Below, in pieces: positions 1 to 64,000 of a stretch of DNA of 64,000 bases. Positions within the stretch are counted from its first letter, which is position 1, and every line of letters begins with the position of its first letter. The stretch spans positions 1-64,000 of the forward strand of contig CAMTPC010000001.1 in NCBI GenBank assembly GCA_947074295.1, read 5' to 3'. A program made the translations under genes and the position numbers. The DNA is from an uncultured Bacteroides sp. (GTDB lineage Bacteria; Bacteroidota; Bacteroidia; Bacteroidales; Bacteroidaceae). The notes under the pieces are model-generated. The model saw only the letters and a program-made list of their open reading frames with translations. It did not search any database and was not told the DNA's origin.

Positions 1-494
1 ATCGAATTGGCTTGTACCAGATTACCAATGCCAAAGGCTGCCATAGCTGTAAAGATAGAAAATAAAACTGCCAGCCACTTCATACCCAAACCACGGTCGA
101 GTGCATACATCGGTCCACCTGCCATCTCGCCTTTCTGATTCTTCACACGATATTTAATGGCCAATAGACCTTCACCATATTTCGTCGAGATGCCCAACAC
201 ACCAGTGATCCAACACCAAAAAACGGCTCCTGGTCCACCCAGACTTACTGCAGTGGCCATGCCAATAATGTTTCCTGTACCCAGTGTTGCCGCCAGCGAA
301 GTAACCAATGCGCCAAACTGGCTTACCTCACCATGTGTTCCATCTTCCTTGGAAACTGATAAGCGAATGGCTTTTAAAATATGACGTTGCGGAAATTTTA
401 ATTTAATTGTGAGGAATAGATGAGTGCCTAATAGAAGTATAATCATAGGCCATCCCCAAAGGAAAGAGCTAAGTGTGGAGAAGAATTGTTCCAT
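1..494 (-). CDS. Sodium:alanine/amino-acid symporter (AGCS family), C-terminally truncated by window edge
   Basis: Reverse-strand translation from ATG at 494: MEQFFSTLSSFLWGWPMIILLLGTHLFLTIKLKFPQRHILKAIRLSVSKEDG...GTGNIIGMATAVSLGGPGAVFWCWITGVLG...YALDRGLGMKWLAVLFSIFTAMAAFGIGNLVQANS; typical AGCS motifs. Not in supplied ORF track because it runs off the edge. Confidence 0.9.
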   Translation of the reverse strand, partial: MEQFFSTLSSFLWGWPMIILLLGTHLFLTIKLKFPQRHILKAIRLSVSKEDGTHGEVSQFGALVTSLAATLGTGNIIGMATAVSLGGPGAVFWCWITGVLGISTKYGEGLLAIKYRVKNQKGEMAGGPMYALDRGLGMKWLAVLFSIFTAMAAFGIGNLVQANS

Positions 495-630
495 TTATAA
501 TGTAGTAGTGCTGATATGTTTAGTATTATTTTGCGATAGAATACACCAGTTTTATCTCAATTTTCCAGCATATCCCAAATATCGGTGGCAATATACTAAC
601 ATTTAATGATAATACTACATGATTTAACAA

Positions 631-1137
631 TTACTTTTGTGATGTCATGTCTATCTTGGTTTCATCAAATCCCCATTCCAATAATTGCACTTTTAAAGTG
701 GTTAGAAGTTCGTCGCTCATTTGCGGCGTTCGAGACAACACCCACAGATTGCTTTTATTTTTATTGGACACAATCGTCCATTGATAATCTTTATCCAAAG
801 CGATAATCCAGTAATCCGATTTGAATGGCCAAAAGAATTGTACCTTTAATTTACTATTTGTGCGCTTATCACAAACAAATGCTTTACCTTCAATAGATTT
901 GACTCGCCCATTTACGATACCAGAATTTATTACTGTAATATAATCTAGATTGGGATGGATAATATACTCTGCAGTAACCTCAGTCATGCCTTTCTCAAAC
1001 CATAGAGTATAACGAGCAATCTCATACCATTTCCCTGCATATCTATCGAGATTTAAAGATTTGACAGTAGGAAGATAAGAATCTCTACGTGAAGAAAAAG
1101 ATCCAAGAATAGAATGAAGATAAGATTGTATGCGCAT
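631..1137 (-). CDS. Lipocalin family protein (Blc-like)
   Basis: YAGKWYEIARYTLWFEKGMTEVTAEY plus YWIIALDKDYQWTIVSNKNKSNLWVLSRTPQM, typical bacterial lipocalin motifs. Confidence 0.88.
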   Translation of the reverse strand: MRIQSYLHSILGSFSSRRDSYLPTVKSLNLDRYAGKWYEIARYTLWFEKGMTEVTAEYIIHPNLDYITVINSGIVNGRVKSIEGKAFVCDKRTNSKLKVQFFWPFKSDYWIIALDKDYQWTIVSNKNKSNLWVLSRTPQMSDELLTTLKVQLLEWGFDETKIDMTSQK

Positions 1138-1216
1138 AGTGGTTGATTTATGAATGAATAATAGCTAGAATATAAATCAAAAAACAACAAGAATTGTTCG
1201 AAAGGAAAGTTATGGG

Positions 1217-1290
1217 CAAAAAAAAAGGAGTCACGCCTGACTCCAACCTTTGTTAACCTTAAATCTAATACTATGAAAAACACAATGCAA
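1217..1290 (-). ncRNA. Candidate small RNA or attenuated leader ending in a strong hairpin-T tract
   Basis: Minus strand: TTTG-N19-TATATTTG promoter (1288-1318) followed within ~60 nt by GGAGTCA-GGCG-TGACTCC hairpin (1227-1244) and a run of 9 T. Alternative reading: attenuator of the lipocalin gene. Confidence 0.45.
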
Positions 1291-1318
1291 ATATAGGTAC
1301 TAATTACAACATTGCAAA
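1288..1318 (-). promoter_or_regulatory. Bacteroidetes-type promoter (-33 TTTG / -7 TATATTTG)
   Basis: Reverse complement reads TTTG, 19-nt spacer, TATATTTG, matching the Bacteroides sigma-ABfr consensus. Confidence 0.6.
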
Positions 1319-1479
1319 TTACACAAGGATAATCAGATGTTTTATAACATATATTAAAACTAATCGTACTAATCGAAGCTTTATTAAACATTTCTCAAAG
1401 AAAATTGTATCAATAAAAAGGCGAAACGACCTTTTACCTAATTTTGTGCCCTAATATAAACAACAATAATTAAAAAGAA

Positions 1480-2196
1480 ATGAAAAAGGTAAGTTTTGCT
1501 GCGATTGCAATGGCATCTTTACTAATGCAAGCCTGCTCGCCAGCCGTAAAAAAACAAGTTGATGAACAAGTGATGGAGACCCATGTATTACACGAAAATG
1601 ATGTTAAGACTTTGACTCCAGACTCAGTGTTGATGATTCTTATTGAGGGAAATAATAACTTCACGACAAAGAATACGACTTCACGCGATGTGTTGGAACA
1701 AATCAAGGAATCAGATGAGGCGGGTCAACATCCTATCGCTATCATACTATCGTGCATTGATTCTCGTGTTCCGGTTGAATATATATTTGATAAAGGGGCA
1801 GGCGATATATTCGTGGCACGACAAGCAGGTAATGTAATCGATGCAGATATTCTAGGAAGTATGGAGTATGCATGCGAACATGCTGGTTCTAAGATCATAA
1901 TGATTCTTGGACACGAACATTGTGGAGCGGTTCACGCAGCAGTGGAACATGTTGAAGCAGGGAATATGACACAAATGTTGGCGAAAATAGAACCCGCTAT
2001 CAAAAGTTGCATGAACGATAGTACAGATACTGACTCTGAAGAGTTCCTTAGTGTGGTGACAAGAAAGAATGTCGAGAATATGGTCGAACAGGTGAGACGA
2101 GATAGCCCCATATTAAATGAGATGGAAGAAAAAGGAGAAATAAAAATTGTAGGCGCCATTTTTGATCTTAAGACGGGTAAGGTAGAGCTTATTTAA
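1480..2196 (+). CDS. Beta-carbonic anhydrase, predicted lipoprotein
   Basis: CIDSRVP, GDIFVARQAGN and LGHEHCGAV (zinc ligands C, D, H, C); N-terminus MKKVSFAAIAMASLLMQACSP looks like a lipobox. Confidence 0.9.
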   Translation: MKKVSFAAIAMASLLMQACSPAVKKQVDEQVMETHVLHENDVKTLTPDSVLMILIEGNNNFTTKNTTSRDVLEQIKESDEAGQHPIAIILSCIDSRVPVEYIFDKGAGDIFVARQAGNVIDADILGSMEYACEHAGSKIIMILGHEHCGAVHAAVEHVEAGNMTQMLAKIEPAIKSCMNDSTDTDSEEFLSVVTRKNVENMVEQVRRDSPILNEMEEKGEIKIVGAIFDLKTGKVELI

Positions 2197-2217
2197 AGAA
2201 TTAAATCATATTTTTCA

Positions 2218-2292
2218 CGACCAAAGCAAGCGATTGTTTTGGTCGCATTATTTAGCACCAGTTGCTTATTAGCGCTAAATGCAACTCTTTTT
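2218..2292 (+). terminator. Two tandem hairpins between the carbonic anhydrase genes, the second followed by a T tract
   Basis: CGACCAAA/TTTGGTCG (2218-2245) and AGTTGC...TTAGCGCTAA...GCAACT followed by CTTTTTT (2260-2292). Confidence 0.5.
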
Positions 2293-2347
2293 TACTTAAT
2301 ATTAGACTATTGTAAACATTTAAAACAGTCATTCTGTTTTCATAACA

Positions 2348-2377
2348 TTTATAAGATGGGTAAGATAGTTATATTTG
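2348..2377 (+). promoter_or_regulatory. Promoter of second carbonic anhydrase
   Basis: TTTA-N18-TATATTTG, about 38 nt upstream of the ATG at 2415. Confidence 0.5.
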
Positions 2378-2414
2378 CAACAATAATTTTATCAACCTAT
2401 TAAACCCCTTTATT

Positions 2415-3095
2415 ATGACATTTAAAATGGCTATTTTGGCAGCTGTTCTAACTCTGGGTGCAACAGCTAATGCGCAACAACATGAAAACATCCAAACACC
2501 TGCACAAGCTATAGAGGCTTTGAAAGAAGGAAATACACGTTTTATCACAGACAATAGAACCCTACCTAATCAGTGCAAAGATCATAGAAAAAGCTTAAAA
2601 AAATCACAAGCTCCTTTCGCTGCTATCGTTACATGTTCGGATTCACGCGTACCTGCTGAACTACTTTTTGATAATGGCTTCGGTGACCTTTTTGTGATTC
2701 GTACTGCCGGCAACACAGTAGTAGACAGCTCTACTCAAGGAAGCGTGGATTATGCAGTGAATCATCTTGGAGTGAAACTAATCGTAGTTTTAGGACATAC
2801 TAACTGCGGTGCCATTAAAGCGGTGGTAACATCAACAGGCAATGATACCCCAAAATGTGCACACGAAGCGAGCATGCAAGGTGAACTACCAACATTAATT
2901 GGCAAAATCGCTGATTGCATCCCTCAATATAAAGGGAAGTCCGAATCGTTTGATGAAGCAATCATGGCCAATGTACATGCACAATCTGAAAAAATAGCAG
3001 CACTCCCCCATGTGCAAGCTCAGATGGCAGAAGGAAAGCTAGCTGTAGTTAGTGCGCTTTACGATCTAAAAACAGGCGAGGTCATATTTGAATAA
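2415..3095 (+). CDS. Beta-carbonic anhydrase with signal peptide
   Basis: CSDSRVPAELLFDNGFGDLFVIRTAGN...LGHTNCGAIKA; N-terminal MTFKMAILAAVLTLGATANAQ signal peptide. Confidence 0.92.
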   Translation: MTFKMAILAAVLTLGATANAQQHENIQTPAQAIEALKEGNTRFITDNRTLPNQCKDHRKSLKKSQAPFAAIVTCSDSRVPAELLFDNGFGDLFVIRTAGNTVVDSSTQGSVDYAVNHLGVKLIVVLGHTNCGAIKAVVTSTGNDTPKCAHEASMQGELPTLIGKIADCIPQYKGKSESFDEAIMANVHAQSEKIAALPHVQAQMAEGKLAVVSALYDLKTGEVIFE

Positions 3096-3120
3096 GAGCC
3101 TATAACACATTTAAATATAC

Positions 3121-3167
3121 AAAAAGAGACTCTCTTCTGAATTAAATCATGAAGAGAGTCTCTTTTT
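3121..3167. terminator. Bidirectional terminator
   Basis: Perfect 17-bp inverted repeat AAAAAGAGACTCTCTTC / GAAGAGAGTCTCTTTTT between convergent genes. Confidence 0.9.
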
Positions 3168-3190
3168 ATATTGTGAATAATCGAAAGGGA

Positions 3191-5338
3191 TTATTCCTCG
3201 TCCATCAAAATGTCTAGAATCTGACATGCAGCCTTTGCCACTGGAGTACCAGGACCAAAGATGGCAGCAACACCAGCCTGATATAAGAATTCATAATCTT
3301 GTGCTGGAATCACACCACCCGCAATTACGATAATATCTTCGCGACCAAGCTTCTTTAACTCTTCTATAATCTGAGGTACCAACGTCTTGTGACCTGCAGC
3401 CAATGAAGACACACCTACTACATGCACATCGTTCTCTACTGCATCGCGAGCCGCTTCGGCAGGAGTTTGGAACAAAGGTCCCATATCTACGTCGAAACCA
3501 CAGTCAGCATAACCTGTCGCTACTACTTTAGCACCGCGGTCATGACCATCTTGACCCATTTTAGCAATCATGATACGAGGCTGACGGCCTTCTTTTTTCG
3601 CAAATTCAGCTGTCTTTTTGCAAGCCAACTCAAAGTCGCTGTCATTTTTACTTTCTGATGAATACACGCCTGATATAGTTCTGATTATTGCTTTGTAACG
3701 TCCTACTATCTTTTCGCAAGCAAACGAGATTTCGCCCAAAGTAGCGCGAAGACGAGCGGCTTCCACAGCTAGTTCTAACAAATTGCCTTCGCCAGTTTCC
3801 ACACATTTAGTAATGGCTTCCAGAGCTTTCTCTACTTCTTTCTCATTGCGACCTTCTTTGAGGCGTTTTAGGTTCTCGATTTGTTCTTTACGAACAGCAG
3901 TATTATCCACTTCAAGGATATCAATTGGATCTTCTTTTTCAAGACGATATTTATTCACACCCACAATAGTCTGGCTTCCGCTATCGATACGAGCCTGAGT
4001 ACGTGCAGCTGCTTCTTCGATACGCATCTTAGGAATGCCTGTCTCGATTGCCTTAGCCATACCGCCCAACTTTTCGATTTCTTGGATATGCTCCCAAGCC
4101 TTTTGAGCCAATTCATCTGTCAAAGTCTCTACATAGTAAGAACCACCCCATGGGTCAACGTTCTTGCATACAAAAGTTTCTTCTTGGATATAAATCTGCG
4201 TGTTACGAGCGATACGTGCAGAGAAATCAGTTGGCAATGCGATAGCCTCATCCAAAGCATTGGTATGAAGTGATTGAGTATGACCCAAGGCAGCAGCCAT
4301 AGCTTCGATACAAGTACGACCAACGTTGTTGAAAGGATCTTGCTCGGTAAGCGACCATCCTGAAGTTTGCGAGTGTGTACGCAATGCCAAAGATTTTGGA
4401 TTCTTTGGATTGAATTGTTTTACTATCTTTGCCCAAAGCATACGAGCTGCACGCATCTTAGCGATTTCCATGAAATGGTTCATGCCGATAGCCCAGAAGA
4501 ATGATAAACGAGGCGCAAAAGCATCGATATCAATCCCAGCAGCTGTACCAGCACGAAGATATTCCAAACCGTCAGCAAGTGTATAAGCCAACTCAATATC
4601 TGCAGTAGCACCTGCCTCTTGCATGTGATAACCAGAGATAGAGATAGAGTTGAACTTAGGCATCTTCTGTGAAGTATATTCGAAGATATCAGAGATAATC
4701 TTCATCGAGAACGCAGGTGGGTAGATGTATGTATTACGCACCATGAACTCTTTCAAGATATCATTCTGAATTGTACCAGCCATCTCTTCGAGTTTTGCAC
4801 CTTGCTCCAAACCTGCATTAATGTAGAATGCCATTACTGGAAGTACAGCACCATTCATAGTCATCGATACAGACATCTTGTTCAATGGAATACCATCGAA
4901 AAGCACTTTCATATTATCGAGTGAACAGATAGAAACACCGGCTTTACCTACGTCACCAACTACACGTTCGTGATCGGGGTCATAACCGCGGTGTGTAGCC
5001 AAGTCAAACGCTACCGAAAGACCTTTCTGCCCCGAAGCAAGATTACGACGATAAAAGGCGTTAGACTCTTCGGCAGTAGAGAAACCAGCATATTGACGAA
5101 TCGTCCATGGTCGAAGGGTATACATCACCGAGTAAGGACCACGAAGATAAGGAGGAAGACCAGCAGCATAATTCAAATGCTCCATATTTTCCAAATCTTC
5201 ATTTGTATAAACAGGCTTTACAGCGATGTGTTCAGGTGTCTTCCAATTAGCTTCCACACCGTTAGCCTTTTGCCATTCAGCGCCATTTATGGGTTGAAAA
5301 GCTGCATATATATCTAAGTTTTTAAAATCAGGCTTCAT
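3191..5338 (-). CDS. mutB: Methylmalonyl-CoA mutase large (catalytic) subunit
   Basis: [49 protein letters not shown]12-binding [21 protein letters not shown]. Confidence 0.97.
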
Positions 5339-5382
5339 ATTGTTGTTTTACAATTTAGCGAATTAAATATAACCTTTGAAGA

Positions 5383-7281
5383 TTACTTCAAAAGCTTTGC
5401 GTTAAACTCTTGCAACGTTTCAAGAACATTCACACGTACATGAATGAAGTTCTCGATACCGGCAGCTTTTAGTTCGTCAGTACATTCAGGATTACCTGCA
5501 ACGATAAACAATGCACGACCATCAACTGCCTTATATGCTGGGATAGCATGTGTAGCATATTCTTCATCGCTAGAACAAAGCACCACGATGTCAGCTCCCA
5601 TCTTCATAGCTGCATCAACGCCTTCTTCTACTGTTTCAAAGCCTAGATTGTCGAATACTTCATAGCCAGCACAAGCTAAGAAGTTGCAAGCATATTGTGC
5701 ACGAGCTTGGCGCATTGCCAAGTTGCCGATAGTTAACATGAAGGCCTTGGGACGTTTACCAGAAGCTTCTGTCTGCATACGCAAAGCTTCAAACTCACTA
5801 CCGGCTCTAGCAAAGTCAAGAGTAGCCACATCTTTTTTGCAAGTATCACCATCACCGCAACAGCAGCCTTCATCCAAAGGACGTTTATCGCCAGCTACTT
5901 CATAGAAGTTAGGATATTGGTTAGTCCCCAAAAGGATTTCGCGACGCTGTGCCACAGCTTTATGACGGGCCTTATTAGTTTCGTTGACTGCAGCTTGAAC
6001 ACTGCCCGACTTGATTGCAGCATAGAAACCACCTTCTTCAACTACAGTTAAGAAAATCTTCCAAGCTTGCTCGGCGATAGAAGCGGTTAAAGTCTCGATA
6101 TAATAGGAACCACCAGCAGGATCGACCACCTTATCGAAATAAGACTCCTCTTTTAATAGAAGCTGTTGGTTGCGCGCTAATCTTTCAGAGAATTCATCTG
6201 GCGCCGCATATATTTTATCAAACGGAGAAACAGTCATCGAATCAACACCACCCAAAGCAGCACTCATAGCTTCAGTTTGCGTACGAAGCAAGTTTACATG
6301 CGCATCATACATCGTTAGATTATAGGTTGATGTTTCGGCGTGCATTTTCATTTTCGCAGCACAACGGCATTCATCGTGAGGGCCTTTATTGTCGCAATCG
6401 CGTGTACACTCGGGTGCATATGAAGCTACGATATTAGCCCACAGTAAACGAGCTGCGCGGAATTTAGCTATTTCTAGGAAATAGTTAGAGCTTACACCAA
6501 AGTTGAACTTGATTTTTTTAGCTACAGCAGTTGCAGGCAAACCAGCTTCAGTCAATTGGCTCATATACTCATTACCCCATGCCAAAGCATATCCCAGTTC
6601 TTGTGAAATATATGCACCAGCATTGTTCAAAGACAATGCACTTACATTAAGAACGCGATAGAAAGGAAGAGATTGCATAGTATCGAGTAAAGCTTTAGCC
6701 ATCTGCACCATATCACCTTTTTCCTTGCCGCGTGAGATCATTCGATTGAAATAATCAAAACCAATTGAACCATGAAGCTTAGTTACATCATAGTCTTTCT
6801 TTTTGAAGTAATCCACCAAAAAGTTGGCCAAATCCACGGTATGATTCTGACAAGTAGAAAAGTTCAATTCTACACATTCAGCGCAAATATCTTTCAATAA
6901 AGCGTCGAAATATGTAGCATTCATATCCTTAGGATTAATCAGAAAAGAAAGTGAATTGACACCTTTATTAAGAATATCCAGCGCTTTTGAATTAGCTTGT
7001 TCAGGTGATTCTACTCTAATCTCCTGACGCACCAACCATGCATTACTATCCTTCTTTGTACCACGTAAATAAGGGAAAACGCCTGGAACAGCGTCGGTTG
7101 TTTTAAGACCATCAAGGTCTTCCATACGGTAGAAAGGCTTTACTTTAAAACCTTCATTGGTTTTCCAAACAAGTTTCTTCTCAAAGTCTGCCCCTTTCAG
7201 GTCAGCATTCACTTTATCCATCCACTTTTCTGTAGATACTGGAGAAAATTCAGAGAAGAGCTTTTCTTTACTGTCTGCCAT
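5383..7281 (-). CDS. mutA: Methylmalonyl-CoA mutase small subunit
   Basis: SLSFLINPKDMN..., TQTEAMSAALGGVDSMTVSPFDKIYAAPDEFSERLARNQQLLLKEESYFDKVVDPAGGSYYIETLT; paired with mutB. Confidence 0.95.
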   Translation of the reverse strand: MADSKEKLFSEFSPVSTEKWMDKVNADLKGADFEKKLVWKTNEGFKVKPFYRMEDLDGLKTTDAVPGVFPYLRGTKKDSNAWLVRQEIRVESPEQANSKALDILNKGVNSLSFLINPKDMNATYFDALLKDICAECVELNFSTCQNHTVDLANFLVDYFKKKDYDVTKLHGSIGFDYFNRMISRGKEKGDMVQMAKALLDTMQSLPFYRVLNVSALSLNNAGAYISQELGYALAWGNEYMSQLTEAGLPATAVAKKIKFNFGVSSNYFLEIAKFRAARLLWANIVASYAPECTRDCDNKGPHDECRCAAKMKMHAETSTYNLTMYDAHVNLLRTQTEAMSAALGGVDSMTVSPFDKIYAAPDEFSERLARNQQLLLKEESYFDKVVDPAGGSYYIETLTASIAEQAWKIFLTVVEEGGFYAAIKSGSVQAAVNETNKARHKAVAQRREILLGTNQYPNFYEVAGDKRPLDEGCCCGDGDTCKKDVATLDFARAGSEFEALRMQTEASGKRPKAFMLTIGNLAMRQARAQYACNFLACAGYEVFDNLGFETVEEGVDAAMKMGADIVVLCSSDEEYATHAIPAYKAVDGRALFIVAGNPECTDELKAAGIENFIHVRVNVLETLQEFNAKLLK

Positions 7282-7894
7282 AGTTTATTATTGATTTAAT
7301 AGAAAAATTAAAATATCATTTAAACATTATTATACAACATGGTTTGTACTATCTATTTGTATAACATTATCAAGGCAAAGATATATAATAACTTTTAAGG
7401 CAGTATTTTTTTTATGGAAATTTCGCACAGAGCTATCTACATGTCGATTTATTGCTATGTGTAGTTTGCATTATGCATAATATGAATCACATTTCATCAT
7501 CTTAAAACTCTTTGAGAACGATCAGAAATCCAGTACTTCCATTATATCCGTAAGTAAGACATAACTTTGTCAATATCTTAATCATCTTTATTAACCAAGA
7601 GTTATATCAGTCAAAGATAAGGATAAAAAAATTAAGAAAATGATTTTTTAAAAGATTCAGAAGTGAGGAATAGCAAATCAACATTAAAGCCTTTAATACA
7701 GTTTACTTTGATATTTCCAACCTTTTATACAAAATAGATAGTTCACCTAGGCATAATATTTCAATCAGAAAGCATTAAGGTTAATAAACAAAACGATTGT
7801 CGCATTTCCATTACTGATAATTCCATTCTGACAAACATATAAATAAGATCGAAACAAAGATAGGGATAAACTTTAAGACACCACATACATTCTC

Positions 7895-7902
7895 TAATTT
7901 TG
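7895..7902 (+). promoter_or_regulatory. -7 promoter element
   Basis: TAATTTTG 23 nt upstream of the ATG at 7925. Confidence 0.4.
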
Positions 7903-7924
7903 CAGAATTTTAAGTAAAGATTGT

Positions 7925-9592
7925 ATGGATTGGATAGAAAATTTGTTGTGGAACCCCGACTCGGTGGCCCACATTGTGTTTCTTTATGCCTTTGTGATAG
8001 CGTTGGGGGTATTGTTGGGTAAAATCAAAGTTTTTGGTATTTCGCTAGGTGTTACTTTTGTTTTGTTTACAGGGATTTTAATGGGACATTTTGGCTTTAC
8101 GGCCGATATACATATTCTCCATTTCATTCGCGAATTTGGACTCATTTTATTCGTATTCTGTATCGGTTTACAAGTGGGTCCTGGATTCTTTTCCTCTTTC
8201 AAAAAAGGTGGCATGACGCTTAATCTTTTGGCATTTGGAGTTGTGGTACTCAATATAGCAGTAGCGCTAGCCATTTATTTCATTGGCAATGGCCGAATCG
8301 AACTTCCCATGATAATTGGGGTGCTCTATGGAGCCGTGACAAATACACCTGGGCTTGGTGCCGCACAAGAGGCACTTACACAGCTAAATTATTCGGGTCC
8401 ACAAATAGCATTAGGATATGCCTGTGCTTATCCACTTGGCGTAGTGGGCATCATTGGATCGATCATCGCCATACGTTATATCTGTAAAATCAATCTCACG
8501 AAAGAAGATGAGAGTTTAAAAAATGCCGATTCCGAAGATGCACGTCACAAACCCCGATTGATGACTTTAGAAGTACGCAACGAAGGCTTGGATGGTGAAA
8601 AGCTGAGCCATATGAAAAGTCTGATAGGAAGACCATTTGTTTGTTCACGTATCTGTCACGAAGGGCATGTAAGTATTCCAAATCAGAAAACGACATTCCA
8701 CATCGGCGATAAAGTATTCATTGTATGTAGTGAAGAAGATGCTGAAGCTATCAAAGCATTTGTCGGTAAAGAGGTTGAAATGAATTGGGAAAAACAAGAT
8801 ATGCCATTAGTATCGCGCCGTATATTGGTTACCAAATCAGAGATTAATGGTAAGAAGCTTGGCGATCTACATTTTCGTACAAGTTATGGGATAAATATTA
8901 CACGCGTCAATCGCTCGGGTACTGATCTTTTTGCTGACCCCAACTTAAAGTTACAAGTGGGTGACCGCGTGATGGTAGTTGGCCAAGAAGATGCCATAGA
9001 GAGTGTAGCGCATGTATTGGGAAATTCATTAAAGCGCCTCGACCACCCCAATATAATTACAATCTTTGTGGGTATCTTTTTGGGTATTTTCTTGGGAAGT
9101 TTGCCCATTGCCTTCCCGGGTATGCCTACGCCGGTTAAATTAGGCTTAGCAGGTGGTCCATTGGTAGTGGCTATTCTGATAGGCCGTTTCGGCTACAAAC
9201 TACATTTGGTAACTTATACAACGATGAGTGCTAATCTGATGTTACGTGAAATTGGTATTGTTTTATTCCTTGCCAGTGTAGGTATTGAAGCTGGAGCCAA
9301 TTTCGTCAACACAGTAGTTGATGGAGATGGTTTACTCTATGTAGGTTCGGGTATATTGATTACTATCATCCCATTGCTTATCATAGCCATCATAGGGAGG
9401 TTACATTATAAAATCAATTACTTTACATTGATGGGTTTATTGGCTGGTAGCACCACAGACCCACCCGCATTGGCCTATTCCACACAGACTGCCAATAATG
9501 ATGCACCGGCTGTAGGTTATTCCACGGTGTATCCTCTTACGATGTTCCTCCGCATCATTTCTGGGCAGCTCATCCTACTATTGATGATGTAG
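7925..9592 (+). CDS. Putative transporter, AspT/YidE/YbjL family with RCK_C (TrkA-C) domains
   Basis: Duplicated membrane domain with [11 protein letters not shown] and [13 protein letters not shown] / [10 protein letters not shown] motifs flanking two TrkA-C-like segments. Confidence 0.88.
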
Positions 9593-9597
9593 ATTTA

Positions 9598-9652
9598 AAG
9601 AAAAGGCAACTATCTCATTCCTATTAATAAGGTATGATAGTTGCCTTTTCTT
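9598..9652. terminator. Bidirectional terminator
   Basis: Inverted repeat AAGAAAAGGCAACTATC / GATAGTTGCCTTTTCTT. Confidence 0.85.
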
Positions 9653-9678
9653 ATTTTCAGTATAAAAATCAAGTTATG

Positions 9679-9816
9679 TCATTTTACACGCCTGTTCAGC
9701 TGATTATTGGCTTTACAAGCTTTTGACTTTCCTACACGCTTGCCTGCTGTTGCTTTCTTCTTACGTTTAGCAGCCAAAGCCCCTGGATGTTTACTTCCAT
9801 CTTTCTTTGTATTCAT
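9679..9816 (-). CDS. Small lysine-rich basic protein, 45 aa
   Basis: MNTKKDGSKHPGALAAKRKKKATAGKRVGKSKACKANNQLNRRVK*, in the gap between terminator and sprA; absent from ORF track (below size cutoff). Confidence 0.6.
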   Translation of the reverse strand: MNTKKDGSKHPGALAAKRKKKATAGKRVGKSKACKANNQLNRRVK

Positions 9817-9848
9817 ATCTTCTTTTTTAAACACTATTCCGATAACTA

Positions 9849-12800
9849 TTAACGGTTCAATGAGAACTTCATGCTAAAGCCAAAGTCAGCATTGGTCACT
9901 GCATACGATGTAGCCGATACTAATGGCTTATTGCGTTGACGATCATAGTATAGACGTATATTTAAATAACGGCTTAAAGTATAATCGGCAGAAAACGATA
10001 TTTTCAGAGCTTGATTACCACTCGTAGCCTGTGTATTTTCTGTCTGGATATCGCGAGCCAATGCCGATTGATTGCGGAAAGATACATCCATGCGCAAAGC
10101 CAAATCATTATTGATTTTATTTTTCGAGTTCTTCGTATTGCGTCCAGGGAATAGTTCCAGATTGACAAATTTATATCCCATACCCAAAACAAAATCACGC
10201 GAAGCAGTCTCTATTATCTGATTGGCCAATAAACTAAGATTCAAAACGCGCGTCTTTTTGTATTCGGCCTTTGTACTCAAACCATTATTGAAGTTTAAGT
10301 CTATACCAATAAGAGGCGAGAATTGTTCATTGATAGACACGGCAGATATGTCATACATGCTCGAAGGGATATAATCGCCATTAGTCACATCTTCGATGAA
10401 ACCTAGATCACCCATATAGCTCACAAAGCTTTGGTACGTATTGTAGCTACCTACACTATATGTACTACGATAGGCATGCGTGATATTAATGCTCTTGAAG
10501 TGCTTCTTAAAGAAAGGCAGCTTACTCAGACCACTATATGTTATCTTCCAGTTGGGCAGCATCGAGAAAATACTTGGGAAGAAATCGAGTGTACTCTTTC
10601 GTGCATCTCGCCCGCTATAAGCAGCCAAGAATGCGGGCACCATCACATCGGGCGAATATGCATCCACTACTCCAATATTGGGAGTTGTTGCATCGGCACG
10701 CGTGGCAGATGTAGGTAAAATAGCCCCATCATAACGTGTCTGCACACGTTGTTGAATCACCTCCATATTATTAAGAAAGCGATCAAACGAAGCCGATGAA
10801 TAACCATTGGACAAGCGTGGGCGCTCAAAAGCACTTCGGATAGTAATGATGGACATATTAAAGTTGCCACTACGCAGTTCGGGCATACCACTAAACATAA
10901 ATTGTATCTCATTGGAACGATTATGCGTACGGTTGGCAGTCAAGTCTATTTTCAAATCACGTATCGGTTCGATTGCCATGCGCAACTGTAAATCCTCTTG
11001 TGCATTGGTAGTGGCAGGACTTGTTATCGAGTCGCAAAGCAACCATCCCCTATCTACTGCCGAATGTATATATTCTTTTCCTACCATACCAAAGGCAAAG
11101 CCTAGTCCAGGAGTAAATCCGTTGTGACTTCGATGTTGTCCAAGCATATCCCCCACTTCGGGTAGAAATCCAGGCAATGTCATGGCATATGTATTCTTAT
11201 AGCTGATACTGAAATTACGTATCATCATACCAAAGCGAGCCACCGACTGCATAGCCTTATAGCTCTTTTTGTCTTCGGGTTTTGGACCTGGTACAGCCGT
11301 TACCTTGATACGCACACTATCGCGTGTATCTATGCGAACCGAGTTGGCATCCAACACTTTGTATCGTATTGCATATCGTTGTCCATCTACAGAAAGCGCA
11401 CTAATTTTCGGTTTCTTAGAATTCAAATTATGACGGACCACCACTGCAGTATCCATTTTCAATTGAATCTCCCGTTCGAACTTTTTGGGTTTTTCGGTAC
11501 GCCTGTTCGTCGCAGCAGGTCTGCGTGTATTAGACGATGCAAAGCGGCGATTGACCTCTTTCAGATAGTTACTCTTATTATATAATGTTTCTAGGTTGAA
11601 GCGCGAACTGATATCAATAGTACGCTGATTAGCAACTGTGTTTCCCAAGTTATAACCATCCGTCAATGAAACTCCTCTATCCCAATTATAAGATGATGCA
11701 AAACGAGCATCAGCAGTGATCCAGTCTGTAGCAGGAATCTTATCGAAAGGCAACTTGTAGGATGCATTAAAAGTTTGTTGATAATCGATAGGGCGACCTA
11801 GGCTCAGTAGACTTCGACGAATCGTGTCCTTACGTGCATCATAACTGTCTGGGTCAATATTACGATTCAACACACCATAGGGTTCTTCAATCTCAGCCCT
11901 TGTTGCAGATGTAAAGCTCATCTTCAAAGCCTTCGATAAATCCCATCGGATCGAGAAGTCACGATTCCACAACCATGTCTTCGCCACACTTACAGGTATT
12001 CCTGTCGGATCGTCCAGCGCTTCCATGTCGCGTAGCTGCAACTCGTAGTAATGCCTTGTCATATCCGTATTGAAAGACAGATTCTGAGGGAGATAATTTA
12101 AGTTGAAATCCTTGAAGATACGCATCCATTTGGATTTGCTCTTCATCTGCTTGAATGGCTCCCATGCTTTGTAGGCTGGTGCATAGTTATAGGACAATGC
12201 TGCTCGCCAGTCAGTTTCATCTTCATAGACAATGGTGCTCCCTTGATTATGACGCTTCATGAGACTGTAGCTCATCGAGAAGTTAGCCGGATCATAAGGC
12301 ATCGGATTTTTGCTAGCCACATTAAAAGCCATATTACTAACGCTGAAGCTCTTATAAACAGTCAATTCTTCGGCTATATTCCGCAAAGAGTCACGCTCTC
12401 GTTTGTTGGCCAAAGACGCCAATGCATCTTTCATCAACATATCACTATCCAGCGGATTGTATTTAGGCGTGGTTTTCTCGCGCGAATAGGAGAAATAGAT
12501 AGGTGCATTTAGTTTTAGTGCTTTCGGGAAGAATCGTCCCGCTTCGAATGCTGTAGTAAACTGATACTGATAAAAGTCGTCCATGCGGCGTTCGCTAAGA
12601 CTCTGCTCCAAGCCTCCAAATCCAGCTGTCTCGATATGTCCGGCAAAGTTTATATTGCCTATGTCCGAAAGTTGCACGTTCATATTGCCGAGTGCAGCCC
12701 ATCCGCCTTCCTCATCGAAGTCAGACAAACGCAGCTCATTCACCCAAATCTCAGCCGATTTTGTAGCACGCGAATTATTGCGCACACCAATCATCATAGT

Positions 12801-15800
12801 TTTGATCTCTCCCAACGAAGGATTACCCATCACACTCACTTTATTGGCTGGTTGTTCGGGGTCATATTCAGAATAAATCTTGCTATAGCTCACTCCTAAA
12901 TTAGGATTTGCCTTAGCGATGTTTCGCTTCTTTTTCAAGTCAGTAAACACCGAAAGCAATACATCCAATGTATTATCTATGGGCCATACTTTATAACGGT
13001 CCGATTCTGAATCGTTGTTATAGTGTCCTGGGGCTGTCAATGACAGCGGTATCTCATATTCATAGTAGTTAGCACGATAGTCTGAACCGAAGCGGATGAA
13101 TACAGACAGTTCGCTATCCTTCACATTAGTGATATTGTCGACCAGAGCCTCTGCATGAGTGAACATTTTCAGTCGCTTATAATAGCGCATATCCAGTGAA
13201 GAGTTCTTATACACCGCACGCGCATCACCCGCTGCCAGGTCAATCACTTTCAAATCCATTGCTTGTTCATTTTTTTGCAGCAACTGAGGTTGTCCAGGAT
13301 CGACTACACGTGTTATCTTAGGCGGCATCACGTAATTTACAGGAGTCTTATCCCCATTTTCTTCCAAGTTCACAGTCGATACATCCAGAGTACCTGTTAT
13401 CGATGGAGCAGGGTTTTGCAGATTGTAAAGTGCATCGGTATAGGTGCGCCACTCACCGCGCACTAACTCTAATGATGCAAAACGCAGAATCACGGGTTTC
13501 TTAAAGCCCGTGAGAAACATACGCATGAAACGGATGGATTTAAAGTCGCGTATATTGCCGATGGCTTCGCCACTACGCACAGGTACTTTGAACTGATACC
13601 ACACCACTTCCTCCGTAGAGCCGTTTCTCAACTTCACTTTCGTTACCCGCTTATCTGTCACATAGTTCTCTCCTACTTCTAGTTTGGAGGGTTTCAGGTG
13701 CACACGATACTGGAAATATTTCTCTGTTTCCTGCAATGTATTATCTTGATTGATATCCTCGATATCGGGTGTGGTTTTCGCCGCAGTCGGATAGCGTTCT
13801 GGCGAATCTTCATCGGCAGTAGAGTTGCCTTCCGTGTTGTTGATAAACTTATAACGATTGATGATATCCAATTCTTCGGCATCATAGTCCGAGCCCCTGA
13901 AATAGTGATATTTATCCGCAGCAGGCGACTCCCAGAATTTTTGGAAAACCTCAGGATCTAGTATGCCTTGCACAGCATCCAGATATTCCTTATAGGTAGG
14001 GTATTCGCGTTCGTTTTCGACCGAAAGTCCGTTAAGACCAACGTCCTGCTTACGACGCGCTCCTGACGAGTTGTCGAATGCATAGACCAAGCTACGATCT
14101 TTGGGAACACGACCCCAAACCGTCTCTTCTACTTTTGATGGATCATCATCGATAGGCAGACCATTTTCAAAGAACTTCTTGCCGTCTTTCAAAATATCTT
14201 CTGATATGTCTCCTAAGTTGATGTAAAGATAGCCACCCTCATCTTTGCTGGGTGTACCATCTGTACGCGTACTGAATTGGCCTCTTTCATCGCCATCGGC
14301 ATAGATAAATGGGTCGAGCATCCAAAACTCAAGATATTCGATATTGGCGGTTTCAAAATCACTAGTTTCGATGCGACGCATCATACCTCCCCAACGCTTC
14401 TCGGGACCGTTGAGTGTACCATCGCTATTCAGATCGCGGTCCAGATTGTAGGGGCCACGCTCTTCTGGGAAGTAGGCCATGTTTAGAACAGCCAATGTAG
14501 CGGCATCCGAATAGTTTAGCTGTTTATTGGGAAATAGTTCTTGCTCGTACACCTCGCGTACATAGTGATTGGATAGTTGGTTCAAGTCGTTCTTGATATG
14601 GGTAGGTGTCAATGACGAATTACGACGAGTGAATAGACCATCTATATGATACCAAGCCAGCTGTGAGCGATTCTTACCATATTCTATATTATTGGACAAG
14701 GCTGCTTCGGGAAATAATATAGAGCCATCTTCTCCTTTAGCGCCATAGGGTGCGGAAGATAGCTGCCAATTGAGAGGAGCGCGCAAGTCTATACCGCTTT
14801 GAGTGCTCTCAAAATCATCAATAAATACAGAGTTATCCTGTATGCCTTTGCTGTGACCAGGGATCAGATGGGCAAACTCCACACCCATATTGATCTGTGA
14901 TGGTGCAGTGGCTTCTGTAAAGGGCAATTTGTCAATCATATTGGTGAGCCATTGACTTTCCGTTTTCCACGACGCATTCACGCCCCACAGTGTGTTGGAT
15001 ATGGGCTCTTCGCCCACGACTACCTTTGTGGTGAGTGCTCGCTCATTCATGTGCATCACCGTACCACCAAACTGGAAGTTGGGCGAATAGTCATACGTAA
15101 AGTTGAGTCCCATCATCGTCTTGCGCTGCATGCTATACATCGTGGTACTTTCCAGATTGACAGTGATAGGTGTGCCCGCATCCAATATGCTTTGATTGAT
15201 GATGGTCACCACCCCCATGGTGTAATCCACCGTGTAGTCGGAGTTCTCTGTCAATATCTGACCGCCTGCCGAAACACGCACCGAACCACGAGGAACATTC
15301 ATCGATCCTAGGCGTATTTCATTGGCTGCCGAAGCCTTATACTCACCTTCCAGTCTATAGCGGTTCTTTTCGGCTAGCTGCTTGGCTACAGTCCGTGTCG
15401 AGTCGTAAAGCTCTTGGAAAACGTATTTTTCGGCGATGGCATTATTGCCGATAGCCTCGCGGAGATGATTACCAAAAGGCTCCACCACTGGGAAGAAGAT
15501 GCGCCCATTCTGTGCATTGATGGTATATCCTTCCACAAAGTCGAAAAAGCCATTGCTACCTAGTTGATTTTGGCTGTTCAGACGGTCAAGCCCCATCACC
15601 TTGAGCAGTGGTATGCGCGCAATATTGCCCTCAGGGATATAGCGCATGTATACACCACTAGTATCATTGAGCATCGTGATGTTTAGCGTAAACTTTTCTT
15701 TCTGCACCTGGAAAGCGTTGAGCGAATATACATTCTTCATCATCAGGTGCCAGCAAGTAGCTAGTGGTGAGTTGGATGTATTTTTCAGCAACTTCACATA

Positions 15801-17168
15801 CAAGCAGTTACTAGTTTCTTTTATATCCGATGCAAACTCACCGACTTGATAGCGCTGTCCCTTCAAGGTATATTCAAAAGCCACCGCTAGCGCTTCGTCT
15901 GGCTGCAAGGTTTGTCTTAACGAAATATAACCAAGTGAAGTATGTACTGTATATTCAGAAGAGGTCAACAATCGAGCACTTTCTATCTTTTCATAGTCTT
16001 CGCCACTTTCCATTCCGGGGATACCTTGCATCACACTATTCACGGCACTGATGTCACGCGCCATCGGATAGCTGTTGACCATCGACGAATAAAGATTATT
16101 GGCTGCATTGCGCGGAGCCAGATTAGTCATCGACTCGGATACCCATGGCGTACCTTCGGTTATCACTTTCGACTCACCAATATCACTAAAAGCCACTAAG
16201 TTGCGTGGATTGTCATAATTTCCTCTCTTATTGGTGATCCATACCTCTACCCTGCTGATAGTAACACCAGACAGAATATTGGGCAGTTGAGACATATTAC
16301 CATCATAGGTATCACGAAAATAATGCGCTAAGAAAAAGTGTCTATTCTCATCATAGGCATCAACCGAGAAGTCGAACGGAATGGTCTGCGCCCCACCTTT
16401 ACTGGTCACTGTTTTCGATTCACTTTCTTGCTGACTCAGCACAGTCTGTAGTTTCAGTTTGCCAAACTGCAAATCGGCACGAACACCAAATAGTGTAGAT
16501 GCTCCGCGAATCAGTGAGTTGCCGGTGCTCATGCTGATATTACCCGCCTCCAAAAGTTTGATGATTTCATCTTCCTTGCCTTCATACTTCAATTTCATAT
16601 TTTTGTTATCGAAGTCGAAGGTTGCGTCAGTGTTGTAGTTCAAGTCTAGATTGACTTTATCGCCTACTCGACCATTCACATTGATATTGATTTTCTCGTC
16701 AAAGTCAAATGCCCAGGTCTTTCGCATACTCTCGGGCAATGATGGATTCTCCACATTTTTATAACTTACCCCGAAACTCAGTTCGGCGCTACCCTGCGTA
16801 CGCACCTGCACACCTCCGGGGCCGAAAATCTTCTCAGCAGGTCCGAGGTTGAATGACATGTTGGTAAAATCGAACTTCTCTTTGGTCTGAGTAACTATGG
16901 AATCGTTGCGTTTTTTGTAGTAAGCCTGCATGGATTTTCGCATACTCCACTCCATATATTCGGCGGGAGTCAGCACCAATGGCACTTCCATTTCTTGCCC
17001 TCCCACGATGGTGTGTATCAGGTAGCGATTAGTCAGTTCGTCATAGGTGACGTTTTCTTGTACGATAGGCATAGGTTGTGTTTGTGCGTATCCCTTTTGA
17101 TTGCTTACTATTAGTAGCAATAAAAGGATAAGACACAATGACCCAATACTATGCGCTATTCTTTGCAT
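9849..17168 (-). CDS. sprA: Cell-surface protein SprA (Sov), type IX secretion system outer-membrane translocon
   Basis: 2439 aa; signal peptide; NLGPAEKIFGPGGVQVRTQGSAELSFGV, GSRDFVLG-type C-terminal barrel repeats, IEDINQDNTL segment; adjacent to ruvA as in other Bacteroidetes. Confidence 0.95.
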   Translation of the reverse strand: MQRIAHSIGSLCLILLLLLIVSNQKGYAQTQPMPIVQENVTYDELTNRYLIHTIVGGQEMEVPLVLTPAEYMEWSMRKSMQAYYKKRNDSIVTQTKEKFDFTNMSFNLGPAEKIFGPGGVQVRTQGSAELSFGVSYKNVENPSLPESMRKTWAFDFDEKININVNGRVGDKVNLDLNYNTDATFDFDNKNMKLKYEGKEDEIIKLLEAGNISMSTGNSLIRGASTLFGVRADLQFGKLKLQTVLSQQESESKTVTSKGGAQTIPFDFSVDAYDENRHFFLAHYFRDTYDGNMSQLPNILSGVTISRVEVWITNKRGNYDNPRNLVAFSDIGESKVITEGTPWVSESMTNLAPRNAANNLYSSMVNSYPMARDISAVNSVMQGIPGMESGEDYEKIESARLLTSSEYTVHTSLGYISLRQTLQPDEALAVAFEYTLKGQRYQVGEFASDIKETSNCLYVKLLKNTSNSPLATCWHLMMKNVYSLNAFQVQKEKFTLNITMLNDTSGVYMRYIPEGNIARIPLLKVMGLDRLNSQNQLGSNGFFDFVEGYTINAQNGRIFFPVVEPFGNHLREAIGNNAIAEKYVFQELYDSTRTVAKQLAEKNRYRLEGEYKASAANEIRLGSMNVPRGSVRVSAGGQILTENSDYTVDYTMGVVTIINQSILDAGTPITVNLESTTMYSMQRKTMMGLNFTYDYSPNFQFGGTVMHMNERALTTKVVVGEEPISNTLWGVNASWKTESQWLTNMIDKLPFTEATAPSQINMGVEFAHLIPGHSKGIQDNSVFIDDFESTQSGIDLRAPLNWQLSSAPYGAKGEDGSILFPEAALSNNIEYGKNRSQLAWYHIDGLFTRRNSSLTPTHIKNDLNQLSNHYVREVYEQELFPNKQLNYSDAATLAVLNMAYFPEERGPYNLDRDLNSDGTLNGPEKRWGGMMRRIETSDFETANIEYLEFWMLDPFIYADGDERGQFSTRTDGTPSKDEGGYLYINLGDISEDILKDGKKFFENGLPIDDDPSKVEETVWGRVPKDRSLVYAFDNSSGARRKQDVGLNGLSVENEREYPTYKEYLDAVQGILDPEVFQKFWESPAADKYHYFRGSDYDAEELDIINRYKFINNTEGNSTADEDSPERYPTAAKTTPDIEDINQDNTLQETEKYFQYRVHLKPSKLEVGENYVTDKRVTKVKLRNGSTEEVVWYQFKVPVRSGEAIGNIRDFKSIRFMRMFLTGFKKPVILRFASLELVRGEWRTYTDALYNLQNPAPSITGTLDVSTVNLEENGDKTPVNYVMPPKITRVVDPGQPQLLQKNEQAMDLKVIDLAAGDARAVYKNSSLDMRYYKRLKMFTHAEALVDNITNVKDSELSVFIRFGSDYRANYYEYEIPLSLTAPGHYNNDSESDRYKVWPIDNTLDVLLSVFTDLKKKRNIAKANPNLGVSYSKIYSEYDPEQPANKVSVMGNPSLGEIKTMMIGVRNNSRATKSAEIWVNELRLSDFDEEGGWAALGNMNVQLSDIGNINFAGHIETAGFGGLEQSLSERRMDDFYQYQFTTAFEAGRFFPKALKLNAPIYFSYSREKTTPKYNPLDSDMLMKDALASLANKRERDSLRNIAEELTVYKSFSVSNMAFNVASKNPMPYDPANFSMSYSLMKRHNQGSTIVYEDETDWRAALSYNYAPAYKAWEPFKQMKSKSKWMRIFKDFNLNYLPQNLSFNTDMTRHYYELQLRDMEALDDPTGIPVSVAKTWLWNRDFSIRWDLSKALKMSFTSATRAEIEEPYGVLNRNIDPDSYDARKDTIRRSLLSLGRPIDYQQTFNASYKLPFDKIPATDWITADARFASSYNWDRGVSLTDGYNLGNTVANQRTIDISSRFNLETLYNKSNYLKEVNRRFASSNTRRPAATNRRTEKPKKFEREIQLKMDTAVVVRHNLNSKKPKISALSVDGQRYAIRYKVLDANSVRIDTRDSVRIKVTAVPGPKPEDKKSYKAMQSVARFGMMIRNFSISYKNTYAMTLPGFLPEVGDMLGQHRSHNGFTPGLGFAFGMVGKEYIHSAVDRGWLLCDSITSPATTNAQEDLQLRMAIEPIRDLKIDLTANRTHNRSNEIQFMFSGMPELRSGNFNMSIITIRSAFERPRLSNGYSSASFDRFLNNMEVIQQRVQTRYDGAILPTSATRADATTPNIGVVDAYSPDVMVPAFLAAYSGRDARKSTLDFFPSIFSMLPNWKITYSGLSKLPFFKKHFKSINITHAYRSTYSVGSYNTYQSFVSYMGDLGFIEDVTNGDYIPSSMYDISAVSINEQFSPLIGIDLNFNNGLSTKAEYKKTRVLNLSLLANQIIETASRDFVLGMGYKFVNLELFPGRNTKNSKNKINNDLALRMDVSFRNQSALARDIQTENTQATSGNQALKISFSADYTLSRYLNIRLYYDRQRNKPLVSATSYAVTNADFGFSMKFSLNR

Positions 17169-17761
17169 TACAGTCTTTTGAGAGCTAGCTTTATCACTCG
17201 CTCGACAGCTGCTTCTGGTTCTTCCTTCAAGATGGTTTGCACCACTTTTTGCGATGGAGCAGCCGCAAAGCCAAGCATCGTCAATGCGGCAATAGCTTCT
17301 GATTGCACCTCGGCACTCATCGCTGTAAATGCGATAGAGGTCCCCGAGACATCAGCTGCCGAAATCTTTATTTTATCTTTCAAATCAACGATGATACGTT
17401 GGGCGGTTTTCAGTCCGATGCCTTTAACCGTTTTCAGCATATTTACATTTTCACTACTGATTACTTGTACCAATTCGTTATAGGACATGGCCGAGAGTAT
17501 CATCCTGGCAGTATTGCCCCCTATACCCGAAACCGAAATCAACAGCTGGAAAATTTCGCGTTCGGCTTTATCGGCAAAACCGAAAAGTATATGTGCATCT
17601 TCGCGAATCGCCTCGTGAATGAAAAGTTTACAGTTACTTTTACCCTGTATAGCGGAGTAGGTGTTGAGCGAGATATTTACGGCATATCCCAAGCCATTAC
17701 AGTCGATCACGGCAACTGCCGGTGTCAGTTCGGCTATTTCGCCTCTAACATATTCTATCAT
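17168..17761 (-). CDS. ruvA: Holliday junction branch migration protein RuvA
   Basis: [32 protein letters not shown]..., HhH motifs [13 protein letters not shown] and [18 protein letters not shown]. Confidence 0.97.
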
Positions 17762-17966
17762 AAGCTTTTTTAAGTGAAAACGACCATACCAACACTCATC
17801 GTTAACCTCTATTTGTCATCTATGCGTTTGTACGGTCTATTGCTATGTTTCATTAACGATTATTCATAGTGTTTTATTGTGTTCCATTAAGTGAAGATAT
17901 GCAACATTATGTATTACTCTGGATTACTTTACATCAAAACATTTTTTCAATTTCATATAATTATTC

Positions 17967-17974
17967 TACTTTTG
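17967..17974 (+). promoter_or_regulatory. -7 promoter element for ddh
   Basis: TACTTTTG 45 nt upstream of the ATG at 18019. Confidence 0.4.
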
Positions 17975-18018
17975 TCATATAGAACTATTTTAGTATATAC
18001 TTAGAAACCAATAAAGAA

Positions 18019-18918
18019 ATGAAAAAACTTAGAGCAGCCATCGTTGGTTATGGCAATATCGGACAATACGTATTGGAAGCTTTGCAAGCGGCTCCCGATT
18101 TTGAAGTTGCAGGTGTGGTGCGCCGTGCAGGTGCCGAAAACAAACCCACCGAACTGGCCGAATATGATGTGGTGAAAAGCATCACTGAGCTGAAAGATGT
18201 AGATGTAGCTATCCTGTGCACACCTACACGCAGCGTTGAAGCCTATGCCAAAGAAATACTTGCATTGGGCATCAACACTGTAGATAGCTTCGATATTCAT
18301 ACCGGCATTGTGCCATTGCGCAAGGAATTGGGTGAATGTGCCAAGGCACACAACGCTGTAGCAGTGATTGCAGCAGGTTGGGATCCAGGTACAGACTCTG
18401 TGGTGCGTACCATGCTCGAAGCTATCGCGCCAAAAGGCATCACTTATACCAACTTTGGCCCAGGTATGAGTATGGGTCACACTGTAGCAGTGAAAGCGAT
18501 CCCAGGTGTGAAAGCTGCTCTCTCGATGACAATACCAACAGGAACCAGCATACACCGACGCATGGTTTACATCGAGGTGAAAGATGGTTACAACTTTGAC
18601 GAAGTGGCAAAAGCTATCAAGGCGGATGCTTATTTCGTAAATGACGAAACGCATGTAAAAGAGGTTCCTAGCGTAGATGCGCTTCTTGACATGGGCCATG
18701 GCGTGAACCTTACACGTAAAGGCGTATCGGGCAAGACACAAAATCAGCTTTTCGAATTTAATATGCGTATAAACAATCCTGCCCTTACTGCTCAAGTTTT
18801 GGTGTGTGTGGCTCGCGCTTCATTCCGTCAACAACCCGGTTGCTACACGATGGTAGAAATTCCAGTAATCGATTTGCTTCCAGGCGAACGCGAAGAATGG
18901 ATCGCACATTTGGTGTAA
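18019..18918 (+). CDS. ddh: meso-Diaminopimelate dehydrogenase
   Basis: MKKLRAAIVGYGNIGQYVLEALQAAPDFEVAGVVRR, AGWDPGTDSVVRTMLEAIAPKGITYTNFGPGMSMGHTVAVKAIPGVKAALSMTIP. Confidence 0.96.
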   Translation: MKKLRAAIVGYGNIGQYVLEALQAAPDFEVAGVVRRAGAENKPTELAEYDVVKSITELKDVDVAILCTPTRSVEAYAKEILALGINTVDSFDIHTGIVPLRKELGECAKAHNAVAVIAAGWDPGTDSVVRTMLEAIAPKGITYTNFGPGMSMGHTVAVKAIPGVKAALSMTIPTGTSIHRRMVYIEVKDGYNFDEVAKAIKADAYFVNDETHVKEVPSVDALLDMGHGVNLTRKGVSGKTQNQLFEFNMRINNPALTAQVLVCVARASFRQQPGCYTMVEIPVIDLLPGEREEWIAHLV

Positions 18919-18954
18919 ATAATTATATTTAAATAGATCACCTGATTTCATATC

Positions 18955-18996
18955 CCATTCCTATAAGATTAAACACTTATGGGAATGGTTTTTTTT
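18955..18996 (+). terminator. Rho-independent terminator of ddh
   Basis: CCATTCCTATAAG...CTTATGGGAATGG followed by a poly-T run. Confidence 0.85.
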
Positions 18997-19084
18997 TACT
19001 TTGCGATGTGTTTATATAAAAACACCCACATCTCACCATACTGCTGATAATCACATATTTACAAATCACTAAAAAATGAATCGG

Positions 19085-19172
19085 TGAACAAGGCTGATGG
19101 GATGACTGAACAAGGTTATCTAGCAATCTGAACAGCCTCAACTGGCAGGCTGCTAAGTGCTAACTAATAAAA
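19085..19172. repeat. Degenerate 22-nt-period intergenic repeat, locus A
   Basis: Units begin at exact 22-nt intervals: 19085 TGAACAAGGCTGATGGGATGAC; 19107 TGAACAAGGTTATCTAGCAATC; 19129 TGAACAGCCTCAACTGGCAGGC; 19151 TGCTAAGTGCTAACTAATAAAA (weak). Confidence 0.6.
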
Positions 19173-19354
19173 TTGCGGTATTGATTTAAAAAAATGGATA
19201 TAGTACATAGCAAGATTCTCTTCTTTTTTGTGACAATAGGATAGCTATCCTAAAATTAATCTGTACTTTTGAATTTTGTTTAGATGGCATCTCATGTATT
19301 TTTCGAGATCATCAGACGAAGTGGAGATCGACACAACTGTTATCAACATATTAT

Positions 19355-21466
19355 ATGAAGAAAGTTACTTTTATCATGAGCAGCATCTTAGTGATGTCGT
19401 GCGCTGGAAAAGCGCCCAAAGTCAATTATCCTGAAACAGCTAAGGATGATGTAGTAGACGTTTATTTTGGCACAGAAGTGGCCGACCCTTACCGCTGGTT
19501 GGAAAACGACACTACTGCAGCTACAGCTACATGGGTAGCAGCACAAAACGCTGTGACCAATCAATATCTGGAGCAAATCCCTTTCCGCCAAGCTCTACTT
19601 GATCGTCTGACTTCGCTTTCAGATTACGAAAAAATCAGTACTCCATCCAAGAGAAATGGCAAATACTATTTCTATAAAAATGATGGATTGCAAAACCAAA
19701 GTGTACTGTATGTACAAGATAGCTTAGATAGCGAACCACGTGTATTTATCGATCCTAACAAGTTTTCTGAAGATGGTACGGTGGCTTTGGGACGCACTGC
19801 TTTTTCGCACGATGGCAAATATATAGCCTATGCAGTGTCAAAAAGCGGATCGGACTGGTTGGATATCTACGTGATGGATGTTGAAACTGGCCAGTTGTTG
19901 GAAGACCAAATCAATTGGGCAAAAGTGACCGGCATAGCATGGCAGAATGATGGCTTCTATTACAGTGCCTATGACAGACCTGTGGAAGGAAAAGAATATT
20001 CGCATGTGAATGAGAATCATAAAGTGTTCTATCACAAATTGGGTACACCACAGTCTGCCGATAAAGTGGTTTACACTAATCCTAAAGAGCCATTGCGCTT
20101 CTACACTACATCGACTAGCGATGATGACCGCTTCTTGTTCATGTATGAATCAGGCGCTTCGCGTGGTAATAACCTTTATATCACAGATGCTCAAAACAAG
20201 AAGGGCATGCAACAGCTAACTACTGACAATGAGTTTCAATATAGCCCTATCGAAGTGATTGGTGATAGCATCTTGATCTTTACCAACTACAATGCACCCA
20301 AAAACCGCATCATGGTAGCAGATGCCAAGAATCCGACCATCAATAACTGGACTGAACTTATTCCGGAGTCTGAGTCAGTACTATCGGGTGCACAGGTAAT
20401 CGGTGGCAAACTGTTCTTGACTTATGACCAAGATGCATCAAATCATGCCTATGTGTATGATCTTAACGGCACTCAAATCCAGGAAGTACAACTCCCATCT
20501 CTGGGCTCGGTAGGATTCAGTGGAAACAAGGATGACAAAGAGTGTTTCTTTGGCTTCACTTCATTCACTATTCCAGGTGCTACTTATAAATATGATGTGG
20601 ACAACAATACTTGGGAACTGTTCCGTGCTCCACAAGTGAAGTATAATCCAGATGAATTTGAGACTAAGCAAGTATTTTTCGCCAGCAAAGACGGTGAAAA
20701 AATCCCTATGTTCCTTACCTATAAGAAAGGCTTGCAACTTAATGGTAAAAACCCAGTCTTTCTATATGGTTATGGTGGTTTCGGTATCAGCCTCAACCCA
20801 TCATTTAACATGATGCGCATACCTTTCTTAGAAAATGGAGGTATCTATGCCCAAGTGAATCTACGCGGGGGCAACGAATATGGTGAAGAATGGCACGTAG
20901 CTGGAACGAAGATGAACAAGCAAAACGTTTTCAATGATTTCATCGGAGCTGCTGAATATTTGATCGACAACAAATATACTAATCCCGAAAAAATAGCAAT
21001 CGTAGGTGGTTCTAATGGTGGTCTATTGGTGGGTGCTTGTATGACACAACGTCCCGACCTATTCAAAGTGGCTATTCCACAAGTGGGTGTAATGGATATG
21101 CTTCGCTATCACAAATTTACTATCGGATGGAACTGGGCTAGCGACTATGGTACTAGCGAAGAGAGTCCAGAAATGTTTGAATACTTGTTAGGCTACTCGC
21201 CCATCCATAACATGAAGGAAGGAACAGCTTATCCAGCAACATTGGTTACTACTGCCGACCACGACGATCGTGTGGTACCAGCTCACTCGTTTAAATTTGC
21301 AGCAGCACTGCAAGAAGCCAATGATGGAACTAACCCAACTTTGATCCGTATCGACAGCAAAGCAGGACATGGTGCCGGCAAACCCATCCAGAAAGTACTG
21401 GAAGAGCAGGCTGATATTTATAGCTTCATCCTCTATAACATGAACGAAAAACCATCGTTTAAATAA
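19355..21466 (+). CDS. Prolyl oligopeptidase family serine peptidase (S9A), predicted lipoprotein
   Basis: PYRWLEN, IAIVGGSNGGLLVGACMTQRPDLF (GGSNGG nucleophile), DHDDRVVPAHSFKFAAALQ; lipobox LVMSC. Confidence 0.95.
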   Translation: MKKVTFIMSSILVMSCAGKAPKVNYPETAKDDVVDVYFGTEVADPYRWLENDTTAATATWVAAQNAVTNQYLEQIPFRQALLDRLTSLSDYEKISTPSKRNGKYYFYKNDGLQNQSVLYVQDSLDSEPRVFIDPNKFSEDGTVALGRTAFSHDGKYIAYAVSKSGSDWLDIYVMDVETGQLLEDQINWAKVTGIAWQNDGFYYSAYDRPVEGKEYSHVNENHKVFYHKLGTPQSADKVVYTNPKEPLRFYTTSTSDDDRFLFMYESGASRGNNLYITDAQNKKGMQQLTTDNEFQYSPIEVIGDSILIFTNYNAPKNRIMVADAKNPTINNWTELIPESESVLSGAQVIGGKLFLTYDQDASNHAYVYDLNGTQIQEVQLPSLGSVGFSGNKDDKECFFGFTSFTIPGATYKYDVDNNTWELFRAPQVKYNPDEFETKQVFFASKDGEKIPMFLTYKKGLQLNGKNPVFLYGYGGFGISLNPSFNMMRIPFLENGGIYAQVNLRGGNEYGEEWHVAGTKMNKQNVFNDFIGAAEYLIDNKYTNPEKIAIVGGSNGGLLVGACMTQRPDLFKVAIPQVGVMDMLRYHKFTIGWNWASDYGTSEESPEMFEYLLGYSPIHNMKEGTAYPATLVTTADHDDRVVPAHSFKFAAALQEANDGTNPTLIRIDSKAGHGAGKPIQKVLEEQADIYSFILYNMNEKPSFK

Positions 21467-21491
21467 AAGGATTACTAAGTGCATTATAGAG

Positions 21492-21540
21492 AGCGCCTAT
21501 CGCAATCTTAATTGGAGATTGCGATAGGCGCTTTTTCTTT
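21492..21540. terminator. Rho-independent terminator
   Basis: AGCGCCTATCGCAATCT / AGATTGCGATAGGCGCT followed by TTTTCTTT. Confidence 0.9.
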
Positions 21541-21610
21541 AACAACTATCATTTTATCATTATTTAAAGAAATATTAGGGGTAAAATAGATTGTGAATTA
21601 AAAGTTTTTC

Positions 21611-21618
21611 TATATTTG
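21611..21618 (+). promoter_or_regulatory. -7 promoter element for gdhA
   Basis: TATATTTG 52 nt upstream of the likely ATG at 21670, with TTG about 17 nt upstream. Confidence 0.5.
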
Positions 21619-21669
21619 CAAGTGTATTGATTGACATTTTATCAAAACAACCTTTTAAAACCACATATT

Positions 21670-23007
21670 ATGAATATTCAGAAAATCATGTCTTCTCTGG
21701 AGGCAAAGCACCCCGGTGAATCTGAGTACCTACAAGCTGTAAAAGAAGTACTTCTTTCGATAGAAGATGTATATAATCAGCACCCCGAGTTCGAAAAAGC
21801 TAAAATCATCGAACGTCTGGTCGAGCCTGACCGTATCTTGACGTTCCGTGTGACTTGGGTTGACGACAAAGGTGAAGTGCAAACTAACCTTGGCTACAGA
21901 GTGCAGTTCAACAACGCTATCGGTCCCTACAAAGGTGGGTTGCGTTTTCACGCTTCTGTAAATCTATCAATCTTAAAATTCCTAGGATTTGAACAAACCT
22001 TCAAGAATGCCTTGACTACTCTGCCTATGGGTGGTGGCAAAGGTGGCTCCGACTTCTCGCCACGCGGCAAGAGCGATGCCGAAATCATGCGTTTCTGCCA
22101 AGCTTTCATGCTTGAACTATGGCGCAATATCGGTCCCGATACGGATGTTCCAGCTGGTGATATCGGCGTAGGTGGACGCGAAGTAGGCTATCTGTATGGT
22201 ATGTACAAGAAATTGACCCGCGAATGCACGGGAACGATGACTGGCAAAGGATTGGAATTTGGCGGCTCATTGATTAGACCTGAGGCTACAGGCTTTGGTG
22301 GACTTTATTTCGTGAACGAGATGCTCCAAACTAAAGGTGAATCGATGGTAGGTAAGACTGTCGCTATCTCAGGCTTCGGAAATGTGGCATGGGGAGCAGC
22401 TATCAAAGCCAATGAACTGGGCGCTAAAGTAGTGACTCTATCTGGACCCGATGGCTATATCTATGATCCTGATGGTATCAGTGGCGAAAAAATCGAATAT
22501 ATGTTGGAGCTTCGTGCATCGGGCAATGATATAGTTGAACCATATGCGGAAGAATTCCCTAATGCAAAATTCGTGGCTGGCAAACATCCATGGGAGGTGA
22601 AGGTAGATATCGCTCTACCATGTGCCACTCAAAACGAATTGAACGAGGAAGATGCGAAACATTTGATAAATAACGGAGTGCTATGTGTAGGCGAAATCTC
22701 TAACATGGGATGTACACCCGAAGCTATCGACCTCTTCATAGAACACAAGGTGATGTATGCACCTGGCAAAGCTGTAAATGCTGGAGGTGTAGCTACATCA
22801 GGACTCGAAATGTCACAAAATGCAATGCATATGACTTGGAGTGCTGCCGAAGTGGATGAAAAGCTGCACGCCATTATGCACAACATACATGCACAATGTG
22901 TGAAATATGGCACTGAAACTGATGGTTACATCAATTATGTAAAAGGTGCCAACATCGCTGGCTTTATGAAAGTGGCTCATGCCATGCTAGGCCAAGGTAT
23001 CATTTAA
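21670..23007 (+). CDS. gdhA: NADP-specific glutamate dehydrogenase
   Basis: MNIQKIMSSLEAKHPGESEYLQAVKEVLLSIEDVY..., GGLRFHASVNLSILKFLGFEQTFKNALTTLPMGGGKGGSDF. ORF opens at 21631; MNIQKI start at 21670 is more likely. Confidence 0.97.
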   Translation: MNIQKIMSSLEAKHPGESEYLQAVKEVLLSIEDVYNQHPEFEKAKIIERLVEPDRILTFRVTWVDDKGEVQTNLGYRVQFNNAIGPYKGGLRFHASVNLSILKFLGFEQTFKNALTTLPMGGGKGGSDFSPRGKSDAEIMRFCQAFMLELWRNIGPDTDVPAGDIGVGGREVGYLYGMYKKLTRECTGTMTGKGLEFGGSLIRPEATGFGGLYFVNEMLQTKGESMVGKTVAISGFGNVAWGAAIKANELGAKVVTLSGPDGYIYDPDGISGEKIEYMLELRASGNDIVEPYAEEFPNAKFVAGKHPWEVKVDIALPCATQNELNEEDAKHLINNGVLCVGEISNMGCTPEAIDLFIEHKVMYAPGKAVNAGGVATSGLEMSQNAMHMTWSAAEVDEKLHAIMHNIHAQCVKYGTETDGYINYVKGANIAGFMKVAHAMLGQGII

Positions 23008-23182
23008 CACGTTTCCATGATCAAATAGTAGTGTTAGTATTTCTTTATTTTAGTGAATTGCAATGCCTGTCTATACCCCTGCTAAAGAGGTATAGACAGC
23101 ATTCTTTTTAGACAGATAGATCAGTTTATCGGAAAAACGAACTACCTTTGCATGCGTAACATAAAATAAAGACCAAGAAATA

Positions 23183-24343
23183 ATGATACAACCGGAATTA
23201 AAACTGAGACGTGACAAGATACGTCGATTGATGCAACAACACAACATAGATGCAGCCCTGATTGCTTGCAACATCAATCTGCTCTACACTTACGGAAGAA
23301 TCATCAGTGGTTATCTCTACTTGCCACTCGACTCACCTGCGCGCATCTTCGTAAAGCGTCCCAATCATATTAAAGGAGAGTTCGTGCACAACGTGCGCAA
23401 ACCCGAACAAATTATTGACATCCTCAAAGAGGAAGGATTGCCTATGCCTGCAAAAGTGATGCTCGAAGCCGACGAACTGTCCTACACAGATTATATGCGT
23501 CTGGCCAATCTATTTCCTGAAGCTGAAATAGCCAATGCCACACCAATCATCCGTGAAGCACGCAGCATAAAAACCCCACTGGAAATTGAATTATTCCGCC
23601 GTTCGGGCGCTGCACATACTAAAGCTTATAATCAAATTCCAACAGTATTTAAACCAGGGATGACTGACTTGCAATTATCAATCGAGGTAGAAAGATTGAT
23701 GCGCTTAGAAGGTAACTTGGGAGTGTTCCGTGTATTCGGACAAAGCATGGAAATTTTCATGGGAAGTCTGCTTGCTGGTGATAATGCCGCATATCCATCA
23801 CCATTCGATTTTTCGCTAGGTGGCCAAGGCTTGCACCCTGCATTGCCTGGTAGCGTGAATGGCTCACCACTTAAGGCGGGAGAAACCATCATGGTAGATA
23901 TGGGAGGTAACTTCAATGGATATATGGGCGATATGAGTCGTGTGTATTCTGTAGGTAAGTTGACACAAAAAGCCTACGATGCCCATCAAGTGTGTATTGA
24001 TATTCAGAATGAACTGATTAATGACTCCAAACCAGGAACTGTGTGCGAAGACCTATACAACAAAGCTATCGATATGGTAACTAAGGCAGGCTTTGCTGAT
24101 AATTTCATGGGTATCGATCAGAAAGCAGGTTTCATTGGTCATGGTATCGGTCTAGAAATCAATGAAATACCAGTAATAGCTCCTCGCATAAAGAGAGAAC
24201 TGGAAGCTGGAATGGTATTTGCATTAGAACCTAAAATCGTTCTACCAGGTATCGGCGCAGTAGGCGTTGAAAATTCATGGGCAGTGAATACAGAAGGCGT
24301 TGAAAAACTAACACTTTGTGATGAAGCTATAGTAGAATTATAA
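23183..24343 (+). CDS. Xaa-Pro peptidase family protein (M24)
   Basis: Creatinase-like N-terminus and VDMGGNFNGYMGDMSRVYSVG...GHGIGLEINEIPVIAP...MVFALEPKIVLPG metal-binding motifs. Confidence 0.92.
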   Translation: MIQPELKLRRDKIRRLMQQHNIDAALIACNINLLYTYGRIISGYLYLPLDSPARIFVKRPNHIKGEFVHNVRKPEQIIDILKEEGLPMPAKVMLEADELSYTDYMRLANLFPEAEIANATPIIREARSIKTPLEIELFRRSGAAHTKAYNQIPTVFKPGMTDLQLSIEVERLMRLEGNLGVFRVFGQSMEIFMGSLLAGDNAAYPSPFDFSLGGQGLHPALPGSVNGSPLKAGETIMVDMGGNFNGYMGDMSRVYSVGKLTQKAYDAHQVCIDIQNELINDSKPGTVCEDLYNKAIDMVTKAGFADNFMGIDQKAGFIGHGIGLEINEIPVIAPRIKRELEAGMVFALEPKIVLPGIGAVGVENSWAVNTEGVEKLTLCDEAIVEL

Positions 24344-24354
24344 CTAATCGCTAT

Positions 24355-24405
24355 AAATAGAGAAAGGGTAGAAAACTATAATAGCTTTCTACCCTTTCTC
24401 TATTT
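24355..24405. terminator. Bidirectional terminator
   Basis: Perfect 20-bp inverted repeat AAATAGAGAAAGGGTAGAAA / TTTCTACCCTTTCTCTATTT between convergent genes. Confidence 0.9.
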
Positions 24406-24418
24406 ACATATCATATTG

Positions 24419-25879
24419 TCATTTCTTCTCAATAGGTTTAAGCCCCATTTTAGCCGCTTTTGCCAATAGATAATCATAAGCAGGTTGATACTCGTTAGGT
24501 ATAACACCATCCAGTATAGCATCTTTAATAGAGCTTTTTAAAGAGCCAACTTCGGCACAAGGCGCCAAGCCAAAAATCTCCATAATTTCTTCGCCTTTGA
24601 CGGGTGGCTGAAAGTTGCGCACTCGATCTTTCTCCTCAATATCTTTCAACTTTTGTCGTACCAAAGCGAAGTTGTTCAAGAAACGCTGTTTACGCTCATT
24701 ATTCTTTGAAGTAATATCCGCTTCGCATAATGTCATCAAATCATCGATATCATCACCAGCATCGAAAAGCAAACGACGAACCGCAGAATCTGTTACCACA
24801 TCATCGGCAATAACAATAGGACGAAGGTGCAAGCTTACCAACTTCTGTACAAACTTCATCTTTTCATTCATGGGTAGCTTCATCTTACGAAAGATAATAG
24901 GCACCATCTTCTCACCCTCGTAATTGTGATTATGAAATGTCCAACCTGCTTTTTGTTCCCAGCGTTTTGTCTTAGGCTTAGCTATATCATGTAATATTGC
25001 TGCCCAGCGCAACCAAAGATTATCGGTATGTTTGCTAATATTATCAAGCACCTCGAGTGTATGGTAAAAGTTATCCTTATGACTACGACCATTACGAGTC
25101 TCTACTCCCTGCAATGCCACAAACTCAGGGAAGATATATTCTAGTAGTCCGCAACGATCTAAATCGATGAAACCTTTAGATGGTATAGGTGATAAGATAA
25201 TCTTGTTCAGCTCATCGGCAATACGTTCGCGCGATATGATTTCAATACGTTCTGCATTACGTTCAAGAGATTCGAAGGTAGCATCATCAATATAAAAGTT
25301 GAGTTGTGTTGCGAAACGGATACAACGCATCATACGTAAAGGATCATCGCTAAAAGTTATATCAGGATCAAGAGGGGTACGAATAGTCTTTTCCCGTAAA
25401 TCTTCCAAACCATTGAACGGATCGACCAACTCGCCAAACCGTGCATTATTCATGCATACCGCCATGGCATTTATGGTAAAATCGCGACGGTTTTGATCAT
25501 CTTCTAAAGTGCCATCCTCTACAATAGGCTTGCGCGAATCTCGCTGATAAGACTCCTTACGAGCACCAACAAATTCAATTTCATGTTCATAAAAACGTAC
25601 TTGTGCCGTGCCAAAGTTCTTAAATACAGAAACATGTGCTCCCTTACCCAAACGTCTACCTAACGCCTGTGCCATATCTATACCACTTCCCACTACCACT
25701 ACATCAATGTCTTTAGAGGGACGTTGTAAGAAAATATCACGCACATAACCACCGACAATATAGCATTCAAGACCTAACTCGTCTGCCGTTTCAGAGATAC
25801 GGGAAAATATTTTATGCTGGAATTTACTTTTAAGTTCTTCTGGTGTTAATGTTATCATATTATTTATTGTCATTACCAA
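24419..25879 (-). CDS. tRNA nucleotidyltransferase / poly(A) polymerase family protein with HD domain
   Basis: YIVGGYVRDIFLQRPSKDIDVVVVGSG, RRDFTINAMAV, LHDIAKPKTK HD motif. Confidence 0.93.
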   Translation of the reverse strand: MVMTINNMITLTPEELKSKFQHKIFSRISETADELGLECYIVGGYVRDIFLQRPSKDIDVVVVGSGIDMAQALGRRLGKGAHVSVFKNFGTAQVRFYEHEIEFVGARKESYQRDSRKPIVEDGTLEDDQNRRDFTINAMAVCMNNARFGELVDPFNGLEDLREKTIRTPLDPDITFSDDPLRMMRCIRFATQLNFYIDDATFESLERNAERIEIISRERIADELNKIILSPIPSKGFIDLDRCGLLEYIFPEFVALQGVETRNGRSHKDNFYHTLEVLDNISKHTDNLWLRWAAILHDIAKPKTKRWEQKAGWTFHNHNYEGEKMVPIIFRKMKLPMNEKMKFVQKLVSLHLRPIVIADDVVTDSAVRRLLFDAGDDIDDLMTLCEADITSKNNERKQRFLNNFALVRQKLKDIEEKDRVRNFQPPVKGEEIMEIFGLAPCAEVGSLKSSIKDAILDGVIPNEYQPAYDYLLAKAAKMGLKPIEKK

Positions 25880-25971
25880 TCAATATGCAAAGTTACAACT
25901 TTAGTAGCTATTGCTCACTTCTGAGGCTATTTTTAAGTATATTTGCCCAGAGAAATTAATGCAAGAATAAA

Positions 25972-26817
25972 ATGAAAACAAAATTGAGTATCCTTCTCGG
26001 TGTCTTAACATTTGGTTTGGCACTCACTTCGTGTGGTAATTCAGAGAAAAAGAAAGCCGAGCAACAATTAGTAATGGCACAAGAAGCTTTTCAACTAGGC
26101 AATTATAATGAAGCTAAACAACTTATAGATAGTATCAAGATATTATACCCCAAAGCTTATGATGCCCGTAAGGAAGGCATCGGTCTAATGCAACAGGTAG
26201 AGCTAGCCGAACAAAAACAAACGCTTCACTTCTTGGACAGCTTAATGACTGTGACCGAAGAAGAAATTGCTTTAATCATCGGCAACTATAAACTAGAGAA
26301 AGATACAGTTTACCAACAGGTGGGCAACTATTTTTGGCCTACACAAGTAGTAGAAAGAAATCTTGATAGAAGCTTCCTCCGCTTCCAAGTAAGCGAACAT
26401 GGCGTAATGAGCATGACTTCAATTTACAATGGGGGGTATTCTATCCATCATCATGCTGTGAAAGTAACTGCACCCGACGCTACTTTTGCTGAAACACCTA
26501 TGTCGCGCGATAGCTACGAAACAACCAATCTAGACCGCAAGATTGAGCAATGCGATTTCAAAGTAGGGCACGACGGCGATGTCATCGGGTTCATTAGCTT
26601 GAATCGTGATAACAATTTGAAAGTGGAATACATTGGAGATAAGAAGTTCAATACCGTAATGACACCTGACGACAGAAAGGCAGCAGCAGGAATTTACGAA
26701 TTAGCACAACTATTGTCTGCTAAACAGAAAATTAAATCCGAGCAAGAAGAAGCCAATCAAAAGATTCAGTTCATAGAAAAGAAGATGGCTGAACGCAACG
26801 AAAAAGCTCCCGAATAA
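25972..26817 (+). CDS. Hypothetical lipoprotein with coiled-coil ends
   Basis: MKTKLSILLGVLTFGLALTSCGNSEKKKAEQQL lipobox; no family recognised. Confidence 0.75.
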   Translation: MKTKLSILLGVLTFGLALTSCGNSEKKKAEQQLVMAQEAFQLGNYNEAKQLIDSIKILYPKAYDARKEGIGLMQQVELAEQKQTLHFLDSLMTVTEEEIALIIGNYKLEKDTVYQQVGNYFWPTQVVERNLDRSFLRFQVSEHGVMSMTSIYNGGYSIHHHAVKVTAPDATFAETPMSRDSYETTNLDRKIEQCDFKVGHDGDVIGFISLNRDNNLKVEYIGDKKFNTVMTPDDRKAAAGIYELAQLLSAKQKIKSEQEEANQKIQFIEKKMAERNEKAPE

Positions 26818-26821
26818 AGTA

Positions 26822-27667
26822 TTATAGCCAAGGAGATATGATTCGCTCTGTCTCCTCCCACAACTCTTCCATTTGCTTATGTTGCACATATTTATCCGAA
26901 AGTTTCTTTGTGTGACAACTCAAATTGAAAGTACCCGATTTCCCAGCATTTCCTTCATCAAGTAATAGTCCTATAGCGGTGGCCGCTCCTTGCTTTGGGC
27001 TACGAATAAATGGGCGGAAGAAAATATCTGTCAATGGATCAAACCAAGCATGCATCACAATTATAGGCGTAGAAACAATTCCTGGATCAGCAGCATTAAC
27101 GGAAATTCCTGCAACCTTAGTTCGTTTTGCCAGCTCTAAAGTAAAGAGCAGCAATGCCAACTTTGTATTACTATAGATAGGTATTCGCATAAATCCTCCT
27201 TTACGCCCCCGCTGGAAGAAGTCAGGAAATTCTAAGCTACCTATTGCATAAGTACATGAAACCATATTAACTATTCGTGCTCCACGCTTTAAAATAGGTA
27301 ATAATTTGCGCGTCAAAAGATAGGGAGCTACATAATTGATACTAACAGTACGTTCTAATCCATCTTCTGTTATCTTTAATTCCGTTTCCAGTGTTCCTGC
27401 ATTATTCATTAATAAAGAAATAGCGATATGTTTATCGAGCAATTCATCAGCTATGGTGGCAACAGACGCTAAAGACGAGAAATCGGCTTGCATCACATCA
27501 ATATAAGGATTACCTGTCTGTGTAACTAATTCCTTTCGTACTCTTTCTCCTTTTTCCTTGGTATAACAAACCATTATGACATGATATCCCGCAATGGCAA
27601 CTGCACGTGTAATCTCAGTGCCCATTCCGCCATCTGCGCCAGTAATAACCGCAATTTTTTGTTCCAT
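26822..27667 (-). CDS. Short-chain dehydrogenase/reductase; candidate 3-hydroxysteroid dehydrogenase
   Basis: TGADGGMGTE cofactor motif, NNAG, VNMVSCTYAIG, YSNTK (YxxxK). Candidate function from operon context only. Confidence 0.9.
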   Translation of the reverse strand: MEQKIAVITGADGGMGTEITRAVAIAGYHVIMVCYTKEKGERVRKELVTQTGNPYIDVMQADFSSLASVATIADELLDKHIAISLLMNNAGTLETELKITEDGLERTVSINYVAPYLLTRKLLPILKRGARIVNMVSCTYAIGSLEFPDFFQRGRKGGFMRIPIYSNTKLALLLFTLELAKRTKVAGISVNAADPGIVSTPIIVMHAWFDPLTDIFFRPFIRSPKQGAATAIGLLLDEGNAGKSGTFNLSCHTKKLSDKYVQHKQMEELWEETERIISPWL

Positions 27668-27698
27668 TTGTCCTAACTCTATTTCCTATTTTATTCTG

Positions 27699-28946
27699 CT
27701 ATTGTTTTTCTAAATCATTTATCTCTTTAACTAAACTTTGCGGTAATTGTTCATTTAAATGTTTGTGACATGCCATTTCTATTGTATACATTCGACCGAT
27801 ACAATAATTGCTATGTCCACAAGAACATCGTGCATCTTCTTCCTCTTTCATGCGATTGACAAAGGCAGGTTCATTGAGTAAGGCGCGAGCCATTTGCACA
27901 GCTTCAAAGCCACTATCGAGCACCTCATCTATTTTGGCACGAGACACCAAACCGCCGACATAAATTAATTTAGCTTCGGGTAGTGCCTCACGAAATTTCA
28001 ATGCATCCTCCAAGAAATAGGTTTCCTGGAAAGGGACGGTAGGTATCATCATCTTACCTGCTAGTTTTACGCTATATTTCAACCACCAACAATCCATATA
28101 ATGCGTTAGTGTTTTGATAGGCATCGCTCCTCGCATCACATACATAGGCGCTTTACTTACAAATCCACCACTCAGCACTAGAGCATGTGCCCCTAGTTGT
28201 ATCAATCTTTTTGCCACTTGCAAAGTCTCATCTATCTCCATTCCCCCTTTAAAACCATCACGCATATTCATCTTGACAAATACAGCCATATCCGTTCCTG
28301 CAGCTTTCATTACTTCTTCCATCACCAAATCCATGAAGCGCATGCGATTGTCTAATGAACCACCATATTCATCTTTGCGCTTATTAGTGTATGGTGATAA
28401 GAACTGACTAATCAAATAGCCATGTCCAGCATGAATCTCTACGGCATCAAAGCCAGCTTCGCGAGCTAAATTTACTGCCTGTCCATAGGCTCTTGCCATT
28501 TCGGGGAGTTCTTCTTTTCGCATGCCACGAACGAAAGTAGGCGAATAGATATTAATACCTGTAGAGGCAGATATTGGGGTGACCCCACAAATGCCTTTGT
28601 GCGACATATTGCCACAGTGTCCTAACTGGATGCTTGCAGCAGCTCCTTCGGCATGAATAGCGTCAGTGATTTCTTTTAATCCAGGAACAATTTCGGGACG
28701 CATCCATAGTTGACGCTCGAAGGAGAGGCCACTTTGTGTTACCGATGCATAAGCAATGGTTGTCATTCCCACTCCGCCTGCTGCCACCGATTGATGATAA
28801 TCGAAAAGCATTTTGGAAGGTACGTTACCAGGACACATGCTTTCGAAAGCGGCAGAGCGAATGGTACGATTTCGCAAGGTCAAAGGACCAATTGTAACTG
28901 GTGTAAACAATTTGGATGTTTTCATATTTCGGATAGACTTAATCAA
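27699..28946 (-). CDS. NADH:flavin oxidoreductase (Old Yellow Enzyme/BaiCD-like single catalytic domain)
   Basis: LFTPVTIGPLTLRNRTIRSAAFESMCP, FDAVEIHAGHGYLISQFLSPYTNKRKDEYGGSLDNRMRF, C-terminal CSCGHSNYCIGRM Cys cluster. Likely true start MKTSKLF at 28925. Confidence 0.93.
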   Translation of the reverse strand: MIKSIRNMKTSKLFTPVTIGPLTLRNRTIRSAAFESMCPGNVPSKMLFDYHQSVAAGGVGMTTIAYASVTQSGLSFERQLWMRPEIVPGLKEITDAIHAEGAAASIQLGHCGNMSHKGICGVTPISASTGINIYSPTFVRGMRKEELPEMARAYGQAVNLAREAGFDAVEIHAGHGYLISQFLSPYTNKRKDEYGGSLDNRMRFMDLVMEEVMKAAGTDMAVFVKMNMRDGFKGGMEIDETLQVAKRLIQLGAHALVLSGGFVSKAPMYVMRGAMPIKTLTHYMDCWWLKYSVKLAGKMMIPTVPFQETYFLEDALKFREALPEAKLIYVGGLVSRAKIDEVLDSGFEAVQMARALLNEPAFVNRMKEEEDARCSCGHSNYCIGRMYTIEMACHKHLNEQLPQSLVKEINDLEKQ

Positions 28947-29704
28947 TAGATAAAAGGGAAAATACGTTTACGGCTACCCATCTGTACGCCAAACTCGTCG
29001 CGATATCGATGCCAGATCGCATTGGCCCGAGGTACTAAGTTGGCAAAGGTCCACCAGAAGAATATGAGTCCAGGTATTGACCATGTAAGTATAGCCCAAC
29101 CACCCCACTCTATCAACTCACCCAAATAGTTGGCTGAAGTGACATAGCGGTATAAACCTTTATTGGGCAGATAGTGTTTGGTGTCACCAGGTTTACGCAA
29201 ATGTCGTATGATGTGATCAGAATAGATATTTATCGACATACCCAATATGAAAAGACAAATACCAATCCAGAATTGGGGTTTGACTAGCCAATGAAGGGTA
29301 TAAAGATCATCAGGTGCCAGATAGAATATCCATTGCCCCTGCATATAACCATTAAGAATATTAAAGATGACACCCATCAACATGATAGCTATAGGCATCT
29401 TACTTTTGCCTTTCAGCAAAAAAGGGAATATAAAAGACCGCTGAAAATAGTGCAATTGAAACAGCAGAAAAAAGATGAGGATCACAGGAGAGAAGCGTCT
29501 TTCCGAATTGATCCAGAGGTAGAGCATCGTAAAGAATACCGGTGCTTCCATCAATACCCAAGCTAACTTATTATTTATAGCTAATCCCCACGATTGAGTG
29601 CGAAATATACCATAGCCTGCTTTTACAAAATAAAGGGCAATGAATACAAAGAGCGCAACAATAGCCATTGCTCCGCAGAAATGCATAAACGTGTGTAAGT
29701 TCAT
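28943..29704 (-). CDS. 3-oxo-5-alpha-steroid 4-dehydrogenase (SRD5A) family membrane reductase
   Basis: KHYLPNKGLYRYVTSANYLGELIEWGGWAILTWSIPGLIFFWWTFANLVPRANAIWHRYRDEF, the characteristic SRD5A C-terminal signature; multi-TM N-terminal half. Confidence 0.93.
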   Translation of the reverse strand: MNLHTFMHFCGAMAIVALFVFIALYFVKAGYGIFRTQSWGLAINNKLAWVLMEAPVFFTMLYLWINSERRFSPVILIFFLLFQLHYFQRSFIFPFLLKGKSKMPIAIMLMGVIFNILNGYMQGQWIFYLAPDDLYTLHWLVKPQFWIGICLFILGMSINIYSDHIIRHLRKPGDTKHYLPNKGLYRYVTSANYLGELIEWGGWAILTWSIPGLIFFWWTFANLVPRANAIWHRYRDEFGVQMGSRKRIFPFIY

Positions 29705-29723
29705 ATTATAGTTTTTTCACACG

Positions 29724-29755
29724 CAAAAGTAAATAATAGCTAAATACAGAGCAAA
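29724..29755 (-). promoter_or_regulatory. Promoter of SRD5A-OYE-SDR operon
   Basis: Reverse complement: TTTG-N20-TACTTTTG, ending 20 nt before the ATG at 29704. Confidence 0.65.
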
Positions 29756-29777
29756 GATAATTAAATAAAAACATAAA

Positions 29778-29834
29778 AAAGCTCTCAAAAGCATTTTTAT
29801 ATACAATCAGATATAAATGCTATCGAGAGCTTCT
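29778..29834 (-). terminator. Terminator-like hairpin downstream of citrate synthase
   Basis: AAGCTCTC...GCATTTTTATAT / ATATAAATGC...GAGAGCTT with T-rich flank on the minus strand. Confidence 0.75.
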
Positions 29835-29849
29835 TGTTAAAATAAATCA

Positions 29850-31193
29850 TCATCTTTTATTGAGAGGAATATATTCGCCCTCATCCAAAATATTTTTGTA
29901 GGCTGGGCGAATGATGCGCTTACCCTCAAAATTGAGCTCTTCATTGCGATGTGCACACCATCCCACGATACGTGCCATGGCAAAAAGAGGTGTATAGATT
30001 TCTTGAGGTAATCCGATCATCTCATATACAAACCCCGAATAGAAGTCTACATTGCTTGATACAGTCTTGCCATTGTTCTTCACACGGCCAAAAACATCAA
30101 TTGCGCGTTCTTCGAGCAGTTCTAGAAAAGCAAATTCACTCTCTTTCTTCTTCTCTTTAGCTAAGTCGCGTGCCAACTCTTTAAGCAAGAGTGCTCGAGG
30201 ATCAGATATAGTGTATACAGCATGACCGATACCATAAATCAGCCCACTTTTATCATAGGCTTCCTTATTAAGCATGCGTGTGAAGTAGGTGTCTATCTCA
30301 TCTACATTGGTCCAATCGTCTATATTTTCCTGTAAATGATGGAACATATCTATCACCTGTATGTTTGCCCCACCATGCAGCGGGCCTTTTAATGAACCAA
30401 TACCTGCCGCAATAGAAGAGTAGGTATCCGTGCGCGAAGATGATGTAACCCTCACCGTAAAGGTAGAGTTGTTACCACCACCATGCTCTGCTTGCAAGAC
30501 AAGCAGTAAATCAAGTGTACGTGCCTCTAACTCGGTATAATCTTTCTTTAGCATAAAGAGGAAATTTTCGGCTATAGAGAGTTTTTCTTGGGGATGGCGA
30601 ATATGTAGCGAACGGCCAAAAGTAGCATGACGCAACATGTTATAAGCATAGGCTATGATAGTAGGGAATTTGGAAATCAAGTCTATGCTTTGTCGCATCA
30701 GATTGTCACGCGAGACATCATCTGCAGCAGGATCAAAACGGTACATTTCGAGAACGCTACGCGCCAATATATTCATAATATTTGATCCTTGTAGCTCAAT
30801 GATGTTCATTTTAGTTTTTTGCTCCAATGGCATTTTTTCATTGATGAGCTCGCAAAACGAGTCCAACTCTTCTTTGTTGGGCAGGCGACCCGATAGCAAT
30901 AAGTAGGCCACTTCTTCGAAGCCGAAGCGTTTTTCTCTGATTGTGGCATGTACCAGGTCTTCCAGATCATATTGACGATAGAAGAGTTTACCGGGAATAG
31001 GTTTCAAACCACCGCCTTCGATGCGCTCATACCCCACAACATTGCCCACTTTGGTGAGTCCTACCAATACACCGGTGCCGTCTTCGTTGCGCAATCCTCG
31101 TTTAACATCATATTTATTGAACAGTGAATTGTCAATGCGTGTTGCATTTTTCATCTCCTCGGAGAGCTTGTAGATCAAATATTCCTTCTTCAT
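29850..31193 (-). CDS. gltA: Citrate synthase
   Basis: LKGPLHGGANIQVIDMFHHL, YGIGHAVYTISDPRALLLKELA; ORF opens at 31217, MKKEYLIYKLSEEM start at 31193 more likely. Confidence 0.94.
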   Translation of the reverse strand: MKKEYLIYKLSEEMKNATRIDNSLFNKYDVKRGLRNEDGTGVLVGLTKVGNVVGYERIEGGGLKPIPGKLFYRQYDLEDLVHATIREKRFGFEEVAYLLLSGRLPNKEELDSFCELINEKMPLEQKTKMNIIELQGSNIMNILARSVLEMYRFDPAADDVSRDNLMRQSIDLISKFPTIIAYAYNMLRHATFGRSLHIRHPQEKLSIAENFLFMLKKDYTELEARTLDLLLVLQAEHGGGNNSTFTVRVTSSSRTDTYSSIAAGIGSLKGPLHGGANIQVIDMFHHLQENIDDWTNVDEIDTYFTRMLNKEAYDKSGLIYGIGHAVYTISDPRALLLKELARDLAKEKKKESEFAFLELLEERAIDVFGRVKNNGKTVSSNVDFYSGFVYEMIGLPQEIYTPLFAMARIVGWCAHRNEELNFEGKRIIRPAYKNILDEGEYIPLNKR

Positions 31194-31213
31194 ACGCAAT
31201 TGGTTTTTAGTTT

Positions 31214-32416
31214 TCAATCTTTATATCTTCCTTCAATTCTTTCAATTATCTCACGTGTGAACTCAGTAGTCGACAGAGAGCGTCCACAAGGCATGAAGCG
31301 TGCCAGGTCGAACGTAGCACGTGCATCTTCGAAACTTCTTTCCAAGGCGCGCGTTATGAGCAATGACGCTTCGCGCCAGTTCATATATTCTAACATCATC
31401 ACAGCAGATAATATTAAAGAGCATGGATCTGCCACATTCTTGCCAGCAAGGCTAGGCGCTGTGCCATGTGTTGCCTCGAAGATGGCGTGTCCGGTTTCAT
31501 AATTGATATTGGCACCTGGAGCAATACCTATTCCGCCTACCATTGCCGCTAGTTGGTCTGAAATATAATCACCATTAAGATTCAGAGTGGCTATCACGGA
31601 GTAATCTTCGGGAGTAAGCAGTGTATTTTGTAAGAATGCATCAGCAATACAATCTTTTATCACCAATTTACCAGACATTAATTCTTCAGCAAATTCACGT
31701 TCTGCCAGTTCGTAGCCCCAGCGTTTAAAACCACCCTCAGTATACTTCATGATATTCCCCTTGTGTACTAGCGTCACCGAAGGTCTATTATGATCGATGG
31801 CATAGCGACAAGCTGCGCGCACCAGACGTTCAGTGCCTTCTTTGGATACAGGTTTCACACCAAAAGATGAAGTTTTGGGAAATCGTACTTGAGTCACTCC
31901 CATTTCATCACGCAAAAAGTGCATGAATTTCTCTGCTTCAGGCGTACCAGCTTCCCATTCTATTCCCGCATAGATATCCTCCGTATTTTCGCGAAACACC
32001 GTCATGTGTACTTTTTCTGGAGCAACAAGAGGAGTAAAAATACCGAGATACCATTTTATAGGACGCAAGCACACATATAGGTCGAGTTTCTGCCTTAGTG
32101 TCACATTGATGGAGCGAATACCTTCGCCAACAGGAGTAGTAAGCGGCCCTTTGATACCTACCAGATATTTCTCAAACTTCTCCAGCGTAGCTTCGGGCAG
32201 CCATTCATCAGTTTGGTTAAAGGCATTTTGTCCGGCCAGAGCTTCTTTCCAAACGATTTGCCTTTTTGTGCCATAAGCAGTGCGTATGGCCACATTTACA
32301 ATCTCCATCATTGAAGGTGTGATTTCCTTGCCCACTCCATCACCTGTAATAAAAGGTATGGTAGGATTGTCCGGCACTATGAGCGGACCTCCAGGTTCTT
32401 TTGTTATTCTACTCAT
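31214..32416 (-). CDS. icd: NADP-dependent isocitrate dehydrogenase
   Basis: [92 protein letters not shown]. Confidence 0.97.
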
Positions 32417-34661
32417 GGTTCTTAGTATTTAGTGCAGATCCGGCTCGGAACCATTCTATCTGCTGTTCATTATAGGTATGTTGCGCTTCAAACTGTTCGG
32501 ATTCACCATTTTCATGACGAATCACTATTGTTAGATTCTTGCCCGGCGCAAAATGTTCGAGTCCTATCACCGAAAGTATATCATGTTCCAAGATACGATT
32601 ATAGTCATCTTTATCAATAAATGTCAAAGCCAGCATGCCTTGCTTTTTCAAGTTGGTTTCATGAATACGTGCAAAGCTTTTGGCTAACACCACCCGAACA
32701 TTAAGATAACGTGGTTCCATAGCCGCATGTTCACGGCTCGATCCTTCGCCATAGTTTTCCTCGGCCACCACAATCGAACTGATATTATCGGCCTTGTAGC
32801 GTTTAGCAGTGCCCGACACCGTATCGTAAGTATTAGTCAAGCGATCCCAAACCGAATTGGTCTTCTCATTAAAAGCATTGACCGCCCCCATCAACATATT
32901 ATCGGATATATTCTGCAAATGCCCACGAAATCTCAGCCATGGTCCAGCCATTGAAATATGGTCTGTGGTGCATTTCCCTTTCACTTTGATAAGGAGTGGC
33001 ATATCCAATAGATCTTTACCATCCCAAGCCGGAAATGGTTCAAGCTTTTGCAAACGTTCGGATTGTGGATTGATAACCACCTCTACATCTGCGCCTTGCG
33101 GGGGTAAGTATCCATCTTCTTTAGTGACAAATCCATGTATCGGCAACTCATCCCCAGTGGGTTCAGAGAATTTTGCCTTATCACCCTCGTGTGTCAACAG
33201 ACGATCCTTGAGTGGATTAAAACAGAGATCACCAGCAATAGTCATCGCCATCACTATCTCGGGCGATGCCACGAAAGCAAACGTATTGGGATTTCCATCA
33301 GCACGCTTCGCAAAATTGCGATTAAAGGAAGTGATGATAGAGTTTTTTGCAGTAGGGTCATTGGTTATTCTTTTCCATTGTCCGATACATGGCCCACAGG
33401 CATTTGTCATAATTGTGGCTCCCACTTCTCTAAACAGAGTCATGATTCCATCACGTTCGGCAGTTGCTCGTATCTGTTCGCTGCCAGGATTGACGATGAG
33501 CGGAGCTGCCACTGCCATATCTTTCTCTAAAGCTTGGCGTGCAATAGAAGCCGCTCGGCTCAGATCCTGATAAGATGAATTGGTACAAGAGCCTATCAGC
33601 CCCACTTCCATCTTTCTGGGATAACCATTGAGCAATACCTTTTCGGCAAATTCAGAAATAGGTGTAGCCGCATCGGGGGTAAATGGGCCATTTATATAGG
33701 GTTCCAAGGTCGATAAATCTATTTCTAAAACAAGGTCATAATATTTCTCTGGGTCATTCAGTACTTCTTCGTCCGCACGAAGATTGTCTACCACACTGCT
33801 GGCATTTTGTGCTATTTCCTCACGGCCCGTTGCAGATAAATAGGTTGCCATACGTTCATCATACGGGAAAATAGAGGTTGTGGCACCTACCTCGGCACCC
33901 ATGTTACATATGGTGGCCTTGCCTGTCGCCGAAATAGAAGAGGTACCTGGCCCGAAATATTCAATGATAGAGTTGGTTCCACCTTTCACTGTCATCAGTC
34001 CAGCCAGCTTAAGAATGACATCCTTAGCAGAAGTCCATCCACTCATGGCGCCTGTCAGATGAACACCTATTATTTTAGGCATTTTCAACTCCCATTCCAT
34101 ACCAGTCATCACATCCACAGCATCTGCGCCACCAACGCCAATAGCAATCATTCCCAGACCGCCTGCATTGGGGGTATGTGAGTCTGTGCCCACCATCATG
34201 CCACCTGGAAAAGCATAATTCTCCAATACCACTTGATGAATAATTCCCGCACCAGGTTTCCAGAACCCAATGTCATAGCGCGATGAAACATCTTGCAGGA
34301 ATGTATAAACCTCCTTATTTGTATTGAGTGCATCTGGTAGGTCAATATCCTCGCCTTTGTATGCACGTATCAGATGATCGCAATGCACTGTAGAAGGTAC
34401 AGCCACTTTCTCACGACCCGCATTCATAAATTGCAGTAATGCCATCTGTGCAGTCGCATCTTGCATTGCCACACGATCGGGCCTGAAATCGGCATATTCC
34501 TCACCACGTACATAAGGCTTCATCTTGTCTAACTCGAAAAGGTGTGCATAGAGGATTTTCTCTGTCAGTGTTAAGGGGTGTTTCAGGACATCTTTTGCAT
34601 GGTTGACTCTCTCATTATAACTCTTATAGAAGCGATTTAGCATTTCAATATCAAATATCAT
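32409..34661 (-). CDS. Aconitate hydratase
   Basis: [79 protein letters not shown]. Confidence 0.97.
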
Positions 34662-34767
34662 AATTAGCTGAATTAGAGATTATACATATATAAGATAACA
34701 AACCGAAAAAAAGAATGTTTAACAAATCAAAAATTACACTAAGCCCGTTCTATTTGTTTGTTATCTT

Positions 34768-36717
34768 ATGAGTAATTATAGCCACTTTTACAAAGAAAAC
34801 AAAAAAAACAGTATTATCAACATGAGTTCTAACAAATCTTTCATTCCTATTGATAAAGTGTTGCAAATGCAACACTTTGCATTATTAATGGAGTATGAAT
34901 ATGAAAAAGAAGCCTACTGCAAGCATACAGAAATGAAAGGTGTTGAGCAAGGAATCAGACAAGGTGTATGCTGGTATCCGATATCTATAGGACGAAATTA
35001 TTATAATGCACTAAATGCCATAGCGTTAGAAATAACGCGTTCGTCTGAAATTGAGTACGAACATAATTTTGAGTATGGACGATCTGTGCGTTTTTTCCAT
35101 CGCAGTTACGACGGAAAAATCACTTTCTTGAACTTTACAGCCACCGTGAATTATGCCGAGGAAAATCGTATGGTGATACTGCTCCCCAATCAAGAAGCGC
35201 TGAATGTGATACATACACATGATACGCTTGGTGTGCAGCTTTATTTTGATGAAACCTCTTACCGCACCATGTTCGAGGCGTTGAACGATGTACTTAGAGC
35301 AAAGGAGAATCGGTTGGGCGAACTAAAAGAGATTGTACTAGGTAACAAAAAGCCCAGTTTTAGAGAAATATTCCCAATGCGCTTTCCATGGCTCAATAGC
35401 AGCCAAGAGCTCGCTGTGAATCGGGTGCTATGTGCCAAGGATGTCGCAGTGGTGCATGGCCCTCCTGGAACGGGTAAAACCACCACTTTAGTAGAAGCAA
35501 TCTACGAAACGCTACACCGAGAGCACCAGGTGTTGGTATGTGCGCAGAGCAATACAGCAGTGGATTGGATTGCCGAAAAGCTCGCTGACCGTGGCGTGTC
35601 TGTATTGCGTATCGGCAACCCATCACGTGTCACCGACAAGATGCTGTCCTTTACCTACGAACGCCAATTTGAAAACCATCCATCCTATAGCGAACTTTGG
35701 AGTGCGCGAAAAGCTATAAGAGAGTTAATAGGCTCACTGCGACAAAAAAATGCCAGCGAAAAAGAAAAGATACGCAACCGACTACACAAACTTCGTGACA
35801 GGGCTACAGAACTCGAAATCCTCATCAATGAGGAGCTATTTGGCAATGCACGCGTGATAGCCTCGACGCTGGTAAGCAGCAATCACCGGGTGTTGACAGG
35901 GCGCAGTTTCCCAACCCTTTTTATCGATGAAGCTGCGCAAGCCCTAGAAGCGGCTTGCTGGATAGCCATCCGAAAAGCAGATCGAGTGGTGTTTGCTGGA
36001 GATCATTACCAACTTCCACCTACTATAAAATGCTTAGAGGCAGCACGTAGCGGCCTGAGTCAGACTCTAATGGAACGTATTTGCCTAAAGAAGCCCGAAG
36101 CGGTGACCTTGCTCGATACCCAATATAGAATGAACGAAGCAATCATGCATTTTCCGGCACAGTGGTTTTATAAGAACAGATTAAAGGCAGCGCCTGATGT
36201 GCGCTATCGAGGTATATTGGACTTTGATACACCCATCACATGGATTGATACTGCCGAGATGGAGTTTAAGGAAGAGTATCGTGCCGAGACAGCAGGGCGA
36301 ATCAATAAAGAAGAGGCTAAACTTTTATTGGAAGAGCTAGAAAGATATATCCGGAAGATTGGTGAAACGCGAATCATGGAAGAGCGCATCGATTTTGGCG
36401 TCATCTCGCCCTACAAAGCACAGGTGCAATATCTACGCACCTTGATGAAGAAAAGCTCATTCTTCCGTCCCTATCGCAAACTAATCACGATACATACAGT
36501 AGATGGTTTTCAGGGACAAGAGCGGGATGTCATCTTTATCAGTTTAGTGCGCGCCAATGAAGATGGTCAAATAGGCTTCCTCAATGATTTGCGCCGCATG
36601 AATGTCGCCATCACACGTGCCCGCATGAAATTGGTAATATTGGGTGATAGTTCTACATTGGAAAAACATCCTTTTTATAATAAGCTTATCACATATATAC
36701 GAGAATTAGAAGAATAA
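34768..36717 (+). CDS. Superfamily I DNA/RNA helicase (IGHMBP2/UPF1-like)
   Basis: VVHGPPGTGKTTTLVEAIYE, LFIDEAAQALEAACWIAI, VDGFQGQERDVIFISLVR, NVAITRARMKLVILGD. Start may be internal (34822 or later). Confidence 0.93.
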   Translation: MSNYSHFYKENKKNSIINMSSNKSFIPIDKVLQMQHFALLMEYEYEKEAYCKHTEMKGVEQGIRQGVCWYPISIGRNYYNALNAIALEITRSSEIEYEHNFEYGRSVRFFHRSYDGKITFLNFTATVNYAEENRMVILLPNQEALNVIHTHDTLGVQLYFDETSYRTMFEALNDVLRAKENRLGELKEIVLGNKKPSFREIFPMRFPWLNSSQELAVNRVLCAKDVAVVHGPPGTGKTTTLVEAIYETLHREHQVLVCAQSNTAVDWIAEKLADRGVSVLRIGNPSRVTDKMLSFTYERQFENHPSYSELWSARKAIRELIGSLRQKNASEKEKIRNRLHKLRDRATELEILINEELFGNARVIASTLVSSNHRVLTGRSFPTLFIDEAAQALEAACWIAIRKADRVVFAGDHYQLPPTIKCLEAARSGLSQTLMERICLKKPEAVTLLDTQYRMNEAIMHFPAQWFYKNRLKAAPDVRYRGILDFDTPITWIDTAEMEFKEEYRAETAGRINKEEAKLLLEELERYIRKIGETRIMEERIDFGVISPYKAQVQYLRTLMKKSSFFRPYRKLITIHTVDGFQGQERDVIFISLVRANEDGQIGFLNDLRRMNVAITRARMKLVILGDSSTLEKHPFYNKLITYIRELEE

Positions 36718-36730
36718 ATATTTTGTTTTA

Positions 36731-36840
36731 TAAGCATGGACAATCTCTTTCCTGATCAAGGCTAGTCAGTGTGGTAGATAGCCGTCGCCAGTTTGGTAAA
36801 GACGGCTAGCCATGATATGGAGTGAGAGGCATATATAACT
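36731..36840. repeat. Degenerate 22-nt-period intergenic repeat, locus B
   Basis: 36731 TAAGCATGGACAATCTCTTTCC; 36753 TGATCAAGGCTAGTCAGTGTGG; 36775 TAGATAGCCGTCGCCAGTTTGG; 36797 TAAAGACGGCTAGCCATGATAT; exact 22-nt spacing but degenerate units. Confidence 0.45.
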
Positions 36841-36883
36841 CGGGTATATAGATAGCTTATTATCAAAGCTTATATAAGAACAA

Positions 36884-36928
36884 AAAAATAAGGTTGAAAC
36901 TGCATGACACAGTCTCAACCTTATTTTT
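36884..36928. terminator. Bidirectional terminator
   Basis: AAAAATAAGGTTGA...TCAACCTTATTTTT inverted repeat between convergent genes. Confidence 0.88.
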
Positions 36929-36952
36929 ATATCGAGTATATGATTATACTGA

Positions 36953-37309
36953 TTAGTCTTGGCTTACACCTTCTTCGGCAGCCGACTCATTGTTGAGTTC
37001 AATAGCTGGCGTTTCTGGGAAATTGTAAGGGTTTGTCAAGTCTTCTTGTTGTGCTTGCTCAATCATTACACCTTGAGAGGTATAAGGAGAAGGAGTCACA
37101 TAAGAAATAGCAATGCTCATGATTACGATAAACGCTGCAAGTCCCCAAGTCGTTTTTTCAAGAATGTCTGTAGTTTTACGTACGCCCATAATTGCATTTG
37201 ACGAAGAGAAGCTTGACGCCAAACCACCACCTTTTGAATTTTGGATAAGTACGATAATACACATTAAAATGGCAGCGACAACCATTAAAATAATAAAGAA
37301 TAAATACAT
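36953..37309 (-). CDS. secG: Preprotein translocase subunit SecG
   Basis: Short two-TM protein with VLIQNSKGGGLASSFSSSNAIMGVRKTTDILEKTTW. Confidence 0.95.
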   Translation of the reverse strand: MYLFFIILMVVAAILMCIIVLIQNSKGGGLASSFSSSNAIMGVRKTTDILEKTTWGLAAFIVIMSIAISYVTPSPYTSQGVMIEQAQQEDLTNPYNFPETPAIELNNESAAEEGVSQD

Positions 37310-37316
37310 TGTTTCG

Positions 37317-38090
37317 TTATTTTGATTTAGTGTTAATAATCAATTCTTCCAAATGAGTAATTTGGTCTGCAAAGTAAGCACTTTTTTTTGGATATTTCAA
37401 GCTCAACTTTTTAATTATTTCCAACGCTTTGGTATATCGTTGCTGTTTTATGTATATTTTCGCTAAAGTTTCGGTAAAAAACTCTTCTTCATCATTTTCT
37501 GGTTCTTCTATCACCTTTTCAAGAACTTTGTCTTTAGCTGAATGCTCTTGTGGTTTTTCATTTTCTTCAACAATAGGAAGCACCCGGTTTTCTGTCTCAT
37601 TAAAAGCGATATAGTTGTCGATCAACTCAAAACCCTCCATCGATTTTCCATCCTCTTCCGATTCTTCTATATCATCTTGCTCAAGCAAATAGGTAGTATA
37701 ATCGGTCACATAATCTAACGACTGGGTAGCATGTACTTCTTCGTCGGATAATGTAGAAAGAAAAGCATCTATCAAATCGAGTGTACGATCTAAAGATTGT
37801 TTATCTGCCACAGTTGCTGTTTCCGCTTCTATGAGGTTAGATGCATGAACTTTATAACGATCGCGTTCCAGTAGTCGGAAGAGCTGTGAGCGGTCCGTCA
37901 CATAGAGTGCGGCCTTTCTCAACTCGTTACCAAAGTTATTATCCTTTAGCAGATAGAGGTTTTTCAAGAACAAGACACGTAATATCTGCGAATAAGGATA
38001 ACGCGCCACTAGTAAACGCAATTCATATAGCGTTTCACTGTTTAGCTTTTCGGGATGACGGATAAGTTCAGTAATGGGAAATGCAATCAT
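37317..38090 (-). CDS. Hypothetical protein, C-terminal TPR-like
   Basis: Conserved neighbour between secG and lptE; ETLAKIYIKQQRYTKALEIIKKLSLKYPKKSAYFADQI. Confidence 0.8.
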   Translation of the reverse strand: MIAFPITELIRHPEKLNSETLYELRLLVARYPYSQILRVLFLKNLYLLKDNNFGNELRKAALYVTDRSQLFRLLERDRYKVHASNLIEAETATVADKQSLDRTLDLIDAFLSTLSDEEVHATQSLDYVTDYTTYLLEQDDIEESEEDGKSMEGFELIDNYIAFNETENRVLPIVEENEKPQEHSAKDKVLEKVIEEPENDEEEFFTETLAKIYIKQQRYTKALEIIKKLSLKYPKKSAYFADQITHLEELIINTKSK

Positions 38091-38094
38091 CGTT

Positions 38095-38616
38095 TTACCA
38101 GTTAGCTACAGTTGCGTTAAATATTTGCTCCGTGATTTCTTGCACCATTTCAGCGATAAGTGGATCTTGAACCGAGGTCAGTAGCTGACTAGAATCATAG
38201 GTACGGAAAGCCGAAAACTGACGTTCAAAGTCTTCTGCATGGTTCGTATTATTCACAAATCTTACATTCACAGTGATTGTTAGCTTTGTGGTCGATGAAT
38301 AACCATCCGATTGGACCGCCTCGTTGTATTGGTTATAGCCAGTGATTTCACCTTCAATCTGTAGGTCACCATTCATTTTGACCAGTTCCAAACGAGTTTG
38401 ACGAACGAAGATATCCTTCAATTGATCGTTGAATGTAGTTCCAAGCGGCGCATATACATAGGCCGATTTTATAGGGAAATGATCGATGGTAATAGTCTTT
38501 ACTTTGTCGTAGTTGATAGATGAGCCATTGAACTTATACGAAATAGTACAAGCCCAAAGCAATAAAGGTAATATCAAAAGTGCGCTCCATCGAGCTATAG
38601 TTTTAGTCCAATCCAT
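38095..38616 (-). CDS. lptE: LPS assembly lipoprotein LptE-like
   Basis: Lipobox (LLLWAC), INYDKVKTITIDHFPIKSAYVYAPLGTTFNDQLKDIFVRQTRLELV; position next to EBP and secG. Confidence 0.8.
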   Translation of the reverse strand: MDWTKTIARWSALLILPLLLWACTISYKFNGSSINYDKVKTITIDHFPIKSAYVYAPLGTTFNDQLKDIFVRQTRLELVKMNGDLQIEGEITGYNQYNEAVQSDGYSSTTKLTITVNVRFVNNTNHAEDFERQFSAFRTYDSSQLLTSVQDPLIAEMVQEITEQIFNATVANW

Positions 38617-39811
38617 ATTCTTTAATTTTTCTATATAGTGTGCGCTCAGAGATATTCAGGTCTTGAGCCGCACTTTTTCGTTTGCCATTGTGTTTGATCA
38701 GCGCTTTGCGTATCAATTCTTTCTCTGCCTCATCAAGCGATAAAGGTTCCGTTGAAATATATTCTGGATCTAGAATCTCGCCCTCATCCATAGGTTGCGC
38801 CTTCACTTTTTGTATAATGGCAGGTACATTACTTACTGGGGTCACTGTTTGCGGAACCATTGATACGGCCCCTCTTTCGGCCATAAGATCGTGAACCATG
38901 CTTTTAAGTTCGGCAACTTCCTTGCGCATATCAAAGAGCACTGAATATAAAATTTCTCGTTCGCTTTCGAAGCTTTTAGATGAGCTTCCAGCAGATACCA
39001 CAGTAGGAAATCGCTGTGTATTGATATCTGGAAGATATCTTTTTAAAATAGTTGCATCAATATCTCTATTGGTTTCTATTATAGAAATTTGCTCAGTAAT
39101 ATTCTTTAACTGACGGATATTACCTGGCCAAGGATAGACTAAAAGAAGCTGTTTGGCATCATCAGTGAGTTGTATAGAAGGCATACGATACTTTTCGGCA
39201 AAGTCCGCAGCAAACTTCCGGAACAATAACAATACATCGTCACCTCTTTCGCGCAGAGGTGGCACGATGATGGGTACAGTATTCAATCGGTAGTAAAGAT
39301 CTTCTCTAAACTTACCATCTTGAATGGCCTGTGTCAAATTTACATTAGTGGCTGCCACAATGCGCACATCCGTCTTCTGTACCTTTGACGAACCTACCTT
39401 AATAAATTCGCCACTCTCAAGCACACGCAGCAAGCGAGCTTGGGTCGGTAATGGCAGTTCGCCTACCTCATCGAGGAAGATCGTTCCACCATTTGCCTCA
39501 CCGAAGTAGCCTTTACGTTCGCCAATAGCACCAGTAAAAGCACCTTTTTCGTGCCCGAACAATTCGGAGTCAATAGTCCCTTCGGGTATGGCGCCACAGT
39601 TTACTGCTATATACTGTCCATGTTTACGCTTGCTATATTGATGAATAATTTGAGGAAAACTCTCTTTTCCAACACCACTCTCTCCCATTATCAGCACAGA
39701 TAGATCAGTAGGAGCTACTTGAATAGCAATATCTATATCACGCGACAACTCTTCTGAGTTGCCGATGATACCAAATCGCAATTTCACTTGTTGAATTTCT
39801 GCCTTTGTCAT
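38603..39811 (-). CDS. Sigma-54-dependent transcriptional activator lacking a receiver domain
   Basis: GESGVGKE Walker A, GHEKGAFTGA, GGTIFLDEVGELPLPTQARLLRVLE, C-terminal Fis-type HTH (KHNGKRKSAAQDLNISERTLYRKIKEYGLD). Confidence 0.95.
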   Translation of the reverse strand: MTKAEIQQVKLRFGIIGNSEELSRDIDIAIQVAPTDLSVLIMGESGVGKESFPQIIHQYSKRKHGQYIAVNCGAIPEGTIDSELFGHEKGAFTGAIGERKGYFGEANGGTIFLDEVGELPLPTQARLLRVLESGEFIKVGSSKVQKTDVRIVAATNVNLTQAIQDGKFREDLYYRLNTVPIIVPPLRERGDDVLLLFRKFAADFAEKYRMPSIQLTDDAKQLLLVYPWPGNIRQLKNITEQISIIETNRDIDATILKRYLPDINTQRFPTVVSAGSSSKSFESEREILYSVLFDMRKEVAELKSMVHDLMAERGAVSMVPQTVTPVSNVPAIIQKVKAQPMDEGEILDPEYISTEPLSLDEAEKELIRKALIKHNGKRKSAAQDLNISERTLYRKIKEYGLD

Positions 39812-39837
39812 ATCACAAACTATCCATTAAAAATCTA

Positions 39838-40935
39838 TTATAAATCGTCGTCTACAGTATCGAGCTTCAATTTATCGCTATCATCGCGCTTCTCATAATA
39901 TTGTTTGCGAAGCGGATGAGCTGTGGCCTCTGCATGGCGTTCACGGTTGCGATATACATCGATAGCTTCGTAAACAGCGCTACGGAAAGATGCTTCCGAT
40001 GCAATGCCTTTACCTGCGATATCATAAGCCGTACCATGGGCAGGTGATGTACGAATAACCGGTAAACCGGCCGTAAAGTTCACACCATCTTCCATAGCCA
40101 ATACTTTGAAAGGTGTGAGGCCTTGATCGTGATACATGGCCAGCACTGCATCAAAATGATTGAAGTTGCCCGATCCCATAAAACCATCTGCAGCAAAAGG
40201 TCCATAACAAAGTATGCCTTTCTTTGACATCTCTTCAATAGCAGGTCTTATGATTTCTTCTTCTTCCTTGCCCAGCAAACCACCATCACCCGAGTGAGGA
40301 TTTAATGCCAATACAGCTATGCGTGGAGCGCTAATGCCGAAATCTTGCTTCAGGGAACGATTCAAAATCGCTATTTTGTCTTGGATACGTTCCTTGGTTA
40401 TAGAAGCAGCTATATCCTTTACAGGAATGTGTCCTGTGACAAGAGCTACTCTGAAGTCATCCTTTAGTAGTATCATCAGAGATTTACTACCATCGCCCAA
40501 ACGTTGTTCAATATACTCAGTATGTCCAGCAAAAGCAAACTCTTCTGACTGTATAGTATTCTTATTGATAGGAGCTGTTACAATGACATCTATCAAGCCC
40601 TCCTTATATTCTTCCACAGCTTTCTCGAGAGCAGCAAGTGCAGCTTTACCTGATTCAGCATCAGCTTTCGCAAATTCGACCTTTACCTCATCATCCGTAC
40701 AGTTGACGATGCTGAGTTTATTGCTTGCAGCATCGGCAGCAGTATTGATGATGCTAAAGCTAGCCGTTATGTCCAATGCTTTTCTATGGTATGTGGCTAC
40801 CTTTGGCGAACCATATACAATAGGAGTACATAACTCCAGCATCGTGGGGTCTGCGAAGGTTTTTAATATCACTTCATAGCCCACCCCATTAATATCTCCT
40901 TGAGTGATGCCTATTCTTATTTTGCTATCTTTCAT
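39838..40935 (-). CDS. pdxA: 4-hydroxythreonine-4-phosphate dehydrogenase
   Basis: RIGITQGDINGVGYEVILKTF, LALNPHSGDGGLLGKEE, AMYHDQGLTPFKVLAMEDGVNFTAGLPVIRTSPAHGTAYDIAGKG. Confidence 0.96.
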   Translation of the reverse strand: MKDSKIRIGITQGDINGVGYEVILKTFADPTMLELCTPIVYGSPKVATYHRKALDITASFSIINTAADAASNKLSIVNCTDDEVKVEFAKADAESGKAALAALEKAVEEYKEGLIDVIVTAPINKNTIQSEEFAFAGHTEYIEQRLGDGSKSLMILLKDDFRVALVTGHIPVKDIAASITKERIQDKIAILNRSLKQDFGISAPRIAVLALNPHSGDGGLLGKEEEEIIRPAIEEMSKKGILCYGPFAADGFMGSGNFNHFDAVLAMYHDQGLTPFKVLAMEDGVNFTAGLPVIRTSPAHGTAYDIAGKGIASEASFRSAVYEAIDVYRNRERHAEATAHPLRKQYYEKRDDSDKLKLDTVDDDL

Positions 40936-40955
40936 GTATTGCTATTATTATATTT

Positions 40956-41975
40956 TTATTCTTCTATATTGACTTCTTCGCGTACAGGATTAGGATCCAA
41001 GGCACCTGGCAAACGTAATGTGTAGAGTGAAGACTCTAAATTACGCATCATATTGCCTTTTTTCTTATCGGGCGAGTACACAAATACTTCAGTAGTGATG
41101 ATTCTATTATTCTCTTTATCCAAACGGGTATGCGATACGAATGGGCCACCCATAAAATCGCCTCCACGCATACGCCAAAGACCACGCGCCTCTAAAGCAT
41201 ATTCGCCTTGTACATTTATAGGCTTCACTTCGGTAAACAATGAATCAGTGGACATGTATGAATCTGGGAATGAACCTGGAATATTAGCCTGCATGAATGA
41301 ATCACGCTTATGAATGAAATACTCTTTCGTGAAAGTATCCTTATCGGTATATGGATAAGAATAGATGACAAAGTTCTGATGTCCGGTAGCTGTATTGTTT
41401 GATGCCCAAAAGAAGTCATCTCCTACCTTTGATGTATTCAGCTCAGCTGGTAACCATATCTCTGAATCGAAATTCTCTTTGACGTAGTTATTAATATAGC
41501 CATTGTGTTTAGATTCAAGCGCAGCAATCTGACGGTTCATTTCAGCTTTGGTAAACAAATCTACTATTTGCTGCCCATTCTCTTCAACGAATTGTTCGAA
41601 TGATTGTCGGTCAGGGGCTTGTATAGTCAATATCAGCTGTGGTGAAGCATATACATTACGTGCTATCTTGAAGGCAGCTTTGGTATAAATATCCTTGATT
41701 TCCACAATGATGACGTTGCGAACCAATTTCATTGTAGAGTCAAAACTACTCATGGGGGTATGCATAATACGAAAATAGCGCTCTGATTGAGGCAAGCCAG
41801 GAATGTCTGTATTCAAGACATCGTATAAAGCTCTTCCTGCAGGGCTTTCCCATGTATCATGTCCAATTACTACTAAGATTTCATAAGGACGACCGCTAGA
41901 AGTATGATTGGTACCACACGAAGCGAAAATAAGTACAACTAAAATCAGGCAAACGTTTGATAGACACTTTTTCAT
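40956..41975 (-). CDS. DUF4837 family lipoprotein
   Basis: Lipobox IFASCG; SGRPYEILVVIGHDTWESPAGRALYDVL; ALEARGLWRMRGGDFMGGPFVSHTRLD. Confidence 0.8.
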   Translation of the reverse strand: MKKCLSNVCLILVVLIFASCGTNHTSSGRPYEILVVIGHDTWESPAGRALYDVLNTDIPGLPQSERYFRIMHTPMSSFDSTMKLVRNVIIVEIKDIYTKAAFKIARNVYASPQLILTIQAPDRQSFEQFVEENGQQIVDLFTKAEMNRQIAALESKHNGYINNYVKENFDSEIWLPAELNTSKVGDDFFWASNNTATGHQNFVIYSYPYTDKDTFTKEYFIHKRDSFMQANIPGSFPDSYMSTDSLFTEVKPINVQGEYALEARGLWRMRGGDFMGGPFVSHTRLDKENNRIITTEVFVYSPDKKKGNMMRNLESSLYTLRLPGALDPNPVREEVNIEE

Positions 41976-42049
41976 AAGAGTAGTATTTTAATATTTAACA
42001 AAGCTACGATAACTCGATATATATAGATTCATCTTGGTAATAATTTATA

Positions 42050-43084
42050 TTAATTGTTGTTATCCACAGCATTTTTTGCGGTGGACAACATGCCGCATGC
42101 CGCAAAAATATCTTCTCCACGTGAAGCACGAATTGTTGTATGCAATCCATGTGATGTGAGATAATCGCGGAATGAAGTCATAGTGTTTATATCTGCCCCT
42201 TCTAAATTAACACCAGGAATGGCATGGAATCGAATCAAATTTACACGGCAATCAAGGGGACGAAGTAGTTTTAATAACTCCTTGGCATAAGCCAACGAAT
42301 CATTAATACCTTTAAACATGATATATTCGAAGGAAAGACGGCGTTGTTTACTGAAGTCATAGTTCTGAAGCAAATCAACCATCTCTGTCATAGGAAAGGC
42401 TTTTTCGGCAGGCATCAACTCTTGACGCAATTGTTTGAAAGGGGCATGCAGACTTATAGCTAGGTGGCAATCGCTTTCTTCAATGAAGCGTTGTAAACCC
42501 TTACGGAGTCCGACGGTAGAAAGCGTGATGCGCTTAGGACTCCAGGCATAGCCATAAGATGAAGTTAGTATTTCGAGAACTTTCAAAACTTCATCTAAAT
42601 TATCAAGCGGTTCGCCCATACCCATCAAAACGATATTGGTCAATTTATCTCGCTCGGGCAATGCTTGTATCTGATTCAATATTTGATTGGCAGTGAGATT
42701 GGCTGTAAAACCTTGTTTACCAGTCATACAAAACTTACAATTCATTTTGCAGCCTACTTGCGATGAAACACATAGTGTTGCACGGTCATTATCAGGAATA
42801 TATACAGATTCGACAAACTGTGTCTCGCTAACTCTGTATAAATATTTGATTGTACCATCTATGGAAGGCATACTTTCGATTGGCGCATCCAAGCCTACAG
42901 TATAGTTCTCATTTAAGTCAGCACGAAATTTTAAAGAAAGATTGGTCATATCATCAATACTCTCAACTTTCTTCACATAAAGCCACGAGGCTATTTGCTT
43001 CGCGGTAAAAGAAGGCATCCCGATGTGCTTCACAACACTTTGCAACTCGGTCAGCGTCATTCCTAATAAAGGTATTTTTGCCAT
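42050..43084 (-). CDS. rlmN: 23S rRNA (adenine2503-C2)-methyltransferase RlmN
   Basis: Radical SAM motif CKFCMTGKQGF, NIVLMGMGEPLDN, FEYIMFKGINDS, RASRGEDIFAACGML. Confidence 0.97.
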   Translation of the reverse strand: MAKIPLLGMTLTELQSVVKHIGMPSFTAKQIASWLYVKKVESIDDMTNLSLKFRADLNENYTVGLDAPIESMPSIDGTIKYLYRVSETQFVESVYIPDNDRATLCVSSQVGCKMNCKFCMTGKQGFTANLTANQILNQIQALPERDKLTNIVLMGMGEPLDNLDEVLKVLEILTSSYGYAWSPKRITLSTVGLRKGLQRFIEESDCHLAISLHAPFKQLRQELMPAEKAFPMTEMVDLLQNYDFSKQRRLSFEYIMFKGINDSLAYAKELLKLLRPLDCRVNLIRFHAIPGVNLEGADINTMTSFRDYLTSHGLHTTIRASRGEDIFAACGMLSTAKNAVDNNN

Positions 43085-43224
43085 ATATATAACAGTACAA
43101 AATAGAATTGACTACAAAAATAGTCAAACTTATGCAATTCTATTATATATAACAAACTTGAATCGGAATTACTATGCAAATAATTGATATTTGACTTATT
43201 TTATAGTTGATGTGATGGTACAAA

Positions 43225-43260
43225 AAAAGAGCCGCTTCAAACAAGAAACGACTCTTTATA
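43225..43260 (-). terminator. Terminator-like hairpin downstream of ppiD
   Basis: Imperfect AAAGAGCCGCTTC / GAAACGACTCTTT inverted repeat, T run on minus strand. Confidence 0.6.
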
Positions 43261-43282
43261 TTTTATCTATGATAAATTGTCC

Positions 43283-45424
43283 TTAGAAGTAAAGATAACG
43301 ACCATCTACTACACCGGCCTTCATATACAAATCATTCATCAGACGAGAAACGAAACGCACATATGTGCTTTCCAATTTCTGTTCTTCTGCTTTCTGATCA
43401 TAAGTTTCATTGATCTTATCTTCACCATAAACCTGAAGCACATATACACCAGCATTACCTTGAATAGGTGCACTCAACTGATTCAATTGAGCAACAGATG
43501 CATAAGCACTTACCATTGGCTCACTGCTACGCAATACAGAAACATATGCAGGAGCAGCAAATGTTACCATCTTCACAGAATCACTTACAGCATCTTTCAT
43601 TGCAGCATATTGAGCGAAATTTGAAAGGTTGGCAGATTTCATATCAGCAATAATTTTAGCCGCTTTTTTATCTTTCACGATCTCTGCACGTAGTTCATTT
43701 TGTACTTGGCGCAATGGACGGTATCCTTCTGGTGTGATACGTGACAAGGCTACTACTAAAAGACGATCATTATCACCACATTCATACAAGCCAGATACTT
43801 CCCCAGCCTTAGCCGCAAACGCCCATCTCAAAGCTTCTTTTGTTCCTTTCACGCTACCAATACCGTTTTCAGAGCTATAAAGATCATCTCTTTCAAGAAG
43901 ACGATAGCCTGATTCTTCAGCATTAGCCTCTAGCTGAGCCATAGTTGGGTTTGAAGCAACAAACTGGCTGAACTTATTATATTCGCGATTGTAAGTTTCA
44001 GAACTAAATACTACAGGTCTCTTGATAACAGCTACTTTGTATTTATCCTTAACATCACGCTTCTTTGTAACTTGAAGAATGATATTTCTTTGTCCCAAAG
44101 AAAGGTTAGAAATTTCATTAGGAGCCATTCCATTGATTGTAGAGATATACTTCACATCATTATCATCTGTAATCATAGCACCTTCATATTGCGAAGAAGT
44201 AAACCATATGTTCTCACCAGTCTGTCCATAGCGATTAGCTACTTCTGTAAAAGAGGCTCCACCACGTATAGCAGTATAGATGCTATCTGCTAAAGCCTGT
44301 GTCTTAGCAGGTGTTTCGGCCATTACCTGGATTTGACGGTATTCTACTGAATCAGCTGCAGCTCTCTTATCAACAACCTTGAAAGAATTAATTGTATTGT
44401 CAGCAACATTATAATAAGGGCCATAAGTGACACCTACCTTTGCAGTATCAATTCTTGTTGCGATATCGCGTGGGAAAGCTGAGCCATTATAGTAAAGATC
44501 TACATATGGATATTCAGAACCAGAAGCACCTACTACAGATCTATAATCATCAGCAGTAAAACGCAAAGTCTGTGTAGATTGTGCTACTTCATCTTCGATA
44601 GCAGCTCTATCTTCAGGGCTAGCTGTTATTTGTACATCAATATATTTAATATCGCGTGTTTCAACATATTGTCTAAACTGCTCTTTTTTCTTATTATACA
44701 GTTCTTTCAAATCCGATTCTTTCACTACCACTGCAGAATCAGGGACAGTATAGAAAGGAATACCTGCTAATAAAACATTTTTTTGATCTACACGTGCATC
44801 AAAAGCATCTTGAGCCTCAACCGGGTTTGATAAAAGTGCATTTGCAATGATTGATTGATATTTCTCCGCCAAACGTGACTGAATGAGGTTCTTTTCGATG
44901 AAAGACCAGTATTTATATAGAGAAGTATAATACTCAGCATACTGAGCTGGTATTTGATTGTTGGCCATTTTATCGTAATCTGCCAAGAACTTCATCAACA
45001 TGTCTTTGTCAAAAGCACCTGTTTGTGGATTACGAAAAGGGGTTTGTTGCAAAAGTGGATTAACACCTGCATCAACAATTGCCTTTACCTCAGCCTTAGA
45101 AACTGTAAGACCAAGTTTCTTTGCTTCGTCAGCGATAAGTTTATTATTTACATAATTACGCCACACTTCATCTTTGATTTGTGTCATCTGCTCGTCAGTC
45201 AACGACTGTTGTCCTGAACTCATTTTATAGATGTCACTATACTCTTCTACCAATGCTTGATATTCTTGTACGGATATAGCATCTCCATTTATTTCGCCTA
45301 CGTCGTGTGACTGGTGTGGCTGCAAAATCTTCCATGCGTCACCCGCAATGAAAGCAAACAATGCAAGGCCGATAACGATCACCAATATGGGACCCTTAGA
45401 TCTAATCTTCTGTAATGTTGCCAT
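43283..45424 (-). CDS. Membrane-anchored peptidylprolyl isomerase (SurA/PpiD-like)
   Basis: MATLQKIRSKGPILVIVIGLALFAFIAGDAW; SurA_N-like and parvulin-like regions. Confidence 0.9.
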   Translation of the reverse strand: MATLQKIRSKGPILVIVIGLALFAFIAGDAWKILQPHQSHDVGEINGDAISVQEYQALVEEYSDIYKMSSGQQSLTDEQMTQIKDEVWRNYVNNKLIADEAKKLGLTVSKAEVKAIVDAGVNPLLQQTPFRNPQTGAFDKDMLMKFLADYDKMANNQIPAQYAEYYTSLYKYWSFIEKNLIQSRLAEKYQSIIANALLSNPVEAQDAFDARVDQKNVLLAGIPFYTVPDSAVVVKESDLKELYNKKKEQFRQYVETRDIKYIDVQITASPEDRAAIEDEVAQSTQTLRFTADDYRSVVGASGSEYPYVDLYYNGSAFPRDIATRIDTAKVGVTYGPYYNVADNTINSFKVVDKRAAADSVEYRQIQVMAETPAKTQALADSIYTAIRGGASFTEVANRYGQTGENIWFTSSQYEGAMITDDNDVKYISTINGMAPNEISNLSLGQRNIILQVTKKRDVKDKYKVAVIKRPVVFSSETYNREYNKFSQFVASNPTMAQLEANAEESGYRLLERDDLYSSENGIGSVKGTKEALRWAFAAKAGEVSGLYECGDNDRLLVVALSRITPEGYRPLRQVQNELRAEIVKDKKAAKIIADMKSANLSNFAQYAAMKDAVSDSVKMVTFAAPAYVSVLRSSEPMVSAYASVAQLNQLSAPIQGNAGVYVLQVYGEDKINETYDQKAEEQKLESTYVRFVSRLMNDLYMKAGVVDGRYLYF

Positions 45425-45548
45425 TTTTAGTTAATAAAGTTTTATTTGTTTATTATTATTTTGTATTTCATATGATTGAGCGCACGAAGATACAAAAAAT
45501 GCCAATATACACTTGTGCGCAATCCAAAAAAATGCGGTTATAAACTAT

Positions 45549-46805
45549 TTATTCAATAATTTTCAATCGAACTAGTTCAATTTTAGTAGGCGAAGCTTTT
45601 ATAATCTTGAATTGATAATTATCTATTGTCACGATTTCGTGAAGCTTAGGAAAACTTTGATAATGATTCAATATCAATCCACCTACCGTCAAATATTCAT
45701 CAGACTCTGGCAATTCAAGATGAAACATTTCGTTTACTTTTTCTATTTCTAATCTACCAGAAATGACAAATTCATCATCAGCAATCTTCTTGCATATATA
45801 GTTCACATTGTCATGTTCATCCTCTATATCACCGAATATTTCTTCCATCAAATCTTCCAGTGAAACGATACCAGCCGTTCCTCCAAACTCATCAACAACA
45901 ACGGCAATTGTCTTTTTTTGTTGCATAAAAAGCTTCATTAGCTTATAGGCAGACATGGTTTCGGGCACTATAGGAACTTCTTTTATACATTCATTCCAAT
46001 TGACTGGATAGTGAAACATTTCCGACGAATGGATATAACCTATGATATTATCTATATTCACATCATAAACAATTATCTTTGAAATACCCGATTCAATGAA
46101 ACGATTCTTCAGTTCGGTTATTGATGTAGTCACATCCACTGCCACAACTTCTGTACGAGGGACTATACAATCACGGATCTTGATTGTAGAAAAGTCCAAT
46201 GCATTATGAAAGATCTTGACCTCGGTGTCCATTTCGTCCTCCTTCGCTGCATTATCTATACTATCTTGCAGGAAATAATCCAAATCGACTTTTGTGAAGG
46301 CTTTAGCTGTGGCATCTTTATTGATCTTCATACCAAACATACGGAAGAACAGGTAAGATATTCCAGATGTAAACTTAGAGAAGGGATAAAGAATGATATA
46401 GAAAAGGAATAGCGGAAGCGCAAATATATTGAGAATCAGATTGGGGTTTATCTTGAAAAGTGTCTTCGGCAAAAATTCGCCAGTTACCAAAATAACTAAT
46501 GTTGACAATATAGTTTGCACCAATACCATGGGGAATCCATCCGGAATGAAATTGCAAAGAAAACTATTAGTTATAATATCAGCCATTAAAATACCATAAA
46601 TGACTAGTGCCACATTATTACCCACAAGCATAGTGGATATAAAATTATTCGAATCTTTGAAAAAGATTGAAAGTATACGAGAAGATATACCATTCTTACG
46701 ATTGACTTCAAAACGTAGTTTATCAACCGACACAAACGCAATTTCGACTCCGGAAAAAAATGCCGAGAAAGCCATAGCTATCAAAAGGTATATGTATATA
46801 TTCAT
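45549..46805 (-). CDS. CNNM-domain/CBS/CorC_HlyC family protein (GldE-like)
   Basis: MAFSAFFSGVEIAFVSVDKLRFEVNRKNG, VPRTEVVAVDV, VVDEFGGTAGIVSLEDLMEEIFGDIEDEHD. Confidence 0.92.
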   Translation of the reverse strand: MNIYIYLLIAMAFSAFFSGVEIAFVSVDKLRFEVNRKNGISSRILSIFFKDSNNFISTMLVGNNVALVIYGILMADIITNSFLCNFIPDGFPMVLVQTILSTLVILVTGEFLPKTLFKINPNLILNIFALPLFLFYIILYPFSKFTSGISYLFFRMFGMKINKDATAKAFTKVDLDYFLQDSIDNAAKEDEMDTEVKIFHNALDFSTIKIRDCIVPRTEVVAVDVTTSITELKNRFIESGISKIIVYDVNIDNIIGYIHSSEMFHYPVNWNECIKEVPIVPETMSAYKLMKLFMQQKKTIAVVVDEFGGTAGIVSLEDLMEEIFGDIEDEHDNVNYICKKIADDEFVISGRLEIEKVNEMFHLELPESDEYLTVGGLILNHYQSFPKLHEIVTIDNYQFKIIKASPTKIELVRLKIIE

Positions 46806-46821
46806 AGCAGTATCATTCGTT

Positions 46822-47493
46822 TTATTCTACAATTGGATTTGAAGTTAAGGTATCAGTATGTATATGTTGTCTTGGCAACGGAACAGTATCTATAGGTTGC
46901 TGGGGCTGCTCTTCATCAACGTAAAATATACCCTTTATACTGTGTATTTGATACACCGTGAGTTGTTGATTAGAGTCAAATCCTTCTCCTTCAATAATTC
47001 TATCAGGTTGTTCTATCCGAATGAAACGATCAGAATAGACACGTTCGGTTACCTGATTCCAATAAAGCAACTCAGTAGTGAAGCGCTCACCTTTATGATT
47101 TTCTATTTCAACATTCCCCATTAGCTTCCAAAGCTTTTGGCGATCATAATAATAAGCGGTATCCGATTTTATACTTGCCTCTACATTATGTAGCGTATCA
47201 AACTGCTCCATATACATTCCTTTTTCAAAAGCCCAATGCGATGGTTTTTTACGATCATAAATAGACCATTCATCGGCTAAGATACGATAACGCACGACAC
47301 CTGAATCAGAAATGAATGTTTCGACGTCGTGAGTAACCATAGAGGGGAGTGAATCGCGTTCGTGGATAGCATCACCTGTATATTTCTTGTCCTTACCGCA
47401 TGAAGTAAACAATATGAGCATAGCAATTGCCCCAAAGACAACTGCTATGCTCATAATATTATAGTACGATAAGCTTTTCTGCTCGTCTGACAT
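46822..47493 (-). CDS. lptC: LPS export ABC transporter periplasmic protein LptC
   Basis: Lipobox LFTSCGK; DSGVVRYRILADEWSIYD, AYYYDRQKLWKLMGNVEIENHKGERFTTELLYW. Confidence 0.85.
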   Translation of the reverse strand: MSDEQKSLSYYNIMSIAVVFGAIAMLILFTSCGKDKKYTGDAIHERDSLPSMVTHDVETFISDSGVVRYRILADEWSIYDRKKPSHWAFEKGMYMEQFDTLHNVEASIKSDTAYYYDRQKLWKLMGNVEIENHKGERFTTELLYWNQVTERVYSDRFIRIEQPDRIIEGEGFDSNQQLTVYQIHSIKGIFYVDEEQPQQPIDTVPLPRQHIHTDTLTSNPIVE

Positions 47494-47498
47494 AAAAT

Positions 47499-48818
47499 TT
47501 ATCGAATAGTTGTAGTCTCACCGATCCAGCCGCCAACAGTAATATTGTCGCCTGCTTTATAACCTAACATAAATAGGTCCTTAGCTTCGGGAGTATATGC
47601 TTTATATGAATTGATTAGCTTGTTAGCTTCTTCAGTCACACTTGGATCTACAGCTTTTGCACGTTGCAATTTATCAATAGCCACAAAGAAAGTACATTTA
47701 TTCAACGCTGGTTCATCGCTCCATTTATAATTACCCGCATAAAGTGATGCAATCAGGATATAGGGTGCACCATAGTTTGGATTAAAACCAATAGCCTTGT
47801 TTGCATAGCTGCGAGCAGCACTCAAACGTTTGTCAGAAGCCAATACAGCAGCAGCTCTATAAGCTATATCTGCTTTCTTTGCATTATCAGATTCTAGTTC
47901 AATAGCTTCATCGAAAAACTTCACTGAGCCATCAACATCACCCTTTTTGAAGGCTGAAACAGCACATCCCATTGCTGCATCTACGCTAGGTTCAATACGA
48001 TAAGCATAAAAAGAAGCTTGCAGATAAGCTTCGCTTTCACGACAACCCATGATAGCCATGATGCGAACAATATCCTTCAAAGCATGCAAATCATTTTGAC
48101 TTTCTTCTACTTTTGGACCATAGATTTCCTGTAAAGATTCGCAAGTAGCAGCACCACTATTTACGAACAATCCATCCATGTTTGTTCTTACAGTTTGAAG
48201 GCCAGCCTTTACATTCTCTTTTGTTTCAGTAGCTATAGCTTCGTCAGCTAGCTCTGCACTCAAAAGATAATCTTTAATAAATTGTTCTTTGAACTTCTCA
48301 TCTTGTTTCAATCTTCTTGACGACATGTCAAGGAAATAGAACATTACGTTAGCAGATGAGTTACTCTTCTCAGCAGCAATAGATTGATTCAACCATTCGT
48401 AAGCTTGGCTAGGATTCATATTTGGTGCATATTGTATATAGTCCAAAGCCTTACCGCCAAGAGCTGCATCAGTTGAAAGAACTCTAGTTCCCTTCGCTAA
48501 AAATTCAGGAATATATTTGATACGAGTATCATGAAGAGCCATCAACTCATCAAAATATTTTTGATATTCAGCAGGATTATTTTTATTCGTTTCCAAGAAG
48601 TTTTTCAAAATAGCAAAACCATCGCGATATAAGTAAAAACGAAGTGTTGGACAGTTTTCCAAAACCATCTTCCATGGTTCGTATGCATCCTTAAAATTGC
48701 CAACCTTCACAGCCTCACTCGCCACACTGATATTTGCATTACAATCATTGTTTTGAGCCATCGCCACACCTGCACTACCCATCAAGGCAACTGCGGCCAA
48801 AAACATTTTAATCTTCAT
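47499..48818 (-). CDS. TPR repeat-containing periplasmic protein
   Basis: Signal peptide; helical repeat segments; conserved neighbour of lptC. Confidence 0.8.
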   Translation of the reverse strand: MKIKMFLAAVALMGSAGVAMAQNNDCNANISVASEAVKVGNFKDAYEPWKMVLENCPTLRFYLYRDGFAILKNFLETNKNNPAEYQKYFDELMALHDTRIKYIPEFLAKGTRVLSTDAALGGKALDYIQYAPNMNPSQAYEWLNQSIAAEKSNSSANVMFYFLDMSSRRLKQDEKFKEQFIKDYLLSAELADEAIATETKENVKAGLQTVRTNMDGLFVNSGAATCESLQEIYGPKVEESQNDLHALKDIVRIMAIMGCRESEAYLQASFYAYRIEPSVDAAMGCAVSAFKKGDVDGSVKFFDEAIELESDNAKKADIAYRAAAVLASDKRLSAARSYANKAIGFNPNYGAPYILIASLYAGNYKWSDEPALNKCTFFVAIDKLQRAKAVDPSVTEEANKLINSYKAYTPEAKDLFMLGYKAGDNITVGGWIGETTTIR

Positions 48819-48891
48819 TGTATGTTACTTTTTATTTAGTTTAATTATGATATTAGTCTATGGATTATATTCATTGCAGATAGTTAAAGTA

Positions 48892-50157
48892 TTAATCTAC
48901 TTTACGTTTGAAGAACCAGCGTTCATTGAATGTTACTCCGATACTCAGTTTAAGTATATTTTCGTTAATCATTCCTGGCTGAAGACCCTTTACATGGACA
49001 AATTGTCCAGTAACACTAATTATAGAGCGCGAACGTGGTACGGGTAAACCGATACCAGCTGTGATACCAAACTCTTTTGATGCTCTTTCACCACCTTCTG
49101 TTTTATAATATGGGGTATTATAATATCCTCCTAAGCGGTAACGTATAAGTCCTAAATATGTTTTCGCATTACGTGAGGGCAAATATTCAGCTCCCACAGA
49201 TATTTTCGTTCTATCACAAAAAGCATTGTGCTCATTAAAATAAGTCACATCAGCCCAATTTTGATAGGTATAATCTAAACCTATTGTTATACGGTCATCA
49301 TATACATAGGTCAAACCCGCGCCATATGTATCAGCTATACCAAAAGTTGCAACAGTATCAGTTTTAGAAATTACACTAGTGGCAGTTTGTATATAGCTAT
49401 TATTATTTAAATGATGTCCAGGCGAAAATACTGCACCGAGAGTCACTTTGTGTTTCTCACCGATAGGTTGCGTATATTGCACCCCAATATCCAGTTTATA
49501 AGAACGTATATCTACATTTGTATATTCTGTATAAGAAGGAGTTGTAGTTCCCGAGCCCGACACTGAAGGATAAGATGGATAAATCATCACCAACGAACGA
49601 GCTGTATTTCCCCAAAGGAATGAGCCATTCACACCTACTGAAAGGTTATTCAATATTTTAAATCCCAAACCTACAAATGCCTGATGTACACCTCCTTCAC
49701 CTGTCACTTGCTTTGTATATGCAGGCGAAACAGCAGTTTCAGTATAAGTTTGAGCTACATTGTAACCTATATTAGAATAGGGTAAAAGACCACCCGTAAA
49801 TGCCAATCTTTTGAAGAGTCTGAATTGCAAAGCCAAATAATCCAAACTGGAGTTTTTCACATTAAGCTTAATCAAGCCATCACTCATATTATTATTCTGC
49901 ATACTGATTCCACCTTCAAAAAGGAAGGTTAATGAATCGACAGCTGTATACGAGGCTGGGTTTAGAGGATTAATCTGGTAGCTATCACGCAAACCATAAG
50001 CAATACCTCCCATTGCCTTGCTGTTACCAAAACCTTGATTCGCTAAATCACCGTAGCCATAGCGTGTATAAGGGGAGTTTGTGTTGTTTTGCGCTACAGC
50101 AACACCTGTAAAAAAGATTAGCAATAAAGCGCAAAGTGTCTGTTTAAATCCTACCAT
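48892..50157 (-). CDS. Outer membrane beta-barrel protein
   Basis: Signal peptide; [59 protein letters not shown]-terminal barrel strands. Confidence 0.8.
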
Positions 50158-50878
50158 TATTAAAATTTAAAATTCTATTTAATCCTTTCAGCACTAAAAA
50201 TCTATCTGCAAAGATGATACTTTTTATGCTATCATCAAAAGAAAATGTATTACCACCCGTTAAAAATACAAAAAGTTCAGGATATTTATGTTTCAAACTT
50301 CTAACATACCCTTCGATTTCAAACTCTATTCCGCGCCATATACCGGCACGTATAGCGGTCTGTGTATCTTCGCCTAGCAATAAACTTTCTTCATCACTCG
50401 CTACCAAAGGCAACTTGCCTGTAAATTGATGCAATGCTTTGAAACGCATATCCAATCCTGGTGAAATATTTCCACCATGATAACAGTTTTCACTATCAAT
50501 AAAATCATACGTGATACAAGTACCAGCGTCAATAATAAGTAAATCGCTGTTGGGTTTTATCTCATTAGCTCCTACTACTCCTGCAATCCTGTCACACCCT
50601 AACGTTTTTGGTGTTTTGTATAGATTTGTAACAGGTATCGGAATTTCAGCATTCATATACAATATAGGTATAGCAAGAGAATCCACAAAAGATTTTATTT
50701 CTTCGGACAAGATAACGACACTGGAAATAATCCCGTGGCATAGCGCATATTTAGACGCAAAATCCTGCCACTTACTTGCCACAGCTTCCGAATCATACAA
50801 AATGTCAATCATTCTATCATCGGTATCAAAAACAGCCATCTTGATAACCGTATTACCTATATCAATAATTAAATTCAT
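50144..50878 (-). CDS. coaX: Type III pantothenate kinase
   Basis: [69 protein letters not shown]. Confidence 0.97.
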
Positions 50879-51178
50879 TTCAATAAATCTATATTATTGC
50901 TACAAAGATAGAGATAAAATGACATTAACCCTATCTTTTATAACAAAAATCGACCAAACAACGCTTTTACTACTCATTCTGATTAAATCACATCAATACT
51001 AATTCCAAACATGACGTCAAGATGCGATTTTTTCTATCAGGGTTTGGTAGAATATTAAGAATTAAAGAAAGAGAATCCACAAAAAAACTTATACCAAGCA
51101 GACATCTGAGAAAATACTACCTATATTTGTCGATTAAAATCGATTATATTTCAATCTGACACTTATTTATATATATAA

Positions 51179-52399
51179 ATGAGAAATACAAAACTTATAT
51201 TTTCATTCTTCATTTTACTGTTGCTGACCACATTCAATGCACCACTCAAAGCAGCAGATAATCTTCCCGAAGACTCCATACGTATCAGTTTACTGACCTG
51301 TGCACCAGGCAAACCCATCTATTCACTTTTTGGGCATACTGCTATTCGTTATGAGCACCCTAAGCAAAATATAGATGTCGTTTTCAATTATGGCTTATTC
51401 AGCTTTAATACCCCCAACTTCATTTTACGGTTTTCGCTAGGCGAAACGGATTACCAGCTTGGAGTGCAGCCATTCGACCATTTCAGATATGAATATGAGT
51501 ATTACGGGCGCGAAGTACGACAACAAACTCTCAATTTGACAAACAGTGAGAAAGAGAGGTTAATTGAACTTTTAAAAACAAATAGCCTACCCCAAAACAG
51601 AGTTTACCGTTACAATTTCTTTTACGACAATTGTGCGACTCGCCCTCGTGATATCATCGAACAGAGCATAAGCGACACGCTCAACTATGCACCTCTTATC
51701 AAAACTGGAGAAACCAAATCATTTCGTGATCTGATCCATCAATACACACCCAACGCCCTTTGGGGGAGGTTTGGCATAGACTTTTGTGTGGGAAGTGAGG
51801 CCGACCGCCCCATTACAGAAAGGCAGATGATGTTTATACCTTTTTACCTGGAAGACGCATACGCTAATGCCTATATTACTACCGAGGACTCTCTACGCAA
51901 TCTAGTCACTTCTACCGAAATTATTGTTGACAACGGATTTGGCCCTGACGAAGAAAGCACCATTGAAAAGATTGGATCTGTGATGAGCCCATTGCTCACC
52001 TTTTCATTATTATTTCTTATCGTGCTCGCTGCGACAATATATGGAATTTTTAAAAGTAAAGGATTGTGGGGATTGGACGTTTTCGTTTTTGGTCTATCTG
52101 GAATAGCAGGTTGCATTTTAGCGTTCTTGGCACTCTTCTCCGAACATCCCGCTGTGAGCTCCAATTACTTGCTTTTAGTTTTCCATCCAGGACAGCTTAT
52201 TTTTCTACCACTCATCATTCGCGATGTACGCAGAGGTAAAAGATGCTGGTATTTAGTGTTCAACACCCTTGTTTTAACACTTTTTATAGTGCTTTTTCCC
52301 CTATTACCGCAAAGATTTGATTTTGCTGTCGTACCTTTGGCACTCTGTTTGCTAGTACGCTCAGTAAGCAATCTGATATTGACGCATAAAAAAAACTAA
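51179..52399 (+). CDS. DUF4105 / Lnb-like N-terminal periplasmic domain membrane protein
   Basis: DSIRISLLTCAPGKPIYSLFGHTAIRYEHP...VFNYGLFSFNTPNFILRFSLGETDYQLG...YRYNFFYDNCATRPRDIIE plus C-terminal TM helices. Confidence 0.85.
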   Translation: MRNTKLIFSFFILLLLTTFNAPLKAADNLPEDSIRISLLTCAPGKPIYSLFGHTAIRYEHPKQNIDVVFNYGLFSFNTPNFILRFSLGETDYQLGVQPFDHFRYEYEYYGREVRQQTLNLTNSEKERLIELLKTNSLPQNRVYRYNFFYDNCATRPRDIIEQSISDTLNYAPLIKTGETKSFRDLIHQYTPNALWGRFGIDFCVGSEADRPITERQMMFIPFYLEDAYANAYITTEDSLRNLVTSTEIIVDNGFGPDEESTIEKIGSVMSPLLTFSLLFLIVLAATIYGIFKSKGLWGLDVFVFGLSGIAGCILAFLALFSEHPAVSSNYLLLVFHPGQLIFLPLIIRDVRRGKRCWYLVFNTLVLTLFIVLFPLLPQRFDFAVVPLALCLLVRSVSNLILTHKKN

Positions 52400-53976
52400 T
52401 GAAAGGAATATTAACTTCCATATTTACTGTACTTACTATCGGTGGGCTTCATGCTCAACCACAACCTGAATCGCCTAAGCTAGTAATTACACTCACCATC
52501 GACCAGCTACGCACTGACTATTTGGAAAACTTTTCGCCACTATACGGTGACAAAGGTTTTAAACGTTTATGGCGTGATGGGCGAGTTTATCAGAATGCTA
52601 CATTCTCATTCGATAATGTGGATCGCTCATCGGCCATTGCATCGATCTATACCGGAACCACTCCATCTCAGCATGGCATCATTGCCAATAGATGGATGGA
52701 CCAAACCACCCTAAGACCCATCAGTTGCGTTGATGACCCTGGCTATTTAGGAAATTATACAGAAGACAGCAGTTCACCAGCCATGATGCTAACATCAAGT
52801 ATCACGGACGAATTAAAGATAGCCACACGAAACAAAGGCTTGATTTACTCCATTGCTCCTTTTCGCGACGCAGCCATTTTATCAGCGGGACATAGTGCCG
52901 ATGGCGCCTATTGGATCAATACGACCAATGGTAAATGGTGTGGTACTACCTACTACTCTGATTTCCCATGGTGGCTTAATCGTGTCAACGAACGTGAAGG
53001 TCTGGATGTGCGCATCAGCGGCATGATCTGGACTCCCAGCTATTCACCCGACAAATATCATTATTTGCCTGAGTGGCGCGACATACCCTTCAGATACAAG
53101 TTGGATGATGATAGAAACAACCGTTTCCGTCGCTTCCTCACCACTCCATTTATCAACGATGAAGTAAATCATTTGACTGGTCAGCTACTAGAAAATACCA
53201 ACCTAGGCAAAGACAACATCACCGATTTCTTAGCATTGACTTATTATGCCGGTAACTACATGAACAAATCTACGCAAGAGTGTGCCATGGAGTTGCAGGA
53301 TGTCTATGTGCGTCTTGACAAAGCTATCGCAGAGCTAATAGAGATGATAGACAAATCCATCGGTTTACATCATGTGCTATTTTGCATCACATCAACAGGA
53401 TACGTAGATTCAGACGCTACTGACTTAGGCATCTATCGCATACCCGACGGCACATTTCATTTGAACCGTTGCGCTGGTTTGCTTAATATGTATCTGATGG
53501 CGGTATATGGCGAGGGCAAATATATAGAAGCACATTATAATCAACAGCTTTACCTCAACCATAAGCTCATCGAGCAAAAGGAAATAGACCCTAAAGAGAT
53601 TCAAGAAAAAGCCACATCTTTCCTGATGCAGTTTAGCGGAGTGAATGAAGCTTATTCGGAACAACAGATTCTTTTGGGTTCTTGGAGCCCCAACATGGAA
53701 CTGATCCGAAACGGTTTCCACCGCAAGCGATCGGGCGATTTATTGATTCAATGCCAAGCAGGATGGAAGGTGGTAGATGATAGTCATCCACTACAGAATA
53801 AGACTGTGCGCGATGGATACATTCCCATGCCCCTAATCTTCTTTGGCAACCATGTAGAGGCAGAAGTAATTGAAACACCTATCACAGTCGATCATATTGC
53901 GCCGACTCTGGCCCGTACTTTACGAATTCGAGCCCCGAATGCAGCTAAAGCAATGCCAATTAACAAGTTGCATTAA
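52399..53976 (+). CDS. Alkaline phosphatase family protein (PafA-like)
   Basis: LVITLTIDQLRTDYLENFSPLYGDKGFKRLWRDGRVYQNATFSFDNVDRSSAIASIYTGTTPSQHGIIANRW; C-terminal TVDHIAPTLARTLRIRAPNA. Confidence 0.9.
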   Translation: MKGILTSIFTVLTIGGLHAQPQPESPKLVITLTIDQLRTDYLENFSPLYGDKGFKRLWRDGRVYQNATFSFDNVDRSSAIASIYTGTTPSQHGIIANRWMDQTTLRPISCVDDPGYLGNYTEDSSSPAMMLTSSITDELKIATRNKGLIYSIAPFRDAAILSAGHSADGAYWINTTNGKWCGTTYYSDFPWWLNRVNEREGLDVRISGMIWTPSYSPDKYHYLPEWRDIPFRYKLDDDRNNRFRRFLTTPFINDEVNHLTGQLLENTNLGKDNITDFLALTYYAGNYMNKSTQECAMELQDVYVRLDKAIAELIEMIDKSIGLHHVLFCITSTGYVDSDATDLGIYRIPDGTFHLNRCAGLLNMYLMAVYGEGKYIEAHYNQQLYLNHKLIEQKEIDPKEIQEKATSFLMQFSGVNEAYSEQQILLGSWSPNMELIRNGFHRKRSGDLLIQCQAGWKVVDDSHPLQNKTVRDGYIPMPLIFFGNHVEAEVIETPITVDHIAPTLARTLRIRAPNAAKAMPINKLH

Positions 53977-54044
53977 TCTTTAACGCAGTATGTAGTTATC
54001 TGAAATAAATATACACTAAAGAAAATAAATAAATACAATATACA

Positions 54045-57000
54045 ATGGGATTTAATGATTTTTTAAGCGCGATATTCGGTAATAAATCGAAACGTGACAT
54101 GAAAGAAATTCAACCCTGGGTGGATAAAATAAAAGCCGCCTATCCAGAGATTGAAAAGCTAAGCAATGATGAACTTCGTGCTAAAACCAAAGAACTTCAA
54201 AAGTTCATCTACGATTCGGCGACCGAAGAGCGTGCGAAAGTAGAAGAGCTGAAAGCTCAGATTGAAACACTTGAGTTAGAAGACCGCGAAGGGACTTTCG
54301 CTGAAATCGACAAGCTCGAGAAAGAAATATTAGAAGCTTATGAAAAGGCTCTTGACGAGGTACTTCCCGTAGCCTTTTCTATCGTAAAAGATACCGCCCG
54401 CCGTTTCACAGAAAACCCCGAAGTGGTAGTGACTGCTACAGAATTTGACCGTGAATTGGCAGCTACTAAAGATTTCGTTCGTATCGAAGACGATAAAGCT
54501 ATTTACCAAAATCACTGGTTGGCTGGTGGAAATGAAATCACCTGGAATATGGTACATTACGATGTACAGCTGTTTGGCGGCGTGGTACTTCACAAAGGCA
54601 AAATCGCCGAAATGGCAACTGGCGAAGGTAAGACACTCGTAGCTACCCTACCCGTATTCCTCAACGCCTTGACAGGCAACGGTGTACATGTAGTTACCGT
54701 GAATGACTATCTAGCCAAGCGTGACTCGGAATGGATGGGTCCCTTATATATGTTCCATGGCTTGAGCGTGGACTGTATCGACAAGCATCAACCCAACTCT
54801 GATGCTCGCCGCAAAGCCTATATGGCTGACATCACTTTCGGTACCAATAATGAATTTGGTTTCGATTATTTGCGTGACAATATGGCAATCAGTCCTAAAG
54901 ACTTGGTGCAACGTCAACACAACTACTCTATTGTCGATGAGGTCGATTCAGTATTGATTGATGATGCACGTACGCCACTTATCATTTCGGGTCCTATCCC
55001 CAAAGGTGAAGAGCAGCTTTTCGAAGACCTTTGTCCATTAGTAGAGAATCTATTCGAAATACAGAAAGTTCTTGCTACTAAATACTTGACAGAAGCCAAA
55101 CGCCTAATCGCTTCGGATGACAAGAAAGAAGTTGAAGAAGGTTTTCTTGCATTATATCGCAGCCACAAAGCACTTCCTAAGAACAAGGCTTTAATTAAAT
55201 ACCTTAGCGAACCAGGTATTAAATCGGGCATGCTGAAAACCGAAGAGATCTATATGGAACAGAATAACAAGCGTATGCCTGAAGTTACTGAGCCATTATA
55301 CTTTGTGATCGATGAAAAGATAAACAGTGTAGATCTAACTGACAAAGGCACTGACCTTATCAGCGGTAAGACAGGTGATTCTACTTTCTTCGTATTGCCC
55401 GACATCACCTCACAGCTTTCTGAACTAGAGGTTGAGGCAGATTTGAGCGATGAGCAAAAGCTAGAGAAAAAGGATGCATTGATGAACGACTACGCTATCA
55501 AATCGGAGCGTGTGCACACTGTGAATCAATTGCTCAAGGCCTATGCTATGTTCGAGAAAGACGATCAATACGTAGTAATGGATGGCCAAGTAAAGATTGT
55601 AGATGAGCAAACAGGTCGTATCATGGATGGCCGTCGCTATTCAGACGGTCTGCATCAAGCCATTGAAGCCAAAGAGCACGTAAAAGTAGAAGCAGCAACT
55701 CAGACTTTCGCTACAATCACCTTGCAGAATTATTTCCGTATGTACCACAAACTATCTGGTATGACGGGTACAGCAGAAACAGAAGCAGGCGAACTTTGGG
55801 ACATCTACAAACTTGACGTAGTGGTAATTCCTACTAATCGCGTCATCGCCCGTTCGGACATGAATGACCGCGTATACAAAACCAAACGCGAGAAATATAA
55901 AGCTGTAATCGAAGAGATAGAGAAACTAGTTGGAGAAGACCGACCCGTATTGGTTGGTACTACATCAGTTGAGATATCAGAAATGCTAAGCAAGATGTTG
56001 AGCATGCGCAAGATTCAGCACAATGTATTGAATGCCAAACTTCATCAAAGAGAGGCTGATATCGTAGCAAACGCTGGTTTGAAGAGTATGGTGACCATCG
56101 CTACCAACATGGCAGGCCGTGGTACCGACATCAAACTAAGCCCCGAGGTGAAGAATGCAGGTGGTTTGGCCATCATCGGTACCGAACGCCATGAGTCGCG
56201 TCGCGTAGACCGCCAGCTTCGTGGTCGTGCAGGCCGCCAAGGAGATCCAGGTTCTTCTATCTTCTATGTATCTCTAGAAGATAACTTGATGCGTCTTTTC
56301 TCATCCGACCGCATTGCCGGCGTGATGGACAAACTAGGCTTCAAGGAAGGCGAGATGATCGAGCACAAGATGATTTCTAACTCTATCGAGCGCGCGCAGA
56401 AGAAGGTAGAAGAAAACAACTTCGGTATTCGTAAGCGTCTTCTAGAATATGATGACGTGATGAACAAGCAACGTACAGTGGTTTACACCAAACGTCGTCA
56501 TGCATTGATGGGCGAGCGCATCGGTATGGATATCGTGAACATGATATGGGCATGCTGTGCAGCTGCTATCGACAATAACGCCAACTACGAAAACTGCAAG
56601 ATGGATATCCTGCAAGTATTGGCCATGGAAACTCCATTTACCGAAGAAGAATATCGCACAGTCAAAAAAGATGTACTCGTTGAACGCACTTTTGAGGAAG
56701 CGATGGCCAACTTCAAACGTCGTACTGAGCGCATTGCTGATGTGGCTTATCCAGTTATCGCACAAGTGTTCGAGAACCAGGGACACATGTATGAAAACAT
56801 CATGATACCTATCGCCGATGGCAAACGTGTCTATAATATATCATGCAACTTGAAAGCGGCTTTCGAAAGTCACTGCAAAGAGGTGGTAAAATCATTCGAG
56901 AAGAGCATTCTGCTCCACGTGATTGACGAAGCATGGAAAGAAAACCTGCGCGAACTTGACGAACTGAAACACTCTGTGCAAAATGCAAGCTATGAGCAGA

Positions 57001-57398
57001 AAGACCCACTATTGATTTACAAGCTCGAGTCGGTGAAACTGTTCGATACAATGGTACAGAAAATCAATACACAGACCATTTCTATCTTGATGCGTGGCCA
57101 GATTCCTGTTGCTCCACCTCGCCCACAAGAAGGTCCTGCTGATGCTGAACAACCTAAGAAAGCGCCTGTACCACCAATGGCAGTGCGCGAAGCTGCACCA
57201 GAAGCACGTCAAGACATGAGTCAGTATCGCGAACAAAAGGTAGATCTGAACGACCCTAACCAAGCGGCAGCAGCACAGCGTGACACACGCGAAACGAAGC
57301 GCGAGCCTGTTCGTGTGGATAAAGCACCCGGCCGAAACGAACCTTGCCCTTGTGGAAGTGGTAAAAAGTTCAAGAATTGCCACGGACGTGGTATGTAA
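54045..57398 (+). CDS. secA: Preprotein translocase subunit SecA
   Basis: [56 protein letters not shown]-terminal zinc motif [14 protein letters not shown]. Confidence 0.99.
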
Positions 57399-57442
57399 TG
57401 CGAGTGAATACGATAAATAAATCAATTCATTAGATATTTTTT

Positions 57443-57485
57443 AATGCTCCGGACAGTGATTATCTGTGCGGAGCATTTATTTTTG
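57443..57485 (+). terminator. Rho-independent terminator of secA
   Basis: AATGCTCCG / CGGAGCATT stem followed by T-rich tract. Confidence 0.8.
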
Positions 57486-57529
57486 TAGCAGGAAAGCTAA
57501 TTATCATCTTTTCGTTAAAACACTATACC

Positions 57530-58576
57530 ATGAACAGACATTTAACTCTACTATTCTTATGCGTTGTTTTGCTTAGCGGTTGTCAAACTTATGAGCAGAT
57601 AGCCATTGACTATATGATACCTGCTCAGATCACATTTCCCAATGAATTTAAAAGAGTGGCCATCGTAAACAATACCAATTTGAATGCCAATGATTCGGCG
57701 AACTTCTTGCCACCCAATACGACAATTGCCACACAGACTTTGGCCGAAACGATTGCTCTTACCAATTATTTTGAAGAAGTTGTCATCTGTGATTCAGCGC
57801 TACGCCAACATGACGATAGTTATCGTGAGTCTTTTCTGACTCGTCAGGAAGTTGTGAATCTGACAGAAGAGCTTGATGTGGACTTTATCATCTCGCTTGA
57901 GGATGTTATTCTCAATTTAAGAAAGAGTAGTATTTATAATCCTGAATGGAGTGCCCACCGAGAAGTAGCCGATCTAAAAGTATATAGCTTAGTCAATGTA
58001 TATTCAGATAGACGCTCTGAACCTATTTTAAAATATATAGCACAAGATAGTATATTCTGGGAGAATTACGGTGCTACTGCCGAAATGGCTAAAGCATCAC
58101 TAATCTCCCAAAAGAATATGATCGAAGAGGGTTCGACATTTGCAGGAGCATTACCCGTTTCTTACCTTATTCCTCACTGGAAAACGGTCAATCGCACCTT
58201 GTTTAATAGTGGATCCGTACATATGCGCGATGCAGCCCACCTCGCACGCTCCAATGAGTGGGAGGATGCCTATACGTTATGGGTCAAAGAATATGAATCC
58301 ACCAAAAGCAAAAAAAGAAAAATGTGGTGTGCCAACAACATCGCCGTTTACTATGAGATGAAAGATGAAATAACCAAAAGCCTAGAATGGGCCAGGATTG
58401 CCGAATATCTTTCTATCGACCTATTTGACAAAGATGGACAAGTAGAGCGTTTTGGCTCTTTTATTGACATCCCATACATACATTTTTTTAAGCTATACAC
58501 TGCCGAATTAGAGAAGCGCGAAGCTAATCTACCCGCTTTGAGCATACAAATGCAACGACATAATGATGATTTTTAG
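57530..58576 (+). CDS. Hypothetical lipoprotein (DUF6340-like)
   Basis: MNRHLTLLFLCVVLLSGCQTYEQIAIDYMIPAQITFPNEFKRVAIVNN; lipobox LLSGC. Confidence 0.75.
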   Translation: MNRHLTLLFLCVVLLSGCQTYEQIAIDYMIPAQITFPNEFKRVAIVNNTNLNANDSANFLPPNTTIATQTLAETIALTNYFEEVVICDSALRQHDDSYRESFLTRQEVVNLTEELDVDFIISLEDVILNLRKSSIYNPEWSAHREVADLKVYSLVNVYSDRRSEPILKYIAQDSIFWENYGATAEMAKASLISQKNMIEEGSTFAGALPVSYLIPHWKTVNRTLFNSGSVHMRDAAHLARSNEWEDAYTLWVKEYESTKSKKRKMWCANNIAVYYEMKDEITKSLEWARIAEYLSIDLFDKDGQVERFGSFIDIPYIHFFKLYTAELEKREANLPALSIQMQRHNDDF

Positions 58577-58640
58577 TTCATTTCATTAGTCGTGCTATTT
58601 TTTTTTCTACCTTTGAATCATAATTTATGGAGGAAAAAGA

Positions 58641-59087
58641 ATGAAACTTTGCCAACAATCAAAATCGTCAGTCGAATCTGCTATCAGAAAGGTAGTAAAC
58701 CACTACTCTTCTACTAGTGGACAGACCATCGTTACGGATATTCATTTGCAACCCAATATGACTACCGGGGAGCTTTACATCTTTGATGATGATGATAATG
58801 AACTTGCCGATACAATGATCAACGAATGGATCAATTATGATAGTGATGCCTTTTATGATATAGTTGAATCGGATTTGCGCACGCTTCTTTCGAGAATGAA
58901 CGATGAAGAATGTTTTGCTAGAATGAATATTCTGAAGCCCTACTCGTTCGTTTTAGTAGACGATTTGAAGGAAACTATCTCGGATCTTCTACTGATTGAT
59001 GATGATACACTCTTCATTAATGATGAATTGCTGAAAGGACTAGACGAAGAACTTGACGCTTTCTTAAAAGATCTGCTCGAAAAATAA
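58641..59087 (+). CDS. Hypothetical acidic protein, 148 aa
   Basis: Intact ORF with many D/E residues (e.g. YIFDDDDNELADTM, LLIDDDTLFINDELLKGLDEELDAFLKDLLEK) bounded by a strong terminator. Confidence 0.7.
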   Translation: MKLCQQSKSSVESAIRKVVNHYSSTSGQTIVTDIHLQPNMTTGELYIFDDDDNELADTMINEWINYDSDAFYDIVESDLRTLLSRMNDEECFARMNILKPYSFVLVDDLKETISDLLLIDDDTLFINDELLKGLDEELDAFLKDLLEK

Positions 59088-59113
59088 GCTACTCACAATA
59101 CACTGCATATTAT

Positions 59114-59151
59114 GAGGATACCTTTTTTAAATAAAGGTATCCTCTTTTTTT
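59114..59151 (+). terminator. Rho-independent terminator
   Basis: GAGGATACCTTT / AAAGGTATCCTC followed by a poly-T run. Confidence 0.9.
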
Positions 59152-59334
59152 ATACCCATCCGCTAAGCATTTCTTTCATACCTCCTTTTTACGTATGTAT
59201 ATAAAATCTATTTCAACCACACAGATGCCTAATCTTTTTAATACCAATACTCCTTTTATAATATCTTTTTGAGTCTTGTTAGCTTTATAACATGTCTTTT
59301 ATTCACTTTAATTTTATTTTTTATTGCATTATGT

Positions 59335-59365
59335 TTTGTTATATAAAATATTATCCATTACTTTG
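59335..59365 (+). promoter_or_regulatory. Promoter upstream of porin
   Basis: TTTG-N19-TTACTTTG about 70 nt upstream of the ATG at 59436. Confidence 0.5.
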
Positions 59366-59435
59366 CGTACGTATTCAAAGGCCAATGATACAACACGGAC
59401 GTATTAGTTACCATTATTAAAAGGATAAAAAAATT

Positions 59436-60563
59436 ATGGGATACAACTTTAAAACTAAATTAGCAGTATTGGTATTAGGACTTTGTGTTTTGCTTCCTGT
59501 CGCAGCACAGGACAAAAAACCTTCGATTAACATCGGTGTATTGGCACATGCTTATCTCTATGCTCAACAAAACGATTTCGGGAGCGCTACATTGACTAGC
59601 GATTCTAAAGATTGGAGTATGGGAGCTAACCTTTATCGTGCTCGCCTCATGTTTGACGTACAACTTTCAGCCCGCGACCATATCTTTGCCGAAACAGAAA
59701 TCACGGCAGGTATCGGGCCCGATTCTGACAAAGCTGCTAGCATCAAAGTGCTAGACATGCAATATGATCATAGGTTTTTCGACTGGCTCACAGTTTCGGC
59801 TGGTAAAATGCTGGTTTCTTACAATCGCAATGGGCTTCAAACCGCCTCTACATTGATGGCGAATGACTTCAGTTATTTTCAATATCCATATAACATGAAT
59901 CAAGAATCGCCATTGCAGAATGACTGTGGTCGCGATGTGGGTGTAAACCTTTCGGGTGGTATTGTTAATGATAAATTGAAGTATCGACTAGGTGTTTTTG
60001 ATGGACGACGCACTTTCGAAAACACAAAGAAGAAACCTTTCCGTGTAACTGCTCGCGCCGAATACAATCTAAGAGACATTGATCCATATGCGGGTACTAC
60101 CCTTGGCGAATATAACGTATTTACTTTTGGTGGTGGTATCGACAAACAAGGTACTTACGTAGGTATGGGCGCCGATATGTTTATTGATCAGCCGCTGGGC
60201 CGCACAGGTTCAATCACAGCCAATGTGGCTTACTCGTACTTGAATGGTGGAAATGACCCAAACGCCAAATATTCATTCGCCGAGCTGATTCCTGAGCAAA
60301 ATATCTGGTTTTGCGAATTGGGATATTATTTCAAGAAAGTGAAACTTCAACCATGGATAAAGTTTGAGCGTCAAGATACACACGAGAAACTCACAACCAC
60401 TAACGTGTATGGTGGTGGTCTCAACTACTTCTTTAATGGATACAAAGCCAATGTTCGTCTTTCCTACATCGCCATGAACAAAACATTACTGACTGAAGCG
60501 GGCGGCACAACAAATAAGACGTTTGGACAAGTTTGGCTACAAGTGCAACTGTGCTATTTTTAA
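59436..60563 (+). CDS. Outer membrane porin (phosphate-selective porin O/P-like)
   Basis: Signal peptide; YRARLMFDVQLSARDHIFAETEITAG, DRFFDWLTVSAGKM-type porin strands, terminal aromatic F. Confidence 0.85.
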   Translation: MGYNFKTKLAVLVLGLCVLLPVAAQDKKPSINIGVLAHAYLYAQQNDFGSATLTSDSKDWSMGANLYRARLMFDVQLSARDHIFAETEITAGIGPDSDKAASIKVLDMQYDHRFFDWLTVSAGKMLVSYNRNGLQTASTLMANDFSYFQYPYNMNQESPLQNDCGRDVGVNLSGGIVNDKLKYRLGVFDGRRTFENTKKKPFRVTARAEYNLRDIDPYAGTTLGEYNVFTFGGGIDKQGTYVGMGADMFIDQPLGRTGSITANVAYSYLNGGNDPNAKYSFAELIPEQNIWFCELGYYFKKVKLQPWIKFERQDTHEKLTTTNVYGGGLNYFFNGYKANVRLSYIAMNKTLLTEAGGTTNKTFGQVWLQVQLCYF

Positions 60564-60635
60564 AACTAAAGTCATAAGACTACATTAATACCCCCCTAAT
60601 ACATCCACTCCTTGATCCAAGCTCCAAAACATAAA

Positions 60636-60721
60636 TGAGCTATTCATAGGCCTGGTGAACAGCCTTAATCAGCACGGTGAGTAGCCTGTATTAGCTTAGT
60701 GAGTAAGGGTGGGCAGTAAAG
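60636..60721. repeat. Degenerate 22-nt-period intergenic repeat, locus C
   Basis: 60656 TGAACAGCCTTAATCAGCACGG; 60678 TGAGTAGCCTGTATTAGCTTAG; 60700 TGAGTAAGGGTGGGCAGTAAAG; exact 22-nt spacing; weaker unit at 60636. Confidence 0.6.
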
Positions 60722-60801
60722 CGATTGACTATCGATAATGGGGTATTCAAGCTAATAATATTTCGATCACAATAGGATACAATAATTAAAATTTTAAGGT
60801 T

Positions 60802-62064
60802 ATGAAAAAGTTAGTTATTAAATCAGTATTTGCAGCGTTAGTGAGCTGCATCGTGTTAGGTTTCAGCAGTTGTTCTTCCAAGAAGAGCACTGATAGTATA
60901 ACTTCTGCGGGAGTAGATAATGACAGTATTGTCGAGATTGGTATCTTACATTCATTGAGTGGCACAATGGCGATTTCGGAAGTATCGCTTCGTGATGTTT
61001 TATTGATGGGTATCGATGAAATCAATGCGGCAGGCGGTGTATTGGGCAAAAAGATTGTCCCAAAAATCGTGGATCCTGCATCTGACTGGGATTTATTCGC
61101 CGAAAAAGCCAAAGAGCTTTTGGGTAAAGATAAAGTGAAGGCGGTATTCGGTTGCTGGACATCTGTATCGCGCAAATCAGTTTTGCCTGTTTTCGAAGAG
61201 TACAATGGATTGCTTTTCTATCCTGTACAATATGAAGGACAAGAATGCTCGCCCAACATCATCTATACAGGTGCAACACCCAATCAACAGCTAATCCCAG
61301 CTGCCGAGTATTTGATGAGCGAAGAAGGCGGCGGTTATAAGAAATTCTATCTATTGGGTACAGATTACGTATTTCCACGCACAGCTAACTCGATTCTCAA
61401 AAACTACTTATTGGCTCAGGGCATTCCTGCCGAAAACATTATCGAGGAATATACCCCTTTCCACCATCAAGACTATCAAACCATCGTGTCTAAGATCAAA
61501 CGTTTTGCCATGTCGGGCAACACATGTGTGTTAAGCACTATCAATGGCGATAGTAACGTACCTTTCTATAAGGAGTTTGCCAACCAAGGGTTGAACTCAG
61601 CATCTTGCCCTATCATGGCTTTCTCGGTAGCCGAAGATGAACTTAGAGCAATGGATACCGAGTTCTTAATTGGCCACCTAGCCGCATGGAACTACTTCCA
61701 GTCACACAAGACACCTGAAAACTTTAAGTTCACTGAAAACTTCAAGAAATATTGTGCCGACAACAAACTACCTGGAGGAAATGATCGCGTGACAGATGAT
61801 CCAATCTGCTGGTCGTATACAGGTCTTTACCTTTGGAAAACAGCAGTAGAAAGAGCAGGTTCGTTTGATGTAGACAAGGTTATTGCAGCACTTGCCGATC
61901 TAGAAATCGATTCGCCTGCAGGTACGGTGAAAATGCATGCTGACAATCATCACCTTGCCAAAGCAGCCGTAATCGGTGAAATCAGACCCGACGGTCAGTT
62001 TGACATCATAAGTAGCACTGATATGCTGATTGAGCCTCAACCATTCAGCCAATATTCTAACTAA
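60802..62064 (+). CDS. urtA: Urea ABC transporter substrate-binding protein
   Basis: IGILHSLSGTMAISEVSLRDVLLMGIDEINAAGGVLGKKI, CWTSVSRKSVLPVFEEYNGLLFYPVQYEGQECSPNIIYTGATPNQQ; lipobox. Confidence 0.96.
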   Translation: MKKLVIKSVFAALVSCIVLGFSSCSSKKSTDSITSAGVDNDSIVEIGILHSLSGTMAISEVSLRDVLLMGIDEINAAGGVLGKKIVPKIVDPASDWDLFAEKAKELLGKDKVKAVFGCWTSVSRKSVLPVFEEYNGLLFYPVQYEGQECSPNIIYTGATPNQQLIPAAEYLMSEEGGGYKKFYLLGTDYVFPRTANSILKNYLLAQGIPAENIIEEYTPFHHQDYQTIVSKIKRFAMSGNTCVLSTINGDSNVPFYKEFANQGLNSASCPIMAFSVAEDELRAMDTEFLIGHLAAWNYFQSHKTPENFKFTENFKKYCADNKLPGGNDRVTDDPICWSYTGLYLWKTAVERAGSFDVDKVIAALADLEIDSPAGTVKMHADNHHLAKAAVIGEIRPDGQFDIISSTDMLIEPQPFSQYSN

Positions 62065-62101
62065 ATCATTCAATCTCTATAACAAAAAAACAGTCATTAC
62101 C

Positions 62102-63703
62102 ATGCGAAGTAAACTAGTTTGGGTTATTATCTGTTTCACAATCAGTTGTTCACTCTTTGCGCAGGATTTGTCGGTGAGTCAAGCAATCACCGACATCCTG
62201 AGCAAGGATGCTGAAAAATCAGCCCCAGCATGGACTTATCTGAGTAAACACGAAACAGACAGCATATTCCCATTTTTGGAAGCTGCACTTGATGGACGAC
62301 TCTACGCCTCGCATGACGGCCGAGCCATCACCCTCACAGAAGAAGGGAGTTTTTATCTTTATCCCGAATATCTGCCGACAGCTATTCCATATACAAAAGA
62401 CAACCTAGAGGCTATCAAACTATCGCGCAAGGAAAGAGTCCTTTTTAGCGAACTGATGCCAATGATCAATCTAAGCAGTCCCTCAGTAGAAATGCGCGCG
62501 AACGCCTATCGCCAGATAGCCGAACGAAGAGAAACCAAATGGCTATCCATCGTGAAAGAAGCCGCCGAGCACGAAACTGATGAATCACTAAAATCGATAG
62601 CACAAGAAACCCTCTATACACTAGAGCTACAAGGTGGAAACAATGAGGAACAAGCCGAAGCCATCGCCTACTTCTTGGCTCGCAAAACAACTAATGCCCA
62701 TCTACTGCTTCGCTCTTATCTGGAGCGATCAGACATTAGCGCCGCCAATCGCAGCACTGTGAAAAAGCAGATTGCACACTGGGATTTGGCCGAGCGAAAC
62801 AATCAGATTTATCAAAATATATTCAGCGGGCTTAGCCTAGGTAGTATACTTATCCTCAGTGCCTTGGGGCTTTCCATCATCTATGGTTTAGCAGGTATCA
62901 TCAATATGGCTCATGGAGAGTTCATGATGGTTGGCGCATATACCACCTTCTGTTTACAACAGATTTTCGAGAAGATGCTTCCTGCCGCTTGGTTCGATTG
63001 GTCCTTCTTCTTGGCACTGCCCATGGCCTTTATCGTAACAGCCTTTATCGGCCTGATCGTAGAACGATTAGTGATTCGCCATCTCTATAGCCGCCCATTA
63101 GAGAGCTTGCTCGCCACTTGGGGCATCAGCCTCATCATGATTCAGTTGGCTCGTAGTATATTTGGCGACTTGACCACCGTAAAATCACCTGCCATCTTAT
63201 CAGGTGGTTGGGAAATATCCGAAGGGATGATACTACCCTATAACCGTCTATTCATCATGGGACTGACAGTGGTGATCTTTACCATCGTCTATTTCGTATT
63301 CCAAAAATCACGCTTGGGCGTAAAGATCCGCGCCGTGACACAAAACCGCAACATGAGCGCCTGTGTGGGTATATCAACTCAGAAGACTGATATGATTACC
63401 TTCATGCTAGGATCTGGTCTGGCCGGCGTGGCTGGCTGTGCGGTAACACTCATCGGCAATGTGGTACCCGATATGGGACAGACTTACGTAGTAGACTCTT
63501 TCCTCGTAGTAGTGACTGGTGGAGTTGGTAAACTTGTGGGATGCGTAGTTTCTGGTTTGGGCATAGGTGTATTATCCAAAGCCTTTGAGGTGCCTTTCGA
63601 AGCCGTTTACGGTAAAGTGCTAATTCTTGTATTGATTATTGCATTCCTGCAGTATCGTCCCAAAGGGCTATTTGCCGATAAAGGACGTATTGGTGAGGAT
63701 TGA
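62102..63703 (+). CDS. urtB: Urea ABC transporter permease UrtB
   Basis: Extended periplasmic N-terminus then NIFSGLSLGSILILSALGLSIIYGLAGIINMAHGEFMMVGAYTTF; preferred start MRSKLVW at 62102. Confidence 0.94.
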   Translation: MRSKLVWVIICFTISCSLFAQDLSVSQAITDILSKDAEKSAPAWTYLSKHETDSIFPFLEAALDGRLYASHDGRAITLTEEGSFYLYPEYLPTAIPYTKDNLEAIKLSRKERVLFSELMPMINLSSPSVEMRANAYRQIAERRETKWLSIVKEAAEHETDESLKSIAQETLYTLELQGGNNEEQAEAIAYFLARKTTNAHLLLRSYLERSDISAANRSTVKKQIAHWDLAERNNQIYQNIFSGLSLGSILILSALGLSIIYGLAGIINMAHGEFMMVGAYTTFCLQQIFEKMLPAAWFDWSFFLALPMAFIVTAFIGLIVERLVIRHLYSRPLESLLATWGISLIMIQLARSIFGDLTTVKSPAILSGGWEISEGMILPYNRLFIMGLTVVIFTIVYFVFQKSRLGVKIRAVTQNRNMSACVGISTQKTDMITFMLGSGLAGVAGCAVTLIGNVVPDMGQTYVVDSFLVVVTGGVGKLVGCVVSGLGIGVLSKAFEVPFEAVYGKVLILVLIIAFLQYRPKGLFADKGRIGED

Positions 63704-63712
63704 TAAAACCTG

Positions 63713-64000
63713 ATGATTATGGAAAAAGATAAATTAAACTATATACTATTCCTCACAGCCTTTTTGGTATTGATGCCTCTGGCTTATCTGATGGGATGGG
63801 TAGATATCAACACTATGACGCTGTGGGGGCGTTACTTCTGTTTTGCCATCGCTGCCATCGGAGTAGACTTGATATGGGGCTACACAGGTATCATGACGAT
63901 GTGTCAAGCCTTCTTCTTCTGTCTTGGCGCGTATGGAATAGGTATGTTCATGACGTTGAGTAATCTGCCTGCCGGACAAGCGGTGCCCGATTTTATGACC
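63713..64000 (+). CDS. urtC: Urea ABC transporter permease UrtC, truncated by window edge
   Basis: MIMEKDKLNYILFLTAFLVLMPLAYLMGWVDINTMTLWGRYFCFAIAAIGVDLIWGYTGIMTMCQAFFFCLGAYGIGMFMTLSNLPAGQAVPDFMT; start could be 63719. Confidence 0.9.
   Translation, partial: MIMEKDKLNYILFLTAFLVLMPLAYLMGWVDINTMTLWGRYFCFAIAAIGVDLIWGYTGIMTMCQAFFFCLGAYGIGMFMTLSNLPAGQAVPDFMT

Follow-up and report, generated by a model that had tools for sequence, protein, structure and literature searches.

The intergenic region studied here lies within a window of 64,000 nucleotides, the whole stretch of DNA that was analysed (contig CAMTPC010000001.1, positions 1 to 64,000), from an uncultured Bacteroides genome of 3.73 Mb in 231 contigs that is 88% complete, with the nearest records found using its ddh protein being uncultured Bacteroides MAGs. 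To the left is ddh (18019-18918, + strand), encoding meso-diaminopimelate dehydrogenase (Pfam DAPDH_C, 5.2e-20), which is followed by its own terminator-like hairpin and T run at 18954-18997 (+), and to the right is a gene encoding a prolyl oligopeptidase of family S9 (19355-21466, +; Pfam Peptidase_S9_N, 1.1e-117). Separate from the hairpin and downstream of it is element A (19085-19166), which consists of four 16-bp imperfect dyads with the consensus TGANYAVGGCTRNTCA, separated by three 6-bp spacers (GCNNGC-like) to give an exact pitch of 22 bp. The units are A1 at 19085-19100 (+, TGAACAAGGCTGATGG), A2 at 19107-19122 (+, TGAACAAGGTTATCTA), A3 at 19129-19144 (-, TGAACAGCCTCAACTG), the centre of which is in the opposite orientation, and A4 at 19151-19166 (+, TGCTAAGTGCTAACTA), which is the weakest. 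The unit scores are 9.2, 11.6, 8.0 and 4.0 respectively, against about -17 at 19063 and 19173.

Element A is not the only such array within the window. Element B (36753-36812) has units at 36753, 36775 and 36797 (TGATCAAGGCTAGTCA, TAGATAGCCGTCGCCA, TAAAGACGGCTAGCCA) and a profile score of 43.7, whilst element C (60656-60715) has units at 60656, 60678 and 60700 (TGAACAGCCTTAATCA, TGAGTAGCCTGTATTA, TGAGTAAGGGTGGGCA) and a profile score of 42.6. A sequence-only model (R1) matches the three elements at 19105-19171, 36748-36817 and 60653-60720, the last with E=6.6e-11. Across the window the period-22 self-match score is highest at A (37 of 66), followed by C (36, at 60.64 kb) and B (35, at 36.71 kb). 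When each intergenic region was shuffled with its dinucleotides preserved these scores were reached in 1, 2 and 1 of 2000 shuffles for A, B and C at period 22, and in 12, 26 and 4 of 2000 for any period from 15 to 40. Tandem Repeats Finder at a score of 30 misses all three. The original prediction, that TGAACA recurs at 19085, 19107 and 19129 with a weaker TGCTAA at 19151, in a segment that is GC-richer than its surroundings and resembles two other loci, is confirmed, with the family having a mean GC content of 0.51 against 0.33 in the flanks. One correction is that TGAACA is only half of the unit, which is a dyad whose centre can face either way, so that the lattice reads the same on both strands.

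The enrichment over shuffled intergenic sequence that had been set in advance as a test was found genome-wide. In 864 kb of sequence from the same genome, containing 77 kb of intergenic DNA, period 22 is the only enriched period among those from 15 to 49, with 14 hits against 0-7 at a threshold of 34 and 7 against 0-2 at a threshold of 37. A simple two-unit pattern gave 15 matches in the genome against 0 for the reversed control, although a strict two-unit pattern found only 2 places in this genome and none in 40 relatives, because the vocabulary is degenerate and lineage-specific. An iterated profile found 73 matches scoring 18 or more, representing both strands of about 37 loci, against 0 in shuffled and 0 in reversed sequence. 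The model built from 39 elements finds 154 matches over both strands, counted as roughly 100 loci, which is a lower bound as only 150 of 548 candidates were scored. By the 99th-percentile unit score 22 elements of this genome have three units and 16, including element A, have four, the fourth unit often being degenerate. Within the family there is a TGCATA...TATGCA subfamily (stretches L121 at 7220, L125 at 12834 and L106 at 3103) that matches one of the two vocabularies of the relative G042.

Of 36 loci analysed one is at a contig edge, and the other 35 all lie between genes, in every gene orientation: 19 tandem, 9 divergent and 7 convergent, against 116, 63 and 25 for all intergenic regions of at least 120 bp. 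The flanking genes show no common class, with 147 Pfam families in 71 genes and none in more than 3. It is apparent that the elements are overdispersed, as along 23 contigs 42 elements leave 20 gaps of 12.4-36 kb, with a spacing of about 20 kb, whereas random placement gives on average 13.3 gaps below 12.4 kb and never zero in 20,000 trials. In the nearest relative (G041, with 98% ddh protein identity) the smallest of 29 gaps is 9.3 kb, again found in 0 of 20,000 placements, with the sizes of a few contigs there being estimates. As contig ends hide very large gaps, the robust statement is the lack of close neighbours rather than a strict period, and exceptions exist, with 57 kb of G041 contig C2 having no element. 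That this stretch is a mobile island was not confirmed, it consists mainly of long co-directional gene runs.

The arrangement is crisper in G041, where the same de novo scan gives 14 period-22 hits against 0-2 for other periods from 17 to 29. Its elements use three main half-words (TGAGTA, TGGCAA and TGACCA) and GC/CC-NN-GC/GG spacers between GTTTGG and CCAAAC ends. Exactly four units are found in 32 of 36 elements, and 98 neighbouring unit pairs are exactly 22 bp apart, two are 44 bp apart and none lie at any other distance, although the flanks differ by indels. Units of one element are no more alike than units of different elements in 5 of 6 pairings, the exception being a weak signal between units 2 and 4, so neither slippage nor recent copying explains them. 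The units behave as independent draws from a small vocabulary, which also argues against RNA pairing. Neighbouring half-sites avoid being the same word, thus perfect palindromes are avoided. There is no Watson-Crick covariation beyond the frame, and swapping units between elements leaves the RNA folding energy unchanged (-40.2 against -40.3). One contig of G041 (C55) ends, right after an element, in what looks like an Illumina adapter (GATCGGAAGAGCACACGTCTGAACTCCAGTCACA), an assembly artefact.

Whilst the letters of the elements diverge, their positions last. A first search in 400 kb of G041 had almost no overlap with the stretches from the window's own genome, so element-centred stretches were compared. 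At all six spots where the orthologous region could be examined (ddh, and the paired stretches L207/L129, L211/L107, L212/L121, L215/L004 from one flank only, and L220/L100) both species have an element, although letters and flanks have diverged. Close relatives show shifted vocabularies, being TAGATAGGCCTATCTA-like in G045 and comprising two families, TGCATAAGGCTATGCA and TGAGAAGCGCTTGCCA, in G042, and the model from the window's genome finds nothing in most of 81 genomes of the genus.

Four-unit arrays of 21-23 bp pitch are found in other Bacteroidaceae, but with unrelated vocabularies. In 80 Bacteroidaceae ddh loci the intergenic arrays with period 22 number 39 at a threshold of 36, with periods 23 (20) and 21 (10) next, most other periods giving 0-3, and the multiples 40, 44 and 46 raised. 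Of the listed arrays 28 have four units against five with more, although the detector favours arrays of at least four, thus this shows a ceiling rather than a floor. In many other Bacteroides the region directly 3' of ddh also holds 22-bp-pitch inverted repeats of other sequence (L021, L024, L025, L031, L033, L049 and L062), and a further Bacteroidaceae lineage seems to share a 23-bp-pitch vocabulary (GAAGCACT...AGGGT) in intergenic arrays of four to five units (L048 at 2600, L057 at 2621 and L060 at 10833). B. fragilis has 11 period-22 arrays in 600 kb against 0-1 for other periods, and two of its vocabularies are dispersed genome-wide: GAAGTTAACTTC (80 matches against 11 in the reversed control, about 21 loci) and GGCTACACCC (35 against 5, about 15 loci). 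In a second B. fragilis genome 14 of 20 loci of the first family are matched at orthologous sites, the rest being undetermined. Together the two families leave no gap below 31 kb (4 of 20,000 random placements), although this test is post hoc and arrays of different vocabularies there can lie 1.5 kb apart. The GAAGTTAACTTC family is the only strong array type over 270 kb of B. fragilis G053 (positions 1,303,664-1,568,473) while other vocabularies occur in the preceding 235 kb, hinting at regional vocabularies. In 150 kb of E. coli there is no period-22 array.

The rigid two-turn pitch, degenerate dyads, ceiling near four, independent units and lack of a pairing signal point to a protein that would read double-stranded DNA as a multimer. 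What the analysis establishes is the geometry, typically three to four 16-bp imperfect dyads on an exact 22-bp pitch, that is two helical turns and so on one face of the helix, about 88-94 bp in all, together with the intergenic placement without regard to gene orientation or class, the orthologous positions between species and a spacing of at least about 9-12 kb in two genomes. That a protein binds at all is inferred from sequence, as is the suggestion that four dimers bind the four dyads cooperatively and wrap the DNA as an Lrp/AsnC octamer, a ring of four dimers, would, four dimers on 88 bp being the geometry of such an octamer. Less certain still is the inference that the job is architectural, with anchors or topological barriers about every 20 kb rather than regulation of one regulon, which is suggested by the context-neutral, overdispersed placement, and that the different vocabularies in different species or families reflect changed recognition by the same kind of protein. 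As a whole this explanation is held about as likely as not; a multimeric protein site of some kind is probable, an architectural role is a tentative suggestion, and an Lrp/AsnC-type protein is possible but rather unlikely.

Lrp dimers bind 13-17-bp imperfect inverted repeats with centres two or three helical turns apart, with DNA wrapping (PMC2995911), and BarR octamers are predicted to use 4-5 regularly spaced sites two turns apart with the DNA wrapped around the octamer (PMC10201364). The 16-bp dyads and the 22-bp pitch fit these descriptions, and 3-5 sites are found in operators such as the Sa-BarR/St-BarR and Ss-LrpB regions. However, known operators sit in control regions of regulated genes, whereas here roughly 100 putative sites per genome are evenly spaced in all gene contexts. 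The Lrp/AsnC family (PF01037) is present in 1-3 copies in all 12 genomes tested, but these genes are ubiquitous and are also present in the genome G074, whose 200-kb sample has no 22-bp arrays. No array lies beside the Lrp/AsnC genes of the lineage, so autoregulation is not seen and the identity of the protein is only a lead.

The original interpretation, which offered a dispersed repeat family, a regulator or nucleoid-protein array, or a small-RNA feature, is partly supported: the dispersed family is shown, a regulator or nucleoid-protein array is the best remaining mechanism, and the small-RNA feature is not supported. It did not include the dyad, the fixed unit number, the even spacing or the generality across Bacteroidaceae. 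An RNA element, with tandem hairpins acting as terminators, mRNA stabilisers or small RNAs, might be suspected as transcripts would fold strongly (mean -40 kcal/mol per 82 nt in G041) and some arrays just after ddh in other species (L021, L024 and L031) look like tandem terminators. It is very unlikely given the absence of pairing-specific covariation, the equal folding of unit-swapped controls, the avoidance of perfect neighbouring palindromes, the common divergent contexts, the terminator-like hairpin that ddh already has, and the lack of any Rfam or ARAGORN match at the arrays that would indicate a CRISPR, tRNA or sRNA gene. The Rfam search did find the small RNA BTncRNA_FopS (RF04319) elsewhere in the window at 1217-1283 (-), another copy of which lies about 90 bp from an array in G041 (L206, 3149-3219). 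A neutral minisatellite made by replication slippage is less likely again, as in this lineage units inside one element are not more similar than those between elements, copy number is fixed near four, indels are absent and one vocabulary is shared genome-wide, although arrays in other species (L084, L086 and L044) have nearly identical units, as do some in B. fragilis, which looks like tandem duplication.

An ordinary transcription regulator with a large regulon is also unlikely. Degenerate dyads at helical phasing are typical of operators and the multiple vocabularies could be those of different regulators, yet the elements lie in convergent and tandem regions as often as expected by chance, sit close to 3' ends and flank no common gene class, and regular spacing is unexpected for a regulon. 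A non-autonomous mobile element similar to REP/BIME or MITE elements, with copies spread by a transposase and tolerated between genes, and with even spacing reflecting target immunity or selection, is the strongest of the alternatives but remains improbable. The elements are dispersed, intergenic and about 90 bp long, have terminal GTTTGG...CCAAAC-like inverted ends in relatives, and occur as several families per genome as REPs do. However, no Y1 transposase (PF01797) was found in the window's own genome, at its 88% completeness, by a search that detects it in 5 control genomes, the elements show no copy similarity to one another and no bias to 3' ends, with 9 of 35 in divergent regions, and positions are shared between diverged species rather than polymorphic at those spots that could be compared.

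No description of these arrays was found in the literature, within the open-access PMC papers searched. The organisation of Bacteroidota chromosomes appears to be poorly understood, and a site family with fixed geometry, roughly 100 copies per genome, a spacing of about 20 kb and orthologous positions gives a direct handle on it, as the sites can be used as bait to find the inferred protein. It also poses an evolutionary puzzle, because the same four-unit, 22-bp geometry recurs across the family with unrelated sequences, so recognition appears to have been rewritten genome-wide several times while positions persist. It is possible, although doubtful on present evidence, that Bacteroidaceae chromosomes carry a previously undescribed class of evenly spaced architectural elements, each a nucleosome-like wrapping site for four protein dimers, with the geometry conserved across the family whilst the vocabulary is rewritten from lineage to lineage, implying co-evolution of an unidentified chromosome-organising protein with its sites.

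Other dispersed elements share some of these features. Chromosome-organising sites such as matS/MatP and parS/ParB are also dispersed palindromic sites with a non-random distribution, but are single sites restricted to the Ter or ori region, whereas the multi-dyad arrays are found throughout the contigs sampled. REP/BIME elements with RAYT transposases are dispersed extragenic palindromic units, many per genome and with clade-specific sequences, but the arrays lack the GTAG/CGTC tag that defines REPs (PMC3733652), with no such constant tag in the position frequencies, and have a constant 22-bp pitch and low copy-to-copy identity. With no tag, and no Y1 transposase found in the 88% complete genome, they are not RAYT-type REPs. 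The BrickBuilt MITE of Porphyromonas gingivalis (a 23-nt minisatellite, PMC4596501) is likewise from the Bacteroidales and intergenic, with degenerate 22/23-nt units without spacer DNA and loci conserved among strains, but has 1-22.8 copies at 19 loci, a leader and tail and IS5-type terminal repeats. The elements described here are not BrickBuilt and have 3-4 dyad units in rigid register at roughly 100 loci, with no leader or tail and only short GTTTGG/CCAAAC-like ends in the flanks. More like BrickBuilt than the four-unit elements is a long array in G074 (contig C1, about 1.1134 Mb, stretch L181) of at least nine near-identical 23-bp units.
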